Assembly (NCBI GenBank): GCA_002368605.1
Contig: DFEB01000014.1
Location: 1 to 56,445 of the forward strand
Direction of reading: 5' to 3'
Origin: Treponema sp. UBA3813
GTDB lineage: Bacteria > Spirochaetota > Spirochaetia > Treponematales > Treponemataceae
Length of the DNA stretch: 56,445 nucleotides
Of this stretch, positions 1-56,445 are shown in pieces. The notes beneath the pieces are model-generated. The model had not been told where the DNA came from, made no database searches, and worked only from the letters and a program-made list of their open reading frames with translations. Made by a program: the position numbers and the translations under genes. Numbering within the stretch: the stretch's first letter is position 1; each line of letters opens with the position of its first letter.

Positions 1-224
1 AGGGCAAAATCGTCCCAGTTTTCGATTCGGGAAAGCTCGTCCTGATCCATTACATCCATTAAAAGCTCCGGGTCAAGATTGAATTCAGATTGCAGTTCGG
101 AAAGTTCCTGCTGGGAAACACGGCGGGCGTCAATCCAAACGCGGCGACCTGCTTCAAATTGAGAAAGTTCTTCTTTGCTGCTTTTGACAAACTGATTGTC
201 TTCCTGAATCCAGTAGTTAATCAT
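1..224 (-). CDS. CorA-like magnesium/divalent cation transporter, N-terminal fragment
   Basis: Reading leftward from an ATG at 224, an open frame runs off the window edge (about 74 codons seen). The translation begins MINYWIQEDNQ and continues with WIDARR, a stretch of the type ELSEL...FNLDPELLMDVMD, and RIENWDDFA. This is the usual N-terminal pattern of CorA cytoplasmic domains (W-I-D, then helix and a D-x-x-D/E-x-x-R-x-E segment). The membrane part with the GMN motif lies outside, so the call rests on the N-terminus only. An extended -10 (TATAAT on the minus strand, within 233-238) sits just upstream, inside a palindrome shared with the divergent flbB promoter. It could also be another member of the CorA/ZntB superfamily. 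Confidence 0.7.
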   Translation of the reverse strand, partial: MINYWIQEDNQFVKSSKEELSQFEAGRRVWIDARRVSQQELSELQSEFNLDPELLMDVMDQDELSRIENWDDFA

Positions 225-232
225 CGCCTTGC

Positions 233-265
233 ATTATATCACAAACTTAACTTTTGTGATATAAT
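233..265. promoter_or_regulatory. 13-bp perfect inverted repeat at the divergent corA/flbB promoter region
   Basis: ATTATATCACAAA (233-245) is repeated in exact inverse (253-265) around a 7-base spacer. Each arm contains an extended -10 (TGTGATATAAT), so the dyad is two back-to-back sigma-70-like -10 elements, one facing the CorA-like gene and one facing flbB. It also overlaps the sigma-28-type -35 of flbB (247-250). It may simply be a symmetrical promoter, or an operator. Confidence 0.6.
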
Positions 266-273
266 ACCGATAA
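247..273 (+). promoter_or_regulatory. sigma-28 (FliA)-type promoter of flbB
   Basis: TTAA (247-250), 15 bases, then ACCGATAA (266-273). This matches the known sigma-28 layout TAAA-N15-GCCGATAA in spacing and at most positions. The flbB start lies 34 bases downstream with a GAGGGG ribosome-binding site (296-301). Confidence 0.75.
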
Positions 274-307
274 TAAAAGCGAAGTTCTTTTTTCTGAGGG
301 GATAAAA

Positions 308-940
308 ATGGCTCGTGGAAACGGTGGAATCGGTAAAACAATTTTTCTTCTTATCTTAATCATTATTCTTGTTTTGGGCGGACTTTTGTGGTTCGATTAT
401 TTGGGCGTAATTCATGCAAAGAAGATTTTTGCGCCTGCCTACAAACTCGTGGGACTTGCTCCGCAGACTTCTCTCACTTCAACAAATTCTAAGCCTCTGG
501 ACGCAGATTTAGACGAAGACCGCTTTGCAAAAAGAATTGAGGCTTTGGATATCCGCACTCAGGAGCTGGACAAGCGGGAAGGCGACATTAAAAAAGTCGA
601 GGAACAGAACGAAGCAATCGCCAAGGAACTTGAAGACCGCAAAAAATCACAGGACGAGCGGGAAAAGACTTTCAATAATCAGGTCAAAAAATACGATGAC
701 AGAAACACTAATATAGAAACAATTGCGTCTTATTTGAACAGTATGCCTCCAAAAACGGCTGTTGAAGAGCTTCTTTCTCATGACGATCAGGATATTATCG
801 ATATTCTCCGCAAGGCTGACGAAATGGCTGCCGCAAATAAACAAACATCTTTGTCTTCGGTTTGGCTTATGAACATGCCTGCAGAAAGAGCCGCGACAAT
901 CCAGCGAAAAATGGCAAATAAACCAGAAAGTCTCGATTAA
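308..940 (+). CDS. flbB: FlbB, spirochaete periplasmic flagellar collar/MotE-like protein
   Basis: This 210-aa protein has one N-terminal membrane helix (about residues 10-32, ILIIILVLGGLLWF), a charged coiled coil (about 60-135, starting DRFAKRIEAL) and a C-terminal MotE/MgtE-N-like helical region (about 140-205, with MPPKTAVEELLSHDDQDII and MNMPAERAATI). In Borrelia, FlbB is an early component of the periplasmic collar around the flagellar motor and helps recruit stators. Position directly before fliK-flgD-flgE matches the spirochaete gene order. It starts with a strong GAGGGG site and has its own sigma-28-type promoter. The family call rests on topology, C-terminal motif and context together. 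Confidence 0.85.
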   Translation: MARGNGGIGKTIFLLILIIILVLGGLLWFDYLGVIHAKKIFAPAYKLVGLAPQTSLTSTNSKPLDADLDEDRFAKRIEALDIRTQELDKREGDIKKVEEQNEAIAKELEDRKKSQDEREKTFNNQVKKYDDRNTNIETIASYLNSMPPKTAVEELLSHDDQDIIDILRKADEMAAANKQTSLSSVWLMNMPAERAATIQRKMANKPESLD

Positions 941-947
941 AAAAAAC

Positions 948-974
948 TTAACCTTCACTAAAAAAATCCGATGA
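948..974 (+). promoter_or_regulatory. sigma-28-type promoter of fliK
   Basis: TTAA (948-951), exactly 15 bases, then TCCGATGA (967-974). It begins only 8 bases after the flbB stop, so fliK can be transcribed independently of flbB. Confidence 0.65.
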
Positions 975-1008
975 TAAAAGAGAAGTCATCTAAAATGTGG
1001 AGGTTTCC

Positions 1009-2487
1009 ATGAACATCCTTTCAATTTCTCAAGTAAAGACTCAAACGGCACAAAGTGATTTATCTCAAATTGCTCCGGCTCAGACTCAGGAGAGAGAAAA
1101 ATCGTCGTTTGTTGATTTTTTGCGCAGTGCACAGCTTGATTCTCGTGATGTGAAAAATACGGAAAATGAAAAATCTGCGGAGAAAATAAGCGAGCGCGAT
1201 GCAGAAAAAGTCGCAAAAGATGAGAATGGTGAAAAAACTCAGCCAGAAGAAAAACTCGCAGACAAGAGAAATCCGGAAAAAGAAAAATCTGAAAAAATTG
1301 CAAAAAAATCTTCTTCAGAAAATGAGAAAGCCGAAGTTGCGGAAGAAGACTCAGCGGATAAGGGGTTTCCTGAAGAAAATTTTATTGTCGTTAGATTGAA
1401 TCAGATTCAAAATGAAAAAAAACTCAGCGGAATTGATGAAAAATCAGAAAAAGTCGCTGGTTTAGACTCTGAAAATCTAAAAGATTCTAAAATCGATGAT
1501 AAAACTCTTGCATGGCTTTTGTCTTCTTCAAAAATTGATGAAAGCGAGGAGATTTCCAACGAGGATTTTTCTGCTCTCATTGATGCGGCTGCGGAATTTA
1601 TTCCGGGAAGCGAGTCTGAAGAAGAAAAGCTTGAGAGCGCGCAGAATCTTGCCGTTTCTGATCCACGGCTTTTCCTTGACGCACTTTCGGAGAATGCCGA
1701 CCAAATCCAAAGGGGGGCGGTAAAAAGTGAGCTGGCTTTAGATTCTGACAAAAAAATTGCCTCAAATAAAGATTCAAACGAAAAGAAAAGCGGAGCCAAA
1801 CTCTCTGTCCATGATTTAAGAACTCACCGTCTTTTTGAAGATAATTCTGCAAAGGTAGATTCATCAAAAATCGTCCAGAAAGCGGCAGAGAAGAAAGAAA
1901 TCACTCTCTCAATGCAACAGCAGAACGAAAATAATGTTCAGATGACTATGGAACTTGCCGCAAAAGCCCAGGAGAATATCACTTCTTCTTCGTCACAGGC
2001 GGCTGGAGCGGCAGGCTCTGATTTCCAGGCCATGCTTTCAAATGCGGTTCAGGAAAATGCGCCTGATTTCGTAAAAGCCGGAAATATCGTTCTTAAAGAC
2101 AATAATCAGGGAACAATCAACTTGATTTTGAGGCCGGAAGGCTTGGGAAATGTAAAAATTTCTCTTAACCTTGACGATAAAAATCTTTCAGCTCAGATTA
2201 CGGTGCAGACAAAAGAAGCCATGGACGCTTTCCGGGAGAGCATTTCCTCGCTCAAACAGGCCTTCACCGAGAGCGGATTTGAGACTGGCAGCTTTGACCT
2301 GAATTTCTCAAACAATCAGAATCAGCAGGGCTTCGCCCAGTCTGGCGAGCAGGGGCAGAATCAGCAGAATCCTGGAATTCTTGCTCATAAGAGTTACGGC
2401 GAATTCGTCACGGCAGACGCTCTTGCCTCTGGCGAGATGACGGAATCTTCTTCAGAAGGAAGCTATGCCATAAATATCGTGGCATAA
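1009..2487 (+). CDS. fliK: FliK, flagellar hook-length control protein
   Basis: The start is placed at ATG 1009 (MNILSISQVK) because a GGAGG site (999-1003) sits 5 bases upstream; an in-frame GTG at 997 would overlap that site. The 492-aa product is acidic, Lys/Glu/Ser-rich and low-complexity for about the first 300 residues, as usual for the FliK ruler part. The C-terminal Flg_hook domain lies at about residues 355-445 and contains the family pattern INLILRPEGLGNVKISL followed by AMDAFRESISSLKQAF. The tail is Gln/Asn-rich. FliK measures hook length and switches export specificity from hook to filament. T. pallidum tap1 is the likely counterpart. Confidence 0.9.
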   Translation: MNILSISQVKTQTAQSDLSQIAPAQTQEREKSSFVDFLRSAQLDSRDVKNTENEKSAEKISERDAEKVAKDENGEKTQPEEKLADKRNPEKEKSEKIAKKSSSENEKAEVAEEDSADKGFPEENFIVVRLNQIQNEKKLSGIDEKSEKVAGLDSENLKDSKIDDKTLAWLLSSSKIDESEEISNEDFSALIDAAAEFIPGSESEEEKLESAQNLAVSDPRLFLDALSENADQIQRGAVKSELALDSDKKIASNKDSNEKKSGAKLSVHDLRTHRLFEDNSAKVDSSKIVQKAAEKKEITLSMQQQNENNVQMTMELAAKAQENITSSSSQAAGAAGSDFQAMLSNAVQENAPDFVKAGNIVLKDNNQGTINLILRPEGLGNVKISLNLDDKNLSAQITVQTKEAMDAFRESISSLKQAFTESGFETGSFDLNFSNNQNQQGFAQSGEQGQNQQNPGILAHKSYGEFVTADALASGEMTESSSEGSYAINIVA

Positions 2488-2492
2488 TTGGC

Positions 2493-2519
2493 TAAAGTCA
2501 GTAAATCTGATGCCGATAT
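2493..2519 (+). promoter_or_regulatory. sigma-28-type promoter of flgD
   Basis: TAAA (2493-2496), 15 bases, then GCCGATAT (2512-2519). This is the closest match to the FliA consensus in the window. It lies in the 70-base fliK-flgD gap. Confidence 0.8.
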
Positions 2520-2524
2520 TTGAA

Positions 2525-2544
2525 ATGTAGCGACACCGCTACAT
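2525..2544 (+). promoter_or_regulatory. 8-bp perfect hairpin in the flgD 5' leader
   Basis: ATGTAGCG (2525-2532), loop ACAC, CGCTACAT (2537-2544). It starts about 6 bases after the sigma-28-type -10, so it would be at the very 5' end of that transcript. It ends one base before the TGGGG ribosome-binding sequence of flgD. There is no following T-run, so it is not a terminator. Confidence 0.6.
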
Positions 2545-2557
2545 GTGGGGTAAAAAA

Positions 2558-3025
2558 ATGGAAATGACTGCAACGAACATCAATACAACGATGAGCGCAC
2601 AGGAAAAGTTCAAGGTTGACAATGTAGTAAACGGCTACAACAAAAAACTTGACTTTGAACTCCGAGAAGGCAGAATCGCAAGCCGAGAATTGGGAAAAGA
2701 CGACTTTTTGAAGCTCTTGATGGCTCAGATGACGAATCAGGATCCGACAAGTCCGATGGAAAACACTGAATTCATCGCCCAAATGGCGCAGTTCACATCT
2801 CTTGAGCAGATGACGAACATGAGCAACAACTTCGAGAAAATGGCCGCGATGATTAATTCCAGCGAGGCTCAGAGTATGCTTGGTCGCACTGTCCAGATTG
2901 ACTTGGGCGCAGATCAGAGCACGACTGGTGTCGTTGAGGCTGCCACACGAGGTAACACCCCACAGGTACAAGTGAACGGTATGTTCTACGATATGAATAA
3001 AATCAAGGCTGTATACGGCTTCTAA
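2558..3025 (+). CDS. flgD: FlgD, flagellar hook-capping protein
   Basis: The start is set at ATG 2558 ([10 protein letters not shown]), 7 bases after GGGG (2547-2550); an in-frame ATG at 2543 lies inside the upstream hairpin. The 155-aa protein carries the FlgD N-terminal signature: [20 protein letters not shown], then [15 protein letters not shown]. The C-terminal part is short, as in other spirochaetes. FlgD caps the growing hook and allows FlgE subunits to polymerise. flgE follows 20 bases downstream, so the two are probably co-transcribed. Confidence 0.95.
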
Positions 3026-3045
3026 TAAAAAAAGAGGGTAGCGAT

Positions 3046-4437
3046 ATGATGAGATCACTTTATTCTGGCGTTTCTGGCTTGCAGAATCATCAGACACGAA
3101 TGGATGTAATCGGCAACAACATTGCCAACGTAAACACAACAGGTTTCAAACGGGGCCGTGTTAATTTTCAGGACATGATCAGCCAGCAGCTTGCAGGCGC
3201 TTCAAAACCGACTGAGGAAAAAGGCGGCGTTAACCCGAAAGAAGTCGGCCTCGGCATGACAGTCGCCGCAATCGACACTGTTTTCACTCAGGGAAACTTG
3301 CAGTCAACAGGTATTTCAACTGATGTTGCGATTCAGGGTAACGGTTTCTTCATCGAGAAAAACGGCGAGAAATCATACTATACTCGTGCGGGTGCTTTCT
3401 CTCTTGACCAGAACGGAACTCTCGTAAATCCTGCAAACGGAATGCGGGTTCAGGGTTGGATGGCCCGCGAACTGAACGGAGAAATGGTCGTTCAGACTGC
3501 CGCTACCCCTACAGACTTGGTAATTCCTGTTGGTTCAAAAGACCCGGCAAAAGCAACACAGAACATCAACTTTGCATGTAACTTGAACAAAAATACACCG
3601 GAAATCCCTGAGAATCCAACAGAAGCAGATGTGGCAAAAGGAACTTGGAACACAGAATTCAAAATCTATGATTCATTCGGTAATGAGCACCTTTTGAACG
3701 TAAACTTCACTCGCGTTCGGGGAAACCCAAATCAGTGGACAGCTACAGTTCAGATTGACCCGGATAATGCTGACTTTACACAGACACGAGTCGGCTTGGG
3801 AACAACTGACGGAGTTGAGAACACCTTCACTGTCTCTTTCGACAACAACGGAACTCTTGCCGCAGTCACTGACTCAGCAGGAAATAACTCAAATCCTGAC
3901 GGAGAAATCATCCTTCAGGCTTCATACACTGTCCCGGATTCAAACCCTGACGCTGACGGAAACCCATACCGACAGACAATGAACATCAACTTGGGTACAA
4001 TCGGAAGCATGATTAACACCGTAACCCAGAGTGCTTCAGCAAGCTCAACAAAAGCCTTCTATCAGGACGGCTACACATTGGGCTATCTTGAGAACTTCAA
4101 GATTGACTCAACAGGTTCAATCACTGGCGTTTACTCAAACGGCACTAACCGCACAATCGGTCAGCTGGCAATGGCAACATTCGCTAACCAGAATGGTCTT
4201 GAAAAGGCCGGTGACAATACTTATGTAAAGAGTAACAACTCTGGCGAGGCAAAAATCAATGCGGCCGGAATCGCAGGTGGTGGTACCTTCCTCGCAGGTG
4301 CATTGGAAATGTCAAACGTTGACCTTACAGAGCAGTTTACTGACATGATTGTCACCCAGCGTGGTTTCCAGTCAAACGCAAAGACAATCCAGACAGCAGA
4401 TACATTGCTTGAGACTGTTCTTTCGCTCAAACGATAG
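3046..4437 (+). CDS. flgE: FlgE, flagellar hook protein
   Basis: This 463-aa hook protein has the N-terminal flagellar rod/hook signature ([20 protein letters not shown], then [19 protein letters not shown]) and the C-terminal coiled-coil signature ([20 protein letters not shown], then [11 protein letters not shown]). Counting from the first Met, residues 165, 178 and 179 are Lys, Cys and Asn. These are the positions known from T. denticola FlgE to form the self-catalysed lysinoalanine crosslink between hook subunits. A GAGGG site lies 8 bases upstream, and an ATG directly follows the first one. A strong terminator closes the unit; flbD, motA and motB, which follow flgE in Borrelia, are absent. 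Confidence 0.95.
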
Positions 4438-4441
4438 GCTA

Positions 4442-4470
4442 ATTAGCAATTAGAAATGAGGAGTTAGGAA
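4442..4470 (+). repeat. period-7 intergenic repeat (NAATTAG/NAATGAG type)
   Basis: After the flgE stop the sequence runs as near-heptamers: TAATTAG, CAATTAG, AAATGAG, GAGTTAG, GAATTGA. The same kind of heptamer recurs in opposite orientation at 11178-11205. The last units form the left arm of the flgE terminator. Confidence 0.6.
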
Positions 4471-4495
4471 TTGAATCTTCCTGACTCCTTTTTTT
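4459..4495 (+). terminator. Rho-independent terminator of the flbB-flgE unit
   Basis: AGGAGTTAGGAA (4459-4470), loop TTGAATC, TTCCTGACTCCT (4478-4489): a 12-bp stem with one G-U pair, followed by a T-run. The left arm is made of heptamer repeat units. Confidence 0.9.
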
Positions 4496-4516
4496 ATTTT
4501 CTGCTATACTGTCTCC

Positions 4517-5503
4517 ATGCTCGCTCTCTCGCAATTTTATGAATCTGTTTTCTCCTGTAAGACTTACAAACTTTCTTTGGATGCGGGTTGCACCTGCCCA
4601 AATCGTGATGGCACAAAGGGCTATGGCGGCTGCATTTTCTGCTCCGAGAGCGGGAGCGGAGATTTTGCGGCTGAAAGAAATCTTTCTGTAAAAGAGCAGG
4701 TGGAGCAGGCAAAGAAGCGGGTGGAAGCGAAAATGAAGGGACGGAGCGGAAATCGCAGGGGAAAATACATCGCCTATTTTCAGAATTTCACTTCCACTTA
4801 CGGAGACGCAGAAATCTTTGCGAAAAAATACAAGGAGGCCCTTGAATGTGAGGATGTGGCAGGACTTGCAATCGCCACCCGGCCGGACTGTCTAAGCGAA
4901 GAAATCCTTTCTAAAATCTCGGAGATTTCAAAAAATCATTTCGTTCAGATTGAGCTTGGCTTACAGACTTCAAACGAAGCGACAGGAAGGCTGATTAACA
5001 GATGCTACAGCAATGAGGACTATTCAGACGCGGTAAGGAGAATCAGGGCGGCAAATCCCAATATCCACATAGTGACTCATTTGATTTTCGGCCTCCCCGG
5101 AGAAAGCGAGGCGGATATGCTTGAAAGCGTGAATTTTGTTGTAAATACTAATGATTACAAAATCTGTGAAAATCTGTGCGAATCTGTGGACAAAACTCTC
5201 TGTGGGCTCCAAAACTCCGTGAAGAATTTTGCTGATTTTTTCGGAATCAAAATCACTTCGCTTTATATTGTGAAAAATACCCGACTTGCCCAAATGTATG
5301 AGAATGGTGAATACACGCCGCTTAAAAAAGAAGAATATTTTTCGCTTCTTAAAAAAACGCTTCCCCTGCTGCCTGAAAATTGCGTGATTCACAGACTTAC
5401 AGGTGACCCGCCTAAAAAGACGCTTATCGCGCCAGACTGGACGACCGATAAAAAGCGTGTTATGAACGAGATTACTTTCCTCGTATCTTCTTTATCAAAA
5501 TAA
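4517..5503 (+). CDS. Radical SAM protein of the YhcC/TIGR01212 family with a translated repeat insertion
   Basis: This 328-aa protein has the family's cysteine pattern at the N-terminus (CPNRDGTKGYGGCIFC, residues 27-42, preceded by Cys25), then YFQNFTSTYGD, IATRPDCLS, ELGLQTSNEAT and HLIFGLPGE. It binds a 4Fe-4S cluster and SAM; the substrate of this family is not established. Relatives normally have only a few residues between MLESVNFV and GIKITSLYI. Here about 30 residues (roughly 210-240) are inserted, encoded by short-period repeat DNA at about 5148-5238. No ribosome-binding site is seen: TGCTATACT (extended -10, hexamer 4505-4510) ends 6 bases before the ATG, so the mRNA is probably leaderless. 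The 3' end overlaps the convergent membrane-protein gene by 32 bases. Confidence 0.85.
   Translation: MLALSQFYESVFSCKTYKLSLDAGCTCPNRDGTKGYGGCIFCSESGSGDFAAERNLSVKEQVEQAKKRVEAKMKGRSGNRRGKYIAYFQNFTSTYGDAEIFAKKYKEALECEDVAGLAIATRPDCLSEEILSKISEISKNHFVQIELGLQTSNEATGRLINRCYSNEDYSDAVRRIRAANPNIHIVTHLIFGLPGESEADMLESVNFVVNTNDYKICENLCESVDKTLCGLQNSVKNFADFFGIKITSLYIVKNTRLAQMYENGEYTPLKKEEYFSLLKKTLPLLPENCVIHRLTGDPPKKTLIAPDWTTDKKRVMNEITFLVSSLSK
5148..5238 (+). repeat. Short-period repeat inserted in frame in the radical SAM gene
   Basis: Three units ATCTGTGaaa, ATCTGTGcga, ATCTGTGgac have period 10 and match the element at 39294-39374, including a shared GATTACAAA before the units. They are followed by CTCTCTGTGGGCTCC and CTCCGTGAAGAATTT, which match the right arm of the element at 14935-15036 (CTCTGTG units, then CTCCGTGAGGAATTT). 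The whole stretch is open in the gene's frame. Confidence 0.7.
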
Positions 5504-6854
5504 GCGTGCCTAAAACCAACTCTGTAATAAGGGGAAGAGCGATGCAGAGAGAAGGCAGAAGGCCGAGTTTAACGGCATAAGGAATAATGTCTTCCTGAAT
5601 CATGCCTTTTCCTGTTATTGCGCCGAAAATATGCACATGAGAGAAAATCTCGCCGAAATCCATCTGACCTGTAAGCACCATGATACAAAGCCATGCCACG
5701 GCCAGCATGAGGGCGGCCAAAGCTGTAATCAAAAGCCAGTGATGTTCCCGGAAGGCGGCAATAATCAGCGGAAGAAGAAGGCAGAGAGTAGCCGCTAGAA
5801 TCCAAAATTCACCGAAGGGGCTTGAGAAAAGCGATATAAAAACAAGGGCAAGAGTCAGAAGCGTGTAGACCCAGTAATTTTCTGTTCCAAAAAGAATATA
5901 GAAAAGTGCAAGTGCAATAATTGACGCAAGGTTTACAAGCAGAATCGCATAAATGGGAAGGGCTGTGTAGAAAAAGTTTGCGCAGATGATTCCCACTGAA
6001 AGGGAGAGGGAGAGAATTTCAAGTCCAAGAGAAAAGAGAAAGAATTTATCTTTTTTGTATTTCTTCGTAAGAATGTCCGAAAAATATTCGTTCCAGGGAA
6101 GGGTAGCGATGATGACTGCCATACCAATCCAGAAATGCTCAAAGGGATTATACAAGAAGGGGGCAAACATAAAGAGAATTTCAAAGGCCGTGAAGTAGTG
6201 AATTCTCTCCTTGTCGTTGGCTATGTGCCAGATTACAAAAGAAGCCGCCTCAATCGCCGAAAGGACAATGGCCGAAATAAAGGTAATGGGCGCCCGCCTT
6301 TGATAGGCACAGGTGAGGAGGACGGCGAGTGCGAAAGAAAGCAAGATAATTCCGCCGTAGAGAGTCTTTGATTTTTTGATTTTTTTTGTATCGACCTGCT
6401 TTACGGTTTTATCCAGCTTTTTTGAAGAAGAGCGCAGGTTTGCAATCATGTAGAGAAGACAGTCAAGGGCACAGCCAGTCACCAAAAGAGAAGGGCTTTT
6501 TACGGCGAGAGGCATAAAGACGAGGGAAATGTACAAAACCACCTGCCAGTCTCTGGGGATGACATGTTTTTTGAGGAAATTATTATTGAAGAAAATAAGG
6601 ACTGGAAGAATGATGCATGCTATGAGAATCGGCTCTTTTGCAGGCGGAAGAATCCTGTGCGCCCAGTAGACCGTAACAAAGCCGGTCAGGGCACAGGCAA
6701 AGAAAGACTTAACGACTTCTTTTTGCCGTTCCGAAAGAAGTTTCCGGTCAGTCCAGACAAACTCTGCGCAGAAAATTACCAGTGCTAAGAAAAGTAAAGC
6801 CCAGGGTAAAAGCGGAACTATATTGTCGTTGATAAAGTCTTTCAGAATCCACAT
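5472..6854 (-). CDS. Polytopic membrane protein, function unknown
   Basis: This 460-aa protein consists almost wholly of hydrophobic segments (roughly a dozen), starting MWILKDFINDNIVPLLPWAL with short basic or acidic loops between them. One longer basic cytoplasmic loop is seen near residues 140-165 (SSSKKLDKTVKQVDTKKIKK). I recognise no transporter or enzyme motif. A GGGAG site precedes the ATG at 6854. It lies downstream of secA on the same strand, separated by 139 bases holding a repeat. It converges on and overlaps the end of the radical SAM gene. Confidence 0.7.
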   Translation of the reverse strand: MWILKDFINDNIVPLLPWALLFLALVIFCAEFVWTDRKLLSERQKEVVKSFFACALTGFVTVYWAHRILPPAKEPILIACIILPVLIFFNNNFLKKHVIPRDWQVVLYISLVFMPLAVKSPSLLVTGCALDCLLYMIANLRSSSKKLDKTVKQVDTKKIKKSKTLYGGIILLSFALAVLLTCAYQRRAPITFISAIVLSAIEAASFVIWHIANDKERIHYFTAFEILFMFAPFLYNPFEHFWIGMAVIIATLPWNEYFSDILTKKYKKDKFFLFSLGLEILSLSLSVGIICANFFYTALPIYAILLVNLASIIALALFYILFGTENYWVYTLLTLALVFISLFSSPFGEFWILAATLCLLLPLIIAAFREHHWLLITALAALMLAVAWLCIMVLTGQMDFGEIFSHVHIFGAITGKGMIQEDIIPYAVKLGLLPSLCIALPLITELVLGTLILIKKIRGK

Positions 6855-6873
6855 AAATTGCTCCCAAAAATAA

Positions 6874-6928
6874 AACGCGGATGCAGGCAGACTTGAAAGA
6901 TTTGTATCTGCGTGAATCCGCGTCTAAA
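6874..6928. repeat. Period-10 CGCGGAT-type repeat, copy 1
   Basis: An imperfect palindrome between secA and the membrane-protein gene: ACGCGGATGCA on the left, then ATCTGCGTGA and ATCCGCGTCT on the right. The units ATCYGCGTNN have period 10. Related copies lie at 40167-40230, 41653-41685 and 53054-53127. Confidence 0.75.
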
Positions 6929-6993
6929 TTTTATCTACCATGCAAGGAAAATGCTCCCGTAGGTCGCATTAGATTTACGAAAACTGTCCCGGT

Positions 6994-9762
6994 CTAGCGT
7001 CCGTGACAGTTTTTATATTTTTTACCGCTTCCACATGGGCAGGGATCGTTGCGGCCGATTTTCGGACCGCTTCTCACTACGGTGACGCTCTGGCCTGTGC
7101 TGGCTCCTGCCATTGTGCGGCCTGCCGCAGCCTGAGCATTGCGTGCCATCTGAGCTCCCCGTGCCTGATCGCTCATGCTCTGGGCTTCTGAGTGCTGGGC
7201 TGTTCCCTGCATTGCCTGACGGGGGGCTTGAGGAGCCGGGTTAATCTGAATCCTGACTTTAAAGACTCTTCCTGCAATTTCGATGCGGATTTTTTCAATC
7301 ATGGCGTCGAACTGGTTGAAACCGTCGATTTTGTATTCGGTGAGAGGATTGTGCTGGCCGTAGCCTCGCAGGTGGACTGCTTCCCGTAAGCCGTCCAGAT
7401 ATTCCAGCTGATCCAGCCATTTTCTGTCGATTGCCTGAATGTACTGGTAGCGGATGAACATATTGAACTGCTCGTGTCCGACAAGAGTTTCCTTTTCGGT
7501 GATGTCGTTCTGCAAAAGGGAAAGAACCTTTTGCTCTTCAAGCATTTCTGGTGGCAGCATTACGCCGAAGTTGTTCTTGATGTTTTCGGCAAGCTCTTTC
7601 TGAGCCTGTGCGCTCTTCTTTCCCTGTTTTTCGTATTCAAAGAACCATTCGTCAAGGTAATCCTTGGCTGTGGTCATGATTCGCTCGCTCAAATTCTCGT
7701 CTTCAAGGATTGAATCCCTCTGCTTGTAAATGAATTCACGCTGCTCGTTCAAGACATCGTCGTAGTCAATCAAATTCTTTCGGATTTCAAAGTTTCGCTC
7801 TTCGACCTTTTTCTGAGCCTTTTCGATTCCCTTCGTAAGCCAAGGGTGATAAATCGGCTCGCCAGGCTCCATTCCGATTCGGGTCATGATGTTCTTCATC
7901 CGCTCGCCGCCGAAAAGACGCATAAGGTCATCGTCCATTGAGATGAAGAATTTTGAGCGTCCGGGGTCACCCTGTCGTCCAGAACGACCGCGAAGCTGGT
8001 TGTCGATTCGTCGTGATTCGTGCCTCTCTGAACCGATAACATATAAGCCGCCCAAAGATTTTACTTCCTCGTAGTCTTTGAGCCATTTTTCCTTTTCGGC
8101 CTTGACCGCTTTCTGATATTCTTCAGGACTTGCATCTGTTCCCACCTTGCTCAATGCCCGCTGCTCATAGCTTCCGCCAAGCTTAATGTCTGTACCTCGG
8201 CCTGCCATGTTTGTTGCGACTGTGACAGCTCCTTTAGCTCCTGCCTCAGCGATAATCAGAGCCTCGCGGGCATGGTTCTTCGCGTTCAAGACCTCGTGCT
8301 TGATTCCGTTTCGGGTAAGGAGGGCTGAAAGATGCTCAGATTTTTCGACAGAAACAGTACCCACCAGAACAGGCTGTCCTTTAGTGTGAGCCTCGCGGAT
8401 TTCCTTTACGATGGCGTTCCATTTGTCCTCTTCGTTGAGGTAAACTTCGTCCTGCTCGTCAACGCGGGCTACAGGAAGGTTTGTAGGAATCACCACAGTG
8501 TCAAGCTTATAGATTTTCTGGAACTCAACCGCCTCGGTTGCCGCCGTACCGGTCATGCCCGAAAGCTTTGTGTACATTCGGAAGAAATTCTGGAAAGTGA
8601 CTGTCGCCATAGTGCGGTTTCTCTGGGCGATTTTTACATGCTCTTTTGCCTCGATTGCCTGGTGAAGACCGTCTGAATAGCGGCGGCCTTCAAGGATACG
8701 GCCTGTGAATTCATCGACGATTTCAACCTTTCCGTCACGCACCACATATTCGTCATCTTTATTGTAGAGCTTGTGGGCGCGGATTGCCTGAGTGAAGTAG
8801 TGGACATACTCAAAGTTTTCTTCGTCAAAAACCGTTGACTCAGGAGCAATCAGATTGTGCTGATGCAGGATTGAGTCGATTTTGTTCATGCCCTTGTCAG
8901 TGAAAGAAACCCGCTTTGATTTTTCATCGATTTTATAGTCGCCTTTGAGGGCAGCCCGCTCTTCGGGAGTCATATCAACTTCATCGTAGTAGTCGTCTGT
9001 TTTCGGGTCTTTTTCGGCTTCCTCAAACAAATCGACATATTTATCGACCTCGTAGAATTTGAAAGTATCGTCCTCGCCCGCTCCAGAAATAATGAGCGGA
9101 GTTCGGGCCTCATCAATCAAGATAGAGTCGATTTCGTCAACGATACAATAGTTGAAGCCACGCTGGACTTTTCGTGAAAGCTCAATCTGCATGTTGTCGC
9201 GCAGGTAGTCAAAGCCGAATTCGTTATTGGTTCCGTAAGTGATGTCGCAGTTGTAGTTTTCTTTTCGGACAGCATTGTCCATGTTAGACAGAATTGTTCC
9301 TACCGTAACGCCAAGATAAGAGAAAACAGGCCGCATGGTGGCAGCGTCGCGCTCGGCAAGGTAATCGTTTACGGTAACGACATGAACGCCAAGCCCGCTT
9401 AAGGAGTTGAGGTAGGCCGGGGCGACGGCAACCAGGGTTTTGCCTTCACCTGTCTTCATTTCGGTGATTTTTCCCTGATGCAAGTTGATTGAGCCCATGA
9501 GCTGGACGTCATAAGCCCGCTCGCCACGGACACGGAAAGCCGCCTCACGGCAGAGGGCGAATGCCTCCGGCAGAATATCGTCAAGAGTCTCGCCCTTTGA
9601 AAGACGCTCCTTAAAAATTTGCGTTTGTTTTGGAAAATCCTCTGGGGCAAGGGATTTTGCCCATTCTTCTTTGTCGTTTACAGCCTTTACGATTGGAATT
9701 AACTTTTTAACATCGCGCTCGTTCTGAGAGCCGAAAATTACGGATAAAACTTTGTCTAACAT
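6994..9762 (-). CDS. secA: SecA, preprotein translocase ATPase
   Basis: This 922-aa protein is the motor that drives unfolded proteins through SecYEG. Walker A is at residues 102-109 (MKTGEGKT). The second NBD1 motif is [21 protein letters not shown]2 shows [31 protein letters not shown] and [16 protein letters not shown] followed by [12 protein letters not shown]. The C-terminus has an Ala/Gln-rich linker and a complete zinc-binding tail ([18 protein letters not shown]) that contacts SecB or ribosomes. Length is typical. No clear ribosome-binding site precedes ATG 9762; TATATT lies 9 bases upstream on the minus strand. A tRNA terminator separates it from tRNA-Pro. Confidence 0.98.
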
Positions 9763-9780
9763 AGTTCTATAAATATAGCA

Positions 9781-9815
9781 AAAAAAAAAGCAGACTTCAA
9801 TATGAAATCTGCTTT
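9781..9815 (-). terminator. Rho-independent terminator of tRNA-Pro
   Basis: On the minus strand, AAAGCAGA (9815-9808) pairs with TCTGCTTT (9794-9787), followed by a run of T (9786-9781). It directly follows the tRNA and precedes secA. Confidence 0.85.
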
Positions 9816-9818
9816 AAG

Positions 9819-9892
9819 TCGGGCTATCGGAATTCGAATCCGAGACCTCTTGCCCCCCAGACAAGCACGCTAACCAGCTGCGCTATAGCCCG
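9819..9892 (-). tRNA. tRNA-Pro (anticodon GGG)
   Basis: The minus-strand sequence folds as a 74-nt cloverleaf. Acceptor CGGGCTA pairs with TAGCCCG. The D stem is GCGC/GCGT. The anticodon stem CTTGT/GCAAG encloses the loop CTGGGGG with anticodon GGG, which reads CCC/CCU proline codons. The T stem is TCGGA/TCCGA around TTCGAAT. CCA is not encoded. A TGTGATATAGT-like -10 (about 9903-9913) lies upstream. Confidence 0.95.
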
Positions 9893-9941
9893 ATTTGTAG
9901 AAAAGACTATATCACAAATCGAAAGTTTGGGGAAGAGTTTT

Positions 9942-11132
9942 TTACGGCAATTCCACTGCCATCCAGTTCTTTCTGTCGGTCATGCTGGCCGGCATCATGC
10001 CCAGGGTGAGATCTTTTGCCGTGGTCTCGCCTACGAGATATTCCTTTCCTGCAAGACCGTCATCAACTTTGATAGTCTGTCCCTGCTTATCGGGAAAATA
10101 GACTCCCAGAAGGGCGTGGCTGTACTGGGCTGAGATGAACATGCAGCTGTCAATCGAACAGTTTTTCAGGATGCACATGAGCAGGAGGGAGCGGCCGTCA
10201 CAGTCGCTGGAGCCGCCTTCGAGAATGGCGGGGATGCTTTCGATGTCCGCCTTGTCGTAGCTGGAAGATTTTCGCTCGTAATTGAAATCCTGCGCCCAGT
10301 TCAAGAGAAGCTGGGAAAGGACTGCGTCAGGATTTTGGGCGTCCTTTTTCTCACATTCGTCTTTTAAGACCGTGTAAATGTCGAAGGAGACTTTTTTGAC
10401 TCTTTCCATTGAGTCACGGGCTAAAAGGCGGTAAAAGCGGATCCATGCGTCGAACATTTCGGGCAGATTATTTGAAGCGTAGAAAGAAAAGACAGCAAAT
10501 TCCCGGTCGATAACGAATTGACTTGCCTCCGCGTCAACGGAGTCAATTTGAGTCGGGATTTTTTTGGAGTCAATCGTAAGGGAAATCTGTTTGGGGCTTT
10601 TTCGCGGATAAAATGCCGAAGTAATCAAGCCCGGCTCACGGAAAGAGCCTGCGTCAATCAAAACTGAGTCCAAAAGGGAAATCAAGACCTGAGCCAAATC
10701 ATCGTAGACAGTTTTGGGCGCATAAGAAAGAATCGTAAGATAGCCTTTCTTTTGAGGAAGGGGAATGCAAGCCGCCCAGCCCTGAGCCGCTCCGTCCGGG
10801 AGCAAGAGGGGGCTTTCAAAAGAAGCGATAGTGCATTTCTGTCTGCGCCAAACACATTCAGAAAAGTCGGAAGATGCCTTTACGCGGGAAAGCGTGTCTT
10901 TGATTGCATCCATTGAGGAAGAAAATTTTGAATTTTCCCAGACCTTAATCAGTGCGTGGGCATCAAGATACTTGTTCTTAAAAATAACGGTTGTTTCGTC
11001 CTGCTCCATGTCTTCGATTTGATAGCCTTCAGGAAAATCGATGGAGTAATTAAACTTCTCAGAAGTGATGATTTCAGAAAAAGCCGAAAGTGAAAGAAAA
11101 AATCCACAGATTAAAAAGAAAATTTTTCGCAT
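9942..11132 (-). CDS. Secreted transglutaminase-like protein
   Basis: This 396-aa protein has an N-terminal signal peptide (MRKIFFLICGFFLSLSAFSE). The C-terminal third has the order expected of a transglutaminase-like cysteine-protease fold: GGSSDCDGRSLLLMCIL (candidate nucleophile Cys), then AQYSHALLGVYF (candidate His), then an acidic residue in KVDDGLAGKEYLVGET. I infer a periplasmic or surface role; the substrate is unknown. It appears leaderless: TTGATA (-35, 11167-11162), 17 bases, TATAAT (11144-11139), then 6 bases to the ATG. tRNA-Pro lies downstream on the same strand. Confidence 0.7.
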   Translation of the reverse strand: MRKIFFLICGFFLSLSAFSEIITSEKFNYSIDFPEGYQIEDMEQDETTVIFKNKYLDAHALIKVWENSKFSSSMDAIKDTLSRVKASSDFSECVWRRQKCTIASFESPLLLPDGAAQGWAACIPLPQKKGYLTILSYAPKTVYDDLAQVLISLLDSVLIDAGSFREPGLITSAFYPRKSPKQISLTIDSKKIPTQIDSVDAEASQFVIDREFAVFSFYASNNLPEMFDAWIRFYRLLARDSMERVKKVSFDIYTVLKDECEKKDAQNPDAVLSQLLLNWAQDFNYERKSSSYDKADIESIPAILEGGSSDCDGRSLLLMCILKNCSIDSCMFISAQYSHALLGVYFPDKQGQTIKVDDGLAGKEYLVGETTAKDLTLGMMPASMTDRKNWMAVELP

Positions 11133-11138
11133 ACAAGA

Positions 11139-11167
11139 ATTATAAATTAGGAATGAGCAATTATCAA
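11139..11167 (-). promoter_or_regulatory. Promoter of the transglutaminase-like gene (leaderless)
   Basis: TTGATA, a 17-base spacer, then TATAAT on the minus strand, ending 6 bases before the start codon. The -35 lies within a heptamer repeat palindrome. Confidence 0.7.
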
Positions 11168-11205
11168 TTTTAATTTCTCATTTTTCATTCCTCATTGCTC
11201 ATTAA
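11146..11205. repeat. Period-7 palindromic repeat (TCATTNN type)
   Basis: The right arm has heptamers TCATTTT, TCATTCC, TCATTGC, TCATTAA (11178-11205). The left arm (11146-11165) has the inverse, GGAATGAGCAATTA. It lies between two divergent genes and carries parts of both promoters. Confidence 0.7.
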
Positions 11206-11229
11206 AACTCTTTCCGCTACTATTATCCT

Positions 11230-11934
11230 ATGCGTGAGATTCCTGTTCTTTTTGAAGACGATGAGATTTTTGTGATAAACAAGCCGGCGGGAGTGGCCGT
11301 GCAGGGGGGCGAGGGGATCAGCCATCCGCTGGACGAAGAGTTTTCAAAGCAGGCAGGCTTTAAAGTTCATCTCGTTCACCGTCTGGACAAAGAAACTTGC
11401 GGACTTATGGTCATAGCGAAAAATCCCAAAGCCGCCTCAAAATGGATTGACCTTATCGCCTCAAAGCAAGTCCAGAAAGAATACACTGCAATCTGCTTCA
11501 ACGAGCCCCTTATTAATGGAAAGAAAGTAAAATCCGGCACGATTTCAGGCTCCGTGGTCAGAAAAAACGGAAAAAATGAGCGGGAACAAAGCGCTGTCAC
11601 TAATTTTACCGTTGAAGAAGTCTTTACGAGGGAAGTCCCGGTCTTTTCTGAAAATCCCGAAGAAATTGCCTCTAAGCTCATTCCCCTCACATTTTCAAAA
11701 ATCCACCTCAAGCTGGGAACTGGCCGGATGCACCAAATCCGAATCCATCTGGCGAGCGTGGCTTCTCCCATCTGCGGCGACGACAAGCACGGAAAATTCA
11801 AGCTGAACAAAATCGCAAAAAAAACGCTGAAAATCAAAAATCTTCTATTATGTTCTTCAAAACTCACGATTCCATGCGGCGAAGGCAAAAAACGCACTTT
11901 TGAAATAGAACTTCCCGAATACTTTCAATTCTAA
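11230..11934 (+). CDS. RluA-family pseudouridine synthase
   Basis: This 234-aa protein shows the RluA catalytic motif VHRLDKETCGLMVIAKN (the Asp is the catalytic base), followed by the C-terminal GRMHQIRIHLASVASPI(C)GD motif. It lacks an N-terminal S4 domain, so it is of the short RluA type. It converts specific uridines in rRNA or tRNA to pseudouridine; the target cannot be told from sequence. No ribosome-binding site is visible; TACTAT (11218-11223) ends 6 bases before the ATG, consistent with a leaderless mRNA. Confidence 0.9.
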   Translation: MREIPVLFEDDEIFVINKPAGVAVQGGEGISHPLDEEFSKQAGFKVHLVHRLDKETCGLMVIAKNPKAASKWIDLIASKQVQKEYTAICFNEPLINGKKVKSGTISGSVVRKNGKNEREQSAVTNFTVEEVFTREVPVFSENPEEIASKLIPLTFSKIHLKLGTGRMHQIRIHLASVASPICGDDKHGKFKLNKIAKKTLKIKNLLLCSSKLTIPCGEGKKRTFEIELPEYFQF

Positions 11935-11948
11935 GATTTTCATTTCCC

Positions 11949-11975
11949 TAAACTTCTTTTCTCAGATTCCGATAT
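11949..11975 (+). promoter_or_regulatory. sigma-28-type promoter of the DPBB/SPOR gene pair
   Basis: TAAA (11949-11952), 15 bases, TCCGATAT (11968-11975). The last 20 bases closely resemble the flgB promoter at 41715-41741, including the following TTCATA. Confidence 0.75.
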
Positions 11976-12010
11976 TCATAAAGACAGAGAAAAAAATCTG
12001 TTGGGGTTTT

Positions 12011-12529
12011 ATGAAAAGGTGGGTAAAAACATTTCTTTTGACTACATTCGCTTTTTTCTGCGCGTCAGGGGCTTTCGCAAAGTCTCTTTCGATTCAGATT
12101 ATCCAGAATAATCCTGGGCAGGATAAAATTTGGGCGACTTCGTATCTTTTTGAGCAGAATATCACTGATTATTTCTTTGATGCCGGAGACATCGTTTCAA
12201 GCTCGCCAATATGGATTTCTGATACTGATGAAAAAAACCGTGGTGCGCTCAAAGCATCATTGAGAGAAAATCTTGAAGGCGGAATGGATGTCCTTGTGCG
12301 CGTCGAGCTTTTTTACAACACCAGCGATTCTTCAAATCCTGAGGCTTTCCTGCTTGATAATATTAAAAAAGTTCAGTGGAAGGCTTATGCCGTATCTACG
12401 GGAATCCAGCTTTTTGAGGGAAGCGCAAAGCCTGAAAAAGCTACTGAAAAAACAAATAATGAAATGGGACTGAGCCAGTTTGCGGGTTACATCGCATATC
12501 AAATCAACACTCAGATGCGAACAAGATAA
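12011..12529 (+). CDS. Secreted protein of unknown function, sigma-28 controlled
   Basis: This 172-aa protein has a clear signal peptide (MKRWVKTFLLTTFAFFCASGAFA, cut near residue 23). The mature part shows mixed alpha/beta character without a motif I recognise; the hydrophobic stretch SLSIQIIQNN begins it and VLVRVELFYN lies in the middle. Ribosome-binding site TTGGGG lies 6 bases before the ATG. A sigma-28-type promoter 36 bases upstream suggests expression with flagellar and motility genes. The next gene starts 18 bases downstream, so the two form one unit and may act together in the periplasm. Confidence 0.75.
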   Translation: MKRWVKTFLLTTFAFFCASGAFAKSLSIQIIQNNPGQDKIWATSYLFEQNITDYFFDAGDIVSSSPIWISDTDEKNRGALKASLRENLEGGMDVLVRVELFYNTSDSSNPEAFLLDNIKKVQWKAYAVSTGIQLFEGSAKPEKATEKTNNEMGLSQFAGYIAYQINTQMRTR

Positions 12530-12547
12530 TTGGGAATGAGGGGAACT

Positions 12548-14041
12548 ATGAAAAAAATTACTTTTTTTATTCTTACGATTTTTACTGTCGCTACGCTTTA
12601 TGCCGCGGCGCGTCCTTCTCTTGATGGTCGTGCGGTAGTTGCTGATAGTGGAACTATGCCTCGTGGACTTTTTGCCCGAACGGTAGGCTATCTGCCTGGA
12701 GACAGCGTGACTGTGACGAACCCGGCCACAGGAAGCACTGTAGATGTTCTGATTCTCGGTGCTATTGATCCCAGTGAAGGGGTTGCAATTCTCCTTTCTC
12801 CTGAAGCGGCTGATGAACTGCGAATAAAAGCTAATTCAAATGTTCAGGTAAAACTCACAAAACGCTCTGGCAGCCTTGATGAAAATGCGAACGGTTCTGC
12901 TGTTTTAAGTGAAGGTTCAGTTGTTGAAGATATTTCCCTTGATGAGGAAAGAGAAGAAATTGAAGAAAAACCTGCCTCTTTTGTAGCAGAGACTGAAAAA
13001 TCAGAGTCTGAAAAAACTGAAATTCCTTATGAGAAAAGTGTCCAGCCTGTAAGTCCGCAAGAGCCTGAGGCAGAAGAGGAACTTGAAGAAGCGGTTGTTC
13101 CAGCACCAGTATATACTGAATATCCTGCTGAAGAAGAAAAGCCTGTTGCCGAGACTGTTGAGCCTGTCTTGGAGGAAAGAGTTATTGCTGAAGAAAAACC
13201 TGCCGTAGAGGAGAAAACTTTTGTTGATGAAGAAACTCTTGTAGAGGAGAAAGCCCTTCCTGAAGAATTTGTAAAGGCTTATCCTGAGGAAGAATCTTAT
13301 ACAGAAGAGGAAGTTGAGCCTGAAACCGTTTATGAAATTCTTCCACCGCTTCCCAATGGAGAGAAGAAACAGAGAGTCGTCGTTATTCCTGGAGAAGAAG
13401 CAGATTACGAAGAAGTTGTTGAAGAAAAGGCTGAGCCTGTTGCTGAAGTACCAGAAGAAACCTCTGTCGTTGCTGAAGTACCAGAAGAAACCCCTGTCGT
13501 TGCTGAAGAAATTCCGCTTGAGGAAGAAGTTCTGCCTGATGGAATTGAAGCCGAGCCTGCCGTTGTGATGGTTGAGCCAGAAGCGGAAGCTGAGCCAGTT
13601 GAAGAAGCTGTTGATGAATATCAACCAATAATCCTTGTTCCTGCCGATCCAAACCCGCCACTTGCAGAAGAAGCGGAGGCAGTGGAGAGCGAAAATCTTG
13701 TGGCTGAAGAAACAAGCCCTGTCGAAGAGGAAATTATTCCTGTCGTCGCCGAGTCCAAGCCGGTGGTTTCAAATGACTGGACAAATTATGTGGTTCCTTC
13801 TGTCAATAACTTGCGAAGCGGAAGCTACTATGTGCAGGTCGCATCTTTAGGAAACAAAGACAATATCAAGAATTTCGTTGACAAATATTCGTCAAAGTAT
13901 CCTGTTGTTCTTGTTCAGAATGCGGCAAAAACCAGCTATCAGATTATGGTTGGTCCTTTAAATATCGATGAATACGGTGCTATCAGTGAGAAATTCAAAG
14001 ATTACGGATTCAAAGATTCTTTCGTTAGAAAAATCAAGTAA
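12548..14041 (+). CDS. RlpA-like protein: DPBB domain, Glu/Pro/Val-rich linker, SPOR domain
   Basis: Start set at ATG 12548 because GAGGGG lies 5 bases upstream; TTG 12530 and ATG 12536 also lie in frame. The 497-aa product has a signal peptide (MKKITFFILTIFTVATLYAA). A region at about residues 25-105 resembles an RlpA double-psi beta-barrel (LPGDSVTVTNPATGSTVDVL, later GVAILLSPEAADELRI). A roughly 300-residue acidic Glu/Pro/Val linker follows, then a SPOR domain over the last 75 residues (SGSYYVQVASLGNKDNIKNF ... SYQIMVGPL). SPOR domains bind denuded peptidoglycan. The DRGP-type catalytic segment of RlpA reads GAIDPS here, so it may bind rather than cut glycan. It is coupled to the upstream secreted gene. 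Confidence 0.75.
   Translation: MKKITFFILTIFTVATLYAAARPSLDGRAVVADSGTMPRGLFARTVGYLPGDSVTVTNPATGSTVDVLILGAIDPSEGVAILLSPEAADELRIKANSNVQVKLTKRSGSLDENANGSAVLSEGSVVEDISLDEEREEIEEKPASFVAETEKSESEKTEIPYEKSVQPVSPQEPEAEEELEEAVVPAPVYTEYPAEEEKPVAETVEPVLEERVIAEEKPAVEEKTFVDEETLVEEKALPEEFVKAYPEEESYTEEEVEPETVYEILPPLPNGEKKQRVVVIPGEEADYEEVVEEKAEPVAEVPEETSVVAEVPEETPVVAEEIPLEEEVLPDGIEAEPAVVMVEPEAEAEPVEEAVDEYQPIILVPADPNPPLAEEAEAVESENLVAEETSPVEEEIIPVVAESKPVVSNDWTNYVVPSVNNLRSGSYYVQVASLGNKDNIKNFVDKYSSKYPVVLVQNAAKTSYQIMVGPLNIDEYGAISEKFKDYGFKDSFVRKIK
13439..13498 (+). repeat. 30-bp tandem duplication inside the DPBB/SPOR linker
   Basis: Two consecutive 30-bp units differ at one base and encode VAEVPEETSV and VAEVPEETPV. 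A third partial unit (VAEE) follows. The linker could vary in length by slippage or recombination here. Confidence 0.8.
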
Positions 14042-14042
14042 G

Positions 14043-14099
14043 TTGAAAACTGAAAGTTGAAAGCTGAAAATTGAAAGCTGAAAATTGAAAGCTGGAAAT
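14043..14099 (+). repeat. Period-7 TGAAARY repeat, about eight units
   Basis: The heptamers TGAAAAC, TGAAAGT, TGAAAGC, TGAAAAT, TGAAAGC, TGAAAAT, TGAAAGC, TGGAAAT run directly after the stop of the DPBB/SPOR gene. No coding function is seen. Confidence 0.85.
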
Positions 14100-14109
14100 G
14101 GCGCGAGGG

Positions 14110-14232
14110 AGTAAAACGGCTTACGGGGACATTCGTTTTGTGCTGCCGCGTAAGCGGCAAATGTATATAATTACAAGCACAAAACGCATGTAGCAGGCGA
14201 GCCTGAGGTCCCGATAAGCCGTTTTTACGACC
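14110..14232. repeat. Large structured palindrome between the SPOR gene and ruvA
   Basis: AAAACGGCTTA (14113-14123) pairs with TAAGCCGTTTT (14215-14225). Next in, CGGGGAC faces GGTCCCG, and CGTTTTGTGCT faces AGCACAAAACG. Inside are the hairpins GCCGC-GTAA-GCGGC (14145-14158) and CAGGC-GA-GCCTG (14194-14205). The nested fold would span about 115 nt. It could be a small mobile palindrome (MITE-like) or a structured RNA. A short T-run follows at 14241. Confidence 0.6.
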
Positions 14233-14288
14233 GGGAGTCATTTTTTTTGTAGTTTTATTTTTCTCTGCATTTTGATATAATCTTTTTT

Positions 14289-14930
14289 ATGTTCAATTCA
14301 CTTACCGGCACCATTACCGGCAAATTCCCTCAAAAGCTTTTTCTCGAAAACAACGGCATCGAGTGGGACATCATTGTTCCCGACACCACGCTGGATGATT
14401 TGCCAAAGCTGGGGGAAGAGGCCCGTGTTTTTACATGGCTGCAGCACACTGATTCTGCCATGAATCTTTTCGGCTTCGCATCTGTAAAAGACCGGGATTT
14501 GTTTTTTGATTTGAACAAGGTTGACGGAGTGGGGCCAAAATCCGCCATAAAAATCATGAGCTCAATCCAGCGGGACCAGCTGATTCAAAGCCTTGAAAGC
14601 GGAGACCTGGCCGCCCTTGAGAAAATTCCGGGGCTGGGCAAAAAAACGGCGCAAAAAATGCTTCTTGCCCTCAAAGGAAAACTCACTTTGGACGAGGATT
14701 TACCGGGTGTCAAAGTGGTGGTCAACCGTGGCGGAGAATACGCTGATGTGGTCTCTGCCCTGAGCAACATGGGCTACGACAAGCGGGATGTGGAAGAGTG
14801 CATCTCAAAGCTGGTTGATGAACTGAACAAGGAGAAGCCGCAAAACGGAGAAGTGGCCTTTAAGGACAAAACCCGCGACGCAAAGGAAGAAATTCTCTTC
14901 CGAAAGGCGATTGTGGCATTGGCACAGTAA
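14289..14930 (+). CDS. ruvA: RuvA, Holliday junction branch-migration subunit
   Basis: The 213-aa protein begins MFNSLTGTITGKFPQKLFLE, the usual OB-fold start of RuvA. It has two helix-hairpin-helix motifs at about residues 75-120 (VDGVGPKSAIKIM and IPGLGKKTAQKML) and a C-terminal RuvB-binding domain (VVSALSNMGYDKRDVEECIS). It binds four-way junctions and loads RuvB. No ribosome-binding site is seen: the extended -10 TGATATAAT (hexamer 14276-14281) ends 7 bases before the ATG, pointing to a leaderless transcript. ruvB follows after a 120-base gap filled by a repeat. Confidence 0.95.
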   Translation: MFNSLTGTITGKFPQKLFLENNGIEWDIIVPDTTLDDLPKLGEEARVFTWLQHTDSAMNLFGFASVKDRDLFFDLNKVDGVGPKSAIKIMSSIQRDQLIQSLESGDLAALEKIPGLGKKTAQKMLLALKGKLTLDEDLPGVKVVVNRGGEYADVVSALSNMGYDKRDVEECISKLVDELNKEKPQNGEVAFKDKTRDAKEEILFRKAIVALAQ

Positions 14931-14934
14931 AAAT

Positions 14935-15036
14935 AAATTCCTCACAGAGCTAAGGAGTACACAGAGAGTGTTATGACTTAAGGAAAATAAACTTCTAAAA
15001 ACACTCTGTGCCCTCTGTGCTCTCCGTGAGGAATTT
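14935..15036. repeat. CTCTGTG-type palindromic repeat (period 9) between ruvA and ruvB
   Basis: The right arm has units CTCTGTGCC, CTCTGTGCT, CTCCGTGAG followed by GAATTT (about 15003-15036). The left arm is the imperfect inverse, beginning AAATTCCTCACAGAGC (14935-14950) and ending ACACAGAGAGTGTT. Similar units occur inside the radical SAM gene at about 5200-5238. Confidence 0.8.
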
Positions 15037-15050
15037 AAAAAAAGATTTTT

Positions 15051-16172
15051 ATGAAAAAAGATTTTGATTCTGACATAAACGAATTTTCTCAAATCGCGGA
15101 GCAGGCGGCGGGGAGCTTGAACATTGTCCGTGCGGATTCTTCAAATCTTAACATCGTCCGCGCTGAGCTTCCTTCTGACGACGACAGTGCCGACGGTTCC
15201 CTTCGTCCGAAAATGCTGGACGAGTTTTTGGGTCAAAAAGAAATAAAAGAAAATCTTTCGGTTTTCATTCAGGCCGCCAGGGAACGCCGGGAGCCGCTGG
15301 ATCATCTCTTTTTAATCGGGCCTCCGGGCTTGGGAAAAACTACCCTGGCCGAAATCACCGCCCACGAGCTGGGAGCGGATTTTAAAGTTACTTCGGCTCC
15401 TGCCCTTGATAAGCCCAAGGATCTGGCGGGCATTCTCTCAACAATTTCTCCGGGAACGGTTTTCTTCATCGACGAGATTCACCGATTAAAGCCCGCCATC
15501 GAGGAAATGCTTTACATCGCCATGGAAGACTTTGAGCTTGACTGGGTTATCGGTCAGGGAGCGGCGGCCCGCACAGTGCGCATCCCGATTCCAAAATTCA
15601 CTCTGGTTGGGGCAACGACAAAGGCCGGCATGGTCTCAAAGCCACTCCAGACCCGATTCGGTATTATCCAGCGATTTAATTTTTACACTCATGAAGAACT
15701 TGCTTCTATTATAAAGCGCAGCGCGGCTATCCTTAACACAAAAATCGATGACGATGCCGCCCTCTTGATGGCAAAAAGCAGCCGGGGAACTCCCCGCGTG
15801 GCGAACCGGGTTCTCCGCCGTATGAGGGATTTCGCCCAGTTCTACGGTGACGGCAGAATCACTCTTAAAATAACTCAGGACGGTCTTAAAAAACTCCAGA
15901 TTGACTCCCTGGGCTTAGAGCATTATGACCGGGAAATTCTTCTTTCGATTATCAAGAATTTCGGCGGCGGGCCAGTGGGGGCGGAAACCCTGGCAATTTC
16001 CATCGGCGAAGCACAGGACACTTTAGAAGACTATTACGAGCCTTATTTGATTCAGTGCGGCCTTATTCAGCGCACACCCAGGGGCAGAATCGTCACGGCT
16101 AAGGCGTATGAGCATCTGGGGCTGGATTACAAGACAAAAGATAGCGGAAGTCAGCCTTCCTTGTTTGACTAG
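15051..16172 (+). CDS. ruvB: RuvB, Holliday junction branch-migration ATPase
   Basis: The 373-aa AAA+ helicase has Walker [15 protein letters not shown] (near residue 90), Walker [19 protein letters not shown], sensor 1 ([21 protein letters not shown]), a C-terminal winged helix ([16 protein letters not shown]) and the end motif [20 protein letters not shown]. The N-terminus is about 40 residues longer than in many RuvBs and contains a near-duplicate ([18 protein letters not shown]). RuvB drives branch migration with RuvA. No good ribosome-binding site is seen before the ATG; the leader comes from the upstream repeat. Confidence 0.97.
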
Positions 16173-16199
16173 AAATCTCTAAAATCTCCAAAATCTCTG
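16173..16199 (+). repeat. Period-9 AAATCTCYN repeat, three units
   Basis: AAATCTCTA, AAATCTCCA, AAATCTCTG lie back to back directly after the ruvB stop and just before the chemoreceptor promoter. Confidence 0.75.
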
Positions 16200-16200
16200 G

Positions 16201-16229
16201 TTGCTTTATTTGACTTCTAGGTCTAAAAT
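16201..16229 (+). promoter_or_regulatory. sigma-70-type promoter of the chemoreceptor gene
   Basis: TTGCTT (16201-16206), a 17-base spacer, then TAAAAT (16224-16229). No sigma-28-type sequence is found here although the product is a motility-system protein. Confidence 0.6.
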
Positions 16230-16264
16230 AGAAAGTGGCTTTAATTTTTTCATCAGGAGTTTTT

Positions 16265-18352
16265 ATGAAATTGAACAGTCTCAAGGCTAAACTCATGCTT
16301 TTGCTTATTTTAATCGTCTTTGCTTCAAACGGCATTCTTGGCTTTATGGCATATTCCATGTCAAAAGCAGGTCTTGAAGAATCTGTGGAAAAGACGGTCA
16401 CTACCGTGGCCGAAAAGGTCGCAGCACAAATTGAGCAGACGAACGAGCGGGAATTCCACATGCTTGATGTCCTTGCCAACATGTCTGTCATTCAGGATCC
16501 GGGCATTTCCATCGAGGAAAAAACGGCTATCGTCTTCGGTGCCACAAAAACTGACGCCCACTACGAGAATATTGCCTTTTATGACGAGACAGGAACAGGC
16601 ATCACTGGAGACGGCGTAAAAATCAACTTTTCTGACCGCGAGTATTTTAAAAAGGCTATGGCAGGAGAGCATTTTGTTTCTGACCCTACGATTAGCCCTG
16701 TGAACAACAAGCTCCTCATGTTCTATTCAGTTCCGGTTTACAATCCCAGCCGTTCAAAAGTCATCGGCGTTATCTGCGCTGTCTTCCACGGCGAGACACT
16801 TTCTGACCTTTGTAAAGAAATTTATGTGGGAAAAGACAGTCATCCTTTCGTAATCAACATGAAGACTGGAAAAACTGTTGCTGATTCCGATGTCCAGTAT
16901 GTGGAGAAGGGGCAGGTTCTCAAAGATTCCACTTCTGGAGCAATGAAAGAGGCTATCCTTGATGCCATGTCCGGGAATGTCACCTACAAGTCTTTCTATG
17001 AGCCATGGCGCAAAAAAATCATGGTGGCTTCTTACAGACCTGTGGGCGAATCCTGTGACTGGGCTGTTTTCTGTATGGCTCCTCATTCTGAGTATTTCGG
17101 CGCAATTACCAAAATGTCGGTTTCAATGCTGGTCGTTCTCGGAATTGTCCTTGCTATTGCCACAATTTTGAGCGCGGTGATTATTTCAATCAGCCTCAAG
17201 CCTCTTAAATCCGTGGAAGTTTCCATCACCGATATTGCCAGCGGAAACGCCGACCTCACCAAGCGAATTACCGTCACTTCAAATGACGAAATCGGCAATG
17301 TGGTCAAAGGCTTCAATAAATTCACTGAAAAGCTTCAGAATATTATTTCCAGCGTCAAGAATTCCAACAGCACTTTGGGCAGCGTCGGCTCTGACATGAG
17401 CGCCAGCGTGGATGACACTGCCAGCTCCATCACAGAGATTATCGCCAATATAGACAGCATGAAGAGGCAGATTGACGGACAGAATCAGTCGGTCAGCCAG
17501 ACGGCAGGAGCTGTCAACGAGATTGCCTCAAATATCGAAAGCCTTGAGCGCATGATTGAGAGCCAGTCAAACGGCGTCACCCAGGCAAGCGCGGCTGTCG
17601 AAGAGATGATTGGAAATATTTCTTCGGTAAACGGCTCAATGGAAAAAATGGCCCGTTCATTCAACGAATTGAGGGCTGATTCACAGTCTGGAATCACAAA
17701 ACAGAAGGCCGTGAACGACCGGATTAACGAAATTGAAAGCCAGTCGAACATGCTGCAGGAGGCGAATGTTGCCATTGCCGCAATCGCTTCTCAAACAAAT
17801 CTCCTTGCCATGAACGCGGCAATCGAGGCGGCTCATGCGGGCGAGGCAGGAAAGGGCTTTGCTGTCGTCGCAGATGAAATCCGTAAGCTTTCCGAGACAT
17901 CAACGGCTCAGTCAAAGACAATCGGAGACCAGCTTTCCAGCATCAAGGAATCAATCAACGAAGTCGTTTCGGCTTCCGGCGAGTCAGCCCTTGCCTTTGA
18001 GAGTGTTTCCCGCAAACTTGAAGAAACCGATGCCCTTGTCATGCAGATTAAGGCCGCAATGGAAGAGCAGAACGAAGGAAGCCAGCAGATTACCGATGCC
18101 CTTCACAATATGAACGACAGCACGATTGAGGTTCGCAATGCCTCTGCCGAAATGGAAGAGGGCAACAAGATGATTCTCAAAGAAGTCCAGCTCTTGCAGA
18201 ACGCATCGATGTCTATGGCTCAGAGCATGGAAGAAATGGCAATCGGTGCAAGAAAAATTAACGAGACTGGCTCTGCCCTGAGCGGAATCGCTGGCAAAAT
18301 GAGCGATTCAATTTCCGACATCGGTGCGCAGATTGACCAGTTCAAGGTGTAA
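16265..18352 (+). CDS. Methyl-accepting chemotaxis protein with a periplasmic Cache domain
   Basis: Start set at ATG 16265 because CAGGAG (16254-16259) lies 5 bases upstream; an in-frame GTG at 16235 lacks a site. The 695-aa receptor has TM1 (about residues 7-30), a double-Cache-like ligand domain (about 35-280; [39 protein letters not shown]), TM2 (about 285-310), a HAMP domain ([20 protein letters not shown]) and a signalling domain with the conserved tip [20 protein letters not shown] followed by [15 protein letters not shown]. It relays ligand binding to CheA/CheW. There is no C-terminal CheR-binding pentapeptide. The ligand is unknown; Cache domains often bind amino acids or organic acids. 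Confidence 0.95.
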
Positions 18353-18359
18353 AAATTAA

Positions 18360-19433
18360 ATGAAACTCTCTGACTTTTACTTTGACTTACCAGAAGAACT
18401 CATAGCGCAAAAGCCCAGCGGAATCCGCGGTCAGGACAGGCTCATGCTTTTAAATCGGGAATCTGGGGAAGTTCAGCATCTTTCCATGGATGATTTGCCT
18501 GATTTGATTTCGCCTGACACCCTTATGGTCTTCAATAACTCAAAAGTCCGCCGCAGCCGCTGTTACGGAATCAAAATTTCTGAAATTGAAGGACAGGGGG
18601 GGCGTGAGCGCGTCTCAGGAAGAGAACGCGAGTTCATGTTCCTCAATCAGATGACGCCTGAAGGAAATCTCTGGCACACCATGGTTAAAGGGGCAAAAAA
18701 AGTAAAAGCCGGGAACAAGTACCGGTTTACCGACGGCTCAATCGGAAGAATCATCGCCCATGAAAACGACGAGGGAAGCGAATTCCGCACCATTGAGTTT
18801 GATTCCCGCCTTGATGATGACTGGTTTGGCCGCAACGGTCACATTCCTCTTCCCCCTTACATCCGCCGTGAAGACGATGACACGGACTCAGAGCGCTACC
18901 AGACAGTCTACGCCAAGGAAACGGGAAGCTCTGCCTGCCCGACGGCGGGCCTTCACTTCACCGAAGAAATGTTCCGCCGCCTTGACGCAAAGGGCATTGA
19001 GCGGGTATTTGTGACCCTTCATGTGGGCTTGGGAACTTTTTTGCCTGTCCGCACTGAGAATATCGAAGAGCACAAAATGCACGAGGAAGTCTACACCATT
19101 CCCTTTGATGTGGCCGAAAAAATCAATGCGGCAAAAAAAGCAGGCCGCCCGATTCTTGCCGTGGGAACAACTTCCGTCCGCACCTTGGAATCTGCCAGCG
19201 ATGAAAATGGTTTCGTAAAGGGTGGCTCAAGCGCGACCCATATCTTCATGTATCCGGGTTACAAATTCAAGTGCGTCAACCAGATGTTCACGAATTTCCA
19301 CACGCCTGAAAGCACCCTGATTATGCTGGTCTCAGCATTTGCCGGCAGGGAACATATTCTTAATGCTTACCAGAAAGCCGTGGAGCAAAAATATCACTTT
19401 TTCTCTTATGGCGACTGTATGCTGATTAAGTAA
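18360..19433 (+). CDS. queA: QueA, S-adenosylmethionine:tRNA ribosyltransferase-isomerase
   Basis: The 357-aa enzyme makes epoxyqueuosine from preQ1-tRNA using the ribosyl part of SAM. It begins MKLSDFYFDLPEELIAQKP and shows MVFNNSKVRRSR, CPTAGLHFTEEMF, VTLHVGLGTFLPVRTENIEE, HKMHEEVYTI, AVGTTSVRTLES and TNFHTPESTLIMLVSAF, all QueA signatures. An extra loop rich in Gly/Arg/Glu (GQGGRERVSGRERE) follows residue 75. It starts 7 bases after the chemoreceptor stop, with no evident ribosome-binding site. Its end overlaps the convergent FAD-subunit gene by 8 bases. Confidence 0.97.
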   Translation: MKLSDFYFDLPEELIAQKPSGIRGQDRLMLLNRESGEVQHLSMDDLPDLISPDTLMVFNNSKVRRSRCYGIKISEIEGQGGRERVSGREREFMFLNQMTPEGNLWHTMVKGAKKVKAGNKYRFTDGSIGRIIAHENDEGSEFRTIEFDSRLDDDWFGRNGHIPLPPYIRREDDDTDSERYQTVYAKETGSSACPTAGLHFTEEMFRRLDAKGIERVFVTLHVGLGTFLPVRTENIEEHKMHEEVYTIPFDVAEKINAAKKAGRPILAVGTTSVRTLESASDENGFVKGGSSATHIFMYPGYKFKCVNQMFTNFHTPESTLIMLVSAFAGREHILNAYQKAVEQKYHFFSYGDCMLIK

Positions 19434-20235
19434 GTTGCTCCAGGGAGTATTTTATCAGATTCCAGAATTGCCTCTTTAAAATGGGGGCAATTTTTTCGTC
19501 TTTTGTCGTGTTATTGAATGATTCTTCGGCTTCAAGCAAGAAATTTGAAATTGCTGTCTGTGAAAGCGGCAAATGGGCTCCAATCAGTTTGTTTTCAAGG
19601 TTCGTATCCCTAAATTTAAAGCTTCCTGCCATTGAAATCCGTAAGTCTGAAATCTGATTTTTTTGTGAATTCGCCAGAAATACAAAGCTCGCTGAAAGCT
19701 CATTCAAAGAATTTGAGGGGCCGAGCCGTCTGAAAAGCGCAACTTCCCATTCTTCAGTGGGAAGCCGAATTTTTGATAAAAGCATGCCCTCTGGAATCTT
19801 TTCAAAGCGGCTTATATTCTGAAAAATTGCTTCGTTTCCGTTTTGAAATTCAAGCCTGGCATCCAAAGCTAAAAGGGGGGCATAGAGTGTGTTGAAAAAT
19901 TCTTTCCCGCAGATGTTGCCGCCCAATGTTGCAAGGGAGCGCACATTTGGATTAGCGACTGTCGTGATTGCCTTGTACAAACATGGAGGAAGATTTGCCT
20001 CACCCAATTCTTCAATTTCGGCCAAAGTAACGGCAGTGCCAAAGTCGATATATCGCTCATGTTTGTCGATAATTTTTAGTTCAGGAATATCCCTGACAGA
20101 AAGTGTTTTTTCGGGTAGAGATTTCCCCACAAAAGAGGTACAGCCGCCTGTAATCGTCAAATCTGAAATCGTTTTGAGTTGATAGAATACATCGGCGAGA
20201 TTTTTCGCATAAAAAAAAGTCTTAGAGGTTGCCAT
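19426..20235 (-). CDS. FAD-binding subunit, xanthine dehydrogenase/CO dehydrogenase family
   Basis: The 269-aa protein matches the medium (CoxM/XdhB) subunit. An N-terminal FAD-binding loop (ITGGCTSFVGKSL) stands where AGGTDL-type loops occur. The central ATLGGNICGKEF, followed by APLLALDARLEF, is the second FAD motif. The C-terminal CO-dehydrogenase-flavoprotein-like domain follows (FRRLGPSNSLNELSASFVFL). It would carry electrons between FeS clusters and an acceptor. Its start overlaps the FeS-subunit stop by 14 bases, showing translational coupling. The FAD motifs look intact, unlike the molybdenum site in the partner. Confidence 0.85.
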   Translation of the reverse strand: MATSKTFFYAKNLADVFYQLKTISDLTITGGCTSFVGKSLPEKTLSVRDIPELKIIDKHERYIDFGTAVTLAEIEELGEANLPPCLYKAITTVANPNVRSLATLGGNICGKEFFNTLYAPLLALDARLEFQNGNEAIFQNISRFEKIPEGMLLSKIRLPTEEWEVALFRRLGPSNSLNELSASFVFLANSQKNQISDLRISMAGSFKFRDTNLENKLIGAHLPLSQTAISNFLLEAEESFNNTTKDEKIAPILKRQFWNLIKYSLEQLT

Positions 20236-20710
20236 TTCGCCTTCCTTCCCGCTCGTGCTTGTTTGCTGTTGCGTACACGATTCCGTTCATAAATGTCTTT
20301 TTGTCTGTGCAGTTGCATTCTATGCAGTCAGCTACATGTTCCAAATCTTCTTGTGTTGGTCTGTATACTTTTTTGAGAAGGGCATAAGTTGAAAAAATCC
20401 GTGCGCTGTTGCAGAAGCCGCACATGTTCATTCCTGCCTGCTTAAATCCTGCTACGATGTCATCAGCTTCTTTTGTAAGTATAAAAAATTCCAAAGTGTC
20501 GATTGAGGCATTCCTCACGATTCCTACGGGGATTATGCAACTGGGAACAGGTCTGTCATCTAAGAGAACGGTACAAGAGCCGCATTTTCCTTTGCCGCAG
20601 CCTTCCTTGATTGAGATATAGCCTTCCCGTCGGAGCACAACGCTCAGCATTTCATCTGGCTGTGCGTCGAGAATCTTTTTTTCACTGTTCAAAAGCACTG
20701 GAATTTTCAT
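20222..20710 (-). CDS. [2Fe-2S] subunit, xanthine dehydrogenase/CO dehydrogenase family
   Basis: The 162-aa small subunit has an N-terminal plant-ferredoxin-like cluster site (EGCGKGKCGSCTVLLDD, then VPSC). The C-terminal helical cluster domain has MCGFCNSARIFSTYALL and ADCIECNCTD in place of the usual NLCRCTG. All eight expected cysteines are present, so both clusters can form. The gene overlaps the large-subunit stop by 4 bases (ATGA arrangement) and overlaps the FAD subunit by 14. Confidence 0.88.
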   Translation of the reverse strand: MKIPVLLNSEKKILDAQPDEMLSVVLRREGYISIKEGCGKGKCGSCTVLLDDRPVPSCIIPVGIVRNASIDTLEFFILTKEADDIVAGFKQAGMNMCGFCNSARIFSTYALLKKVYRPTQEDLEHVADCIECNCTDKKTFMNGIVYATANKHEREGRRNGNL

Positions 20711-22923
20711 TGAGCGTCCCCTGTAACATGTCTTCGAGAGTTTTCGTATCTTTCCCTGATTTCATAAAGTGAATCAGTTTTTAGAGGCATTTCGTTTACG
20801 CTGATAGCAATTGCCTGTGAGAGCGCAGAAGCATAAGCGGCTGGAAGAATAGAGTAGATGAGTCCGCCGATTTGCTTTGGTTCTTCTTCTGATTGGGTGA
20901 ATTGTACGCTGATTGAAGGGCAGCGAAGGGATTCGTCTTTTACAAGGGAAGAAAGACAGCGAGAAATTGCCCTGTGTACGATGTTTTCGGCAGCTTTCGG
21001 GTGTAGAATTTTTCCGCCGTCGATAATTACGCAGATTTTTCGGATTTTTTCACGGAAAGTGCAGGCGTCAAGTTCTACTTCAACCGTACAGGTTCCGAAT
21101 GCTGTATTGTAAAAGGGAGTGCCTGAAAATTCTGCCTGATTCCATGCTTTTTTTCGAGAAAGGGGCAGGGATTTTTTTATAGAAAACGGCGTGCCGTCAA
21201 TTTTTTTTCGTTTTAGGGAATCCACGCATTTTTGCAAGAGGATGCTTTTTATACTTACATCTCCAACAAGTGACTCTGGCAGTGAGCTTGTCGTAATTTT
21301 CTTTTTTGACAATTCTTCTGCCGCTTCTCCCGTAAAGAGAATGTTCCTTTTTTCAATTTCAATCGAGTCTTGAATGATTTTTGTCCAAATTTCCTTGATT
21401 GAAAGACTTGGCGGAAGGGCATGAACGAGAATTTTTTTGTCTTCTGTTACGGAAAGATGCATCGATATGTTTGATTTTTCAAACTCTGTGCCGAAATAGC
21501 CGCTTCCCTCAAAAGCGCAGGCAAGGGCAATTCCTCTGAAGGGCGGAGCGTAAGGCAAATTATCGCTGCCTTCATTACGGCCATATTCTGCAAGCCGTGA
21601 AACCGTGTATTTTCGTTTGAAATCACTTCTAATAACTACCGCATTTATTGCATCGCTGGAACGACCGAATGAGAATGTAAATGGCTCCGTGTGCTTTTGC
21701 ATTCCTCCGGCTTTGTTCATCTGCCGTAAGTCCACTGGAGAAAATCCTGTAATCTCAGCGATTTTTTGAATTTGGTTTTCGACGGCAAAAAATGCCTGAG
21801 AGTCCAGCATGGAAATGATTTGCGACGAGGGCGGATTATGGCTCTTGTAGGCTTTTGCGCTGATTTTTACATTTTTACAGTTGTAAATTCCACAAGCGGC
21901 GAGTGAAAGTCTGTCGAGAATGTAGGATGCAAAGGGATTGTATGCGCCTGAGTCGTAGCAAATTGAAACTTCCATTGCCGTGAGTAAACCGTTTTTATCG
22001 AGAGCTGTTTTGTGGGAGATAGAAATGTCGCTTGCCCGTTCGATATTTTCTTCTTGTTCTGTTCGGGAAAGTGAAAGTCTGACGGCTTTTCCTGTTTTTA
22101 CTGCGGCAAAGGCGGCCAATGAAGCGAGAATTCCGTTTTGATATAGACAAGCCGTTGTCTCTCCGAAACTTTTTGTTTTTGTAAGGAAAATCTTGTCTTT
22201 TGAAAAAGCCGTAACTTGTTCCACCGTGCTGACAGTCTGCTCAACCCACTGGCTTGGTGTTGAAATGTAAAGATTTCCTCCCTTTATTTGAGCGACGGCT
22301 CCTTCTGTCTCTTTATTGGCATAATAGGGAATCTGGCTCTTCCAAGTTCCCTCAACGATAAATGCAGCTTTTTCCTCGTCTGCGAAAATTTCTTCTGTAT
22401 TTCCGATTGAGACCTTTCGTTTTGCGATTATTTCCTTTGGTTTCGAAAAATCTTCAAGGGATTTTTTGAGGGATGTTAGGCTTTCTTCAATGGGCGAGCC
22501 GTCTTTGAGTGAGACAGAAAGTGAATTATATGCATTGCTGAATTTAGATTCGTTTGCCTTGATTTCTGTTTTATCGAGCTGAACTTTAATAGAAGATTTT
22601 AATTCTTCGAGAACTTCCTTCTTCTCACCGACAAGAAGCGCAAGAGGTTCTCCTTTGTAGGCAATTGTCCCAGTGCAAAGAATAGGAATGTCCTTTCCAA
22701 GAATATTTACCTGAGTTTTTCCAGGAATGTCTTTGTAAGTGAAAAGTTCATAGCCTTCTGGAATTTTTGTTTTGGGCGCAAAATCGATTGAGGTGACCTT
22801 CCCGTAAGAAAAAGGACTCCTCACGATGACCGCATGAATCATATCGTTTGCAGGTAAATCCGAATAAAAATCATCAGAGAAGAGAAATTTTTTTTTGTCG
22901 GAAACTTTCCGCCTAGCGCACAT
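20707..22923 (-). CDS. Divergent molybdopterin-type large subunit of a xanthine-dehydrogenase-like complex
   Basis: The 738-aa protein keeps the fold pattern of CoxL/XdhA: N-terminal a/b-hammerhead (AVIVRSPFSYGKVTSIDF), then LAALAAF-like helices with KAVRLSLSRTEQEEN, and YDSGAYNPF. The sites that hold the molybdenum cofactor look lost. GGFGGK reads TKSFGETT, RGFGxPQ reads YKSHNPPSSQ, and the C-terminal GxGE segment with the catalytic Glu reads EPKQIGGLIYSILPAA. It may therefore not be a working hydroxylase. The ATG overlaps the DegT aminotransferase stop by 11 bases. From memory, T. pallidum has a related quinoline-oxidoreductase-annotated gene beside cap5D/spsC. Confidence 0.75.
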   Translation of the reverse strand: MCARRKVSDKKKFLFSDDFYSDLPANDMIHAVIVRSPFSYGKVTSIDFAPKTKIPEGYELFTYKDIPGKTQVNILGKDIPILCTGTIAYKGEPLALLVGEKKEVLEELKSSIKVQLDKTEIKANESKFSNAYNSLSVSLKDGSPIEESLTSLKKSLEDFSKPKEIIAKRKVSIGNTEEIFADEEKAAFIVEGTWKSQIPYYANKETEGAVAQIKGGNLYISTPSQWVEQTVSTVEQVTAFSKDKIFLTKTKSFGETTACLYQNGILASLAAFAAVKTGKAVRLSLSRTEQEENIERASDISISHKTALDKNGLLTAMEVSICYDSGAYNPFASYILDRLSLAACGIYNCKNVKISAKAYKSHNPPSSQIISMLDSQAFFAVENQIQKIAEITGFSPVDLRQMNKAGGMQKHTEPFTFSFGRSSDAINAVVIRSDFKRKYTVSRLAEYGRNEGSDNLPYAPPFRGIALACAFEGSGYFGTEFEKSNISMHLSVTEDKKILVHALPPSLSIKEIWTKIIQDSIEIEKRNILFTGEAAEELSKKKITTSSLPESLVGDVSIKSILLQKCVDSLKRKKIDGTPFSIKKSLPLSRKKAWNQAEFSGTPFYNTAFGTCTVEVELDACTFREKIRKICVIIDGGKILHPKAAENIVHRAISRCLSSLVKDESLRCPSISVQFTQSEEEPKQIGGLIYSILPAAYASALSQAIAISVNEMPLKTDSLYEIRERYENSRRHVTGDAQ

Positions 22924-24103
22924 GGTGTTTTTCTCCCGCCTCTTTCACAGCCTTGATGACGATTTGAGCCTGCTCCTCGCTCATGTCCGGGAAGAGGGGA
23001 AGGGTAATCGTGTTTTTTGAGTGCTCGTCCGCGTTGGGGAAATTTTCTGCCCTAAAGTCAGGGTATTTTTCCTGCCAGTAAGTGAAATTGAAAATGGCGA
23101 TAAAGTGCATGGAAATTCCGATTCCCTGCTCCTGGAGTTCCTTGGCGAAGGCGTTGCGGTCGCAGTCCAGTTTTGATGAGTCTAAGTGGAGCAGGTAAAG
23201 ATGCCATGCGTTTCCCTCACCGTCCGGCGGTAGAATCACGAAATCAAGGTCTTTGAAAGCCTGATTGTAAATTTTTACGATTTTTTTGCGTTTTTCGTCA
23301 AAAGAGACGGCTTTTTTAAGCTGAACCCTGCCAATGGCTGAAAGTATGTCAGGCAGATTTGACTTAAAGCCCGGCGCGATGATGTCATATTCCCAGCTGG
23401 CCTTGGGGTTCGTGTAGCGGTCCCATGCGTCCCTGTTCATTCCGTGGAGGCGCATCTGGCTCATTCTTTTTGCAAGGGCATCGTCATCGGTGGTAATCAT
23501 GCCGCCTTCGCCCGTGGTCATGGTCTTCGTTGCGTAAAAACTGAATACACCTATGTCGCCCAAAGTTCCCGCATAGCCGCGGCTGGTCTTACTGGGGAAG
23601 GAATGAGCCGCATCCTCAATCACATAAATTTTGTTTTGGGGAGTAGAATATTTTTTTGCCAGGGCGCAGATTCTTTCCATGTCGCAGAGATTTCCAGCGA
23701 TGTGAACCGGCACGATGGCGCAAATCTTATGCTCACTGTCTTTTTTTAGGATTTCTTCGATTTTAACAGGATCGATTGAGTAAGAATCCTTTTCGATGTC
23801 GGCAAAAAAAACATCTCCTCCAAGGTGAACTGCGCTTGTCGCCGTAGAGACGAAAGTGTAGGGCGTGGTGATTACGGCCTTTCCTGCCTTTACTCCGCAG
23901 GCTTCCATGGCGAGAATCATTCCGCTGGTGTTTGAATTTACCGCCAGCGCGTGCTTTGAGCCCACAAAAGAAGCGAACTCACATTCAAAATCATGGGTAA
24001 CTTTGCCCGTCGTGAGCCAGCCTGAGTCTATCACATCGCAGACGGCCTTTTTTTCTTCATCATCAAAAGAGGGCTTAAAAAAAGGAACTTTAATCTCAGA
24101 CAT
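22913..24103 (-). CDS. DegT/DnrJ/EryC1-family PLP aminotransferase acting on a nucleotide sugar
   Basis: The 396-aa enzyme begins with the family's VPFFKPSFDDEEKKAVCDVI and WLTTGKVTHDFECEFA. The PLP site shows VIEDAAHSFPSKTSRGYAG and FSFYATKTMTTGEGGMI, where the Lys in TKT is the expected PLP lysine. The substrate-proximal GFKSNLPDILSAIGRVQLKK is also present. Such enzymes aminate 4-keto-6-deoxy sugars, and the gene directly upstream encodes a 4,6-dehydratase-type enzyme. The pair could make a UDP-4-amino-4,6-dideoxy-GlcNAc-type sugar for glycans. It starts 8 bases after the dehydratase gene. Confidence 0.92.
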   Translation of the reverse strand: MSEIKVPFFKPSFDDEEKKAVCDVIDSGWLTTGKVTHDFECEFASFVGSKHALAVNSNTSGMILAMEACGVKAGKAVITTPYTFVSTATSAVHLGGDVFFADIEKDSYSIDPVKIEEILKKDSEHKICAIVPVHIAGNLCDMERICALAKKYSTPQNKIYVIEDAAHSFPSKTSRGYAGTLGDIGVFSFYATKTMTTGEGGMITTDDDALAKRMSQMRLHGMNRDAWDRYTNPKASWEYDIIAPGFKSNLPDILSAIGRVQLKKAVSFDEKRKKIVKIYNQAFKDLDFVILPPDGEGNAWHLYLLHLDSSKLDCDRNAFAKELQEQGIGISMHFIAIFNFTYWQEKYPDFRAENFPNADEHSKNTITLPLFPDMSEEQAQIVIKAVKEAGEKHHVR

Positions 24104-24111
24104 AAAATCTC

Positions 24112-25614
24112 CTACAAATTCATTGACTCGTCTTTTTTCGTTGTTCTGTAGAATTCATCGAGAGAGGGCACTGCTTTTCTCAAAATAGAAATAAGCTCTT
24201 CCTTGTTGCGGAATTTTTCTTGGTCGCCGGTAAAGCGACAGATTGGATCAAGTTTTGAAAGAAGGGCGTCCAGTTTTTCATCCCCGAATTCAATGTTTTT
24301 GAGGACGAGGAGTTTTTCGTACTCGGTTTTCTGGGGATTTTCTTCTTTGAGCCAGAGAGGCTCGTAGACCCGCTCGCCCTCCCGCGCGCCGATGATTTTA
24401 ATTTCGATGTCTTTGCCCGGCTCAAGTCCGGAAAATTTTATAATCTGCTCTGCCAGATCTATGATTTTAAGAGGCTCTCCCATATCCAGGAGATAAGAGC
24501 GGCCGTTTTCGCCTACGCCACCGGTCTCCAAAACAAGGGAACAGGCTTCCGGAATCGTCATGAAGAATCGTTCCATGTTTTTGTCGGTGACGGTTACGGG
24601 CCCGCCGGTTTTAATCTGCTGCTGGAAGAGGGGAAGAATTGAGCCCCGCGAGCCAAGCACATTTCCGAAACGCACGAACATGAAATTCTGATTTTTTGCA
24701 GCCTTTTTCGCATACTGAAGCACCAGCTTTTCCGAAAGCATTTTGCTGGCTCCGTAGACGCTCACCGGGCTTACGGCCTTGTCTGTGGAAATGAGCACGA
24801 ATCTCTGAACGCCAGACTCAATGGCCGCATCCAGGAGATTTTTTGTTCCGAAGACATTGTTTTCGATAACCGCCACGGGATTTTCTTCCATCATGGGAAC
24901 ATGCTTGTAGGCCGCGCAGTGGAAAATCACATCCGCCCGCGTTTTTTTGATGATATAGCGCACATATTCCCTGTCTTTCATGTCGCCGATAATGGGAACC
25001 ACAGTCGCTTTTTCTCCCACGCCTTCCTGCTGCAAGACATGAAGTTCCCGGTAAATCTGCACGATGGAATTCTCGCCGTGACCGAAAAGATACAATCGCT
25101 CAGCCCCGCCGCTTAAAAGCTGCCTTGAAAGTTCCGAGCCGATTGAGCCGCCCGCTCCCGTAATCAAAACCCGCTTTCCCCTAAGGTAATTGAGGCTTTC
25201 ATGAAGGGGGATAATTACCGGAGTTCGGCCAAGAATATCCAGAGGGTCGATTTCGCGGGTTTGAACCAAATGAGCCTTTCCGTCTACAATCTGGCTTACG
25301 CTGGGCAAAATGCGGATATGGGCAAAGCCGCCCTTTTTGAGAATTTCGTAAATTTCACGGATTTTTTCGGTGGGGGCAGAGGGAATTGCGATAATTGCTT
25401 CGTCCAGCGGTCCGCAGCGAAGGATTTTCGCCACATCTTGAATGGGCCCCAGGACAGGAATCCCTTCGATTTGCTTTCCGATGATTTCTTTGTCGTCGTC
25501 TAAAAAAGCCGCGACCGAACCGAAAATCTTTTTGCGGAGCAAGTCTTCTGCAATCATCTGACCTGCAAAGCCCGCTCCTATTATATAAATTTGTGAATCA
25601 CTCTTCTGTAACAT
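24112..25614 (-). CDS. CapD/FlaA1-type nucleotide-sugar 4,6-dehydratase
   Basis: The 500-aa protein has an N-terminal CoA-binding-like Rossmann domain (YIIGAGFAGQMIAEDLL, FLDDDKEIIGKQIEGIPVLG) and then the catalytic SDR domain: VLITGAGGSIGSELSRQLL, FHCAAYKHVPMMEENP, VLISTDKAVSPVSVYGASK (Tyr-x3-Lys) and FVRFGNVLGSRGSILPLFQ. Family members are UDP-GlcNAc 4,6-dehydratases (PglF, WbpM, Cap5D). The four N-terminal membrane helices of the large form are absent, so it is probably cytosolic or peripheral. The start overlaps the upstream diguanylate-cyclase stop by 17 bases. Confidence 0.9.
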   Translation of the reverse strand: MLQKSDSQIYIIGAGFAGQMIAEDLLRKKIFGSVAAFLDDDKEIIGKQIEGIPVLGPIQDVAKILRCGPLDEAIIAIPSAPTEKIREIYEILKKGGFAHIRILPSVSQIVDGKAHLVQTREIDPLDILGRTPVIIPLHESLNYLRGKRVLITGAGGSIGSELSRQLLSGGAERLYLFGHGENSIVQIYRELHVLQQEGVGEKATVVPIIGDMKDREYVRYIIKKTRADVIFHCAAYKHVPMMEENPVAVIENNVFGTKNLLDAAIESGVQRFVLISTDKAVSPVSVYGASKMLSEKLVLQYAKKAAKNQNFMFVRFGNVLGSRGSILPLFQQQIKTGGPVTVTDKNMERFFMTIPEACSLVLETGGVGENGRSYLLDMGEPLKIIDLAEQIIKFSGLEPGKDIEIKIIGAREGERVYEPLWLKEENPQKTEYEKLLVLKNIEFGDEKLDALLSKLDPICRFTGDQEKFRNKEELISILRKAVPSLDEFYRTTKKDESMNL

Positions 25615-27004
25615 AATTGTCTTCGTAAACTTCGCAGCCTCGTTTGCCTTTTTCTTTTACGATGTAAAGAGCTTTGTCCGCTCGCTTGAACAAATCTTCG
25701 GTGAATCCATCGTCAGAAAAAGCGACTCCGACACTGACTGAAACAGGTTTGATATTGTCTTTTATATTTACAAGTTTTTCGTTTACGCTCAGAATCTTCT
25801 GTTTGATTATGCTTGTGGCAGATTTTGAGCATTGGGGGAGAATCGCCGCAAACTCATCGCCACCGATTCGAGCCACATAGTCATCGGTTCGGAAAGTTTC
25901 GGTGAGAATTCTGGCAAGTTCTTTAAGGGCCGTGTCTCCGCCTGCATGACCGTAATTGTCGTTTATGTACTTGAAGTTGTCCATATCAATGAGAAGAAGA
26001 GCTATAGCCTGTTTTTTTTCGGATGAATTTTTGCAAACTTGGTCGAAAGCCCGTCTGTTCAAAATACCTGTGAGAGCATCATACTCTGCTTTTTTGAGAA
26101 GAGAGCGTTCGTTTTGTGCTTTAAGCTCGTAGATTTCGTTGTAGCTTTCGGCAAGATGCTTGCATTCTAAGGAACCAATTACATTGAGCCGTTCGTCCTT
26201 CTCGATTGAAGTTTTGAATTTTTCCAGCGGAAGAATAATGAGATATGCGAATGCGATGAATAAAAGGATATTTACAATCAACAAAGCAAGGAAAAGCAGA
26301 CGCAAGCGGTTGATGTTTGATCCAAGCTCATTAGAATTTACATTGAGTTCGTCTTTAATCTGTTGTTCAATAGCGGCGATGGTAAGACGGCAATTTTCAT
26401 TGATGCGGGTTTTGTAAATGAGATAGCCTTCTCCAAAAAGATTGTTGACCGTTGATTCCTGCAATTTTTCTTTTGGAAGGTTTTCGTCAAGAGCCCGAAT
26501 TGGAATAGCTCGAATTTGTTCTGGAATTTCGTCAGTTCCGATTACTTTGTAGGCAAGACGGATAGCATATAACTCCATTGTGATGAGGCTTTGTCCTTGC
26601 TCCATGGCGATTTTAAGGCGTTGTAAGGCTAAATCTTTTTCAGAACAGACTTTTTCGAGTTCTTCGAGAGCTTTTTGCTGTCTTTTTGTTATATTTATTT
26701 CTTCAAGATAGGCTTCGACATAGTCTGTTTTGTGCGTAACGACAAAAAGTCGAGCCTGATCTGTAAGATAATTCGCGCTTTCTTTTATGAGTTCAGAACT
26801 TTGTTCACAAGTAATGAATTTGTCAATTGCATTTTCAACAGCATGAAATCGATTGTTTACAGTGTTTGAAATAACAAGAATAAAACAAAAAACAATTGCC
26901 GTTATTACTATAAAGAAAATATTGAGGAACTGAATGTTTATGCCTGTGACCGAGCGTTTCGGTTCTTTTTCTTGGTTAGTCTGCAAGAGTGATGATTTCT
27001 CCAT
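25598..27004 (-). CDS. Membrane-bound diguanylate cyclase with periplasmic sensor region
   Basis: Start set at ATG 27004, 7 bases after GCGGGA; an ATG at 27016 is also in frame. The 468-aa protein has TM1 near residues 20-42, a helical periplasmic region of about 190 residues, TM2 (LLFLALLIVNILLFIAFAYL), and a C-terminal GGDEF domain with intact ARIGGDEF and a product-inhibition RxxD (RTDD) five residues before it. LLIDMDNFKYINDNYGHAGG and ADKALYIVKEKGKRG complete the domain. It makes cyclic-di-GMP. The gene overlaps the upstream binding-protein gene and the downstream dehydratase gene, so it is translationally tied to both. Confidence 0.92.
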   Translation of the reverse strand: MEKSSLLQTNQEKEPKRSVTGINIQFLNIFFIVITAIVFCFILVISNTVNNRFHAVENAIDKFITCEQSSELIKESANYLTDQARLFVVTHKTDYVEAYLEEINITKRQQKALEELEKVCSEKDLALQRLKIAMEQGQSLITMELYAIRLAYKVIGTDEIPEQIRAIPIRALDENLPKEKLQESTVNNLFGEGYLIYKTRINENCRLTIAAIEQQIKDELNVNSNELGSNINRLRLLFLALLIVNILLFIAFAYLIILPLEKFKTSIEKDERLNVIGSLECKHLAESYNEIYELKAQNERSLLKKAEYDALTGILNRRAFDQVCKNSSEKKQAIALLLIDMDNFKYINDNYGHAGGDTALKELARILTETFRTDDYVARIGGDEFAAILPQCSKSATSIIKQKILSVNEKLVNIKDNIKPVSVSVGVAFSDDGFTEDLFKRADKALYIVKEKGKRGCEVYEDNYVTEE

Positions 27005-27965
27005 ATAATCCCGCATCTGATGTGACTGATTGGTTTATGATGTCGGCACATGCTGTTTGCCATGCCGAAATGTCTTTTACTTCGATGAATTCGGTGCCCT
27101 CGGACTGAAGAATGAGCTTGTTTTGGCTTTCGATTTCCTGAAGCATTTTGAAACATTCACCCTGAGCGTATCGGCTTGCCTCAATAAATATTTGCTTTTG
27201 TTTTTCTGAAAGTGAATCCCATGCTTCCGCTGTTATAACGACTTCAGTTATTCCCAATTGATGACCGTCAAGAATCATGTAGGGCGCAATTTTATTGAAA
27301 TGATTTGAGAGATAATTTGCAATTGGCTGCTCTGCGATTTCTACAGAACCTGTTTGCAGTGCAGTGTAGAGATTTGAAAAATTTACAGTAACGGAAATGC
27401 CTTTTAAGCCGTCGATTATCCCCTGCATTACGGAGTTGCCCGCAGTGCGCATTTTCTTGCCATTGAAATCAGCGACAGAGGTAAGTTTTTTTGTAGAGAA
27501 AAAGTGGCGGAAGCCTTCCTCAGCGAAAAAAAGTCCTTTTATACCGAGTTTGTTTTCGTATGGTTCATTTAATATTTTTTCGGCGAGAGGTGATTTTGCA
27601 AACTTCTGGAAATGCTCATGTCCTGAAAAGGTAAAAGGAACATCGAGAAGCATGTGCTTGTTACAGTTTTTTGTAGATAAGGTGGCTGGCGATATTCTTG
27701 CGATGTCGATTTTGCTACCAGCTTGAAGCATAACATTCGTTACTTCAGTATTGTCACCTAATACTCCGTCTGTGTAGAGCTGAATGGTAATGCTTCCTTC
27801 TGATAATTCTTGAACTTTTTGAACAAAAGCCTCATCCATACGCACTGAAAGAGAGCCTGCGGGATTTACCTCTGACATGACAAACGAAAAAGATTTTTCT
27901 TTTTGGCATGAGCCGAGCAAAACTCCCATAATAAGTGTGTAAGCAATGAGAAAAGTTCGTTTCAT
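26976..27965 (-). CDS. TRAP-type (DctP-like) solute-binding lipoprotein
   Basis: The start is set at ATG 27965 (MKRTFLIAYTLIMGVLLGSC), not the upstream in-frame ATG, because a perfect promoter leaves only 7 bases before this ATG. The 329-aa product has a lipoprotein signal (LLGSCQ) and the DctP fold: FVMSEVNPAGSLSVRMDEAF, FTFSGHEHFQKF, FNGKKMRTAGNSVMQGII (with the conserved ligand-binding Arg), LYTALQTGSVEIAEQP and AWDSLSEKQKQIFIEA. It would bind an organic acid or similar anion. No DctQ/DctM permease gene lies nearby; instead it overlaps a diguanylate cyclase gene by 29 bases. Confidence 0.88.
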   Translation of the reverse strand: MKRTFLIAYTLIMGVLLGSCQKEKSFSFVMSEVNPAGSLSVRMDEAFVQKVQELSEGSITIQLYTDGVLGDNTEVTNVMLQAGSKIDIARISPATLSTKNCNKHMLLDVPFTFSGHEHFQKFAKSPLAEKILNEPYENKLGIKGLFFAEEGFRHFFSTKKLTSVADFNGKKMRTAGNSVMQGIIDGLKGISVTVNFSNLYTALQTGSVEIAEQPIANYLSNHFNKIAPYMILDGHQLGITEVVITAEAWDSLSEKQKQIFIEASRYAQGECFKMLQEIESQNKLILQSEGTEFIEVKDISAWQTACADIINQSVTSDAGLYGEIITLAD

Positions 27966-27972
27966 ATTTTTC

Positions 27973-28001
27973 ATTATATGATGAGTTTTTTTTACTGTCA
28001 A
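27973..28001 (-). promoter_or_regulatory. Consensus sigma-70 promoter for the binding protein-cyclase-sugar operon (leaderless)
   Basis: On the minus strand, TTGACA (28001-27996), a 17-base spacer, then TATAAT (27978-27973), both perfect. The ATG starts 7 bases after the -10, so transcription would begin at or next to the start codon. It could drive the overlapping genes down to 19426. Confidence 0.85.
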
Positions 28002-28008
28002 ATAGGGG

Positions 28009-28602
28009 TTATTTCGCCATGTCGAGAATCTTCTGGTATAAATCAGAGTCTGCTTTCGATGATTCTGAGATGATTTTTTCGCATGCTTGCTTCCATGGTG
28101 TCAGGTCGTTGACTTCTGTAAAGACCGCGCCTTCAGCTATAAGCTGTGCCTTAGCCTTGTCCTCTGCTTCCTGAGAGAATTTGCGGCAGACTTCACCAGC
28201 ATAACTTCCCGCCACCTGAAGGATATGCTGTTGAGAATTTGAAAGAGAATCCCATACATTTGAGTTGATTATGACTTCGGTTACTCCCAATGTATGTCCG
28301 TCAAGAATCATGTTTGGGGCTACTTCGTGGAAGTGATTTGCAAGAAGTGAGGTTTTTGTACAGCCACGAGCTGCAAGACTGAAAGCCGAAATCCTCATAA
28401 GGTGGATTGAACTGTTCTCGCCTCTGATAATCGGCATGATATTCTCTTCATCGCCCAATGCTCCGCCGAGATGAAGGTCGATTTTGATTTTGCCACTGGA
28501 AAGTTCCTCAACTTTCTGCTTGAAAGCCTTATCCATCTCCGCAACGATTGTACCGTCAGGATTGACTTCTGCCATTACAAGCGTGAGCTCTTTCTCATTG
28601 TT
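28009..28602 (-). pseudogene. Remnant of a second DctP-like binding-protein gene (5' and internal deletions)
   Basis: An open frame directly follows the stop of the upstream paralogue and encodes ENNEKELTLVMAEVNPDG, clearly the mature N-terminus of a DctP-like protein, but there is no signal peptide. The frame then jumps from GCTKTSLL to ANHFHEVAPNMILDG. In both neighbouring paralogues roughly 115-125 residues lie between these points, including the FTFS and MRV segments with the conserved Arg. The C-terminal part is intact (VWDSLSNSQQHILQVAGSYA ... DLYQKILDMAK). An ATG at 28575 could start a 188-aa cytosolic product. I regard it as a decayed copy formed by recombination between tandem paralogues. 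Confidence 0.8.
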
Positions 28603-28603
28603 T

Positions 28604-29617
28604 TCAGTGCGCGTAACTAAGAATTTCTTTGTATAAGTCCATGTCGCCAGAGGAAGTTTCTTTTATGAAGTCAGACAGAGCCTCCTGCCATGGACCAATA
28701 TCGTTTACTTTGACAACTGAGACTCCCGCGGCTTCAATTTGTTTGAGAATTTTATTTTCTTCTTCTTCTGAAATCTTCCTGCAGTATTCACTTGCATATC
28801 TTCCTGACTCAAGAAGAATATTCTGTTGTTTTTCTGAAAGGGAATCCCAAATTTCGGTTGTAATGAATGTTTCCATGATTCCCAGCTGGTGACCGTCAAG
28901 TATGATGTTTTTTGCGACTTCATCAAAATGGTTTGCAAGATAGTTTGAAAGAGGCTGGTCGGCAACATCTACCTGCCCTGTGGTAAGTGCGCCGTAAAGG
29001 TCTGCGAAGTTGATTTGAGTTTGATTCATCTTGAGATTTTTTGCGATTGCCTGTAAAGCGGCATCGTTTGTGACTCTCATCGTTAGCCCTTCCAAATCTT
29101 TGACACCGTTGATTTTTTTAGTTGAGAAGAGATGTCTGAATCCTTCTTCCCCGTAGAAGAGACCGATACAATTCAGGCCTCTTTCCCGTGGTTCCTGAAG
29201 AAGTTTTTTTGCGGTTTTCGATTGTGCGAATTTCCAAAAGTGCTCTCTGCTTGAGAATGTAAACGGGATGGAAAGAAGTGCATAACTTTTGCAGCCCAGT
29301 GCGACGAATCCTGCCGTAGACTGGCGGGCGATATGAATTGTACTGTTTGGCTGTGTGATTAATTTGCGGACTGTAGAGTTGTCTCCGAGAATTCCTGAGA
29401 ATTGTAAATCGATTTTGATTTTTCCGCCAGAAAGCTCCTCGACTTTTTCTTTGAATGCTAAATCTGTTTTTCCAGCGAGTGTTTCTGGAGGATTGACTTC
29501 TGCCATTACGAGGGTGATTTCTTTTTCTTGTGTTGTCGCGGATTTTTTATTGCATGAAAAGAATGTAAAGAGAAGTGTGGTTGAGATAAGCAGTGAGATA
29601 GTTTTTTTTGCAGTCAT
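28604..29617 (-). CDS. TRAP-type (DctP-like) solute-binding lipoprotein
   Basis: The 337-aa protein has a lipoprotein signal (LLISTTLLFTFFSCNKK) and DctP motifs: LVMAEVNPPETLAGKTDLAF, FTFSSREHFWKF, LEGLTMRVTNDAALQAI with the conserved Arg, LYGALTTGQVDVADQPLSNY and IWDSLSEKQQNILLESG. It is closely related to the protein at 26976-27965. An AAGGGG site precedes the ATG. A TTGACA occurs upstream on the minus strand without a convincing -10. The ligand is unknown; no permease genes are adjacent. Confidence 0.88.
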   Translation of the reverse strand: MTAKKTISLLISTTLLFTFFSCNKKSATTQEKEITLVMAEVNPPETLAGKTDLAFKEKVEELSGGKIKIDLQFSGILGDNSTVRKLITQPNSTIHIARQSTAGFVALGCKSYALLSIPFTFSSREHFWKFAQSKTAKKLLQEPRERGLNCIGLFYGEEGFRHLFSTKKINGVKDLEGLTMRVTNDAALQAIAKNLKMNQTQINFADLYGALTTGQVDVADQPLSNYLANHFDEVAKNIILDGHQLGIMETFITTEIWDSLSEKQQNILLESGRYASEYCRKISEEEENKILKQIEAAGVSVVKVNDIGPWQEALSDFIKETSSGDMDLYKEILSYAH

Positions 29618-29723
29618 AGAATCCCCTTGGCTTAAGAAATGTAATATTATTTTCTATCTAAAATGTGATTTTGTCAATTTTTATGTAAGACTATAAAAGA
29701 ACTTGAAATTTGATTTTCATGTA

Positions 29724-29752
29724 TTGATTCAACTTGTAAAAACTGATATTAT
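29724..29752 (+). promoter_or_regulatory. sigma-70-type promoter of rpsD
   Basis: TTGATT (29724-29729), a 17-base spacer, TATTAT (29747-29752). It predicts a leader of about 100 nt before the rpsD start. Confidence 0.7.
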
Positions 29753-29761
29753 ATTTGTCTA

Positions 29762-29830
29762 CTGATTAGCTTCCCTCTAGTCAGTGACTTTGAAAAATCA
29801 AGCACCTGATTCCTCGCGGCTTGTGGAATC
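29762..29830 (+). promoter_or_regulatory. Structured 5' leader of rpsD, two stem-loops
   Basis: CTGATTAG (29762-29769) pairs with CTAGTCAG (29776-29783), with one G-U pair. Then GATTCC (29808-29813) pairs exactly with GGAATC (29825-29830). Ribosomal protein S4 represses its own mRNA in other bacteria, so this could be an autoregulatory site; that is an inference from position. Confidence 0.45.
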
Positions 29831-29860
29831 TGCCTTGGTTACATTTTTAGGAGCATATAA

Positions 29861-30454
29861 ATGGCTACACGACGCAATCCTCGTTTTAAGGAATGTAGAC
29901 GACTTGGTGTCAATGTTTGTGGACACCCAAAGGCATTGGACAGAGCTGGCGCACCAGCTTTCAAAAAAACAAAGAAATCTTCTGATTATGCTTTGCACTT
30001 GGTAGAAAAACAGAAGGTTAAGGCTTACTACAACATCCTCGAAAAACAGCTTCGCCGATATTTCGAAAAAGCTGCTCGATCAAAGGAGATGACAGGTACG
30101 GCTCTCTTGGTCGCACTTGAGACACGCCTTGATAACCTTGTTTACCGCTTGGGCTTTGCTTCTTCAATCCGCATGGCTCGCCAGATGGTAAGCCACAAGC
30201 ACATTGAAGTTGATGGAAATGTCGTAAATATTCCTTCATACGCTGTAAAAGTTGGCTCAACAATTTCTTTGGTTGAGAAAATGCGCAAAAGTGAGCAGTT
30301 CAAATCAACCTATCTTTCAAATAACAGGGCTAAGCTTGATTACCTTGAGCGTGATGATGACAACTTCACTGGTAAGCTCGCTCGTCTTCCACAGCGTTCA
30401 GAAATCCCAGTTCAGATCAACGACCAGATGGTAGTTGAGTTCTACTCTAAGTAG
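29861..30454 (+). CDS. rpsD: 30S ribosomal protein S4 (uS4)
   Basis: The 197-aa protein begins MATRRNPRFKECRRLGVNVC and has the S4 RNA-binding domain at about residues 85-150 (ALETRLDNLVYRLGFASSIR, then MARQMVSHKHIEVDGNVVNI). It ends RSEIPVQINDQMVVEFYSK. It nucleates assembly of the 30S body. A TAGGAG site precedes the ATG. The gene stands alone here rather than in an alpha-type operon, with its own promoter, leader and terminator. Confidence 0.97.
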   Translation: MATRRNPRFKECRRLGVNVCGHPKALDRAGAPAFKKTKKSSDYALHLVEKQKVKAYYNILEKQLRRYFEKAARSKEMTGTALLVALETRLDNLVYRLGFASSIRMARQMVSHKHIEVDGNVVNIPSYAVKVGSTISLVEKMRKSEQFKSTYLSNNRAKLDYLERDDDNFTGKLARLPQRSEIPVQINDQMVVEFYSK

Positions 30455-30475
30455 GATTTTCTGGCTTTTACGAAG

Positions 30476-30501
30476 CCGCTCCATTCGGAGCGGTTTTTTT
30501 T
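30476..30501 (+). terminator. Rho-independent terminator of rpsD
   Basis: CCGCTCC (30476-30482), loop ATTC, GGAGCGG (30487-30493), then eight T. Confidence 0.95.
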
Positions 30502-30586
30502 GTCCTGTCGCTTTTTTCTTGCCGAATTCGCAGGTTCTTTATTATCTTTCAAGTGAAATAAAAAAAGCAAACCTTTAGGAGAGTCT

Positions 30587-30609
30587 CGGAAAAATCTGTG
30601 ATTTTTCCG
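30587..30609 (+). promoter_or_regulatory. Perfect 9-bp hairpin in the clpB leader
   Basis: CGGAAAAAT (30587-30595), loop CTGTG, ATTTTTCCG (30601-30609). It lies 10 bases upstream of the AAGGAG ribosome-binding site. No CIRCE element (TTAGCACTC-N9-GAGTGCTAA) is present. Confidence 0.55.
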
Positions 30610-30630
30610 TACTTTCGCAAGGAGAACACT

Positions 30631-33225
30631 ATGAATTATGAGCAGTTTACATTAAAAACACAGGACATTTTGCAGGAGGCAAGCGCACTTGCCCAGCAAA
30701 ATGACCACAGCGAAATCGGCTTACCCCATCTTTTGGTGGCAATGCTGGAGCAAAAAGACGGAATCACTTCTCCAATCGTGGAGCGAATCGGCCTTCAGAA
30801 GGAAGCCCTTCTTGAGGCGGCGAGAAATCTTTTAAATACTTACCCCAAAGTCACCGGCAACGTGCAGATGCAGCTTTCAGGCGAGGCTCAGAAAGTCCTT
30901 GCCAAGGCCGAAAAGGAAATGGCGGCTTTAAAAGACCAGTTTCTTTCGGTGGAGCATATCTTACTTGCGATGGCTCAGAGTGACGGCCGCACCGGCGAGC
31001 TTTTGAGACAGTACGGAATCACTAAAGAGACAATCCTTGAGGCCTTAAAAGCCGTTCGCGGAAACCAGAAAGTAGACACAAACGACCCTGAAAGCAAAAT
31101 GCAGTCTCTTGAAAAATATTGCACTGATTTGACGGCCCGCGCCCGTCAGGACAAAATCGACCCTGTAATCGGCCGTGACGAAGAAATTCGCCGTGTAATG
31201 CAGGTTCTCGTCCGCCGCACAAAGAACAATCCTGTCTTAATTGGCGAGCCAGGCGTAGGAAAAACGGCGATTGTTGAGGGGCTTGCCCGCCGAATCGCTT
31301 CGGGAGATGTTCCTGAAAGCCTTAAAAACAAGCGGCTTCTTTCTCTTGATATGGGAAGCCTTGTGGCCGGGGCAAAATTCCGCGGCGAGTTTGAGGAGCG
31401 ATTAAAGGCTGTAATCACCGAAGTCGCCAAAAGTGAGGGGCAGATTATCCTCTTTATCGATGAGCTTCACACGATTGTGGGTGCCGGGGCCAGTGAAGGC
31501 AGCATGGACGCAAGTAATTTGCTAAAGCCGGCCCTTTCCCGCGGTGAGCTTCATGTTATCGGAGCTACGACCCTTAACGAATACCGCAAATATATCGAAA
31601 AAGACGCGGCATTGGAGCGTCGTTTCCAGCAGGTTTACTGTGCCGAGCCGAATGTTGAGGACACAATCGCCATTCTGCGCGGATTGCGGGACAAATACGA
31701 GATTCATCACGGAGTTAAAATCAATGATGAGGCCCTTGTTGCCGCCGCCACTCTCTCAAACCGCTACATTACAAACCGTTTCTTGCCGGATAAGGCCATT
31801 GACCTTGTGGATGAGGCGGCCAGCCGCCTGAAAATGGAAATTGAAAGCGAGCCTACGGAGCTTGACCAGCTGGAGCGAAAAATTCTTCAGCTTCAGATTG
31901 AAAAACAGTCTCTTTCTAAGGAAGACGACGCCGCCTCAAAAGAGAGATTGCAGAAACTTGAAAAAGAACTTTCCGAAGTCACTTCAAGCCGGGACGCCAT
32001 GAAGTTACAGTGGCAGAACGAAAAGGCTGAAATCGACAAAAGCCGGAAACTCAAGGAGGATCTGGAGCAGGCCCGCTTTGAGGAAGAAAAATACACCCGC
32101 GAGGGCGACTTCAACAAGGCGGCGGAATTGAAATACGGAAAAATCCCTTCCCTTGAAAAAGAACTGGCAGAGGCTCAGAAAGCCGATGAAGAGCGGCATA
32201 ATAAAGAAGACAATGGCGTTTCTGATTCCCTTTTAAGGCAGGAAGTCACCGAAGAGGACATTGCCCGCGTGGTAAGTGCCTGGACTGGAATCCCTATTGC
32301 AAAAATGCTCACGAGCGAAAAGCAGAAGTATGTTCAGCTTGAAAGCGTCCTGCACAAGAGGGTAATCGGACAGGACGAGGCTGTTTCCGTGGTGAGCGAC
32401 GCAATCCGCCGAAACAGGGCAGGTCTTAACGATCCCAACCGCCCGCTGGGAAGCTTTATGTTCATAGGCCCGACAGGAGTGGGAAAGACGGAGCTTGCAA
32501 AGACTCTGGCCGACTTCCTCTTCAATGACGAAAAGGCTCTGACCCGAATCGATATGTCGGAATACATGGAAAAATTCTCCGTGACCCGCCTTATCGGTGC
32601 TCCTCCGGGATATGTGGGCTACGATGAGGGAGGCCAGCTTACGGAGGCTGTCCGCCGCCGCCCCTACAGCGTCATTCTCTTCGATGAGGTTGAAAAGGCT
32701 CACCCCGATGTCTTCAATGTGCTTTTGCAGGTGCTTGATGACGGCCGCCTTACCGACGGTCAGGGCAGAGTAGTGGACTTTAAGAACACAATCATCATCA
32801 TGACCAGCAATCTGGGAAGCGATTTGATTCTGGACGCTGACACTCAGGAAAAACTTGTGGCAGCCCGTCCTGCGGTGGATGTCCTTTTAAAGCAGACCTT
32901 CCGCCCGGAATTCCTCAACCGAATCGATGAAATCGTCATGTTCGGCCGACTTTCAAAAGACTGCATCGGCGGAATCGTGCGTAATCAGCTTGAGAGGGTG
33001 AAAGCCCGTCTTGCTGACCGAAGAATCACTTTGAAATTTGACCAGTCGGCCATCGACTTTTTGAGCGATGTGGGCTATGACCCGGCCTTTGGAGCGCGTC
33101 CTGTAAAGCGGGCCGTTCAGACCTATGTGGAAAATCCCCTGGCAAAGGAGATTTTGGGCGGAAAATTCGGCGAGGACTGTAAAATCAGCGTGAAAGCCGG
33201 TTCTGGAGGCCTTATCTTTTCTTAA
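30631..33225 (+). CDS. clpB: ClpB, protein disaggregase
   Basis: Start set at ATG 30631, 6 bases after AAGGAGA; the in-frame upstream ATG at 30598 lies inside a hairpin. The 864-aa AAA+ protein has the Clp-N domain ([17 protein letters not shown]), NBD1 Walker A ([16 protein letters not shown]) with [12 protein letters not shown], a long coiled-coil middle domain (about residues 400-510), NBD2 Walker A ([20 protein letters not shown]) with [19 protein letters not shown], and a C-terminal D2 small domain ([20 protein letters not shown]). It threads aggregated proteins together with DnaK. Confidence 0.97.
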
Positions 33226-33286
33226 AAGGGAGGCAGAACGGGAGCAAATGGGCTTGTTTTTGAATAAACAACTATACAATTGATAT

Positions 33287-33323
33287 AAAGCCGAAAGGGT
33301 AAAATCCTGAGTAGGCTTTTTTT
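33287..33323 (+). terminator. Probable terminator of clpB
   Basis: AAAGCC (33287-33292) pairs with GGCTTT (33314-33319) followed by T. The loop is long and may hold a small inner pairing, so the call is moderate. Confidence 0.55.
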
Positions 33324-33364
33324 ATTTCCTTTTTAATTTCCAAAATATTATAAGCAATTTAAAT

Positions 33365-33886
33365 ATGAAAAAAGTTTCTGTTTTTTTTCTTGTTTTATTT
33401 CTTTCTGTTCTAATTTTATCTTGTAATTCAAAGTCTCTTCCAAGTCTCATAGGAAAATGAGAGTCAACTGTTACTTTAAAATCTGATTTGGCAGCTGGTA
33501 ATTCTGATGCGCCTGTACTTGCTTATTTGTACACAAAGCAAAAAACAACGCTTGCTTTTTCTGAAGGCGGAGTTTTCACAAAGTCCGTGGAGCAAGTCGT
33601 CGATCATGTGGATCTTACTGACTCTAAAGAAAACGCTGACGAGGCAAAACAATATTTTTCTCAGTATTTCAATAAAAATCTGGTTTTTGACGGCGAGTAT
33701 TTTCAGAAAAATCAATTTATTAACTTTTTGACGCTCTATGTAGGAGAAAATGGTGGTGAGCAGATTCCTTATATCGATTTCTTTGCAAAAGATCCTTCAA
33801 TTGGTTCCGATGAATATTCACTTTCCTATAAAGTAAAAAACGAAGAGCTTGTAATTGACGGGGTCACATACAAAAGAATTGATTGA
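33365..33886 (+). pseudogene. Lipoprotein gene interrupted by an in-frame TGA (codon 32)
   Basis: ATG 33365 opens a lipoprotein signal (MKKVSVFFLVLFLSVLILSC, lipobox LILSCN). After SLPSLIGK the frame meets TGA at 33458-33460 and then continues open for 142 codons (ESTVTLKSDLAAGN ... DGVTYKRID). Small lipocalin-like lipoproteins typically read I/V-G-K-W-E-S here, so the TGA replaces an expected TGG (Trp) by one base change. No fold can be named with certainty. The reading is a recent nonsense mutation, a sequencing error, or readthrough. Treponema uses TGA as a normal stop. Confidence 0.75.
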
Positions 33887-33930
33887 TTTTTGCTTTTACA
33901 TACTTTCTTTTTTTTGTATAATAACGGAAG

Positions 33931-34431
33931 ATGAAAACAAAAATATTTTTTTTCTTTCTTGTTTTTTCTTTTTCCGCAATGTTTTCTTTTGCCAGTTCCA
34001 AGTCTCATGCGGGAATAGGCTCTAGTCTTTCATATAGTCTTTCTACGACCCAGCATTCTTTTGTGTCTTTTACGGCTCGCAGCGACCTTTCTCCATGGGT
34101 CGTTTTTTTTAATGCGCATTTTAATCAATCTGTAATGACGGTTTTTGCAGATAATTGGTTCATAAATGAGTCTTTATCATCTCAACTTGACTATTTTGTT
34201 TTGTGGGGTATTAGCGGGGGAATTCGCTTTGAGGATGAGAAGCGGGAGCTTGCGACGGGCTGTCGTTTCGGGGCTGGAGTGGATTTTTTCTGCCTTAACC
34301 GACGGCTTGAATTTTTTGCTCAGACTGTATGGAATCCATATTTCGGAGTAAAAAAAATCGATAAAGATTGTTCATTGATTTTTCGTCCTGTGAACTTTCC
34401 TTGTTCTGCAGGAATTCGCATGTGGTTCTAA
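33931..34431 (+). CDS. Small secreted, probably outer-membrane beta-barrel-like protein
   Basis: The 166-aa protein has a signal peptide (MKTKIFFFFLVFSFSAMFSFA). The mature part alternates hydrophobic and polar residues in short strands (WVVFFNAHFNQSVMTVFADN, FVLWGISGGIRFEDEK, CRFGAGVDFFCLNRRLEFFA) and ends in aromatic Trp-Phe (AGIRMWF), as beta-barrel proteins often do. I do not recognise the family. TATAAT (33917-33922) lies 8 bases before the ATG with only CGGAAG between, so the mRNA is short-leadered or leaderless. Bactofilin follows 37 bases downstream. Confidence 0.65.
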   Translation: MKTKIFFFFLVFSFSAMFSFASSKSHAGIGSSLSYSLSTTQHSFVSFTARSDLSPWVVFFNAHFNQSVMTVFADNWFINESLSSQLDYFVLWGISGGIRFEDEKRELATGCRFGAGVDFFCLNRRLEFFAQTVWNPYFGVKKIDKDCSLIFRPVNFPCSAGIRMWF

Positions 34432-34468
34432 TTGAAAAAAAATCATTTAGATAGTAGAGTATAGCAAT

Positions 34469-34831
34469 ATGTTCGATGCAAAAGATTCTGATTTTTTTGA
34501 TCTTGAAGAAGAAGATTTCGATACCATTCTCGCACCTGATATTGCTTTCCGTGGAACGATTCGATTTGCTAAGCCTTTCATGATTCGCGGAATTGTCACT
34601 GGTGAAATTGACGCAACGAGTGATTTGGTTGTTGACACAAATGCTGTTGTTACGGCAGGAATCAACGCTCAGCGAGTTCTTGTCCGTGGAAAAGTTGACG
34701 GTAATATTATGGCAAAAGATGTGGTTTTTGTGACGGCATCCGGTTCGGTAAACGGCGACATCATTTCAAAAGAAGTTGTGCTTGAGCCGGGTGCGCATTT
34801 CTCCGGCAAATGTACAATGACAGGAAAATAG
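34469..34831 (+). CDS. Bactofilin
   Basis: The 120-aa protein has the right-handed beta-helix repeat pattern of bactofilins: APDIAFRGTIRFAKPFMIRG, VTGEIDATSDLVVDTNAVV, INAQRVLVRGKVDGNIMAKD and FVTASGSVNGDIISKEVVLE, with a short acidic N-terminus. Bactofilins polymerise into membrane-associated filaments that localise cell-wall enzymes or shape cells; a role in spirochaete shape is plausible. The TPR-protein gene begins 8 bases later, so they are likely co-translated. Confidence 0.92.
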   Translation: MFDAKDSDFFDLEEEDFDTILAPDIAFRGTIRFAKPFMIRGIVTGEIDATSDLVVDTNAVVTAGINAQRVLVRGKVDGNIMAKDVVFVTASGSVNGDIISKEVVLEPGAHFSGKCTMTGK

Positions 34832-34839
34832 GTGATTAT

Positions 34840-35460
34840 ATGAAAAAGTTTGCTTTTGTTTTTGCTTTTTTATTTTTCTTAACAGGGATTTTTGCTCAGT
34901 CTAAACCAGATGCCCTTGTCCTTTACCGAAACGGTAATTATGCTGATGCTATCAAGATTTGTGAGCAGGAAATTGCGGCAAATCCCAAAAATATCGATTC
35001 TTACTGCGTTCTCTGCTGGTCGCTTGTGCGAAATCGCCAGTATGCTGAAGGCGAAGTGCGGGCGACAGAGGCTCGAAAAGTCGCTCCTGGAGATGTCCGC
35101 TTAATGGAAATCCTTGCCGAGGCAAAGTATTATCAGGGAAAGAACAACGAAGCCCTTGAAATGTTTAGAACTTACATTGCTAACGCTCCCTCAAATGCTG
35201 CCAGAATCGGAAATGCCTACTATTATATGGGTGAAATTTACATTCGTCAGGGAAAGTATCAGCATGCTGACATTTCTATGACTATGTCTGTTTACACGGA
35301 GCCGCTCGTTGATGTTTGGTGGACTCGCTGTGGCTATGCCAGAGAAATGGCTGGTAGCTATGCCTCTGCCCTTGACGCTTACAACAAAGCTTTGGAATTA
35401 AAAGCCTCAAATGCAGATGCTGCCCGCGGAAAGGAACGTGTTACTGCAAGATTGCGATAA
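34840..35460 (+). CDS. Secreted tetratricopeptide-repeat protein
   Basis: Start set at ATG 34840 (AGGTGA site just upstream). The 206-aa protein has a signal peptide (MKKFAFVFAFLFFLTGIFAQ) and TPR units: ALVLYRNGNYADAIKICEQE, LVRNRQYAEGEVRATEARK, KYYQGKNNEALEMFRTYI, MGEIYIRQGKYQHADISMT and MAGSYASALDAYNKALELK. It is probably a periplasmic scaffold for protein contacts. It lies between bactofilin and mtaB with gaps of 8 and 5 bases. Confidence 0.85.
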   Translation: MKKFAFVFAFLFFLTGIFAQSKPDALVLYRNGNYADAIKICEQEIAANPKNIDSYCVLCWSLVRNRQYAEGEVRATEARKVAPGDVRLMEILAEAKYYQGKNNEALEMFRTYIANAPSNAARIGNAYYYMGEIYIRQGKYQHADISMTMSVYTEPLVDVWWTRCGYAREMAGSYASALDAYNKALELKASNADAARGKERVTARLR

Positions 35461-35465
35461 ATTTT

Positions 35466-36911
35466 ATGAGTGAATTAAATAGAAGTATCCATTTTGAGAC
35501 ACTGGGCTGCCGCTTGAATCAAGTTGAGAGTGAAGGGGCAGCTCGTTTTTTTAGTGATGCGGGCTTTCCTGTCACCATGGAGCCTTTTACGGCAAAATCT
35601 TCCGACGAAAAGACTGTCCTCTGCGTGGTAAATACATGCACTGTTACGGCAAAGGCCGAGCAGAAAGCGCGCCGAATTATCCGTATGCTGCTTAAAACCT
35701 GCCCGAACTGCGCTGTTGCCGTCACCGGATGCTATGCCCAGCTTAATCAAAGCGACTTGCTTGCAATTGATAAGAGAATCTGCGTTCTGGGCGGACAGCA
35801 CAAAGGTTCTCTTGCAGACCTTCCCGATCTCCTAAAAAATCTTCTGGAAGAAAATCCTTCGGCGGACGGAAATTTTATTTCCGCTGAAATCCAGAAATTC
35901 TTTGATAAAGAAAACGCCTCTTCAATTCAGAATGTGATTACTTCTCCCTTCCGCCTTTCCACGGACACTTTCATCAATCATTCCCGCTCTTCCCTCAAAA
36001 TTCAGGACGGATGCAACTGCGTCTGCACTTATTGCCGCATTCGCCTTGCCAGGGGAAAGTCAGTTTCCCTTGCCGCGAGTGAAGTTCTGGAGCGGGTAAA
36101 GGCCCTTGAAAAAGCGGGGCAGAGTGAAGTCGTCATCACTACGGTGAACATCGGCCAGTATTTGAGTGAATACGAAGGAAAGCGGGTGCGATTCGCCGGG
36201 CTTCTTGAGCTGATTCTTGCCCAGACCGAAAAAATCAAAATCCGCATTTCAAGCCTTTATCCTGAAATCGTGGACGAAAACTTGAGCTCTCTTTTTGAGA
36301 ACAATCGGGTTTGTCCTTATTTTCATATTTCTGTCCAGAGCGGAAGTGACTCTGTTCTATCTAAAATGAAGCGGCCCTACAAGATTGAGGCTGTTTACCG
36401 GGCAACGGAACTGCTCAAAAAAGCCAAGAAAAATCCCTTCCTCGCCTGTGACATTATCGCCGGCTTCCCCGGTGAGAGCGATGAAGATTTTAACCTTACG
36501 ATGAAAATGCTTTCTGACTGCGGATTTACTTTTGTTCACGCCTTTCCCTTTAGTCCCCGGCCCGGAACTGAGGCCTTCAAAATGCGCCCCATGGTTCCGA
36601 ATTATGTGACCGATACCAGGATTGCCCGCCTTGAGAAATTCAACAAGAAGTCAAAAACGGATTATATCAATTCCTTTGTGGGAAAAATCCTTCCTGCCGT
36701 CTGTGAGAGCGTACACCGAGCTAAAGTTTTCAAAGACCGCCTTGTAGTTCATGCCGTCACGGAGAATTTCTTGCACTGTCAGTTGAATTTTTCTACAAAA
36801 GACTCGAATCTTCCTGTGGCTGGAAGTGAAATCCGTGTGAAAATCCTGCGTCCCCTCAATGACGGTGAAAAGACCGGAGAGAGTGATACGCTGGCGGAAG
36901 TTGTATCCTAG
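35466..36911 (+). CDS. mtaB: MtaB-type tRNA t6A methylthiotransferase
   Basis: The 481-aa radical SAM enzyme has the MTTase N-terminal domain (FETLGCRLNQVESEG, VVNTCTVTAKAEQKAR, VAVTGCYAQ: three cluster Cys), the radical SAM core (IQDGCNCVCTYCRIRLARG with CxxxCxxC) and a C-terminal TRAM-like region. The opening TLGCRLNQVES and the NTCTVT motif point to the MtaB (YqeV) branch, which adds methylthio to t6A37 of tRNA-Lys, rather than MiaB or RimO. The ATG follows the TPR-gene stop by 5 bases. Confidence 0.92.
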   Translation: MSELNRSIHFETLGCRLNQVESEGAARFFSDAGFPVTMEPFTAKSSDEKTVLCVVNTCTVTAKAEQKARRIIRMLLKTCPNCAVAVTGCYAQLNQSDLLAIDKRICVLGGQHKGSLADLPDLLKNLLEENPSADGNFISAEIQKFFDKENASSIQNVITSPFRLSTDTFINHSRSSLKIQDGCNCVCTYCRIRLARGKSVSLAASEVLERVKALEKAGQSEVVITTVNIGQYLSEYEGKRVRFAGLLELILAQTEKIKIRISSLYPEIVDENLSSLFENNRVCPYFHISVQSGSDSVLSKMKRPYKIEAVYRATELLKKAKKNPFLACDIIAGFPGESDEDFNLTMKMLSDCGFTFVHAFPFSPRPGTEAFKMRPMVPNYVTDTRIARLEKFNKKSKTDYINSFVGKILPAVCESVHRAKVFKDRLVVHAVTENFLHCQLNFSTKDSNLPVAGSEIRVKILRPLNDGEKTGESDTLAEVVS

Positions 36912-36927
36912 TTTTCTTATAAAAACA

Positions 36928-36973
36928 TTGACATATATATCCGCTGAATATATCATTTAATATATCGATATAT
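36928..36973 (+). promoter_or_regulatory. Promoter and operator-like palindrome of the toxin-antitoxin pair
   Basis: TTGACA (36928-36933), a 17-base spacer, TATCAT (36951-36956). It is followed by the perfect 14-bp palindrome ATATATC-GATATAT (36960-36973) over the expected transcription start. Further ATATAT half-sites lie in the spacer. Antitoxins of this type usually repress their own promoter through such sites. Confidence 0.7.
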
Positions 36974-36989
36974 ATGTACGGAGGTTTTT

Positions 36990-37376
36990 ATGGGATTGCC
37001 GAAATATGATTCAATGACAGCACGAAAAATGATTCACGCTTTCGTTCCAATCAGCCGTTTCAACAAGGGTGAGGCTGGAAAAATCATCGAAGAAGTCAAA
37101 AATGACGGGATCCGTGTCATCGTCAAGAATAATGAGCCGGAATGCGTAATTATTACGGTCGAAGAATACGACAAAATGATGGAGCTCTCCAACAGAGCAG
37201 TCTCTGTTTTCCAAAGCAAGGAAGAAGAAGAAAAACGCAAGGCTTTTATCCGAAAAATCCGTGAAAATGTGCCTGAACCTATACCACCGACAAGAAATCT
37301 TGCGGACACTATAAGGGAAGTTGGAACTATTGATATTGATGAGAATTCGGTCTGGGAACTTAGGAGGCTTGGTTGA
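36990..37376 (+). CDS. Antitoxin of the Phd/YefM type
   Basis: The 128-aa protein has the Phd/YefM fold signature: FVPISRFNKGEAGKIIEEV, then GIRVIVKNNEPECVIITVEE and YDKMMEL. This is the usual arrangement of a DNA-binding N-terminal dimer domain followed by a toxin-neutralising, charged C-terminal tail. CGGAGG precedes the ATG. The toxin gene begins one base after its stop codon. Confidence 0.9.
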   Translation: MGLPKYDSMTARKMIHAFVPISRFNKGEAGKIIEEVKNDGIRVIVKNNEPECVIITVEEYDKMMELSNRAVSVFQSKEEEEKRKAFIRKIRENVPEPIPPTRNLADTIREVGTIDIDENSVWELRRLG

Positions 37377-37377
37377 T

Positions 37378-37770
37378 ATGCAAAAAACAATACTTTTTGA
37401 TACTAATGTGCTTATTGACTTTTGGAAGAATTCCGCAAAACTAAAAGAACTTGAACTCTCAAAAGAAAAGTATGCTATTTGCGGAGTTGTTCGCTCTGAA
37501 TTTCTTCATGGAGCAAAATCAAATTCTGAAATCGATGATATGTTAAAAATTTTCGCATCTTTTAGTAATCTCCCCAATGACGACTATGATTTTGACGGTG
37601 TGGGCTTTATGCTCCAGAATTTGCGAAAAAACGGCTACACGATTCCTTTTTCTGATGCGATGATTGCTTTTACCGCCATAAAATACGATGTTCCGCTTTG
37701 GACTCACGACAGGCATTTTGAGATTCTTCGGGCATTTTATCCAGAATTGATTCTTTATGAGGAAATATAG
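37378..37770 (+). CDS. VapC-like PIN-domain toxin
   Basis: Start set at ATG 37378 because AGGAGG (37362-37367) lies 10 bases upstream. The 130-aa protein shows PIN-domain acidic residues in order: Asp in LFDTNVLIDFW, Glu in VVRSEFLHG, Asp in FSDAMIAFTA and Asp in WTHDRHFEIL. These coordinate the metal for RNA cleavage. All four are present, so it is probably an active ribonuclease held in check by the adjacent antitoxin. Confidence 0.92.
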   Translation: MQKTILFDTNVLIDFWKNSAKLKELELSKEKYAICGVVRSEFLHGAKSNSEIDDMLKIFASFSNLPNDDYDFDGVGFMLQNLRKNGYTIPFSDAMIAFTAIKYDVPLWTHDRHFEILRAFYPELILYEEI

Positions 37771-37803
37771 ATTCTTACAGACAGACCTTGTTAAAATTTG
37801 CTT

Positions 37804-37836
37804 TAATCGGTGTGAATCTGTGCAATCTGTGGTTTA
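37804..37836 (+). repeat. Period-10 ATCTGTG-type repeat, half copy before argH
   Basis: TAATCGGTGTGAATCTGTGC and AATCTGTGGTTTA match the right arm of the full element at 39294-39374, which reads TAATCGGTGCTAATCTGTG. argH is thus flanked on both sides by this repeat. Confidence 0.75.
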
Positions 37837-37869
37837 TAAAAAAATTGAATTTTGCTATACTTACATTCT

Positions 37870-39291
37870 ATGGAAACAAAAAACACTCCTCACGGAACGA
37901 TTACCGATAACAATCATGCCGCTCTCTGGCACGGACGCTTTGCCGAAGGACCTGATGCGGCCGCCGTTGAATTTGAGACTTCGATTCATGTTGACGAGCG
38001 AATGGCTTTGGATGACATTCGCGGTTCAATGGCTCACGCATCTATGCTGGCAAAACAGGGAGTTATTTCGGCCGAGGAGAACAAGGCCATTCAGGAAGGG
38101 CTTTCTTCTATAGAAAAGGATTTGTCTTCTGGCGCTCTTTCAATCGACTATTCAGCCGAGGATATTCACTCTTTTATCGAAGCCACTTTGACTGACCGAA
38201 TCGGAGACCCTGGCCGCAAACTTCACACGGGACGCAGCCGAAACGACCAGATTGCCCTTGACGAGCGGCTTTATCTCCGCCGGGTCATTCCTGATTTGCA
38301 GAAGGCGATTGTTTCCCTCATTAAAACCCTTACGGAAATTGCCTCAAAACACAAAAATTCCCTTTTGACGGGCTACACTCACATGCAGCACGCCCAGCCG
38401 GGAAGCCTTGCCCAGCATCTCTGTGCCTGGGCTTTTATGCTCATGCGTGATGTGGAGCGTCTTTCGGATTCATTGAAGCGGGTTTCCCTTTCTCCTTTGG
38501 GAAGCGGCGCCTTAATGGGAAGCACCTTGCCCCTTGACCGGGAAGCAGTGGCAAAGGAGCTGGGCTTTGAGGGAGCGACTTACAATTCCCTTGATTCTGT
38601 CTCTGACCGTGACTACTGCATCGAATTCACTTCTGACTTTGCGATTTTGCAGCAGCATTTGAGCCGCATGGCTGAGGAAGTGGTCTTGTGGTCTACCACC
38701 GAATTCGGCTTTATCAATCTGAGCGAAAAATGGTCTACCGGCTCTTCAATCATGCCGCAGAAAAAGAACCCGGACTTCGCCGAGCTGATTCGCGGCCGCA
38801 CTGGAAAGGTTTACGGAGACTTAATCAATCTTTTGGTTATGATGAAGGGCTTGCCCTTGGCTTATGACCGGGACATGCAGGAAGACAAGGCACCTCTTTT
38901 TGAGGCTTTGGACACGGTTCAGGGCAATGTAATTGTCTTTGAGGCCATGATTGCAAGCGCGGAATGGAATCTTCCCAAAATGGAAGAAAGTTGCTTCGGC
39001 GGTTTTGCCAATGCTACCGATGTGGCAGATTATCTTGTGCGAAAGGGGCTTCCTTTCCGCTTGGCTCACGGCGTTTCGGCAAAATGCGTTCGCCTTGCCA
39101 TTGATTCAGGACTTTCAGCCATCGAGGATTTGAAAATCGAGGACATGAAAAAGATTTCCCCGCTTTTTGAAGAAGACATATTCGACTGCATAAAGCCAAA
39201 AGCCTGCATGGAAGGCCGAAAAACTCTCGGCGGTCCCGGCGCAATCGACAAGCAGATTGAAACGCTTCGTGGGTTTTGCAAAGAGTTTTAA
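37870..39291 (+). CDS. argH: Argininosuccinate lyase
   Basis: The start is placed at ATG 37870 (METKNTPHGTITDNNHAALW). A TTG at 37852 is in frame but overlaps the promoter. The 473-aa enzyme splits argininosuccinate into arginine and fumarate. It shows LHTGRSRNDQIALDERLYLR, GYTHMQHAQPGSLAQHL, the mobile signature loop WSTGSSIMPQKKNPD with the catalytic Ser, and KGLPLAYDRDMQEDK. No ribosome-binding site: extended -10 TGCTATACT (hexamer 37856-37861) ends 8 bases before the ATG, consistent with a leaderless mRNA. The arginine repressor gene lies 10 kb away in this window. Confidence 0.97.
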   Translation: METKNTPHGTITDNNHAALWHGRFAEGPDAAAVEFETSIHVDERMALDDIRGSMAHASMLAKQGVISAEENKAIQEGLSSIEKDLSSGALSIDYSAEDIHSFIEATLTDRIGDPGRKLHTGRSRNDQIALDERLYLRRVIPDLQKAIVSLIKTLTEIASKHKNSLLTGYTHMQHAQPGSLAQHLCAWAFMLMRDVERLSDSLKRVSLSPLGSGALMGSTLPLDREAVAKELGFEGATYNSLDSVSDRDYCIEFTSDFAILQQHLSRMAEEVVLWSTTEFGFINLSEKWSTGSSIMPQKKNPDFAELIRGRTGKVYGDLINLLVMMKGLPLAYDRDMQEDKAPLFEALDTVQGNVIVFEAMIASAEWNLPKMEESCFGGFANATDVADYLVRKGLPFRLAHGVSAKCVRLAIDSGLSAIEDLKIEDMKKISPLFEEDIFDCIKPKACMEGRKTLGGPGAIDKQIETLRGFCKEF

Positions 39292-39293
39292 AT

Positions 39294-39374
39294 AAATCCA
39301 CAGATAGGCACAGATTTTCACAGATTCGGTATGTTTGTAATCGGTGCTAATCTGTGTGAATCTGTGGATAAAAA
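39294..39374. repeat. Period-10 ATCTGTG-type palindromic repeat, full copy
   Basis: The left arm AATCCACAGATAGGCACAGA continues to TTCACAGATTCGG. The right arm has TAATCGGTGC, TAATCTGTGTG, AATCTGTGGA. The arms form an imperfect palindrome of roughly 80 bp between argH and the binding-protein gene. Confidence 0.8.
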
Positions 39375-39388
39375 TATAGGAGAAACTT

Positions 39389-40162
39389 ATGAAATTAACA
39401 AAAGTTTTGATGGGAGCTTTTGCCTCTCTCTTGGTTATGGGCTTGGCTTCATGCTCGAAGGCTAACAATGAATTCGTGCTTGGTCTTGATGATTCTTTCC
39501 CGCCTATGGGCTTCCGTGATGACGCTAACGAAATCGTAGGTTATGACATTGATTTGGCAAAAGAAGTCGCAAATCGTTTGGGACTTAAATTCCGCGCCCA
39601 GCCAATTTCTTGGTCTGCAAAAGAGCAGGAACTTAATACGGGCAAAATTGACTGTATCTGGAACGGTCTTTCAATCACTCCTGAGCGTCTTGAGGTTCTT
39701 GCCTTTACAAAGCCTTATCTGAACAATGCTCAGGTTGTAATCGTTCGCGCGGACAGCGGAATTAAATCTTTGGCTGATATGACTGGTAAAATTCTCGGTG
39801 TTCAGGCTGGCTCTAGTGCTGCTGATGCAGTTGATTCTGTTCCGAGTTTTAAGCAGAGTCTTAAACAAATTGTTGATTTCTCTGACAATATTATGGCACT
39901 TAATGATTTGGAAATTGGCGGTCTTGACGGAGTTGCCATGGATAGTGTTGTGGCCGAGTACAGCCTTAAAGTGACTGGAAAACCTTTTGTAATTCTTTCT
40001 GATTCCCTTTCACCAGAGCAGTACGGAATCGCCTTCAAAAAGGACAATACCGAGCTCCGTGACAAAGTCCAGAAAGCCCTTGAAGAAATGGCAGCCGACG
40101 GCACAGTAGCAAAAATCAGCGAAAAGTGGTTCGGCTCAGATATTTCTATTATTGGAAAATAA
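39389..40162 (+). CDS. Amino-acid ABC transporter, substrate-binding lipoprotein
   Basis: The 257-aa protein has a lipoprotein signal (LLVMGLASCSK) and the family 3 binding-protein pattern: FVLGLDDSFPPMGFRDD, VGYDIDLAKEVANRLGLKF, IDCIWNGLSITPERLE, AFTKPYLNNAQVVIV and LGVQAGSSAADAV. It captures a polar amino acid and delivers it to the permease and ATPase encoded next. A TAGGAG site precedes the ATG. Location after argH may hint at arginine or a related amino acid, but specificity is not readable. Confidence 0.93.
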   Translation: MKLTKVLMGAFASLLVMGLASCSKANNEFVLGLDDSFPPMGFRDDANEIVGYDIDLAKEVANRLGLKFRAQPISWSAKEQELNTGKIDCIWNGLSITPERLEVLAFTKPYLNNAQVVIVRADSGIKSLADMTGKILGVQAGSSAADAVDSVPSFKQSLKQIVDFSDNIMALNDLEIGGLDGVAMDSVVAEYSLKVTGKPFVILSDSLSPEQYGIAFKKDNTELRDKVQKALEEMAADGTVAKISEKWFGSDISIIGK

Positions 40163-40166
40163 ATTT

Positions 40167-40230
40167 TGACGCAGATGAACGCGGATGTTTTTATTTATCT
40201 GCGTCTATCCGCGTGTATCTGCGTCTGAAA
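40167..40230. repeat. Period-10 CGCGGAT-type repeat, copy 2
   Basis: The left arm has GACGCAGATGAACGCGGATG. The right arm has ATCTGCGTCT, ATCCGCGTGT, ATCTGCGTCT with exact period 10. It lies between the binding-protein and permease genes, so part of it would be transcribed in the transporter mRNA. Confidence 0.85.
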
Positions 40231-40241
40231 GTTTTTGTTAT

Positions 40242-40877
40242 ATGACTAAAATAATTCTTCCTATGCTTTCGGCTTCTGTGGTCTCTGTTGAAGTATTTTT
40301 TCTCACGCTTATTTTTTCTGTACCATTGGGCTTTCCTCTGGCGGCCGGAAGAATGGCTCGGTTCAAGCCGCTTTCCTATCTTTTTAATGCTTTTCTTCTT
40401 ATAATTCGTGGGACGCCCCTTATTTTGCAGCTGATTGCGGTTTATTTTTTTCCAGCCTATCTTTTTAAATTTTCTTTCGATCGTTTTGTGGCGGCAATTA
40501 TTGCTTTGTCGGTGAATTATGCCTGCTATTTTGCAGAAATTTACCGTGGCGGGATTCAGTCCATTCCGAAAGGTCAGTATGAGGCTGCGAAAGTCTTGGG
40601 CTACACGAAAATGCAGACTTTCTTTAGGATCCTGCTTCCTCAGGTTGTTAAGAGAATCATTCCTGCCATGGGAAATGAAATGATTACACTGGTAAAAGAT
40701 ACTGCTTTGGTTTCAGTTTTGGGTATTGCCGAACTTTTCCGCACTGCCCAGACAACTTCCAGCCGGCTTTTTTCAACTACGCCGATTCTGATTGCGGGGC
40801 TTTTTTATTTTGTCATGAACTGGGTGGTTTCCTCTGGTTTTATTCTGCTTGAGAAAAAGCTGGATTATTATAAATAG
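40242..40877 (+). CDS. Amino-acid ABC transporter, permease
   Basis: Start set at ATG 40242 (MTKIILPMLSASVVSVEVFF). The reading frame extends upstream to 40185, but those 19 codons are repeat DNA. The 211-aa protein has about five membrane helices and the His/Glu/Gln permease motif RGTPLILQLIAVYFF, followed by the EAA loop (GGIQSIPKGQYEAAKVLGYT, RILLPQVVKRIIPAMGNE). It forms the channel of the transporter with the ATPase encoded 25 bases downstream. No clear ribosome-binding site. Confidence 0.92.
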   Translation: MTKIILPMLSASVVSVEVFFLTLIFSVPLGFPLAAGRMARFKPLSYLFNAFLLIIRGTPLILQLIAVYFFPAYLFKFSFDRFVAAIIALSVNYACYFAEIYRGGIQSIPKGQYEAAKVLGYTKMQTFFRILLPQVVKRIIPAMGNEMITLVKDTALVSVLGIAELFRTAQTTSSRLFSTTPILIAGLFYFVMNWVVSSGFILLEKKLDYYK

Positions 40878-40902
40878 CAGAAATTGATTCTAGGGGCATT
40901 TT

Positions 40903-41652
40903 ATGGCAATTATCAGCGTTCAGAATATAAAAAAAACTTTCTCAGACGGCGTTCAAGTCTTAAAAGACATTTCCTTTGATGTAGAAGAGGGGGAGATTCT
41001 GGGAATCATCGGCCCTAGCGGAAGCGGAAAATCCACCATGCTCCGCTGTATCGCCCAGCTTGAGACGATTGACGATGGTTCTATTTATGTTTGCGGAAGT
41101 CCGATTGTCACAAATGGCCTTTATGCTTCTCAAAAAGATCTTCGCAAAATCGGTCTGAATCTGGGCTTTGTCTTCCAGAATTTCAATCTTTTCCCACACA
41201 TGAGCGTTCTTCAGAATATCATCGATGCGCAGATTCACGTGCTGAAAACTCCGAAGAAAGAAGCCCTTGAAATTGCCCGAAAATTACTGGCGGATGTGGG
41301 GCTTAGTGAAAAAGAAAATGCCTATCCTTGCGAACTTTCCGGCGGCCAGCAGCAGCGGGTCTCAATCGCCCGAAGCCTTGCCTTAAAGCCAAAAGTCCTT
41401 TTGTTTGACGAACCGACCAGTGCCCTTGACCCGGAATTGACAGGCGAAATCCTTGCGGTTATAAAAAAACTTGCCCTTGAAAAAATGACCATGATTGTCG
41501 TAACCCACGAAATGGCCTTTGCCCGCGACATTTCCGACAAAATCATCTTTATGGCAGACGGCCTAATCGTGGAGCAGGGTGAGCCAAAAGAACTGATTAA
41601 CAATCCAAAGACAGAACGCCTGCAGGATTTTTTAAAGCGATTTAACAGGTAA
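40903..41652 (+). CDS. Amino-acid ABC transporter, ATP-binding protein
   Basis: The 249-aa ATPase belongs to the GlnQ/HisP group. Walker A is GIIGPSGSGKSTMLRCI (about residues 36-52), the Q-loop region is VFQNFNLFPHMSVLQNI, the signature is LSGGQQQRVSIARSL, Walker B is VLLFDEPTSALDPEL and the H-loop is MIVVTHEMAFARD. Length is typical. It powers uptake through the adjacent permease. A repeat fragment follows the stop codon. Confidence 0.96.
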   Translation: MAIISVQNIKKTFSDGVQVLKDISFDVEEGEILGIIGPSGSGKSTMLRCIAQLETIDDGSIYVCGSPIVTNGLYASQKDLRKIGLNLGFVFQNFNLFPHMSVLQNIIDAQIHVLKTPKKEALEIARKLLADVGLSEKENAYPCELSGGQQQRVSIARSLALKPKVLLFDEPTSALDPELTGEILAVIKKLALEKMTMIVVTHEMAFARDISDKIIFMADGLIVEQGEPKELINNPKTERLQDFLKRFNR

Positions 41653-41685
41653 AATCCGCGTGTATCTGCGCCTATCCGCGTCAAA
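41653..41685. repeat. Period-10 CGCGGAT-type repeat, copy 3 (one arm)
   Basis: ATCCGCGTGT, ATCTGCGCCT, ATCCGCGTCA directly follow the stop of the ATPase gene. Only one arm of the palindrome is present. Confidence 0.8.
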
Positions 41686-41714
41686 AAACGCTTAATTTCT
41701 CATTTTCTTTTTCC

Positions 41715-41741
41715 TTAACTTCTCATTTCAAATTCCGATAT
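41715..41741 (+). promoter_or_regulatory. sigma-28-type promoter of the flgB-fliJ operon (leaderless start)
   Basis: TTAA (41715-41718), 15 bases, TCCGATAT (41734-41741). The flgB ATG begins 7 bases later at 41749 with no ribosome-binding site, so the transcript would start at or next to the start codon. Confidence 0.75.
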
Positions 41742-41748
41742 TCATAGT

Positions 41749-42165
41749 ATGAATACTTTTACACGGTCAGTTGATTTGTTATCTCGTGCGATGGATGTTA
41801 ATTCACTTCGCTATCAGGTTTCCGCAAACAATATTGCAAATGCGGAAGTTCCGAATTACAAGCGTCAGGAAGTGAATTTTGAGAGCGAGCTTAAGCGTGC
41901 CTTTGATTCAGAGAAGGACGCTGATCATCGCTTCCAGCTTACCCGCACGGATGAGAGACATATCCAGCTTGATGAGCCTTATGATTGGCGTTCTGTCGAG
42001 CCACGCCGTGTAACTGACTGGACGACCACAGCCAATGCCAACGGAAACAATGTGGATCCTGAACTTGAGGCCATGAACATCATGAAAATTCAGCTCAACT
42101 ACCGCCTCTTGGCTCAGCTGGAGAATTTCGAATTCAGCCAGGTCAAAACGGCAATGAAGAGATAA
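41749..42165 (+). CDS. flgB: FlgB, flagellar proximal rod protein
   Basis: The 138-aa protein begins MNTFTRSVDLLSRAMDVNSL and has the rod signature YQVSANNIANAEVPNYKRQE. It ends with the family's NVDPELEAMNIMKIQLNYRL region. FlgB is part of the proximal rod that crosses the periplasm. It heads the second flagellar cluster and is read from a sigma-28-type promoter without a Shine-Dalgarno sequence. Confidence 0.95.
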   Translation: MNTFTRSVDLLSRAMDVNSLRYQVSANNIANAEVPNYKRQEVNFESELKRAFDSEKDADHRFQLTRTDERHIQLDEPYDWRSVEPRRVTDWTTTANANGNNVDPELEAMNIMKIQLNYRLLAQLENFEFSQVKTAMKR

Positions 42166-42187
42166 TCCACGGATAGGAGATTGAATT

Positions 42188-42649
42188 ATGGGAATGTTTA
42201 CATCGATTAATATTGCTGCTACGGGAATGAGCGTTGAGCGTCTCCGCACTGATGTTATTTCTAACAACATCGCCAATGCCAGCACCACACGAACCCCGGA
42301 AGGCGGAGCCTTTAAAAAATCTTCTGTTATTATTGAGCCGATTGCTTCAAGTCATCCCACTTGGAGAAGCCCATTCGTTTCAGCGGATCAGGATAACGGA
42401 CCGGGAAAGGGTGTTCGTGTTCGTGAAATCGTAAAAAGCACGGAGCAGGGACGCCTGGTTTATGATCCGACGAACCCTGACGCCATTCAGTCGGGACCGA
42501 ACAAAGGCTATGTCGAGTATCCAAATGTAAACATCGTAAACGAAATGGTGGATTTGATTTCTGCAAGCCGGGCTTACGAGGCAAATTCAACGGTCATTCA
42601 GGGCGCAAAAGATATGTTCTCAAGCGCACTGGAAATCGGTCGCAGTTAA
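42188..42649 (+). CDS. flgC: FlgC, flagellar proximal rod protein
   Basis: The 153-aa protein has MGMFTSINIAATGMSVERLR, the rod signature DVISNNIANASTTRTPEGGA, and the C-terminal motif NIVNEMVDLISASRAYEANS followed by VIQGAKDMFSSALEIGRS. It forms the rod with FlgB and FlgF/FlgG. A GATAGGAG site lies upstream. A perfect hairpin with a T-run immediately follows the stop, so transcription may be partly terminated before fliE. Confidence 0.96.
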   Translation: MGMFTSINIAATGMSVERLRTDVISNNIANASTTRTPEGGAFKKSSVIIEPIASSHPTWRSPFVSADQDNGPGKGVRVREIVKSTEQGRLVYDPTNPDAIQSGPNKGYVEYPNVNIVNEMVDLISASRAYEANSTVIQGAKDMFSSALEIGRS

Positions 42650-42653
42650 TGAT

Positions 42654-42688
42654 AATTCATTATGACATCTTGTCATAATGAATTTTTT
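42654..42688 (+). terminator. Intra-operon terminator/attenuator between flgC and fliE
   Basis: A 14-bp perfect stem, AATTCATTATGACA (42654-42667) with TGTCATAATGAATT (42671-42684), loop TCT, followed by four more T (42685-42688). The right arm also supplies a TTGTCA (42670-42675) that, with TGCTATAAA (hexamer 42691-42696), could form a new promoter for fliE. Confidence 0.8.
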
Positions 42689-42716
42689 GCTATAAAATTC
42701 TAATGGGTGGAAATTT

Positions 42717-43064
42717 ATGAATGTTACAATGCCAAGCTTGTCTCAGATTCAGATGACACGCACGAATCCGGCTCATGTGGGAAGCGCAAAGCTTTCTATT
42801 CTCGGTCAGGAAAATTCAAATCAAATTCAGAATGAAAAGACTATGGGCTCTTTTGAGTCATATCTTGTTAACGCCGTTTCTTCAATGAACAGCCAGCAGC
42901 TTGATGTGTCTCGCGTTCAGGAGCAGCTTATCACTGACCCTGATTCTGTCGATATTCATGATGTGACCACTGCAATGGCAAAAGCCCAGATGTCATTGAG
43001 CCTTGCCCAGACTGTCATTGACCGTCTTGTCACTGGCTGGAATGAGCTTTCTACTAACAGGTAG
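42717..43064 (+). CDS. fliE: FliE, flagellar hook-basal body complex protein
   Basis: The 115-aa protein ends with the FliE signature: SFESYLVNAVSSMNSQQLDV, then DVTTAMAKAQMSLSLAQTVI and DRLVTGWNELSTNR. FliE joins the MS ring to the rod. A GGGTGG site lies 6 bases before the ATG. It is separated from flgC by a terminator-like hairpin and from fliF by 107 bases. Confidence 0.93.
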   Translation: MNVTMPSLSQIQMTRTNPAHVGSAKLSILGQENSNQIQNEKTMGSFESYLVNAVSSMNSQQLDVSRVQEQLITDPDSVDIHDVTTAMAKAQMSLSLAQTVIDRLVTGWNELSTNR

Positions 43065-43136
43065 TTTAAGTTCTGAAAGGACTTAGGCTTAGCATAGATT
43101 TATAATCTGCTTTCCAGAATTCGGAAAGTGTGATAT

Positions 43137-43142
43137 TATAAT
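43137..43142 (+). promoter_or_regulatory. Possible -10 element before fliF
   Basis: TATAAT in an AT-rich setting 29 bases before the fliF start. No convincing -35 is seen. A small inverted repeat, CTTTCC-N7-GGAAAG (about 43110-43128), lies just upstream. Weak call. Confidence 0.35.
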
Positions 43143-43171
43143 ATATTGTTGTTCGTTCACGGGAGGGGTAG

Positions 43172-44953
43172 ATGAACGACTGGCTTAAAAATACGACTGC
43201 CAAGTTAAAATCTTCGTGGGCTTCATGGAAGCCCGTTCAAAAAGCAATCGCCGCGGGTATTGTAGTCGCGGTTATTGTCGTTTTAGTTCTTGTCTTCCGC
43301 GGATCATCAAAGCCGACTACCATTGCGCTTTTTAACACGCCGATTACGGATCAAGCCGCAAGAGATGATATTGCGTTCCGACTCGATCAAGAAAATATAA
43401 AATATACAATCAATTCTACGAATGGTATGATTTATGTTGATGACGAGGGAACGGCTCGCCGCGCAAAGGCCATTCTTATTGCGGAGGATTTGGTTCCAAC
43501 GCGCGTTGATGTGTTTAGCCAGATGCTTGATGTCACGAATTGGTCTACAACGGACTTTGAGCGTCAGAAAAATGATTTGCGTCGTGTTACCAATCAGGTT
43601 AAACAGCATATTGAATCTCTTGATGATATAGCAAGTGCTGATGTCGTTATTACCCCTGGGCAAAATTCTCTTTTTGAAAGTCAGAGAGTTCCTGCGTCCG
43701 CTTCTGTCACTCTGCGTTTTAAAAATGGCTCGGTTATTGAAAATGACCGTAAGCGTATTCAAGGAATCCAGCGGCTCATACTTCGTTCTGTTTCTGGTCT
43801 TACCGAAGACAATATTGTAATTTTAAATACCGCAGGCGATACTCTTAATGATTTTGCTGGCATGGCAGAAATGGATCGTCTGAGTCTTATTGAACGAACT
43901 GAAAAATTCAAGCTTAAACTTGCCAGTGAAAAGCGAGCTAAAGTTATTGGTTCATTGCAAAGCATTTACGGTGAAGACAGAGTTCGTGATCTGGATGTCA
44001 ATGTCGATATGGATACATCGAAGGTTTCAAGCGATAAGACAATCCATACTCCAATCATGATTACGGAGCAAGATCCGTCAAAACCTTACGATACAACTGA
44101 AAAGCGTGATTATCTTCCGATTTCAACTCAGACTGTTACTAAAGAATGGACTGGTACTGGCTACAATCCAGAGGGACCAGCCGGTGTTGAAGGTCAGAAT
44201 CCGCCTGCTTATAGTGACATGTCAAATGTTATCGGAAAATCAACCGAAACCGGCGTTGTCCAGAACAATGTGGTGAATGTCGAGCATCGCACCGAAGAGC
44301 GTATGCCTGCCGTAGACCGAATCACGGTTTCTGTAAACATTGACGGCAACTGGGAAAAAATCACTGACGGTTCGGGAAATCCTGTTTTCGTCACCGAGAA
44401 AAATCTTGAGTCATTAAAAGAGCGATACCCTGATTGGGAAGATCAGATAAAATATCGTTTCGCCCTTGGTCATATTTTGCGAATTTACAGTCCGCTTTCT
44501 GCTGATGAACTGGAACAAACAGCTAATTACTTGCAGGGGGCAATTGGTTACGATGCCAGCCGCAATTACCGTGTCGTCGTAACGAATATTAAATTTAACC
44601 GTCAGAATGAGCAGGATTTGGAAGATTCTGCGATTATCCGTGCTCAGCAAACCCGAAAAACGATTATGCTTGTCTTAATCGGTGTGGTTATCATTCTTAT
44701 CGCATTTATCGTATTCAGAATGATTAGCCGTGAGCTTGAGCGTCGCCGTCGTCTTCGTGAAGAAGAACTTCTCCGCCGTCAGCAGGCAGAGCGGGAGAAG
44801 GCTCTCTGGGACGCAAAACAGGAAGGCATGGAAGTTACTATGTCTGTCGAGGAACGCAAACGAGCCGAACTTCAAGAGAATGCAATCGCTATGGCAAAAG
44901 AGCATCCTGAGGATGTGGCAATGCTCATCAGAACTTGGATGATGGAGGAGTAG
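43172..44953 (+). CDS. fliF: FliF, flagellar MS-ring protein
   Basis: The 593-aa protein has an N-terminal membrane helix (about residues 22-45, AIAAGIVVAVIVVLVLVF), the ring-building motifs (TVDDEGTARRAKAI-like region; RRVTNQVKQHIESLDDIASA; VPASASVTLRFKNGS), a second membrane helix (about 495-518, LVLIGVVIILIAFIVF) and a C-terminal FliG-binding tail (AKEHPEDVAMLIRTWMMEE). GGGAGGGG precedes the ATG. FliF forms the base ring of the motor. The GGAGGAG near its end is the ribosome-binding site of fliG. Confidence 0.97.
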   Translation: MNDWLKNTTAKLKSSWASWKPVQKAIAAGIVVAVIVVLVLVFRGSSKPTTIALFNTPITDQAARDDIAFRLDQENIKYTINSTNGMIYVDDEGTARRAKAILIAEDLVPTRVDVFSQMLDVTNWSTTDFERQKNDLRRVTNQVKQHIESLDDIASADVVITPGQNSLFESQRVPASASVTLRFKNGSVIENDRKRIQGIQRLILRSVSGLTEDNIVILNTAGDTLNDFAGMAEMDRLSLIERTEKFKLKLASEKRAKVIGSLQSIYGEDRVRDLDVNVDMDTSKVSSDKTIHTPIMITEQDPSKPYDTTEKRDYLPISTQTVTKEWTGTGYNPEGPAGVEGQNPPAYSDMSNVIGKSTETGVVQNNVVNVEHRTEERMPAVDRITVSVNIDGNWEKITDGSGNPVFVTEKNLESLKERYPDWEDQIKYRFALGHILRIYSPLSADELEQTANYLQGAIGYDASRNYRVVVTNIKFNRQNEQDLEDSAIIRAQQTRKTIMLVLIGVVIILIAFIVFRMISRELERRRRLREEELLRRQQAEREKALWDAKQEGMEVTMSVEERKRAELQENAIAMAKEHPEDVAMLIRTWMMEE

Positions 44954-44956
44954 AAA

Positions 44957-46012
44957 ATGGCTGACGCAAAACCAGCTGCCGCTCATGGTAAAAAGGGCGG
45001 GGCAAAAGATTATAAAAACCTCACTGGTCGTCAGAAGGCCGCAATCTTCCTTGTTTCCCTTGGTTCTGATGTTTCTTCAGAAATCATGAAACATCTTCGT
45101 GAGGATGAGGTTGAGACTTTAACATTTGAAATTGCGCGTTTGGAAACAGTCGATTCTGACTTTAAAGATCAGGTTCTTGAAGAATTCCAGGAACTTATGT
45201 CGGCACAGAACTTTATCACCACCGGTGGTATTGACTATGCCCGCGAATTGCTTGAAAAATCTTTGGGAAGCCAGAAGGCAATCGACATTATCAACCGGCT
45301 TACATCGAGCCTGCAGGTTCGTCCTTTCGATTTTATCCGCCGAACGGATCCTGCCCACTTGCTCAACTTTATCCAGCAGGAATATCCTCAGACAATCGCC
45401 TTGATTCTGGCTTATTTGGAACCTGGAAAAGCGGCTGTCATCTTGCAGAACTTGCCGCCGGAGATTCAGCCGGAAGTTTCAAAGCGACTTGCAACTATGG
45501 ACCGAACTTCACCGGATGTTCTTCGTGAGGTCGAGCGAGTTCTTGAAAAGAAACTTTCTACACTTTCCAGCGAAGACTACACTGCCGCAGGTGGTGTCGA
45601 GTCTATCGTCGAAATTCTCAACCTTGTCGATCGTTCTTCTGAAAAGGCCATCATCGAATCTCTTGAAGAGGAAGATCCAGATTTGGCAGAGGAAATCAAA
45701 AAGCGAATGTTCGTCTTCGAAGATATCGTCATGCTGGACGACCGTGCTATTCAGAAGGTTCTCCGCGAAGTCGATACTCAGGAGCTTTCAAAGGCACTCA
45801 AATCTGTGGACACCGAAGTTCAGGACAAGATTTTCCGCAACATGTCAAAGCGTGCGGCAAGTATGTTGAAGGAAGATATGGAATTCATGGGACCGGTTCG
45901 TTTGAAGGATGTCGAAGAAGCACAGCAAAAAATCGTTTCGACAATCCGTCGTTTGGAAGATGCGGGCGAAATCGTTATCGCGCGCTCTGGCGAAGACGAG
46001 CTTGTCGTTTAA
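44957..46012 (+). CDS. fliG: FliG, flagellar motor switch protein
   Basis: The 351-aa protein has the three FliG domains. The N-terminal part reads LTGRQKAAIFLVSLGSDVSS. The middle part has the EHPQTIA-like patch (QQEYPQTIALILAYLEPGKA). The C-terminal torque domain has LAEEIKKRMFVFEDIVMLDD and AIQKVLREVDTQELSKALKS with its charged residues. It is the rotor part that meets the stator. Of the two spirochaete types this resembles the main motor FliG by completeness and location. Confidence 0.97.
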   Translation: MADAKPAAAHGKKGGAKDYKNLTGRQKAAIFLVSLGSDVSSEIMKHLREDEVETLTFEIARLETVDSDFKDQVLEEFQELMSAQNFITTGGIDYARELLEKSLGSQKAIDIINRLTSSLQVRPFDFIRRTDPAHLLNFIQQEYPQTIALILAYLEPGKAAVILQNLPPEIQPEVSKRLATMDRTSPDVLREVERVLEKKLSTLSSEDYTAAGGVESIVEILNLVDRSSEKAIIESLEEEDPDLAEEIKKRMFVFEDIVMLDDRAIQKVLREVDTQELSKALKSVDTEVQDKIFRNMSKRAASMLKEDMEFMGPVRLKDVEEAQQKIVSTIRRLEDAGEIVIARSGEDELVV

Positions 46013-46033
46013 TCATAAAACGGGGACATAATC

Positions 46034-46987
46034 ATGGCAAGAAATTTATTTCAGCAGACATTATTTCAACCTGGTCAGTTAAAGCCGAAAGAGGGCGAAT
46101 TCAAGCTCCAGCTTGTCCATGAATTTGCGCCTCCTGTAGAAGAAGTCGTTGAGGAGGAAGTTCCTGAATACACAGGACCGACCGCTGACGATTTGCGTCG
46201 TGAAGCCGAGGCTTTTAAGGCTCAGTGGGAGCAGGAAAAGCAGCAGATGCTTCAAGAAGCGCAGGCAAAGGCCGATGAAATTGTCAAAAAGGCTGAAGAT
46301 GCCGCTTTCGCTGAAGTCAAACGGCAGACAAATCAGGCTCAAGTCGTAAAAAATGAAGCGGAACAGAACGCTGCCGAAATAATCAAAAATGCTCAGGAAG
46401 AAGCTTCTAGAATTATTGAAGAAGCAAAATCAGAGCAGGACAGTCTCAAAAAAAGTGGCTATTCAGAAGGTGTAAATCAGGGGCGGGAAGAAGGTTTTTC
46501 CGAGGGAAAGGCCGAGGTTGAGCGCTTGATTGAACGAACTCATAAAATTCTTGAGGGAGTTATGGCTCGCCGTGAGGAGATTTTGAGCGAGACTGAGCAG
46601 CAGATTGTTGAACTTGTCATTTTGATGACTCGGAAGGTTGTAAAGATTATCTCTGAGAATCAGAAATCAGTCGTCATGGCAAATATTTTGCAGGCTCTCA
46701 AAAAAGTCAAAGGTCGTGGAAATGTTACTGTCCGCGTGAATATGTCAGATGTTAAGCTTACCACGGAGCATATACAGGACTTCATAAAACAGGTTGAGAA
46801 TGTGCAGGGAATTACGGTTCTTGAAGATTCTTCTGTTGATAAAGGCGGCTGTGTGGTTGAGACGGACTTTGGCGCAATCGATGCTAAGATTCAGAGTCAA
46901 CTTTCTGAACTTGAAACGGCGATTCTCGAAATCTCGCCTGTCAAGACAATCCAGAAAAACGAACCGCTTGCAGTAAGTGAAGGTTAA
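46034..46987 (+). CDS. fliH: FliH, flagellar export ATPase regulator
   Basis: The 317-aa protein has a short N-terminal FliN-binding-like region, a long charged coiled coil (about residues 50-165; [40 protein letters not shown]) and a C-terminal FliI-binding domain ([40 protein letters not shown]). The Gly-rich [12 protein letters not shown] is typical. It acts with FliI at the export gate. Position between fliG and fliI fits. Confidence 0.93.
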
Positions 46988-47007
46988 TAAAAAAGACGGG
47001 TGGGGAA

Positions 47008-48498
47008 ATGGAGTCTTTTTTTAACAAATACTTAAATACAATCAAACAGACTGAAACGATTCTCTATACAGGACATGTCACCGCTGTAAAAGGGCTTGTT
47101 ATTGAAAGTAACGGCCCCCGTTCTGTTATTGGTGAAATCTGTACGATAAAAATTGCCTCTACGGGTAAGGAAGTTCTTGCCGAGGTTACGAGTTTTGAGG
47201 GAAAGACCGTAAAACTCATGCCTTACGGAGATACAACGGGAATTGAAATCGGCTGTGAAGTTATTGCAAGCGGTCATATTCTTCAGGTTCCTGTGGGTAA
47301 AAAACTTTTGGGGCGTGTAATTGATGCGACTGGTACCCCTATTGACGGAAAAGGTCCCCTTGAGACGACGGAATTTTATCCTGTTATTGCTTCTCCTGCT
47401 GATCCTATGAAGCGGCGTCCTATTGACCGAAGAATTGTCACGGGTGTGCGCTGTATCGATTCTCTTTTGACTTGTGGAAAGGGGCAGCGTCTTGGAATCT
47501 TTGCAGGTTCAGGCGTGGGAAAATCAACTCTCCTTTCAATGATTGCCCGAAACACAAATGCGGATATCAATGTTATTGGTCTTATTGGTGAACGAAACCG
47601 AGAGGTAAATGATTTTATCGAGCGAGATTTGGGGGAAGAGGGCATGAAGCGCTCTGTAGTCGTCGTGGCTACCAGCGATACACCTTCAATCTGCCGTTTG
47701 CGTGCGGCTTATGTCACCACGGCAATGGCCGAGTATTTCCGTGACCAAGGCAAAGATGTCATGCTTATGATGGACAACATGACTCGATTTGCCCATGCCC
47801 AGCGAGAAATAGGTCTTTCTACTGGAGAGGCTCCGGCTCAGCGAGGTTATCCTCCAAGCGTATTTGACTTGATTCCGAAATTGCTAGAAAGGGCTGGAAC
47901 CAGCGATAAAGGCTCAATCACGGCATTTTATAATGTTCTCGTTGATGGCGATGATATGGATGAGCCTATTACTGATAAAGTTCGAGGAACTCTCGACGGA
48001 CATATTGTCTTGAGCCGTGCTCTCTCTCAGCAACGGCATTATCCGGCAATTGATGTATTGCAGTCTATTAGCCGTCTTGCCCGGCGTGTTTCTGGGCGTG
48101 AGACTTTAAAAGCTGCCACAAAAATCAGCCGGCTTATTGCTATCTATGAGGATAACCGTGATATGATTAGTGCGGGTGTCTATCAAAAAGGTGCGAATGC
48201 CGAAATAGACCTTGCAATCGATAAACACGAGGCAATCGAAGAATTCTTGTGTCAGGAAGAAGACGAGCCCTGCACAATTGATGACACTCTGCAAAAAATG
48301 TCTGCCCTTGCGGAAATCGAAATCCCAGATGAAGAATATGTGGAAAATCCTGCAAGTTATCGGAAAACTGTTGCCCAGCTTGTTCAAGAGCATAAAGAAG
48401 AGAATGTGGAGAATGCCAACGAGAGTGCAAGTTCTGCATTTGAATCAAATCTTGCCCCCCAGCTTTCGGCGATTGGCGATGTGGCGGACAAACTCTAG
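47008..48498 (+). CDS. fliI: FliI, flagellar type III export ATPase
   Basis: The 496-aa F1-like ATPase has VGKKLLGRVIDATGTPIDG, the Walker A FAGSGVGKSTLLSMIARN (near residues 168-185), VIGLIGERNREVNDFIERDL, Walker B VMLMMDNMTRFAHAQREIGL and STGEAPAQRGYPPSVFDLIP. The C-terminus is about 40 residues longer than usual, acidic and Ser/Asn-rich. It energises secretion of flagellar subunits with FliH and FliJ. A GGTGGGG site precedes the ATG. Confidence 0.97.
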   Translation: MESFFNKYLNTIKQTETILYTGHVTAVKGLVIESNGPRSVIGEICTIKIASTGKEVLAEVTSFEGKTVKLMPYGDTTGIEIGCEVIASGHILQVPVGKKLLGRVIDATGTPIDGKGPLETTEFYPVIASPADPMKRRPIDRRIVTGVRCIDSLLTCGKGQRLGIFAGSGVGKSTLLSMIARNTNADINVIGLIGERNREVNDFIERDLGEEGMKRSVVVVATSDTPSICRLRAAYVTTAMAEYFRDQGKDVMLMMDNMTRFAHAQREIGLSTGEAPAQRGYPPSVFDLIPKLLERAGTSDKGSITAFYNVLVDGDDMDEPITDKVRGTLDGHIVLSRALSQQRHYPAIDVLQSISRLARRVSGRETLKAATKISRLIAIYEDNRDMISAGVYQKGANAEIDLAIDKHEAIEEFLCQEEDEPCTIDDTLQKMSALAEIEIPDEEYVENPASYRKTVAQLVQEHKEENVENANESASSAFESNLAPQLSAIGDVADKL

Positions 48499-48501
48499 CC
48501 T

Positions 48502-48933
48502 ATGAAGAAATTCAATTTTTCACTTCAGAAAGTGCTTGATTTTCGCGAATTTGAAAAAAAACAAGCTGAGGCAGAGCTTGGAAAAGCCGTTGCCGAAGAA
48601 ACGAAAATTCAAAACACACTTGACATGATTGCTAAACAACATGCCTCTTCCGTAGTTGCCGCTGATTCAATGAAAGATATAAATGACATGCTTTATGTTC
48701 AGAATTATTTCCGGCTTTTGGATTATCAAAAGGAGCAGGCTCTTACCGCATTGGCACAGGCTCAAGTCATCACTGAAGAAAAGCGAGATGTAATGCGTAA
48801 TGCGATGAAAAACTGCAAGGTTTTAGAAAATCTTCGTGATTCAAGAAAAGACGCATGGAAAAAAGAGAATATAAAGGCAGAAGAAAATACAATTGATGAT
48901 ATTGTGACTTCAAAATATTCGAAAAATCAGTAA
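48502..48933 (+). CDS. fliJ: FliJ, flagellar export chaperone
   Basis: The 143-aa protein is one long predicted coiled coil, starting MKKFNFSLQKVLDFREFEKK, the normal FliJ opening, with regular Glu/Lys/Ala spacing throughout. FliJ sits in the centre of the FliI hexamer and escorts export chaperones. The ATG lies 3 bases after the fliI stop, without a ribosome-binding site of its own, so it is probably translationally coupled. It ends the flagellar cluster; argR follows 20 bases later. Confidence 0.9.
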   Translation: MKKFNFSLQKVLDFREFEKKQAEAELGKAVAEETKIQNTLDMIAKQHASSVVAADSMKDINDMLYVQNYFRLLDYQKEQALTALAQAQVITEEKRDVMRNAMKNCKVLENLRDSRKDAWKKENIKAEENTIDDIVTSKYSKNQ

Positions 48934-48953
48934 AATAGAATTCAGGTATAAAG

Positions 48954-49427
48954 ATGAAAGAGCGTTCAGAACGATTGAAAGCGATAAAGAAACTCATAAA
49001 AAATAACAGAATTGAAAGTCAAGATGAGCTTTTAAAGGAACTTACGAAAGAAGGATTTGATGTTACCCAGGCGACTCTTTCCCGTGATTTAAAGCTTTTG
49101 AAGGTGGGGAAGGTGAGTGACGGTCACGCTGGCTATGTATACACTCTCCAAAGTGACGAAGACCGCGGTGAGAGTGAGCAGATTTTTGTACAGGATTTTT
49201 TGCGTGGTTATGTGAGCATAGACTGGAATGCAACTACAGTCGTGATTAAAACATTTGGAGGCCATGCAGATGCAGTCGCAAATGCTCTCGATTGCCTGAA
49301 TCTTGATGAAATTTTGGGTACGGTGGCAGGAGACTCTTGTGTTTTCGCAGCCTTGCGCGCTGGTGTGACTGGTGAGGATTTTATGAAGACACTTAAAAAA
49401 CACATTCCTGATTTGGAAGAGGAGTAA
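48954..49427 (+). CDS. argR: ArgR, arginine repressor
   Basis: The 157-aa protein has the ArgR winged helix (about residues 1-75; IKKLIKNNRIESQDELLKEL, TQATLSRDLKLLKVGKVSDG) and the C-terminal oligomerisation and arginine-binding domain (WNATTVVIKTFGGHADAVAN, LDEILGTVAGDSCVFAALRA). The E. coli protein has GDDT at the arginine site; here it reads GDSC, so one of the two conserved Asp residues is Ser. It probably represses arginine biosynthesis genes such as argH. It is placed right behind fliJ and before rsgA, likely on the same mRNA. Confidence 0.92.
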   Translation: MKERSERLKAIKKLIKNNRIESQDELLKELTKEGFDVTQATLSRDLKLLKVGKVSDGHAGYVYTLQSDEDRGESEQIFVQDFLRGYVSIDWNATTVVIKTFGGHADAVANALDCLNLDEILGTVAGDSCVFAALRAGVTGEDFMKTLKKHIPDLEEE

Positions 49428-49436
49428 AGCTCAGAT

Positions 49437-50426
49437 ATGATTCATTTAGAAGGCACCGTTTTAAGCGGAAGCAACAATGTTTTTGAAATCGAATGTGACG
49501 ACACTGACGACGACGGCAATCACATAAGACGAGCCTGCTCTTTCAAAAGCAAAAGGCTCAAGGTCGAGACAAAATACTACAATCCCCTCGCTCCGGGCGA
49601 CAGAGTCCAAATCGAAATCGAAGATTCAGAAGACGAAAAAGGTCAGATTCTTTCCCTCGTTCCCCGTAAAAACGCTTTTATCCGCTGGAACATCAAAGGC
49701 CGCGCCCCCCAGCTTTTGGCGGCAAACCTTGACTATATCATTTTGGTCACTACGCCAGGGGAGCCGGAATTCCGCCCCCGCTTTATTGACCGGGAACTTG
49801 TTCAGGCTGAATACCAGAACCTTACGCCCATTATTGTCGTAAACAAATACGATTTACCGGAAGCTCAGGATCCTGATTTTCAGAACCGTCTTTCAATCTG
49901 GGAAGAAATCGGCTACAAAGTCCTGCGCATTTCGGCAAAAACAGGAGAAGGCTTACCTGAGCTGGCGGAGCTTATTACGGGCAAACTCAGTGCCCTTGTG
50001 GGGCAATCGGGCATCGGAAAGTCGTCATTGGTCAATGTTCTTGACAATTCCTGCGTCCTTAAAACCGGCAGCCTCAGCAAAAAATACGGCAAAGGCTCCC
50101 ACACCACCACAAAAGGCACTCTCATGCACATTCACCTGAACGAGTCAATCGTTGGCGGCGTGCAGAATGTCTACGCTTCAATCATCGACACGCCGGGAGT
50201 CCGCCGCTTTGTCCTCAACGACATAGCCGCAGATGACCTCGCCCTCTACTTCCCCGAAATGGAAAAACTGGTCGGCTCGTGCAAATTCGGCACAAACTGC
50301 AAGCACGAAAGCGAGCCGGGCTGCAAAATCCTCGAAGCCGTGGAGGCAGGCCTTATCAGCGAAGAGCGTTTTGAAAGCTGGCAGCGAATCCGCGAAGAAA
50401 TCAAAACAGGAAGCTGGGAAGATTAA
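49437..50426 (+). CDS. rsgA: RsgA, ribosome small subunit-dependent GTPase A
   Basis: The 329-aa protein has an N-terminal OB-fold (RVQIEIEDSEDEKGQILSLV, PRKNAFIR) and a circularly permuted GTPase in which NKYDLPEA (G4) precedes LVGQSGIGKSSLVNVL (G1) and DTPGVRRFVLNDI (G3). A C-terminal zinc knuckle (CKFGTNCKHESEPGCKI) follows. RsgA helps late maturation of the 30S subunit. It starts 9 bases after argR and is followed within 6 bases by mutS2. Confidence 0.96.
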   Translation: MIHLEGTVLSGSNNVFEIECDDTDDDGNHIRRACSFKSKRLKVETKYYNPLAPGDRVQIEIEDSEDEKGQILSLVPRKNAFIRWNIKGRAPQLLAANLDYIILVTTPGEPEFRPRFIDRELVQAEYQNLTPIIVVNKYDLPEAQDPDFQNRLSIWEEIGYKVLRISAKTGEGLPELAELITGKLSALVGQSGIGKSSLVNVLDNSCVLKTGSLSKKYGKGSHTTTKGTLMHIHLNESIVGGVQNVYASIIDTPGVRRFVLNDIAADDLALYFPEMEKLVGSCKFGTNCKHESEPGCKILEAVEAGLISEERFESWQRIREEIKTGSWED

Positions 50427-50432
50427 GCCCAA

Positions 50433-53054
50433 ATGCACAGAAAAACACTTGAACAACTGGACTATTACCGAATCCGTGACGAAATCGCCGGATTTTGCGT
50501 GAGCGAGGAAGGAAAATCCTCTCTTTTACAACGCGAGCCTTTCACCAGAGAAAAAATCGACGAAATCAACTCGCTCAAAAGGCTTTCCTCTCAGTGGCAG
50601 CGGGCCATTCAATCTAAAAAACCGATTCGCTTGCAAGGCTGGGGCGAAATCACTTCATTCTTAAAACTCTTGCAGGCTGACGGAACGACTTTAGAGCAGA
50701 ACCAGCTTTATTCCCTCATGCTTTTTTCAGATTCCGCGCTTTCTCTTTACGCCTCGGTTAAAAGCTTGGCGGCAGAACTTTCCCTTAAAAATCTCCTCGA
50801 CATGGCGGAAACTCTCCCTTATTCCGCATTGGAGCAAACCGTCAGCACAATTTCCCGCATCATCGACAAAAACGGCGAGATTAAAGACCTGCCAATCCTA
50901 AGGGAAATCAGGGCAAGAATCGCTGAAATCAACGGCGAGATTAAAGCCGCCCTCAAAAAATACACCAGCGATACTTCACTTAACTCCGTCCTTGAAAGCA
51001 ATGTTCCCGCCTTCCGCGCAGACAGGCAGGTTCTTGCCGTCAAAGCCAGCCAGCGGAACAGAATTTCCGGCATCGTTCATGAAGTTTCGGCTTCGGGGCA
51101 GACTCTTTTTATTGAGCCGGAAGAAGTGGTGCGCAAAAACAACGAGCTTTTACAGGAAGAAGCCCGCCTGGCCCAAGAAACCCGCAAGATTTTTAAAGAA
51201 ACCACGGCTCTTCTCCATCCCCTTTATGATGATTTGAAGTCCGCCCTCAAAAGCATGACCCTTTTTGATGTGACTTACGCCGCCGCCCGCTGGGGGGCAG
51301 AACATCTCTGCAATTATGCCCTTCATTGCGAAAAACAGAGTTCTCTTGAGCAAATCGGTCAAACTGAACAAGATTCAGAAGGACTTCCACCCCTTTTATT
51401 GCAGGCAAGGCATCCTCTTTTGGGCGACAAGGCCGTTCCTATCGACATTAAGTGGCTTTCGGGAAAGAATGTTCTGATTATCACTGGTCCAAACACAGGC
51501 GGAAAAACCGTTACCTTAAAGACCTTTGCCCTTCTTTCCATGCTGAATCAGTCGGGCTTTCCGATTCCGGTGGCAGACGGAAGCAGGCTTCCTGTTTTCA
51601 ACGCCATTTTCGCAGATATTGGTGATGACCAGTCCATCGACAATTCTCTTTCCACATTCTCCGCCCACATGAAAAACATTGCGGCGGCGGTAAAGCACGC
51701 GGACGAAAATTCCCTCGTTCTTCTGGATGAGTTTGGTGGCGGAACTGACCCGCAGGAAGGCGGCGCGATTGCCATGGCCTGCCTTGACTCCCTTATCGCA
51801 AAAAAAGCCTTTGTCCTCGTTACGACTCACCACGGAAGCCTGAAAAATTACGGATACACAACGCCATCCTGCATAAATGCCAGCGCGGAATTTGACGCTG
51901 ATTCCTTAGCTCCTACTTACCACATTGTCATGGGCGTTCCCGGTGAGAGCCACGCCCTGGACATTGCAAAACGCTCAGGGCTCCCCACCTCAATCGTATC
52001 AAAGGCAAAATCTTACCTTACCAACCAGCAGGCCGATGTCTCTACTTTGATTCGGGGACTCACCCAAAAACACGCTGAGCTTGACCGCCGTGAAAAAGAA
52101 TTCGCCAGCCTTGAAAAGCGTCAGAGCGAAAAAATCCTCAAACTGGAACAGAAAGACTTAAAACTCCGCCAAAAAGAAAATGAGCTCAAAGAGCGTGAAA
52201 GCCGGAATGAATCCCGCTTCTTGAGGGAGACTCGAAAAAACCTTGAAAATCTCGTGCGCGAACTCCGTGAAGGCGAAATTACAAGGGAAAAGACCCTTAA
52301 AATGCGGAAATTCATCAATGATTTGACCGAGGATGTGGAAGAGCAGGAACTTGAGCTGGAGCTGGAAAAAGAAAAGCTTGAGGAAGAAGAAAAAGCCCTT
52401 CAGAAAAGAATGGAAAGCGAGGAAATAATCCTTGAAAACGGCATGAAAATCTCAAAAGCCTCGGATTCCCGCTCTTCATCTTCAAAAAAGACAAAGAAAA
52501 AACTGAGCAATAAAGAAGCCCTCAAAAAGGCAAAGGCCACCTACACAGACGAGGAAGTCTTCAACCTCGCTCCCCGGTCAAAAAACGCACCGCCGCCAAA
52601 ATTTGAATTTGCGGAAGACGCGGAAGTCCTTGTGGGAAAAAGCCGAAGCCGGGGAACTCTTCTTCACGAAGAGAAAAAAGGCTTGTGGACGGTTCAGCTG
52701 GGCTCAATCCGCATGAGCGTAAAGCAAAAGGATATGGAGCTTATCGCCCCGACTCGCAATGCAGTCGCCGATTATACGGTGGAACTTAATAAAGAAGAAG
52801 GAAACGGAAGCCCGGTCTTTGAGCTCCGCTTATTGGGAATGAGAGAAGAAGAAGCCCTTCACGCCCTGCAAAAGCAGCTTGACCTTTGCGCCATGACGAA
52901 TTTTAAATCATTCAGCGTCATTCACGGCAAAGGAAACGGCATTTTGCAGCAGGCAGTCCAAGATTATCTCTCGAACTACCCCGGCGTAAAGTCTTTCTAT
53001 TACGCCCGCCCAGAAGACGGTGGCTTTGGAAAGACCTATGTTGAGTTAAATTAG
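50433..53054 (+). CDS. mutS2: MutS2, ABC-ATPase with Smr domain
   Basis: The 873-aa protein begins MHRKTLEQLDYYRIRDEIAG. The MutS-type clamp and ATPase follow (ITGPNTGGKTVTLKTFALLS Walker A near residues 350-365; LVLLDEFGGGTDPQEGGAIA Walker B; VLVTTHHGSLKNYGY). A long charged coiled coil occupies about 530-680. A C-terminal Smr domain follows (FELRLLGMREEEALHALQKQ, SFSVIHGKGNGILQQAV). The usual Smr LDLRG reads ELRLLG and HGKGTG reads HGKGNG, so nuclease activity may be altered. MutS2 acts in recombination control or in splitting collided ribosomes. Its TAG stop is the first bases of a repeat. Confidence 0.95.
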   Translation: MHRKTLEQLDYYRIRDEIAGFCVSEEGKSSLLQREPFTREKIDEINSLKRLSSQWQRAIQSKKPIRLQGWGEITSFLKLLQADGTTLEQNQLYSLMLFSDSALSLYASVKSLAAELSLKNLLDMAETLPYSALEQTVSTISRIIDKNGEIKDLPILREIRARIAEINGEIKAALKKYTSDTSLNSVLESNVPAFRADRQVLAVKASQRNRISGIVHEVSASGQTLFIEPEEVVRKNNELLQEEARLAQETRKIFKETTALLHPLYDDLKSALKSMTLFDVTYAAARWGAEHLCNYALHCEKQSSLEQIGQTEQDSEGLPPLLLQARHPLLGDKAVPIDIKWLSGKNVLIITGPNTGGKTVTLKTFALLSMLNQSGFPIPVADGSRLPVFNAIFADIGDDQSIDNSLSTFSAHMKNIAAAVKHADENSLVLLDEFGGGTDPQEGGAIAMACLDSLIAKKAFVLVTTHHGSLKNYGYTTPSCINASAEFDADSLAPTYHIVMGVPGESHALDIAKRSGLPTSIVSKAKSYLTNQQADVSTLIRGLTQKHAELDRREKEFASLEKRQSEKILKLEQKDLKLRQKENELKERESRNESRFLRETRKNLENLVRELREGEITREKTLKMRKFINDLTEDVEEQELELELEKEKLEEEEKALQKRMESEEIILENGMKISKASDSRSSSSKKTKKKLSNKEALKKAKATYTDEEVFNLAPRSKNAPPPKFEFAEDAEVLVGKSRSRGTLLHEEKKGLWTVQLGSIRMSVKQKDMELIAPTRNAVADYTVELNKEEGNGSPVFELRLLGMREEEALHALQKQLDLCAMTNFKSFSVIHGKGNGILQQAVQDYLSNYPGVKSFYYARPEDGGFGKTYVELN

Positions 53055-53127
53055 ACGCGGATTCACACAGATGAACGCGGATATTTTTGTTTTTTATCTG
53101 CGTTTATCCGCGTCCATCTGCGTCTAG
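53054..53127. repeat. Period-10 CGCGGAT-type repeat, copy 4, supplying two stop codons
   Basis: The left arm GACGCGGATTCACACAGATG continues to AACGCGGAT. The right arm has ATCTGCGTTT, ATCCGCGTCC, ATCTGCGTCT. With its outer T-A bases the element reads TAGACG at one end and CGTCTA at the other. The first TAG (53052-53054) stops mutS2, and the other, read on the minus strand (53126-53124), stops the kinase-like gene. The hairpin could also act as a two-way terminator. Confidence 0.85.
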
Positions 53128-54791
53128 TATTTGAAACTACTTCCCCCAATGAATTCACGCACGATTGACTGGCTTGGAACATAGTCAGAAGAAATCGCAT
53201 TGAAGTGAGAGAGGAAGTTCAAAAGGCGGCAAGCCTCTGTGTACTGAGGTTCGCTGGGCTTTACGGCGCGGAGTTTTGGCTCTGCGTAAATCTTCAGAAC
53301 AGGAATCTCATAATCCAGGGCTGTGTTTAAAACCGCATCGGCTGAATTCTGATAAGGGAAGATGTGCAATCTCTCGCCACGCTGAACGCTGTCCCACATG
53401 CCGATTGTGCCTGCTGCGCTCTTTCCACGGAAATTTGCATCACGAACGATACGGCGGATAAGGCGGTTGTCGCTGGTCGGAACACGGTTATGATCATCGA
53501 AGTTGAGCTGGGTAAGAGCCGAAAGGTAAATCTTGAATTTATACTCCGGCTTGATTAGAGGCGTGAGCTTGTCGTTAAGGCCGTGAATTCCTTCGATGAT
53601 GAGAATGTCGGTCTTTCCCAAAGTCATTTTGTTGTTGCCGGTGTAATATCTCTGCCCTAAATCAAAGTTGTAGCAAGGAATTTCGACTTCTTTTCCGTCA
53701 AACAAATCGATTAAATTCTGGTTCAAAAGCTCCACATCAAGGGCTTCAAGGCACTCGTAATCGTAGTTGCCGTTCTCATCCTTTGGATTTTTGTCCCGGC
53801 CTACATAGTAGGAGTCCAGACTGATTGTTTTTGGAGTGTAGCCGATTGCCCGGAGCTGGAGTGCCATCTTGAAGGCAGAAGTGGTTTTTCCCGAAGAAGA
53901 AGGGCCTGCAATCAAAACGACCTTTACATTTCCCCTGTCATGAATCTGCTTTGCCACCTCGGCGTAATTCTGCATCTGGTAAGTCTCGCAAATGTCGATG
54001 AAGTCGTTGATTTTTTTGCGGGAAACGATTTCGTTAAGGGAAGCGGCAGATGTGACATTAACCAGCTTGCCCCACTTTTTATAGCGCTTGAAAATATCGA
54101 AAATTTTAGGCAAATCCTCGAATGGGGCGACAACTTCCGGCTTTTCGGCCTCTGGGAAGCGGAGCAGGAAGCCTTCATCATATTTCTGCAAATCGAAGAC
54201 TTTTAGCACGCCGGTTGAATCAACGAGGGAGCCGAAATAAATATCGCAGAAAGCGTTCGTATCATCATTGAAAGAGTTGACGAGGACATAATCCGAACAG
54301 CGGTACTGGAGCTGTTTAGCAGTCTCCGGCATGTTGAGTTTTTGGAAAAAATCCACAGCCTCTTCGTAAGAAATATGCTGAGTAGTGATTGGGATGTCCC
54401 GCTCAACGATCCTGAGCATTTCCGCCTTTAGCGAAGCAATCTCATCTTCTGTAATCGGCTTTTCGCGGTCAAGGGTGTAGTAATAGCTGTAGCCCAAGCT
54501 GTGCCCGATTAAAAGCCGGTCTTTTGGGAAGAGCTTATGAGCGGCGGCAGCCAGAATGAAGGAAAGTGAGCGGCGGTAGACATAGGCTCCGTCTTTTGAA
54601 GCCAGATACACGCCATCGATTCGGCTTGAGACGCGGATAGGCCGGCACAAAGAAACGACCTTGTTGTTCACTTTAAGGGCGATGAGCTGGCCTTCATGGG
54701 GAGGCAGGTGCTCCATAATATCTTTGCCACGAACTCTGGAAGAAACTTCGATTTTTTTTCCGTCTGTAAAAGTTAAAGTCATAGTACTCAT
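53124..54791 (-). CDS. Uridine-kinase-like protein with a ThrRS-like N-terminal region
   Basis: The 555-aa protein has a TGS-like start (MTLTFTDGKKIEVSSRVRGK), a region like the second additional domain of threonyl-tRNA synthetase (RRSLSFILAAAAHKLFPKDR, GHSLGYSYYYTLDREKPITE, ISYEEAVDFFQKLN), and a P-loop kinase of the uridine kinase/phosphoribulokinase type (about residues 290-500; VVLIAGPSSSGKTTSAF, LDSYYVGRDKNPKDENG, LIIEGIHGLND). The editing-site histidines expected in ThrRS (HSLAH type) read RSLSF, so the front part is a binding module at most. It probably phosphorylates a nucleoside. TATAAT (54804-54799) ends 7 bases before the ATG: leaderless. Confidence 0.88.
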   Translation of the reverse strand: MSTMTLTFTDGKKIEVSSRVRGKDIMEHLPPHEGQLIALKVNNKVVSLCRPIRVSSRIDGVYLASKDGAYVYRRSLSFILAAAAHKLFPKDRLLIGHSLGYSYYYTLDREKPITEDEIASLKAEMLRIVERDIPITTQHISYEEAVDFFQKLNMPETAKQLQYRCSDYVLVNSFNDDTNAFCDIYFGSLVDSTGVLKVFDLQKYDEGFLLRFPEAEKPEVVAPFEDLPKIFDIFKRYKKWGKLVNVTSAASLNEIVSRKKINDFIDICETYQMQNYAEVAKQIHDRGNVKVVLIAGPSSSGKTTSAFKMALQLRAIGYTPKTISLDSYYVGRDKNPKDENGNYDYECLEALDVELLNQNLIDLFDGKEVEIPCYNFDLGQRYYTGNNKMTLGKTDILIIEGIHGLNDKLTPLIKPEYKFKIYLSALTQLNFDDHNRVPTSDNRLIRRIVRDANFRGKSAAGTIGMWDSVQRGERLHIFPYQNSADAVLNTALDYEIPVLKIYAEPKLRAVKPSEPQYTEACRLLNFLSHFNAISSDYVPSQSIVREFIGGSSFKY

Positions 54792-54877
54792 AAAGAATAT
54801 TATAACTCACTTTTTCAATAAAGCGAGATAAATTTATTTTTCTTTTCACTATTATGATTTAAAAATGCGTGAATTTA

Positions 54878-54906
54878 TTGACACAATTTCTATCTTCTTA
54901 TAAAAT
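54878..54906 (+). promoter_or_regulatory. sigma-70 promoter of rpoZ
   Basis: TTGACA (54878-54883), a 17-base spacer, TAAAAT (54901-54906). The rpoZ start lies 31 bases after the -10 with an AGGGG site between. Confidence 0.8.
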
Positions 54907-54937
54907 TATGAAATCACTTTTAGGGGATAGCATACTA

Positions 54938-55138
54938 ATGATTTTTCCTTTGGAGAAAACGGTAAAATTTACTGGTAATATTTATGAGGCTACTGTTGCA
55001 GCGAGTCATCGTGCATATCAGTTGGCAATGATTAAAGATGAGCGAATTGAAGAAAATGACGGCAAGGTCGTTTCTCTCGCAGCTAAGGAGCTTTTCAATT
55101 CTGAAGTTCAGTACCGAAGAATCGAAGCTAAAGATTAA
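54938..55138 (+). CDS. rpoZ: RNA polymerase omega subunit (RpoZ), spirochaete type
   Basis: Start set at ATG 54938 because AGGGG (about 54922-54926) precedes it and the upstream in-frame codons overlap the promoter. The 66-aa protein reads MIFPLEKTVKFTGNIYEATV, AASHRAYQLAMIKDERIEEN and GKVVSLAAKELF. Short spirochaete omega subunits have this helical pattern (an A-A-x-x-R-A-x-Q helix, then a KVVSLA helix in place of KPVTIAL). Omega stabilises the beta-prime subunit. The family call is by resemblance of these short motifs, so moderate. Confidence 0.7.
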   Translation: MIFPLEKTVKFTGNIYEATVAASHRAYQLAMIKDERIEENDGKVVSLAAKELFNSEVQYRRIEAKD

Positions 55139-55163
55139 TTATATTGGATATAAAAAGTCACTC

Positions 55164-55192
55164 TTGACGAAAGGGCGGCTTTTATTGATAAT
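55164..55192 (+). promoter_or_regulatory. sigma-70 promoter of the 29-codon basic mini-gene
   Basis: TTGACG (55164-55169), a 17-base spacer, GATAAT (55187-55192). The AAGGAG ribosome-binding site and GTG start follow about 20-30 bases downstream. Confidence 0.7.
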
Positions 55193-55222
55193 AAATACAA
55201 CTTGTGACTAAGGAGTGCCATC

Positions 55223-55312
55223 GTGCCTTGTGGAAAAAAACGAAAGCGTCAGAAGATTGCGACACATAAGCGAAAGAAGATGCTTAGACGAAATCGACAT
55301 AAGAGTAAGTAA
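55223..55312 (+). CDS. 29-aa basic protein with AURKAIP1/COX24-type (mS38-like) motif
   Basis: An AAGGAG site (55210-55215) precedes GTG 55223, which opens a 29-codon frame ending at TAA 55312. The product is almost entirely Lys/Arg/His: it starts MPCGKKRKRQKIATHKRKKM and ends LRRNRHKSK. This resembles tiny bacterial proteins annotated AURKAIP1/COX24, related to the C-terminal part of mitochondrial ribosomal protein mS38. It is probably a small-subunit ribosome component. It has its own promoter and terminator. Confidence 0.8.
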   Translation: MPCGKKRKRQKIATHKRKKMLRRNRHKSK

Positions 55313-55367
55313 CAGTTTTTTGTCATGCTTAATCGCAGGCTTACGAACTGTTCATCTTTGTCAAAAG

Positions 55368-55407
55368 AGACCGCCAAAGTTCTAAACTTTTAGCGGTCTT
55401 TTTTTTA
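55368..55407 (+). terminator. Rho-independent terminator after the basic mini-gene
   Basis: AGACCGC (55368-55374) and AAAGTT pair with AACTTT and GCGGTCT (55393-55399) around the loop CTA, followed by a T-run. The T-run runs into TATACT (55406-55411), which may be the -10 of dxs. Confidence 0.9.
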
Positions 55408-55420
55408 TACTGTGAGATTC

Positions 55421-55462
55421 TGAAATGAATTCTGAATGACATGGAAATTTGAAATCATTTCA
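55421..55462 (+). promoter_or_regulatory. Hairpin arms flanking the dxs leader
   Basis: TGAAATGA (55421-55428) is exactly complementary in inverse to TCATTTCA (55455-55462), which ends one base before the dxs ATG. If transcription starts after TATACT (55406-55411), the leader would fold with the start codon at its edge. Regulatory meaning is speculative. Confidence 0.4.
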
Positions 55463-55463
55463 G

Positions 55464-56445
55464 ATGACAGGAGATTTGATTACGATTCTTTCTAAGATTC
55501 ATTCTCCGGCAGATGTAAAAAAAATCTCTGAAAAAGAGCTTGATGAGTTGTGCGACGAAATCAGGAAGCGCATAATCGAGACTGTGGCAAAAAACGGCGG
55601 TCATTTGGCGAGTAATCTCGGTGTGGTTGAGCTTACTGTCTCCCTTCACCGGGTTTTTGACAGTCCGGAAGATGCCATTATTTTTGATGTAAGCCATCAG
55701 TGCTACACCCATAAACTTCTGACCGGCAGATATTCAGATTTTTCTTCTCTCCGTAAACAGGGCGGTATCTCAGGCTTTACCCGCCGCCTTGAAAGTCCTC
55801 ATGATTTTTTTGACAACGGCCATTCTTCCACTTCTATTTCTCAGGGCTTGGGACTTTTGACGGCATGGGATAAAATCGAAAAAGAACAGAGAGAATCTGG
55901 AAGAAATCCAAAAAATCGTAAGGTTGTTGCCGTAATCGGTGACGGAGCCCTCACGGGTGGCTTGGCTTATGAAGCTCTGGCTCATGCTGGTCAGCTTTCA
56001 AAGAATCTGATTGTAATCCTCAACGATAACCAGATGTCAATTTCTCCCAATAATGGGGCTATTTCCCGCTACCTGAGCACCCTTACCATGACGGGCTTTT
56101 ATCAGCGATTCCGCTATTTCGTTGATAACCTTGTTGATAAAATCCCTAATTCAAAAAATCACATCGGCAAATTCATTTATAGAATCAAACGGGCAGTGAA
56201 GGGTATGTTCCTGAGCACGAATTTCTTCGCTGATTTGGGTTTTGAGTATGTTGGCCCCCTTGACGGTCACAACATTAAGGAACTTGAGGAAAATCTCCGT
56301 CGTGTCCGCAGACTGCCAAAGCCTGTAATCGTTCATGTTCTCACCAAAAAGGGCAAGGGGTATTCTCCAGCCGAAAATGATCCGGCAAGTTTCCACGGTG
56401 TTGGCCCCTTCCAGATTTCAGACGGAAAAATGGAAAAATTCGACA
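55464..56445 (+). CDS. dxs: 1-deoxy-D-xylulose-5-phosphate synthase, N-terminal part
   Basis: The frame from ATG 55464 (MTGDLITILSKIHSPADVKK) is open to the window end, about 327 codons. It shows DXS signatures: GGHLASNLGVVELTVSLHRV, FDVSHQCYTHKLLTGR, GHSSTSISQGLGLLTAW and the thiamine-diphosphate motif VIGDGALTGGLAYEAL ... LNDNQMSIS. Then come LGFEYVGPLDGHNIKELEEN and TKKGKGYSPAENDPASFHGV. It makes DXP from pyruvate and glyceraldehyde 3-phosphate in the MEP isoprenoid pathway. No strong ribosome-binding site precedes the chosen ATG; a TTG four codons later is possible. The transketolase C-terminal half lies outside. Confidence 0.95.
   Translation, partial: MTGDLITILSKIHSPADVKKISEKELDELCDEIRKRIIETVAKNGGHLASNLGVVELTVSLHRVFDSPEDAIIFDVSHQCYTHKLLTGRYSDFSSLRKQGGISGFTRRLESPHDFFDNGHSSTSISQGLGLLTAWDKIEKEQRESGRNPKNRKVVAVIGDGALTGGLAYEALAHAGQLSKNLIVILNDNQMSISPNNGAISRYLSTLTMTGFYQRFRYFVDNLVDKIPNSKNHIGKFIYRIKRAVKGMFLSTNFFADLGFEYVGPLDGHNIKELEENLRRVRRLPKPVIVHVLTKKGKGYSPAENDPASFHGVGPFQISDGKMEKFD

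Follow-up and report, generated by a model that had tools for sequence, protein, structure and literature searches.

The large subunit encoded in the analysed DNA is, by its sequence, a xanthine-dehydrogenase (XDH)-family protein from which the molybdopterin (Moco) site is gone. Its gene lies in a tight run with those of an iron-sulfur subunit, a FAD subunit and two amino-sugar enzymes. Comparison of related loci supports an old loss of molybdenum that occurred once, in the ancestor of ten sampled families of one spirochete class, with mainly vertical inheritance, and the complex probably has a new job. The window is the whole 56,445-nucleotide stretch of Treponema sp. UBA3813 that was analysed (contig DFEB01000014.1), and it contains the following genes:

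24112-25614, minus strand: UDP-HexNAc 4,6-dehydratase (DEH) of the PglF/FlaA1/CapD type, 500 aa (Pfam CoA_binding_3 in part, Polysacc_synt_2)
22913-24103, minus strand: DegT/ArnB/PseC-type PLP aminotransferase (AT), 396 aa (Pfam DegT)
20707-22923, minus strand: XDH-family large subunit (LSU) without molybdopterin site, 738 aa (Pfam and motif counts)
20222-20710, minus strand: FeS subunit with two [2Fe-2S] motifs, 162 aa (Pfam Fer2 and Fer2_2; aligned to aldehyde oxidoreductase 1dgj)
19426-20235, minus strand: FAD subunit, 269 aa (Pfam FAD_binding_5; CO_deh_flav_C unmatched)

A gap of 8 bases separates DEH from AT, and overlaps of 11, 4 and 14 bases join AT to LSU, LSU to the FeS gene and the FeS gene to the FAD gene, exactly as given in a preliminary description of this DNA. 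The interval assigned to the system there (20707..25614) covers DEH, AT and LSU, and leaves outside it the entire FAD gene and almost the entire FeS gene (19426-20710). Upstream, a GGDEF gene (25598-27016) overlaps DEH by 17 bases, so that the gene run in the window is longer than five. Neighbours resembling RuvA, RuvB and DnaE (by eye) and QueA (by Pfam) look like plain synteny and were excluded from the system.

LSU matches MoCoBD_1 (120 bits), MoCoBD_2 (37 bits) and Ald_Xan_dh_C (45 bits) above the Pfam cut-offs, and profile matches to PDB entries of the XDH family show similarity across most of the protein. Alignment to canonical family members, numbered against E. coli XdhA, bore out the loss at all three motifs for which it had been claimed and led to rejection of a Moco site conserved at shifted positions; the segment previously read as SHNPPSSQ in place of RGxGxPQ was out of register, as these columns align to residues 370-376 (ISMLDSQ). 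The canonical LSU comparison comprised 26 rows, the wrong-frame row c_L090 having been excluded beforehand. The loci had been sorted by motif into Moco-less (n=134) and canonical (n=7) ones, so that motif counts of 0/134 are not independent of the sorting; gene neighbourhood and a tree of 692 columns, motif columns included, agree with it. The LSU positions are:

22150..22176, minus strand: lost GGxFGGK motif, residues 250-258 (GGxFG in 0/134 Moco-less and 26/26 canonical rows)
21796..21816, minus strand: lost RGxGxPQ motif, Ile replacing Arg (Arg in 0/134 and 26/26)
21400..21408, minus strand: lost GQG motif, residues 506-508 (Gln in 4/134 and 25/26)
20863..20874, minus strand: lost GxGE motif, residues 684-687, Gly687 replacing the catalytic Glu (Glu in 40/134 and 26/26)
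22246..22248, minus strand: Trp226, newly fixed in the Moco-less clade (131/134; canonical rows most commonly have C, I or L)
21226..21228, minus strand: Cys566 (Cys at 566 or 567 in 133/134 Moco-less rows)

On the tree, the column of the catalytic Glu shows 20 or more changes. LSU also diverges fast: of the 37 other rows of alignment A1, 35 share 22-41% identity with the window.

For the FeS and FAD subunits, retention of the cofactor motifs had been claimed. This holds for the window, where all eight cluster Cys are present by motif, but not for all relatives, since the Cys set of the N-terminal cluster (N-cluster) is incomplete in 11/134. The positions concerned are:

20537..20599, minus strand: N-cluster Cys 38, 43, 46 and 58 of the FeS subunit (all four in 123/134 loci)
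20411..20425, minus strand: FeS M96-C97-G-F-C100, Met replacing Gln96 with the cluster Cys kept (Gln96 in 0/134 vs 8/8 canonical)
20309..20317, minus strand: FeS C132-N-C134, remaining ligands of the second, former molybdenum-side cluster (CxC in 74, xCC in 55 and CCC in 5 of 134)
19915..19923, minus strand: GGN of the FAD site, FAD-subunit residues 105-107 (Gly106 in 134/134, Asn107 in 125/134)

The N-cluster is presumably the FAD-proximal one of known structures, and Gln at FeS position 96 is taken to be the pterin-contacting residue. Incomplete N-cluster sets correspond to 7 changes on the 40-row tree and 8 on the 134-row tree; sets with two or fewer Cys (8/134) correspond to 5 and 6 changes, respectively. 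Three of the 11 incomplete sets miss only one Cys and might still hold the cluster. About 5-8 separate events account for these N-cluster losses, one of them in a genome that matches T. pallidum in size. In one lineage (G263) both [2Fe-2S] clusters have been lost while the genes remain open. The second-cluster set (at least four Cys) is present in 133/134 loci, and in the ligand-shifted group with adjacent CC, LSU carries two neighbouring Cys in 53/55. The FAD motifs are perfect at eight positions in 106/134. CO_deh_flav_C gave no match in the window (E up to 0.001), in G263 (E 0.01) or in G020 (E 0.1), and was matched in the canonical locus L152 and in E. coli XdhB.

Profile searches restricted to the spirochete phylum detected a homologue in 142 of the 145 genomes of the focal spirochete family, including 106/106 high-quality ones. 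Of the matching family genomes 116 were read, all of them Moco-less. Outside the family, 23 of the 73 genomes with a match were read, of which 16 are Moco-less and 7 canonical, along with two rumen MAG contigs (L161, L163). The fuller L231 was used instead of L079, and L162 was omitted as the same stretch as L041. AT, LSU, FeS and FAD genes are consecutive in 121/134 loci, the 13 loci failing the order test including contig edges and ORF-start artefacts, and DEH adjoins AT in 106/134. Short gaps or overlaps between the genes recur across loci; some FeS and dehydratase rows have wrong ORF starts, and one dehydratase row (L047) extends into withheld sequence. Neither AT nor DEH was found within the stretch read around any of the seven canonical loci, and three loci (L151, L154, L249) have the complex with no AT or DEH within the stretch read. 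The same gene run is open in a genome of 1,139,633 bases, a size fitting T. pallidum, in line with the neighbourhood claimed for that species. Forty sampled Moco-less members from ten families form one clade (SH-aLRT 100), whose branching largely follows the families. In ten pairs dN/dS was 0.04-0.19, with two further values of zero, and it was also low in a pair lacking the N-cluster (L215/L216). Both a conserved complex and its linkage to the amino-sugar genes, as proposed before, are supported, and the gene order recurs more often than chance would allow. Immediately upstream of DEH in 26/134 loci, and of LSU in one, there is a NusG-like gene; it is adjacent in 27/134, present but non-adjacent in 1 and absent in 37, and 69 loci have too little upstream sequence. 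No match to it was found in the window's own genome.

Within the focal family MoaC was unmatched in 127/145 genomes (present in 18) and MoeA_N in 138/145. Among the genomes tested for them, MoaA occurred in 1/12 and MoaE in 0/9. The window's own genome has no match to MoaC, MoeA_N or MoaA, which, together with the absence of GGxFG and Arg, agrees with the complex having been called molybdenum-free. Canonical XDH motifs occur in genomes without a MoaC match (G092, G043), and canonical XDH genes in a few without a MoaC or MoaE match, so that absent genes alone are no proof of Moco absence. The 14 MoaC-positive family genomes that were read are all Moco-less, and outside the family Moco-less members occur in the MoaC-bearing genomes G204, G298, G305, G334 and G359. 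On these grounds we rejected the idea that missing Moco genes alone had driven a secondary loss. A second XDH-like gene, in genome G015, carries part of the motif set.

Both sugar enzymes keep their catalytic residues:

24742..24756, minus strand: catalytic YxxxK of DEH, Y287 and K291, reading YGASK (Tyr and Lys in 109/109 aligned rows)
23525..23527, minus strand: PLP-binding Lys193 of AT (Lys in 125/125 aligned rows)

Low-scoring rows were omitted from these counts (L143 for DEH, L068 and L143 for AT). DEH matches Polysacc_synt_2 with 377 bits, and its best solved relative is WlaL (5bjy, 247 bits), which we take to be PglF; its NCBIfam PseB score of 189 bits lies below the equivalog cut-off of 407.75. 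AT matches DegT with 356 bits and is closest among solved structures to ArnB (1mdo, 256 bits), while PseC, its best NCBIfam match, reaches 334.5 bits against an equivalog cut-off of 423.5. A tie to nonulosonate synthesis was rejected, as NeuB, found in 224/247 genomes of the phylum, is too common to discriminate.

The relay from FAD to LSU has been broken repeatedly by ligand loss while the subunits stayed under purifying selection, which argues that electron relaying is not the job common to all members. The shared job does without molybdenum, and in several lineages also without such a relay. A redox complex acting on a nucleotide sugar or glycan, as proposed in the preliminary description, therefore fits in part: in most members the second cluster and the FAD motifs are retained, but the N-cluster is incomplete in some members and G263 retains neither cluster; gene linkage, the sole basis for a sugar or glycan substrate, is seen, but not in the three loci without AT or DEH. 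Tentatively, we favour a molybdenum-free heterotrimer, built from the three subunits like xanthine dehydrogenase, that would serve the amino-sugar pathway as its own binding and assembly partner; it is made from one tight gene run with the PglF-like DEH and the PLP-dependent AT, both of which have intact catalytic residues. Most likely the old Moco cavity, beside the nearly always kept second cluster, would now bind a 4-amino-4,6-dideoxy-sugar nucleotide or a glycan intermediate from the two neighbouring enzymes. FAD and the remaining cluster may be kept for structure, sensing or local chemistry, not as a wire to molybdenum. Against this reading, well-kept FAD motifs are what one would expect of a working flavin enzyme more than of a pure scaffold, and all four N-cluster Cys are kept in most loci (123/134). 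A molybdenum-free redox enzyme is a real possibility, in which electrons from NAD(P)H or another donor would pass via FAD and both [2Fe-2S] clusters to a substrate that occupies the former Moco cavity, for instance an amino- or keto-sugar nucleotide; those members that lack the first cluster would then be lineage-specific exceptions. The complete set of eight ligands and the FAD motif in the window argue for it, as do the four N-cluster Cys in 123/134 and the second-cluster set in 133/134; it is harder to reconcile with the repeated loss of N-cluster ligands in open genes (two or fewer of four Cys in 8/134, 5-6 changes; both clusters lost once), with the low dN/dS that persists in the N-cluster-less pair and with the unmatched CO_deh_flav_C in the FAD subunits of the window and G020.

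Other explanations appear less probable. It is unlikely, though it would put the XDH scaffold to a new catalytic use, that the former molybdenum cavity is a new active site where the retained second cluster meets the substrate itself, as a Lewis-acid or sensing centre acting on an amino-sugar nucleotide; with Moco gone this cluster would be open to the cavity, and the FAD-side cluster would not be needed. The fourth ligand, which is not fixed (CxC 74, CC 55, CCC 5), and the neighbouring Cys of LSU (53/55) are consistent with such a role. Fast divergence of LSU (22-41% identity) and eroding cofactor ligands might suggest a functionless remnant that persists only through its position in a useful amino-sugar operon; dN/dS values of 0.04-0.19, the open run kept in a 1.14 Mb genome and the presence of the complex without AT and DEH within the stretch read in L151, L154 and L249 make this quite improbable. 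The complex could also supply electrons to a DegT enzyme that catalyses deoxygenation, as AscD (E3) does for AscC (E1), since FAD and [2Fe-2S] proteins are encoded beside a DegT-family enzyme. E1-type enzymes have His at the position of the PLP Lys; the Lys kept in AT (125/125) contradicts E1/E3-type deoxygenation, N-cluster losses would break the electron chain, and such a partnership is very doubtful. Least credible, to the point of being nearly negligible, is a molybdoenzyme that binds molybdopterin unusually through shifted residues: homology to the family, Glu at the catalytic column in 40/134 and the occurrence of some members in genomes with MoaC are outweighed by the absence of Arg, GGxFG and the FeS Gln from 134/134 members, by the many changes of the Glu column and by the scarcity of MoaC, MoeA_N, MoaA and MoaE.

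If the interpretation is correct, 106/106 sampled high-quality genomes of one spirochete family retain a homologue of a textbook molybdenum enzyme, with the molybdenum site gone in all 116 read. Family-based annotation would probably name these proteins molybdenum oxidoreductases and so lead models of metabolism astray, among them models of medically important treponemes. The loci form a natural series in which molybdenum was lost, then one iron-sulfur cluster and then, in one case, both, with the proteins still under selection; this offers a direct way to ask what the scaffold does without its metals. The dependence of a spirochete amino-sugar or glycan pathway on the complex also becomes testable. 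A search of the literature that covered few subscription journals found no paper on this complex.

Operons that encode their own specialised NusG regulator, capsular polysaccharide operons included, are described in PMC7593976. The NusG-like gene beside the run in 27/134 loci is a candidate for such an operon-specific paralogue, of which RfaH, UpxY and LoaP are examples; none matched in the window's genome. Like nicotinate dehydrogenase, E. coli XdhABC and D. gigas aldehyde oxidoreductase, the complex has three subunits of the same domain families with FeS and FAD motifs; unlike these XDH-family enzymes, it lacks GGxFG and Arg, has nearly always lost GQG, does not hold Glu and has lost the FeS Gln, its genes are ordered large-FeS-FAD behind sugar genes, and CO_deh_flav_C is unmatched in the window. 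DEH and AT resemble the PglF/PglE, PseB/PseC and ArnB enzymes, being nearest to WlaL and ArnB in the PDB with catalytic residues kept, but both fall below the NCBIfam equivalog cut-offs, and no such complex is known to belong to those pathways. The AscC/AscD (E1/E3) deoxysugar system combines a DegT-family protein with FAD and [2Fe-2S] proteins; in contrast, AT here has the PLP Lys, and the FAD and FeS proteins come from other families. NuoG of respiratory complex I, a member of the DMSO-reductase superfamily and not of the xanthine oxidase family, is a molybdoenzyme-family subunit that lost molybdenum, remains in a working complex and works in an electron relay. The complex described here would be like NuoG in the loss of molybdenum from such a subunit, but differs in that its relay has been lost in several lineages.

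ORF calling on the window reproduced exactly the five open reading frames, the gap and the overlaps of the preliminary description. The interval that had been assigned to them covers three of the five genes; those of the iron-sulfur (FeS) and FAD subunits extend it to 19426. By Pfam and NCBIfam, the first two genes of the run encode a dehydratase like PglF/CapD and an aminotransferase of the DegT family, and the other three the subunits of a xanthine-dehydrogenase (XDH)-like complex. In the window's own genome (88.5% complete), the single match to MoCoBD_1 was the window large subunit.

Window 25598-29617 (-): GGDEF gene, upstream of the dehydratase gene and overlapping it; also a pair of DctP-type solute-binding genes, both full-length (one identified by Pfam, the other by clustering), separated by a shorter ORF
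Window 24112-25614 (-): dehydratase
Window 20707-22923 (-): large subunit
Window 19426-20235 (-): FAD subunit

Among 63 clustered loci, a GGDEF neighbour as in the window was seen in L042 only.

Loci were sorted by motif into 134 without molybdopterin motifs (Moco-less) and seven canonical XDH-type loci. Large subunits of the 134 were aligned with 26 canonical rows comprising E. coli XdhA, treponeme canonical XDHs (mostly from genomes also carrying the Moco-less complex) and canonical proteins of other spirochetes. GGxFG and the arginine of RGxGxPQ were present in all 26 canonical rows and in none of the 134, while the glutamine of GQG was found in 25/26 and 4/134, respectively. The catalytic glutamate, present in 26/26 canonical rows, occurs in 40/134 Moco-less loci; its column needs 20 or more changes on the tree, and it therefore does not look as if it were held by selection. 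The motif losses described earlier for the large subunit stand, but the middle motif had been read out of register, its true columns being residues 370-376. A second subunit points the same way: in the FeS subunit, the glutamine before CGFC, a pterin contact in known structures, was found in 8/8 canonical and 0/134 Moco-less proteins. CO_deh_flav_C is present in the canonical locus L152 and in E. coli XdhB; it was not detected in the FAD subunits of the window (Pfam, E up to 0.001), G263 (E up to 0.01) or G020, a genome of T. pallidum size (E up to 0.1). Trp226 (131/134), a cysteine at position 566 or 567 (133/134) and Asp or Glu as the x of RGxGxPQ (115/134) represent new constraints of the Moco-less large subunit.

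Homologues of the window large subunit were found in 142/145 genomes of the family of the window's genome, covering all 20 genera; among genomes with completeness of 90% or more and contamination of 5% or less, 106/106 had one. All 116 read of the 142 were Moco-less. In the phylum, 104/247 genomes matched the large-subunit profile, 73 of them outside the family; 23 of these were read, giving 16 Moco-less and seven canonical. Together with two rumen contigs, the 116 family and 16 outside-family genomes make up the 134 Moco-less loci, which span 10 families. In family f6, at least 16 of the genomes listed had no match to the profile. On a 66-row tree (short search, SH-aLRT as the support measure), the 40 sampled Moco-less rows fell into a single clade with SH-aLRT 100, next to canonical proteins of spirochetes, and grouped largely by family, the placement of the long-branch rows L147, L149, L150 and L151 being less certain. 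This topology supports one old loss of the molybdenum site, followed by mainly vertical inheritance.

MoaC was detected in 18/145 family genomes (12 of the 106 high-quality) and MoeA_N in 7/145 (5 of the 106); the window's own genome gave no match to MoaC, MoeA_N or MoaA. The complex was Moco-less in each of the 14 MoaC-positive family genomes read (of 18), and likewise outside the family in MoaC-bearing G204, G298, G305, G334 and G359. Such members rule out that loss of the site is a mere consequence of losing the cofactor pathway. In several of the MoaC-bearing genomes with the Moco-less complex, canonical XDH genes exist apart from it. The converse is seen in genomes without a MoaC or MoaE match: canonical XDH motifs occur in G092 and canonical XDH genes in G043 (L081, L102), and G015 has an additional XDH-like gene in which the motif set is partial.

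L252 2618-4855: XDH gene with canonical motifs, genome without MoaC/MoaE match
L253 6034-8316: XDH gene with partial motifs, genome without MoaC/MoaE match

These may be orphan molybdoenzymes, reflect recent pathway loss or use cofactor from outside. They weaken an argument from missing cofactor genes alone, and the molybdenum-free claim is therefore based on residues.

The proposed tie to amino-sugar genes held for most loci. Aminotransferase, large, FeS and FAD genes are consecutive on one strand (gaps <300 bases) in 121/134 Moco-less loci, mostly with overlaps of a few bases. Dehydratase and aminotransferase are adjacent in 106/134 and non-adjacent in 2, one gene being missing or low-scoring in 26. 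Neither was found within the fetched stretch of the canonical loci (0/7). The PLP lysine of the aminotransferase (125/125 aligned rows) and YxxxK of the dehydratase (109/109) are invariant. Counting against the link, the aminotransferase was not found in L057, L058, L147, L151, L154, L213 and L249, of which L213 and L058 have little sequence ahead of the large subunit; in L147 the dehydratase directly precedes the large subunit. The G305 locus (L143 4006-6505 (-)) has an aminotransferase and a dehydratase gene with weak matches; they are close to the complex but on the opposite strand, outside the operon.

A NusG-like gene, which may encode an operon-specific antiterminator, immediately precedes the dehydratase gene in 26 loci and the large-subunit gene in L151. 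One further locus has it at a distance and 37 lack it; in 69 the sequence available upstream was too short to tell. Two secreted-looking genes also recur near the operon, c7 (SPOR-like by eye) in 27/63 loci and c10 or c11, whose examples had no Pfam match, in 18/63.

L055 4761-5297: NusG-like gene; 27 further loci
L041 17168-19006 (-): example of the recurring secreted-looking genes

The complex proteins are under selection, as dN/dS was 0.04-0.19 across ten pairs (dS near saturation in the wider ones), with two further values of zero. No description of the complex in treponemes was found in the literature searched; most subscription papers were outside its scope and an earlier notice is possible.

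The preliminary description proposed a molybdenum-free flavin/iron-sulfur enzyme, the reading that comes next in weight. By motif, the window does encode a redox complex, as all eight cluster cysteines and the FAD motifs are present, but its relatives bear this out only partly. The four cysteines of the N-terminal cluster, which is FAD-proximal in known structures, are complete in 123/134 Moco-less loci and incomplete in 11, three lacking one and eight retaining two or fewer. By fewest-change counts, in which some steps could be regains, incompleteness arose in 7 changes on the 40-row and 8 on the 134-row tree, and reduction to two or fewer in 5 and 6, respectively. All four are missing from G020, where the run dehydratase-aminotransferase-large-FeS-FAD is otherwise open, and the pair L215/L216, which lacks the cluster, still gave dN/dS of 0.04-0.10 over three subunits. 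All eight FAD-site positions scored are intact in 106/134. In G263 (L146) both cysteine sets are lost, while the FAD residues are kept and the gene is open. A continuous relay from FAD through the first and then the second cluster to the large subunit is thus not common to all members; the strong losses (5-6 events) break it in several lineages.

The second, formerly molybdenum-side cluster retains at least four cysteines in 133/134 Moco-less loci. In 55 loci, e.g. L205, its CxC became adjacent CC, a shift counted as 2 changes on the tree; 53 of these 55 also have CC at large-subunit positions 566-567. Most weight is given to a scaffold with a repurposed cavity serving the amino-sugar pathway. 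The data show the loss of molybdenum motifs, the clade, the gene linkage, selection and the erosion of the first cluster; a sugar as substrate, the binding role and the part played by FAD are inferred. Beside the retained second cluster, the former cofactor cavity would now be used for binding or local chemistry in the pathway encoded in the same operon.
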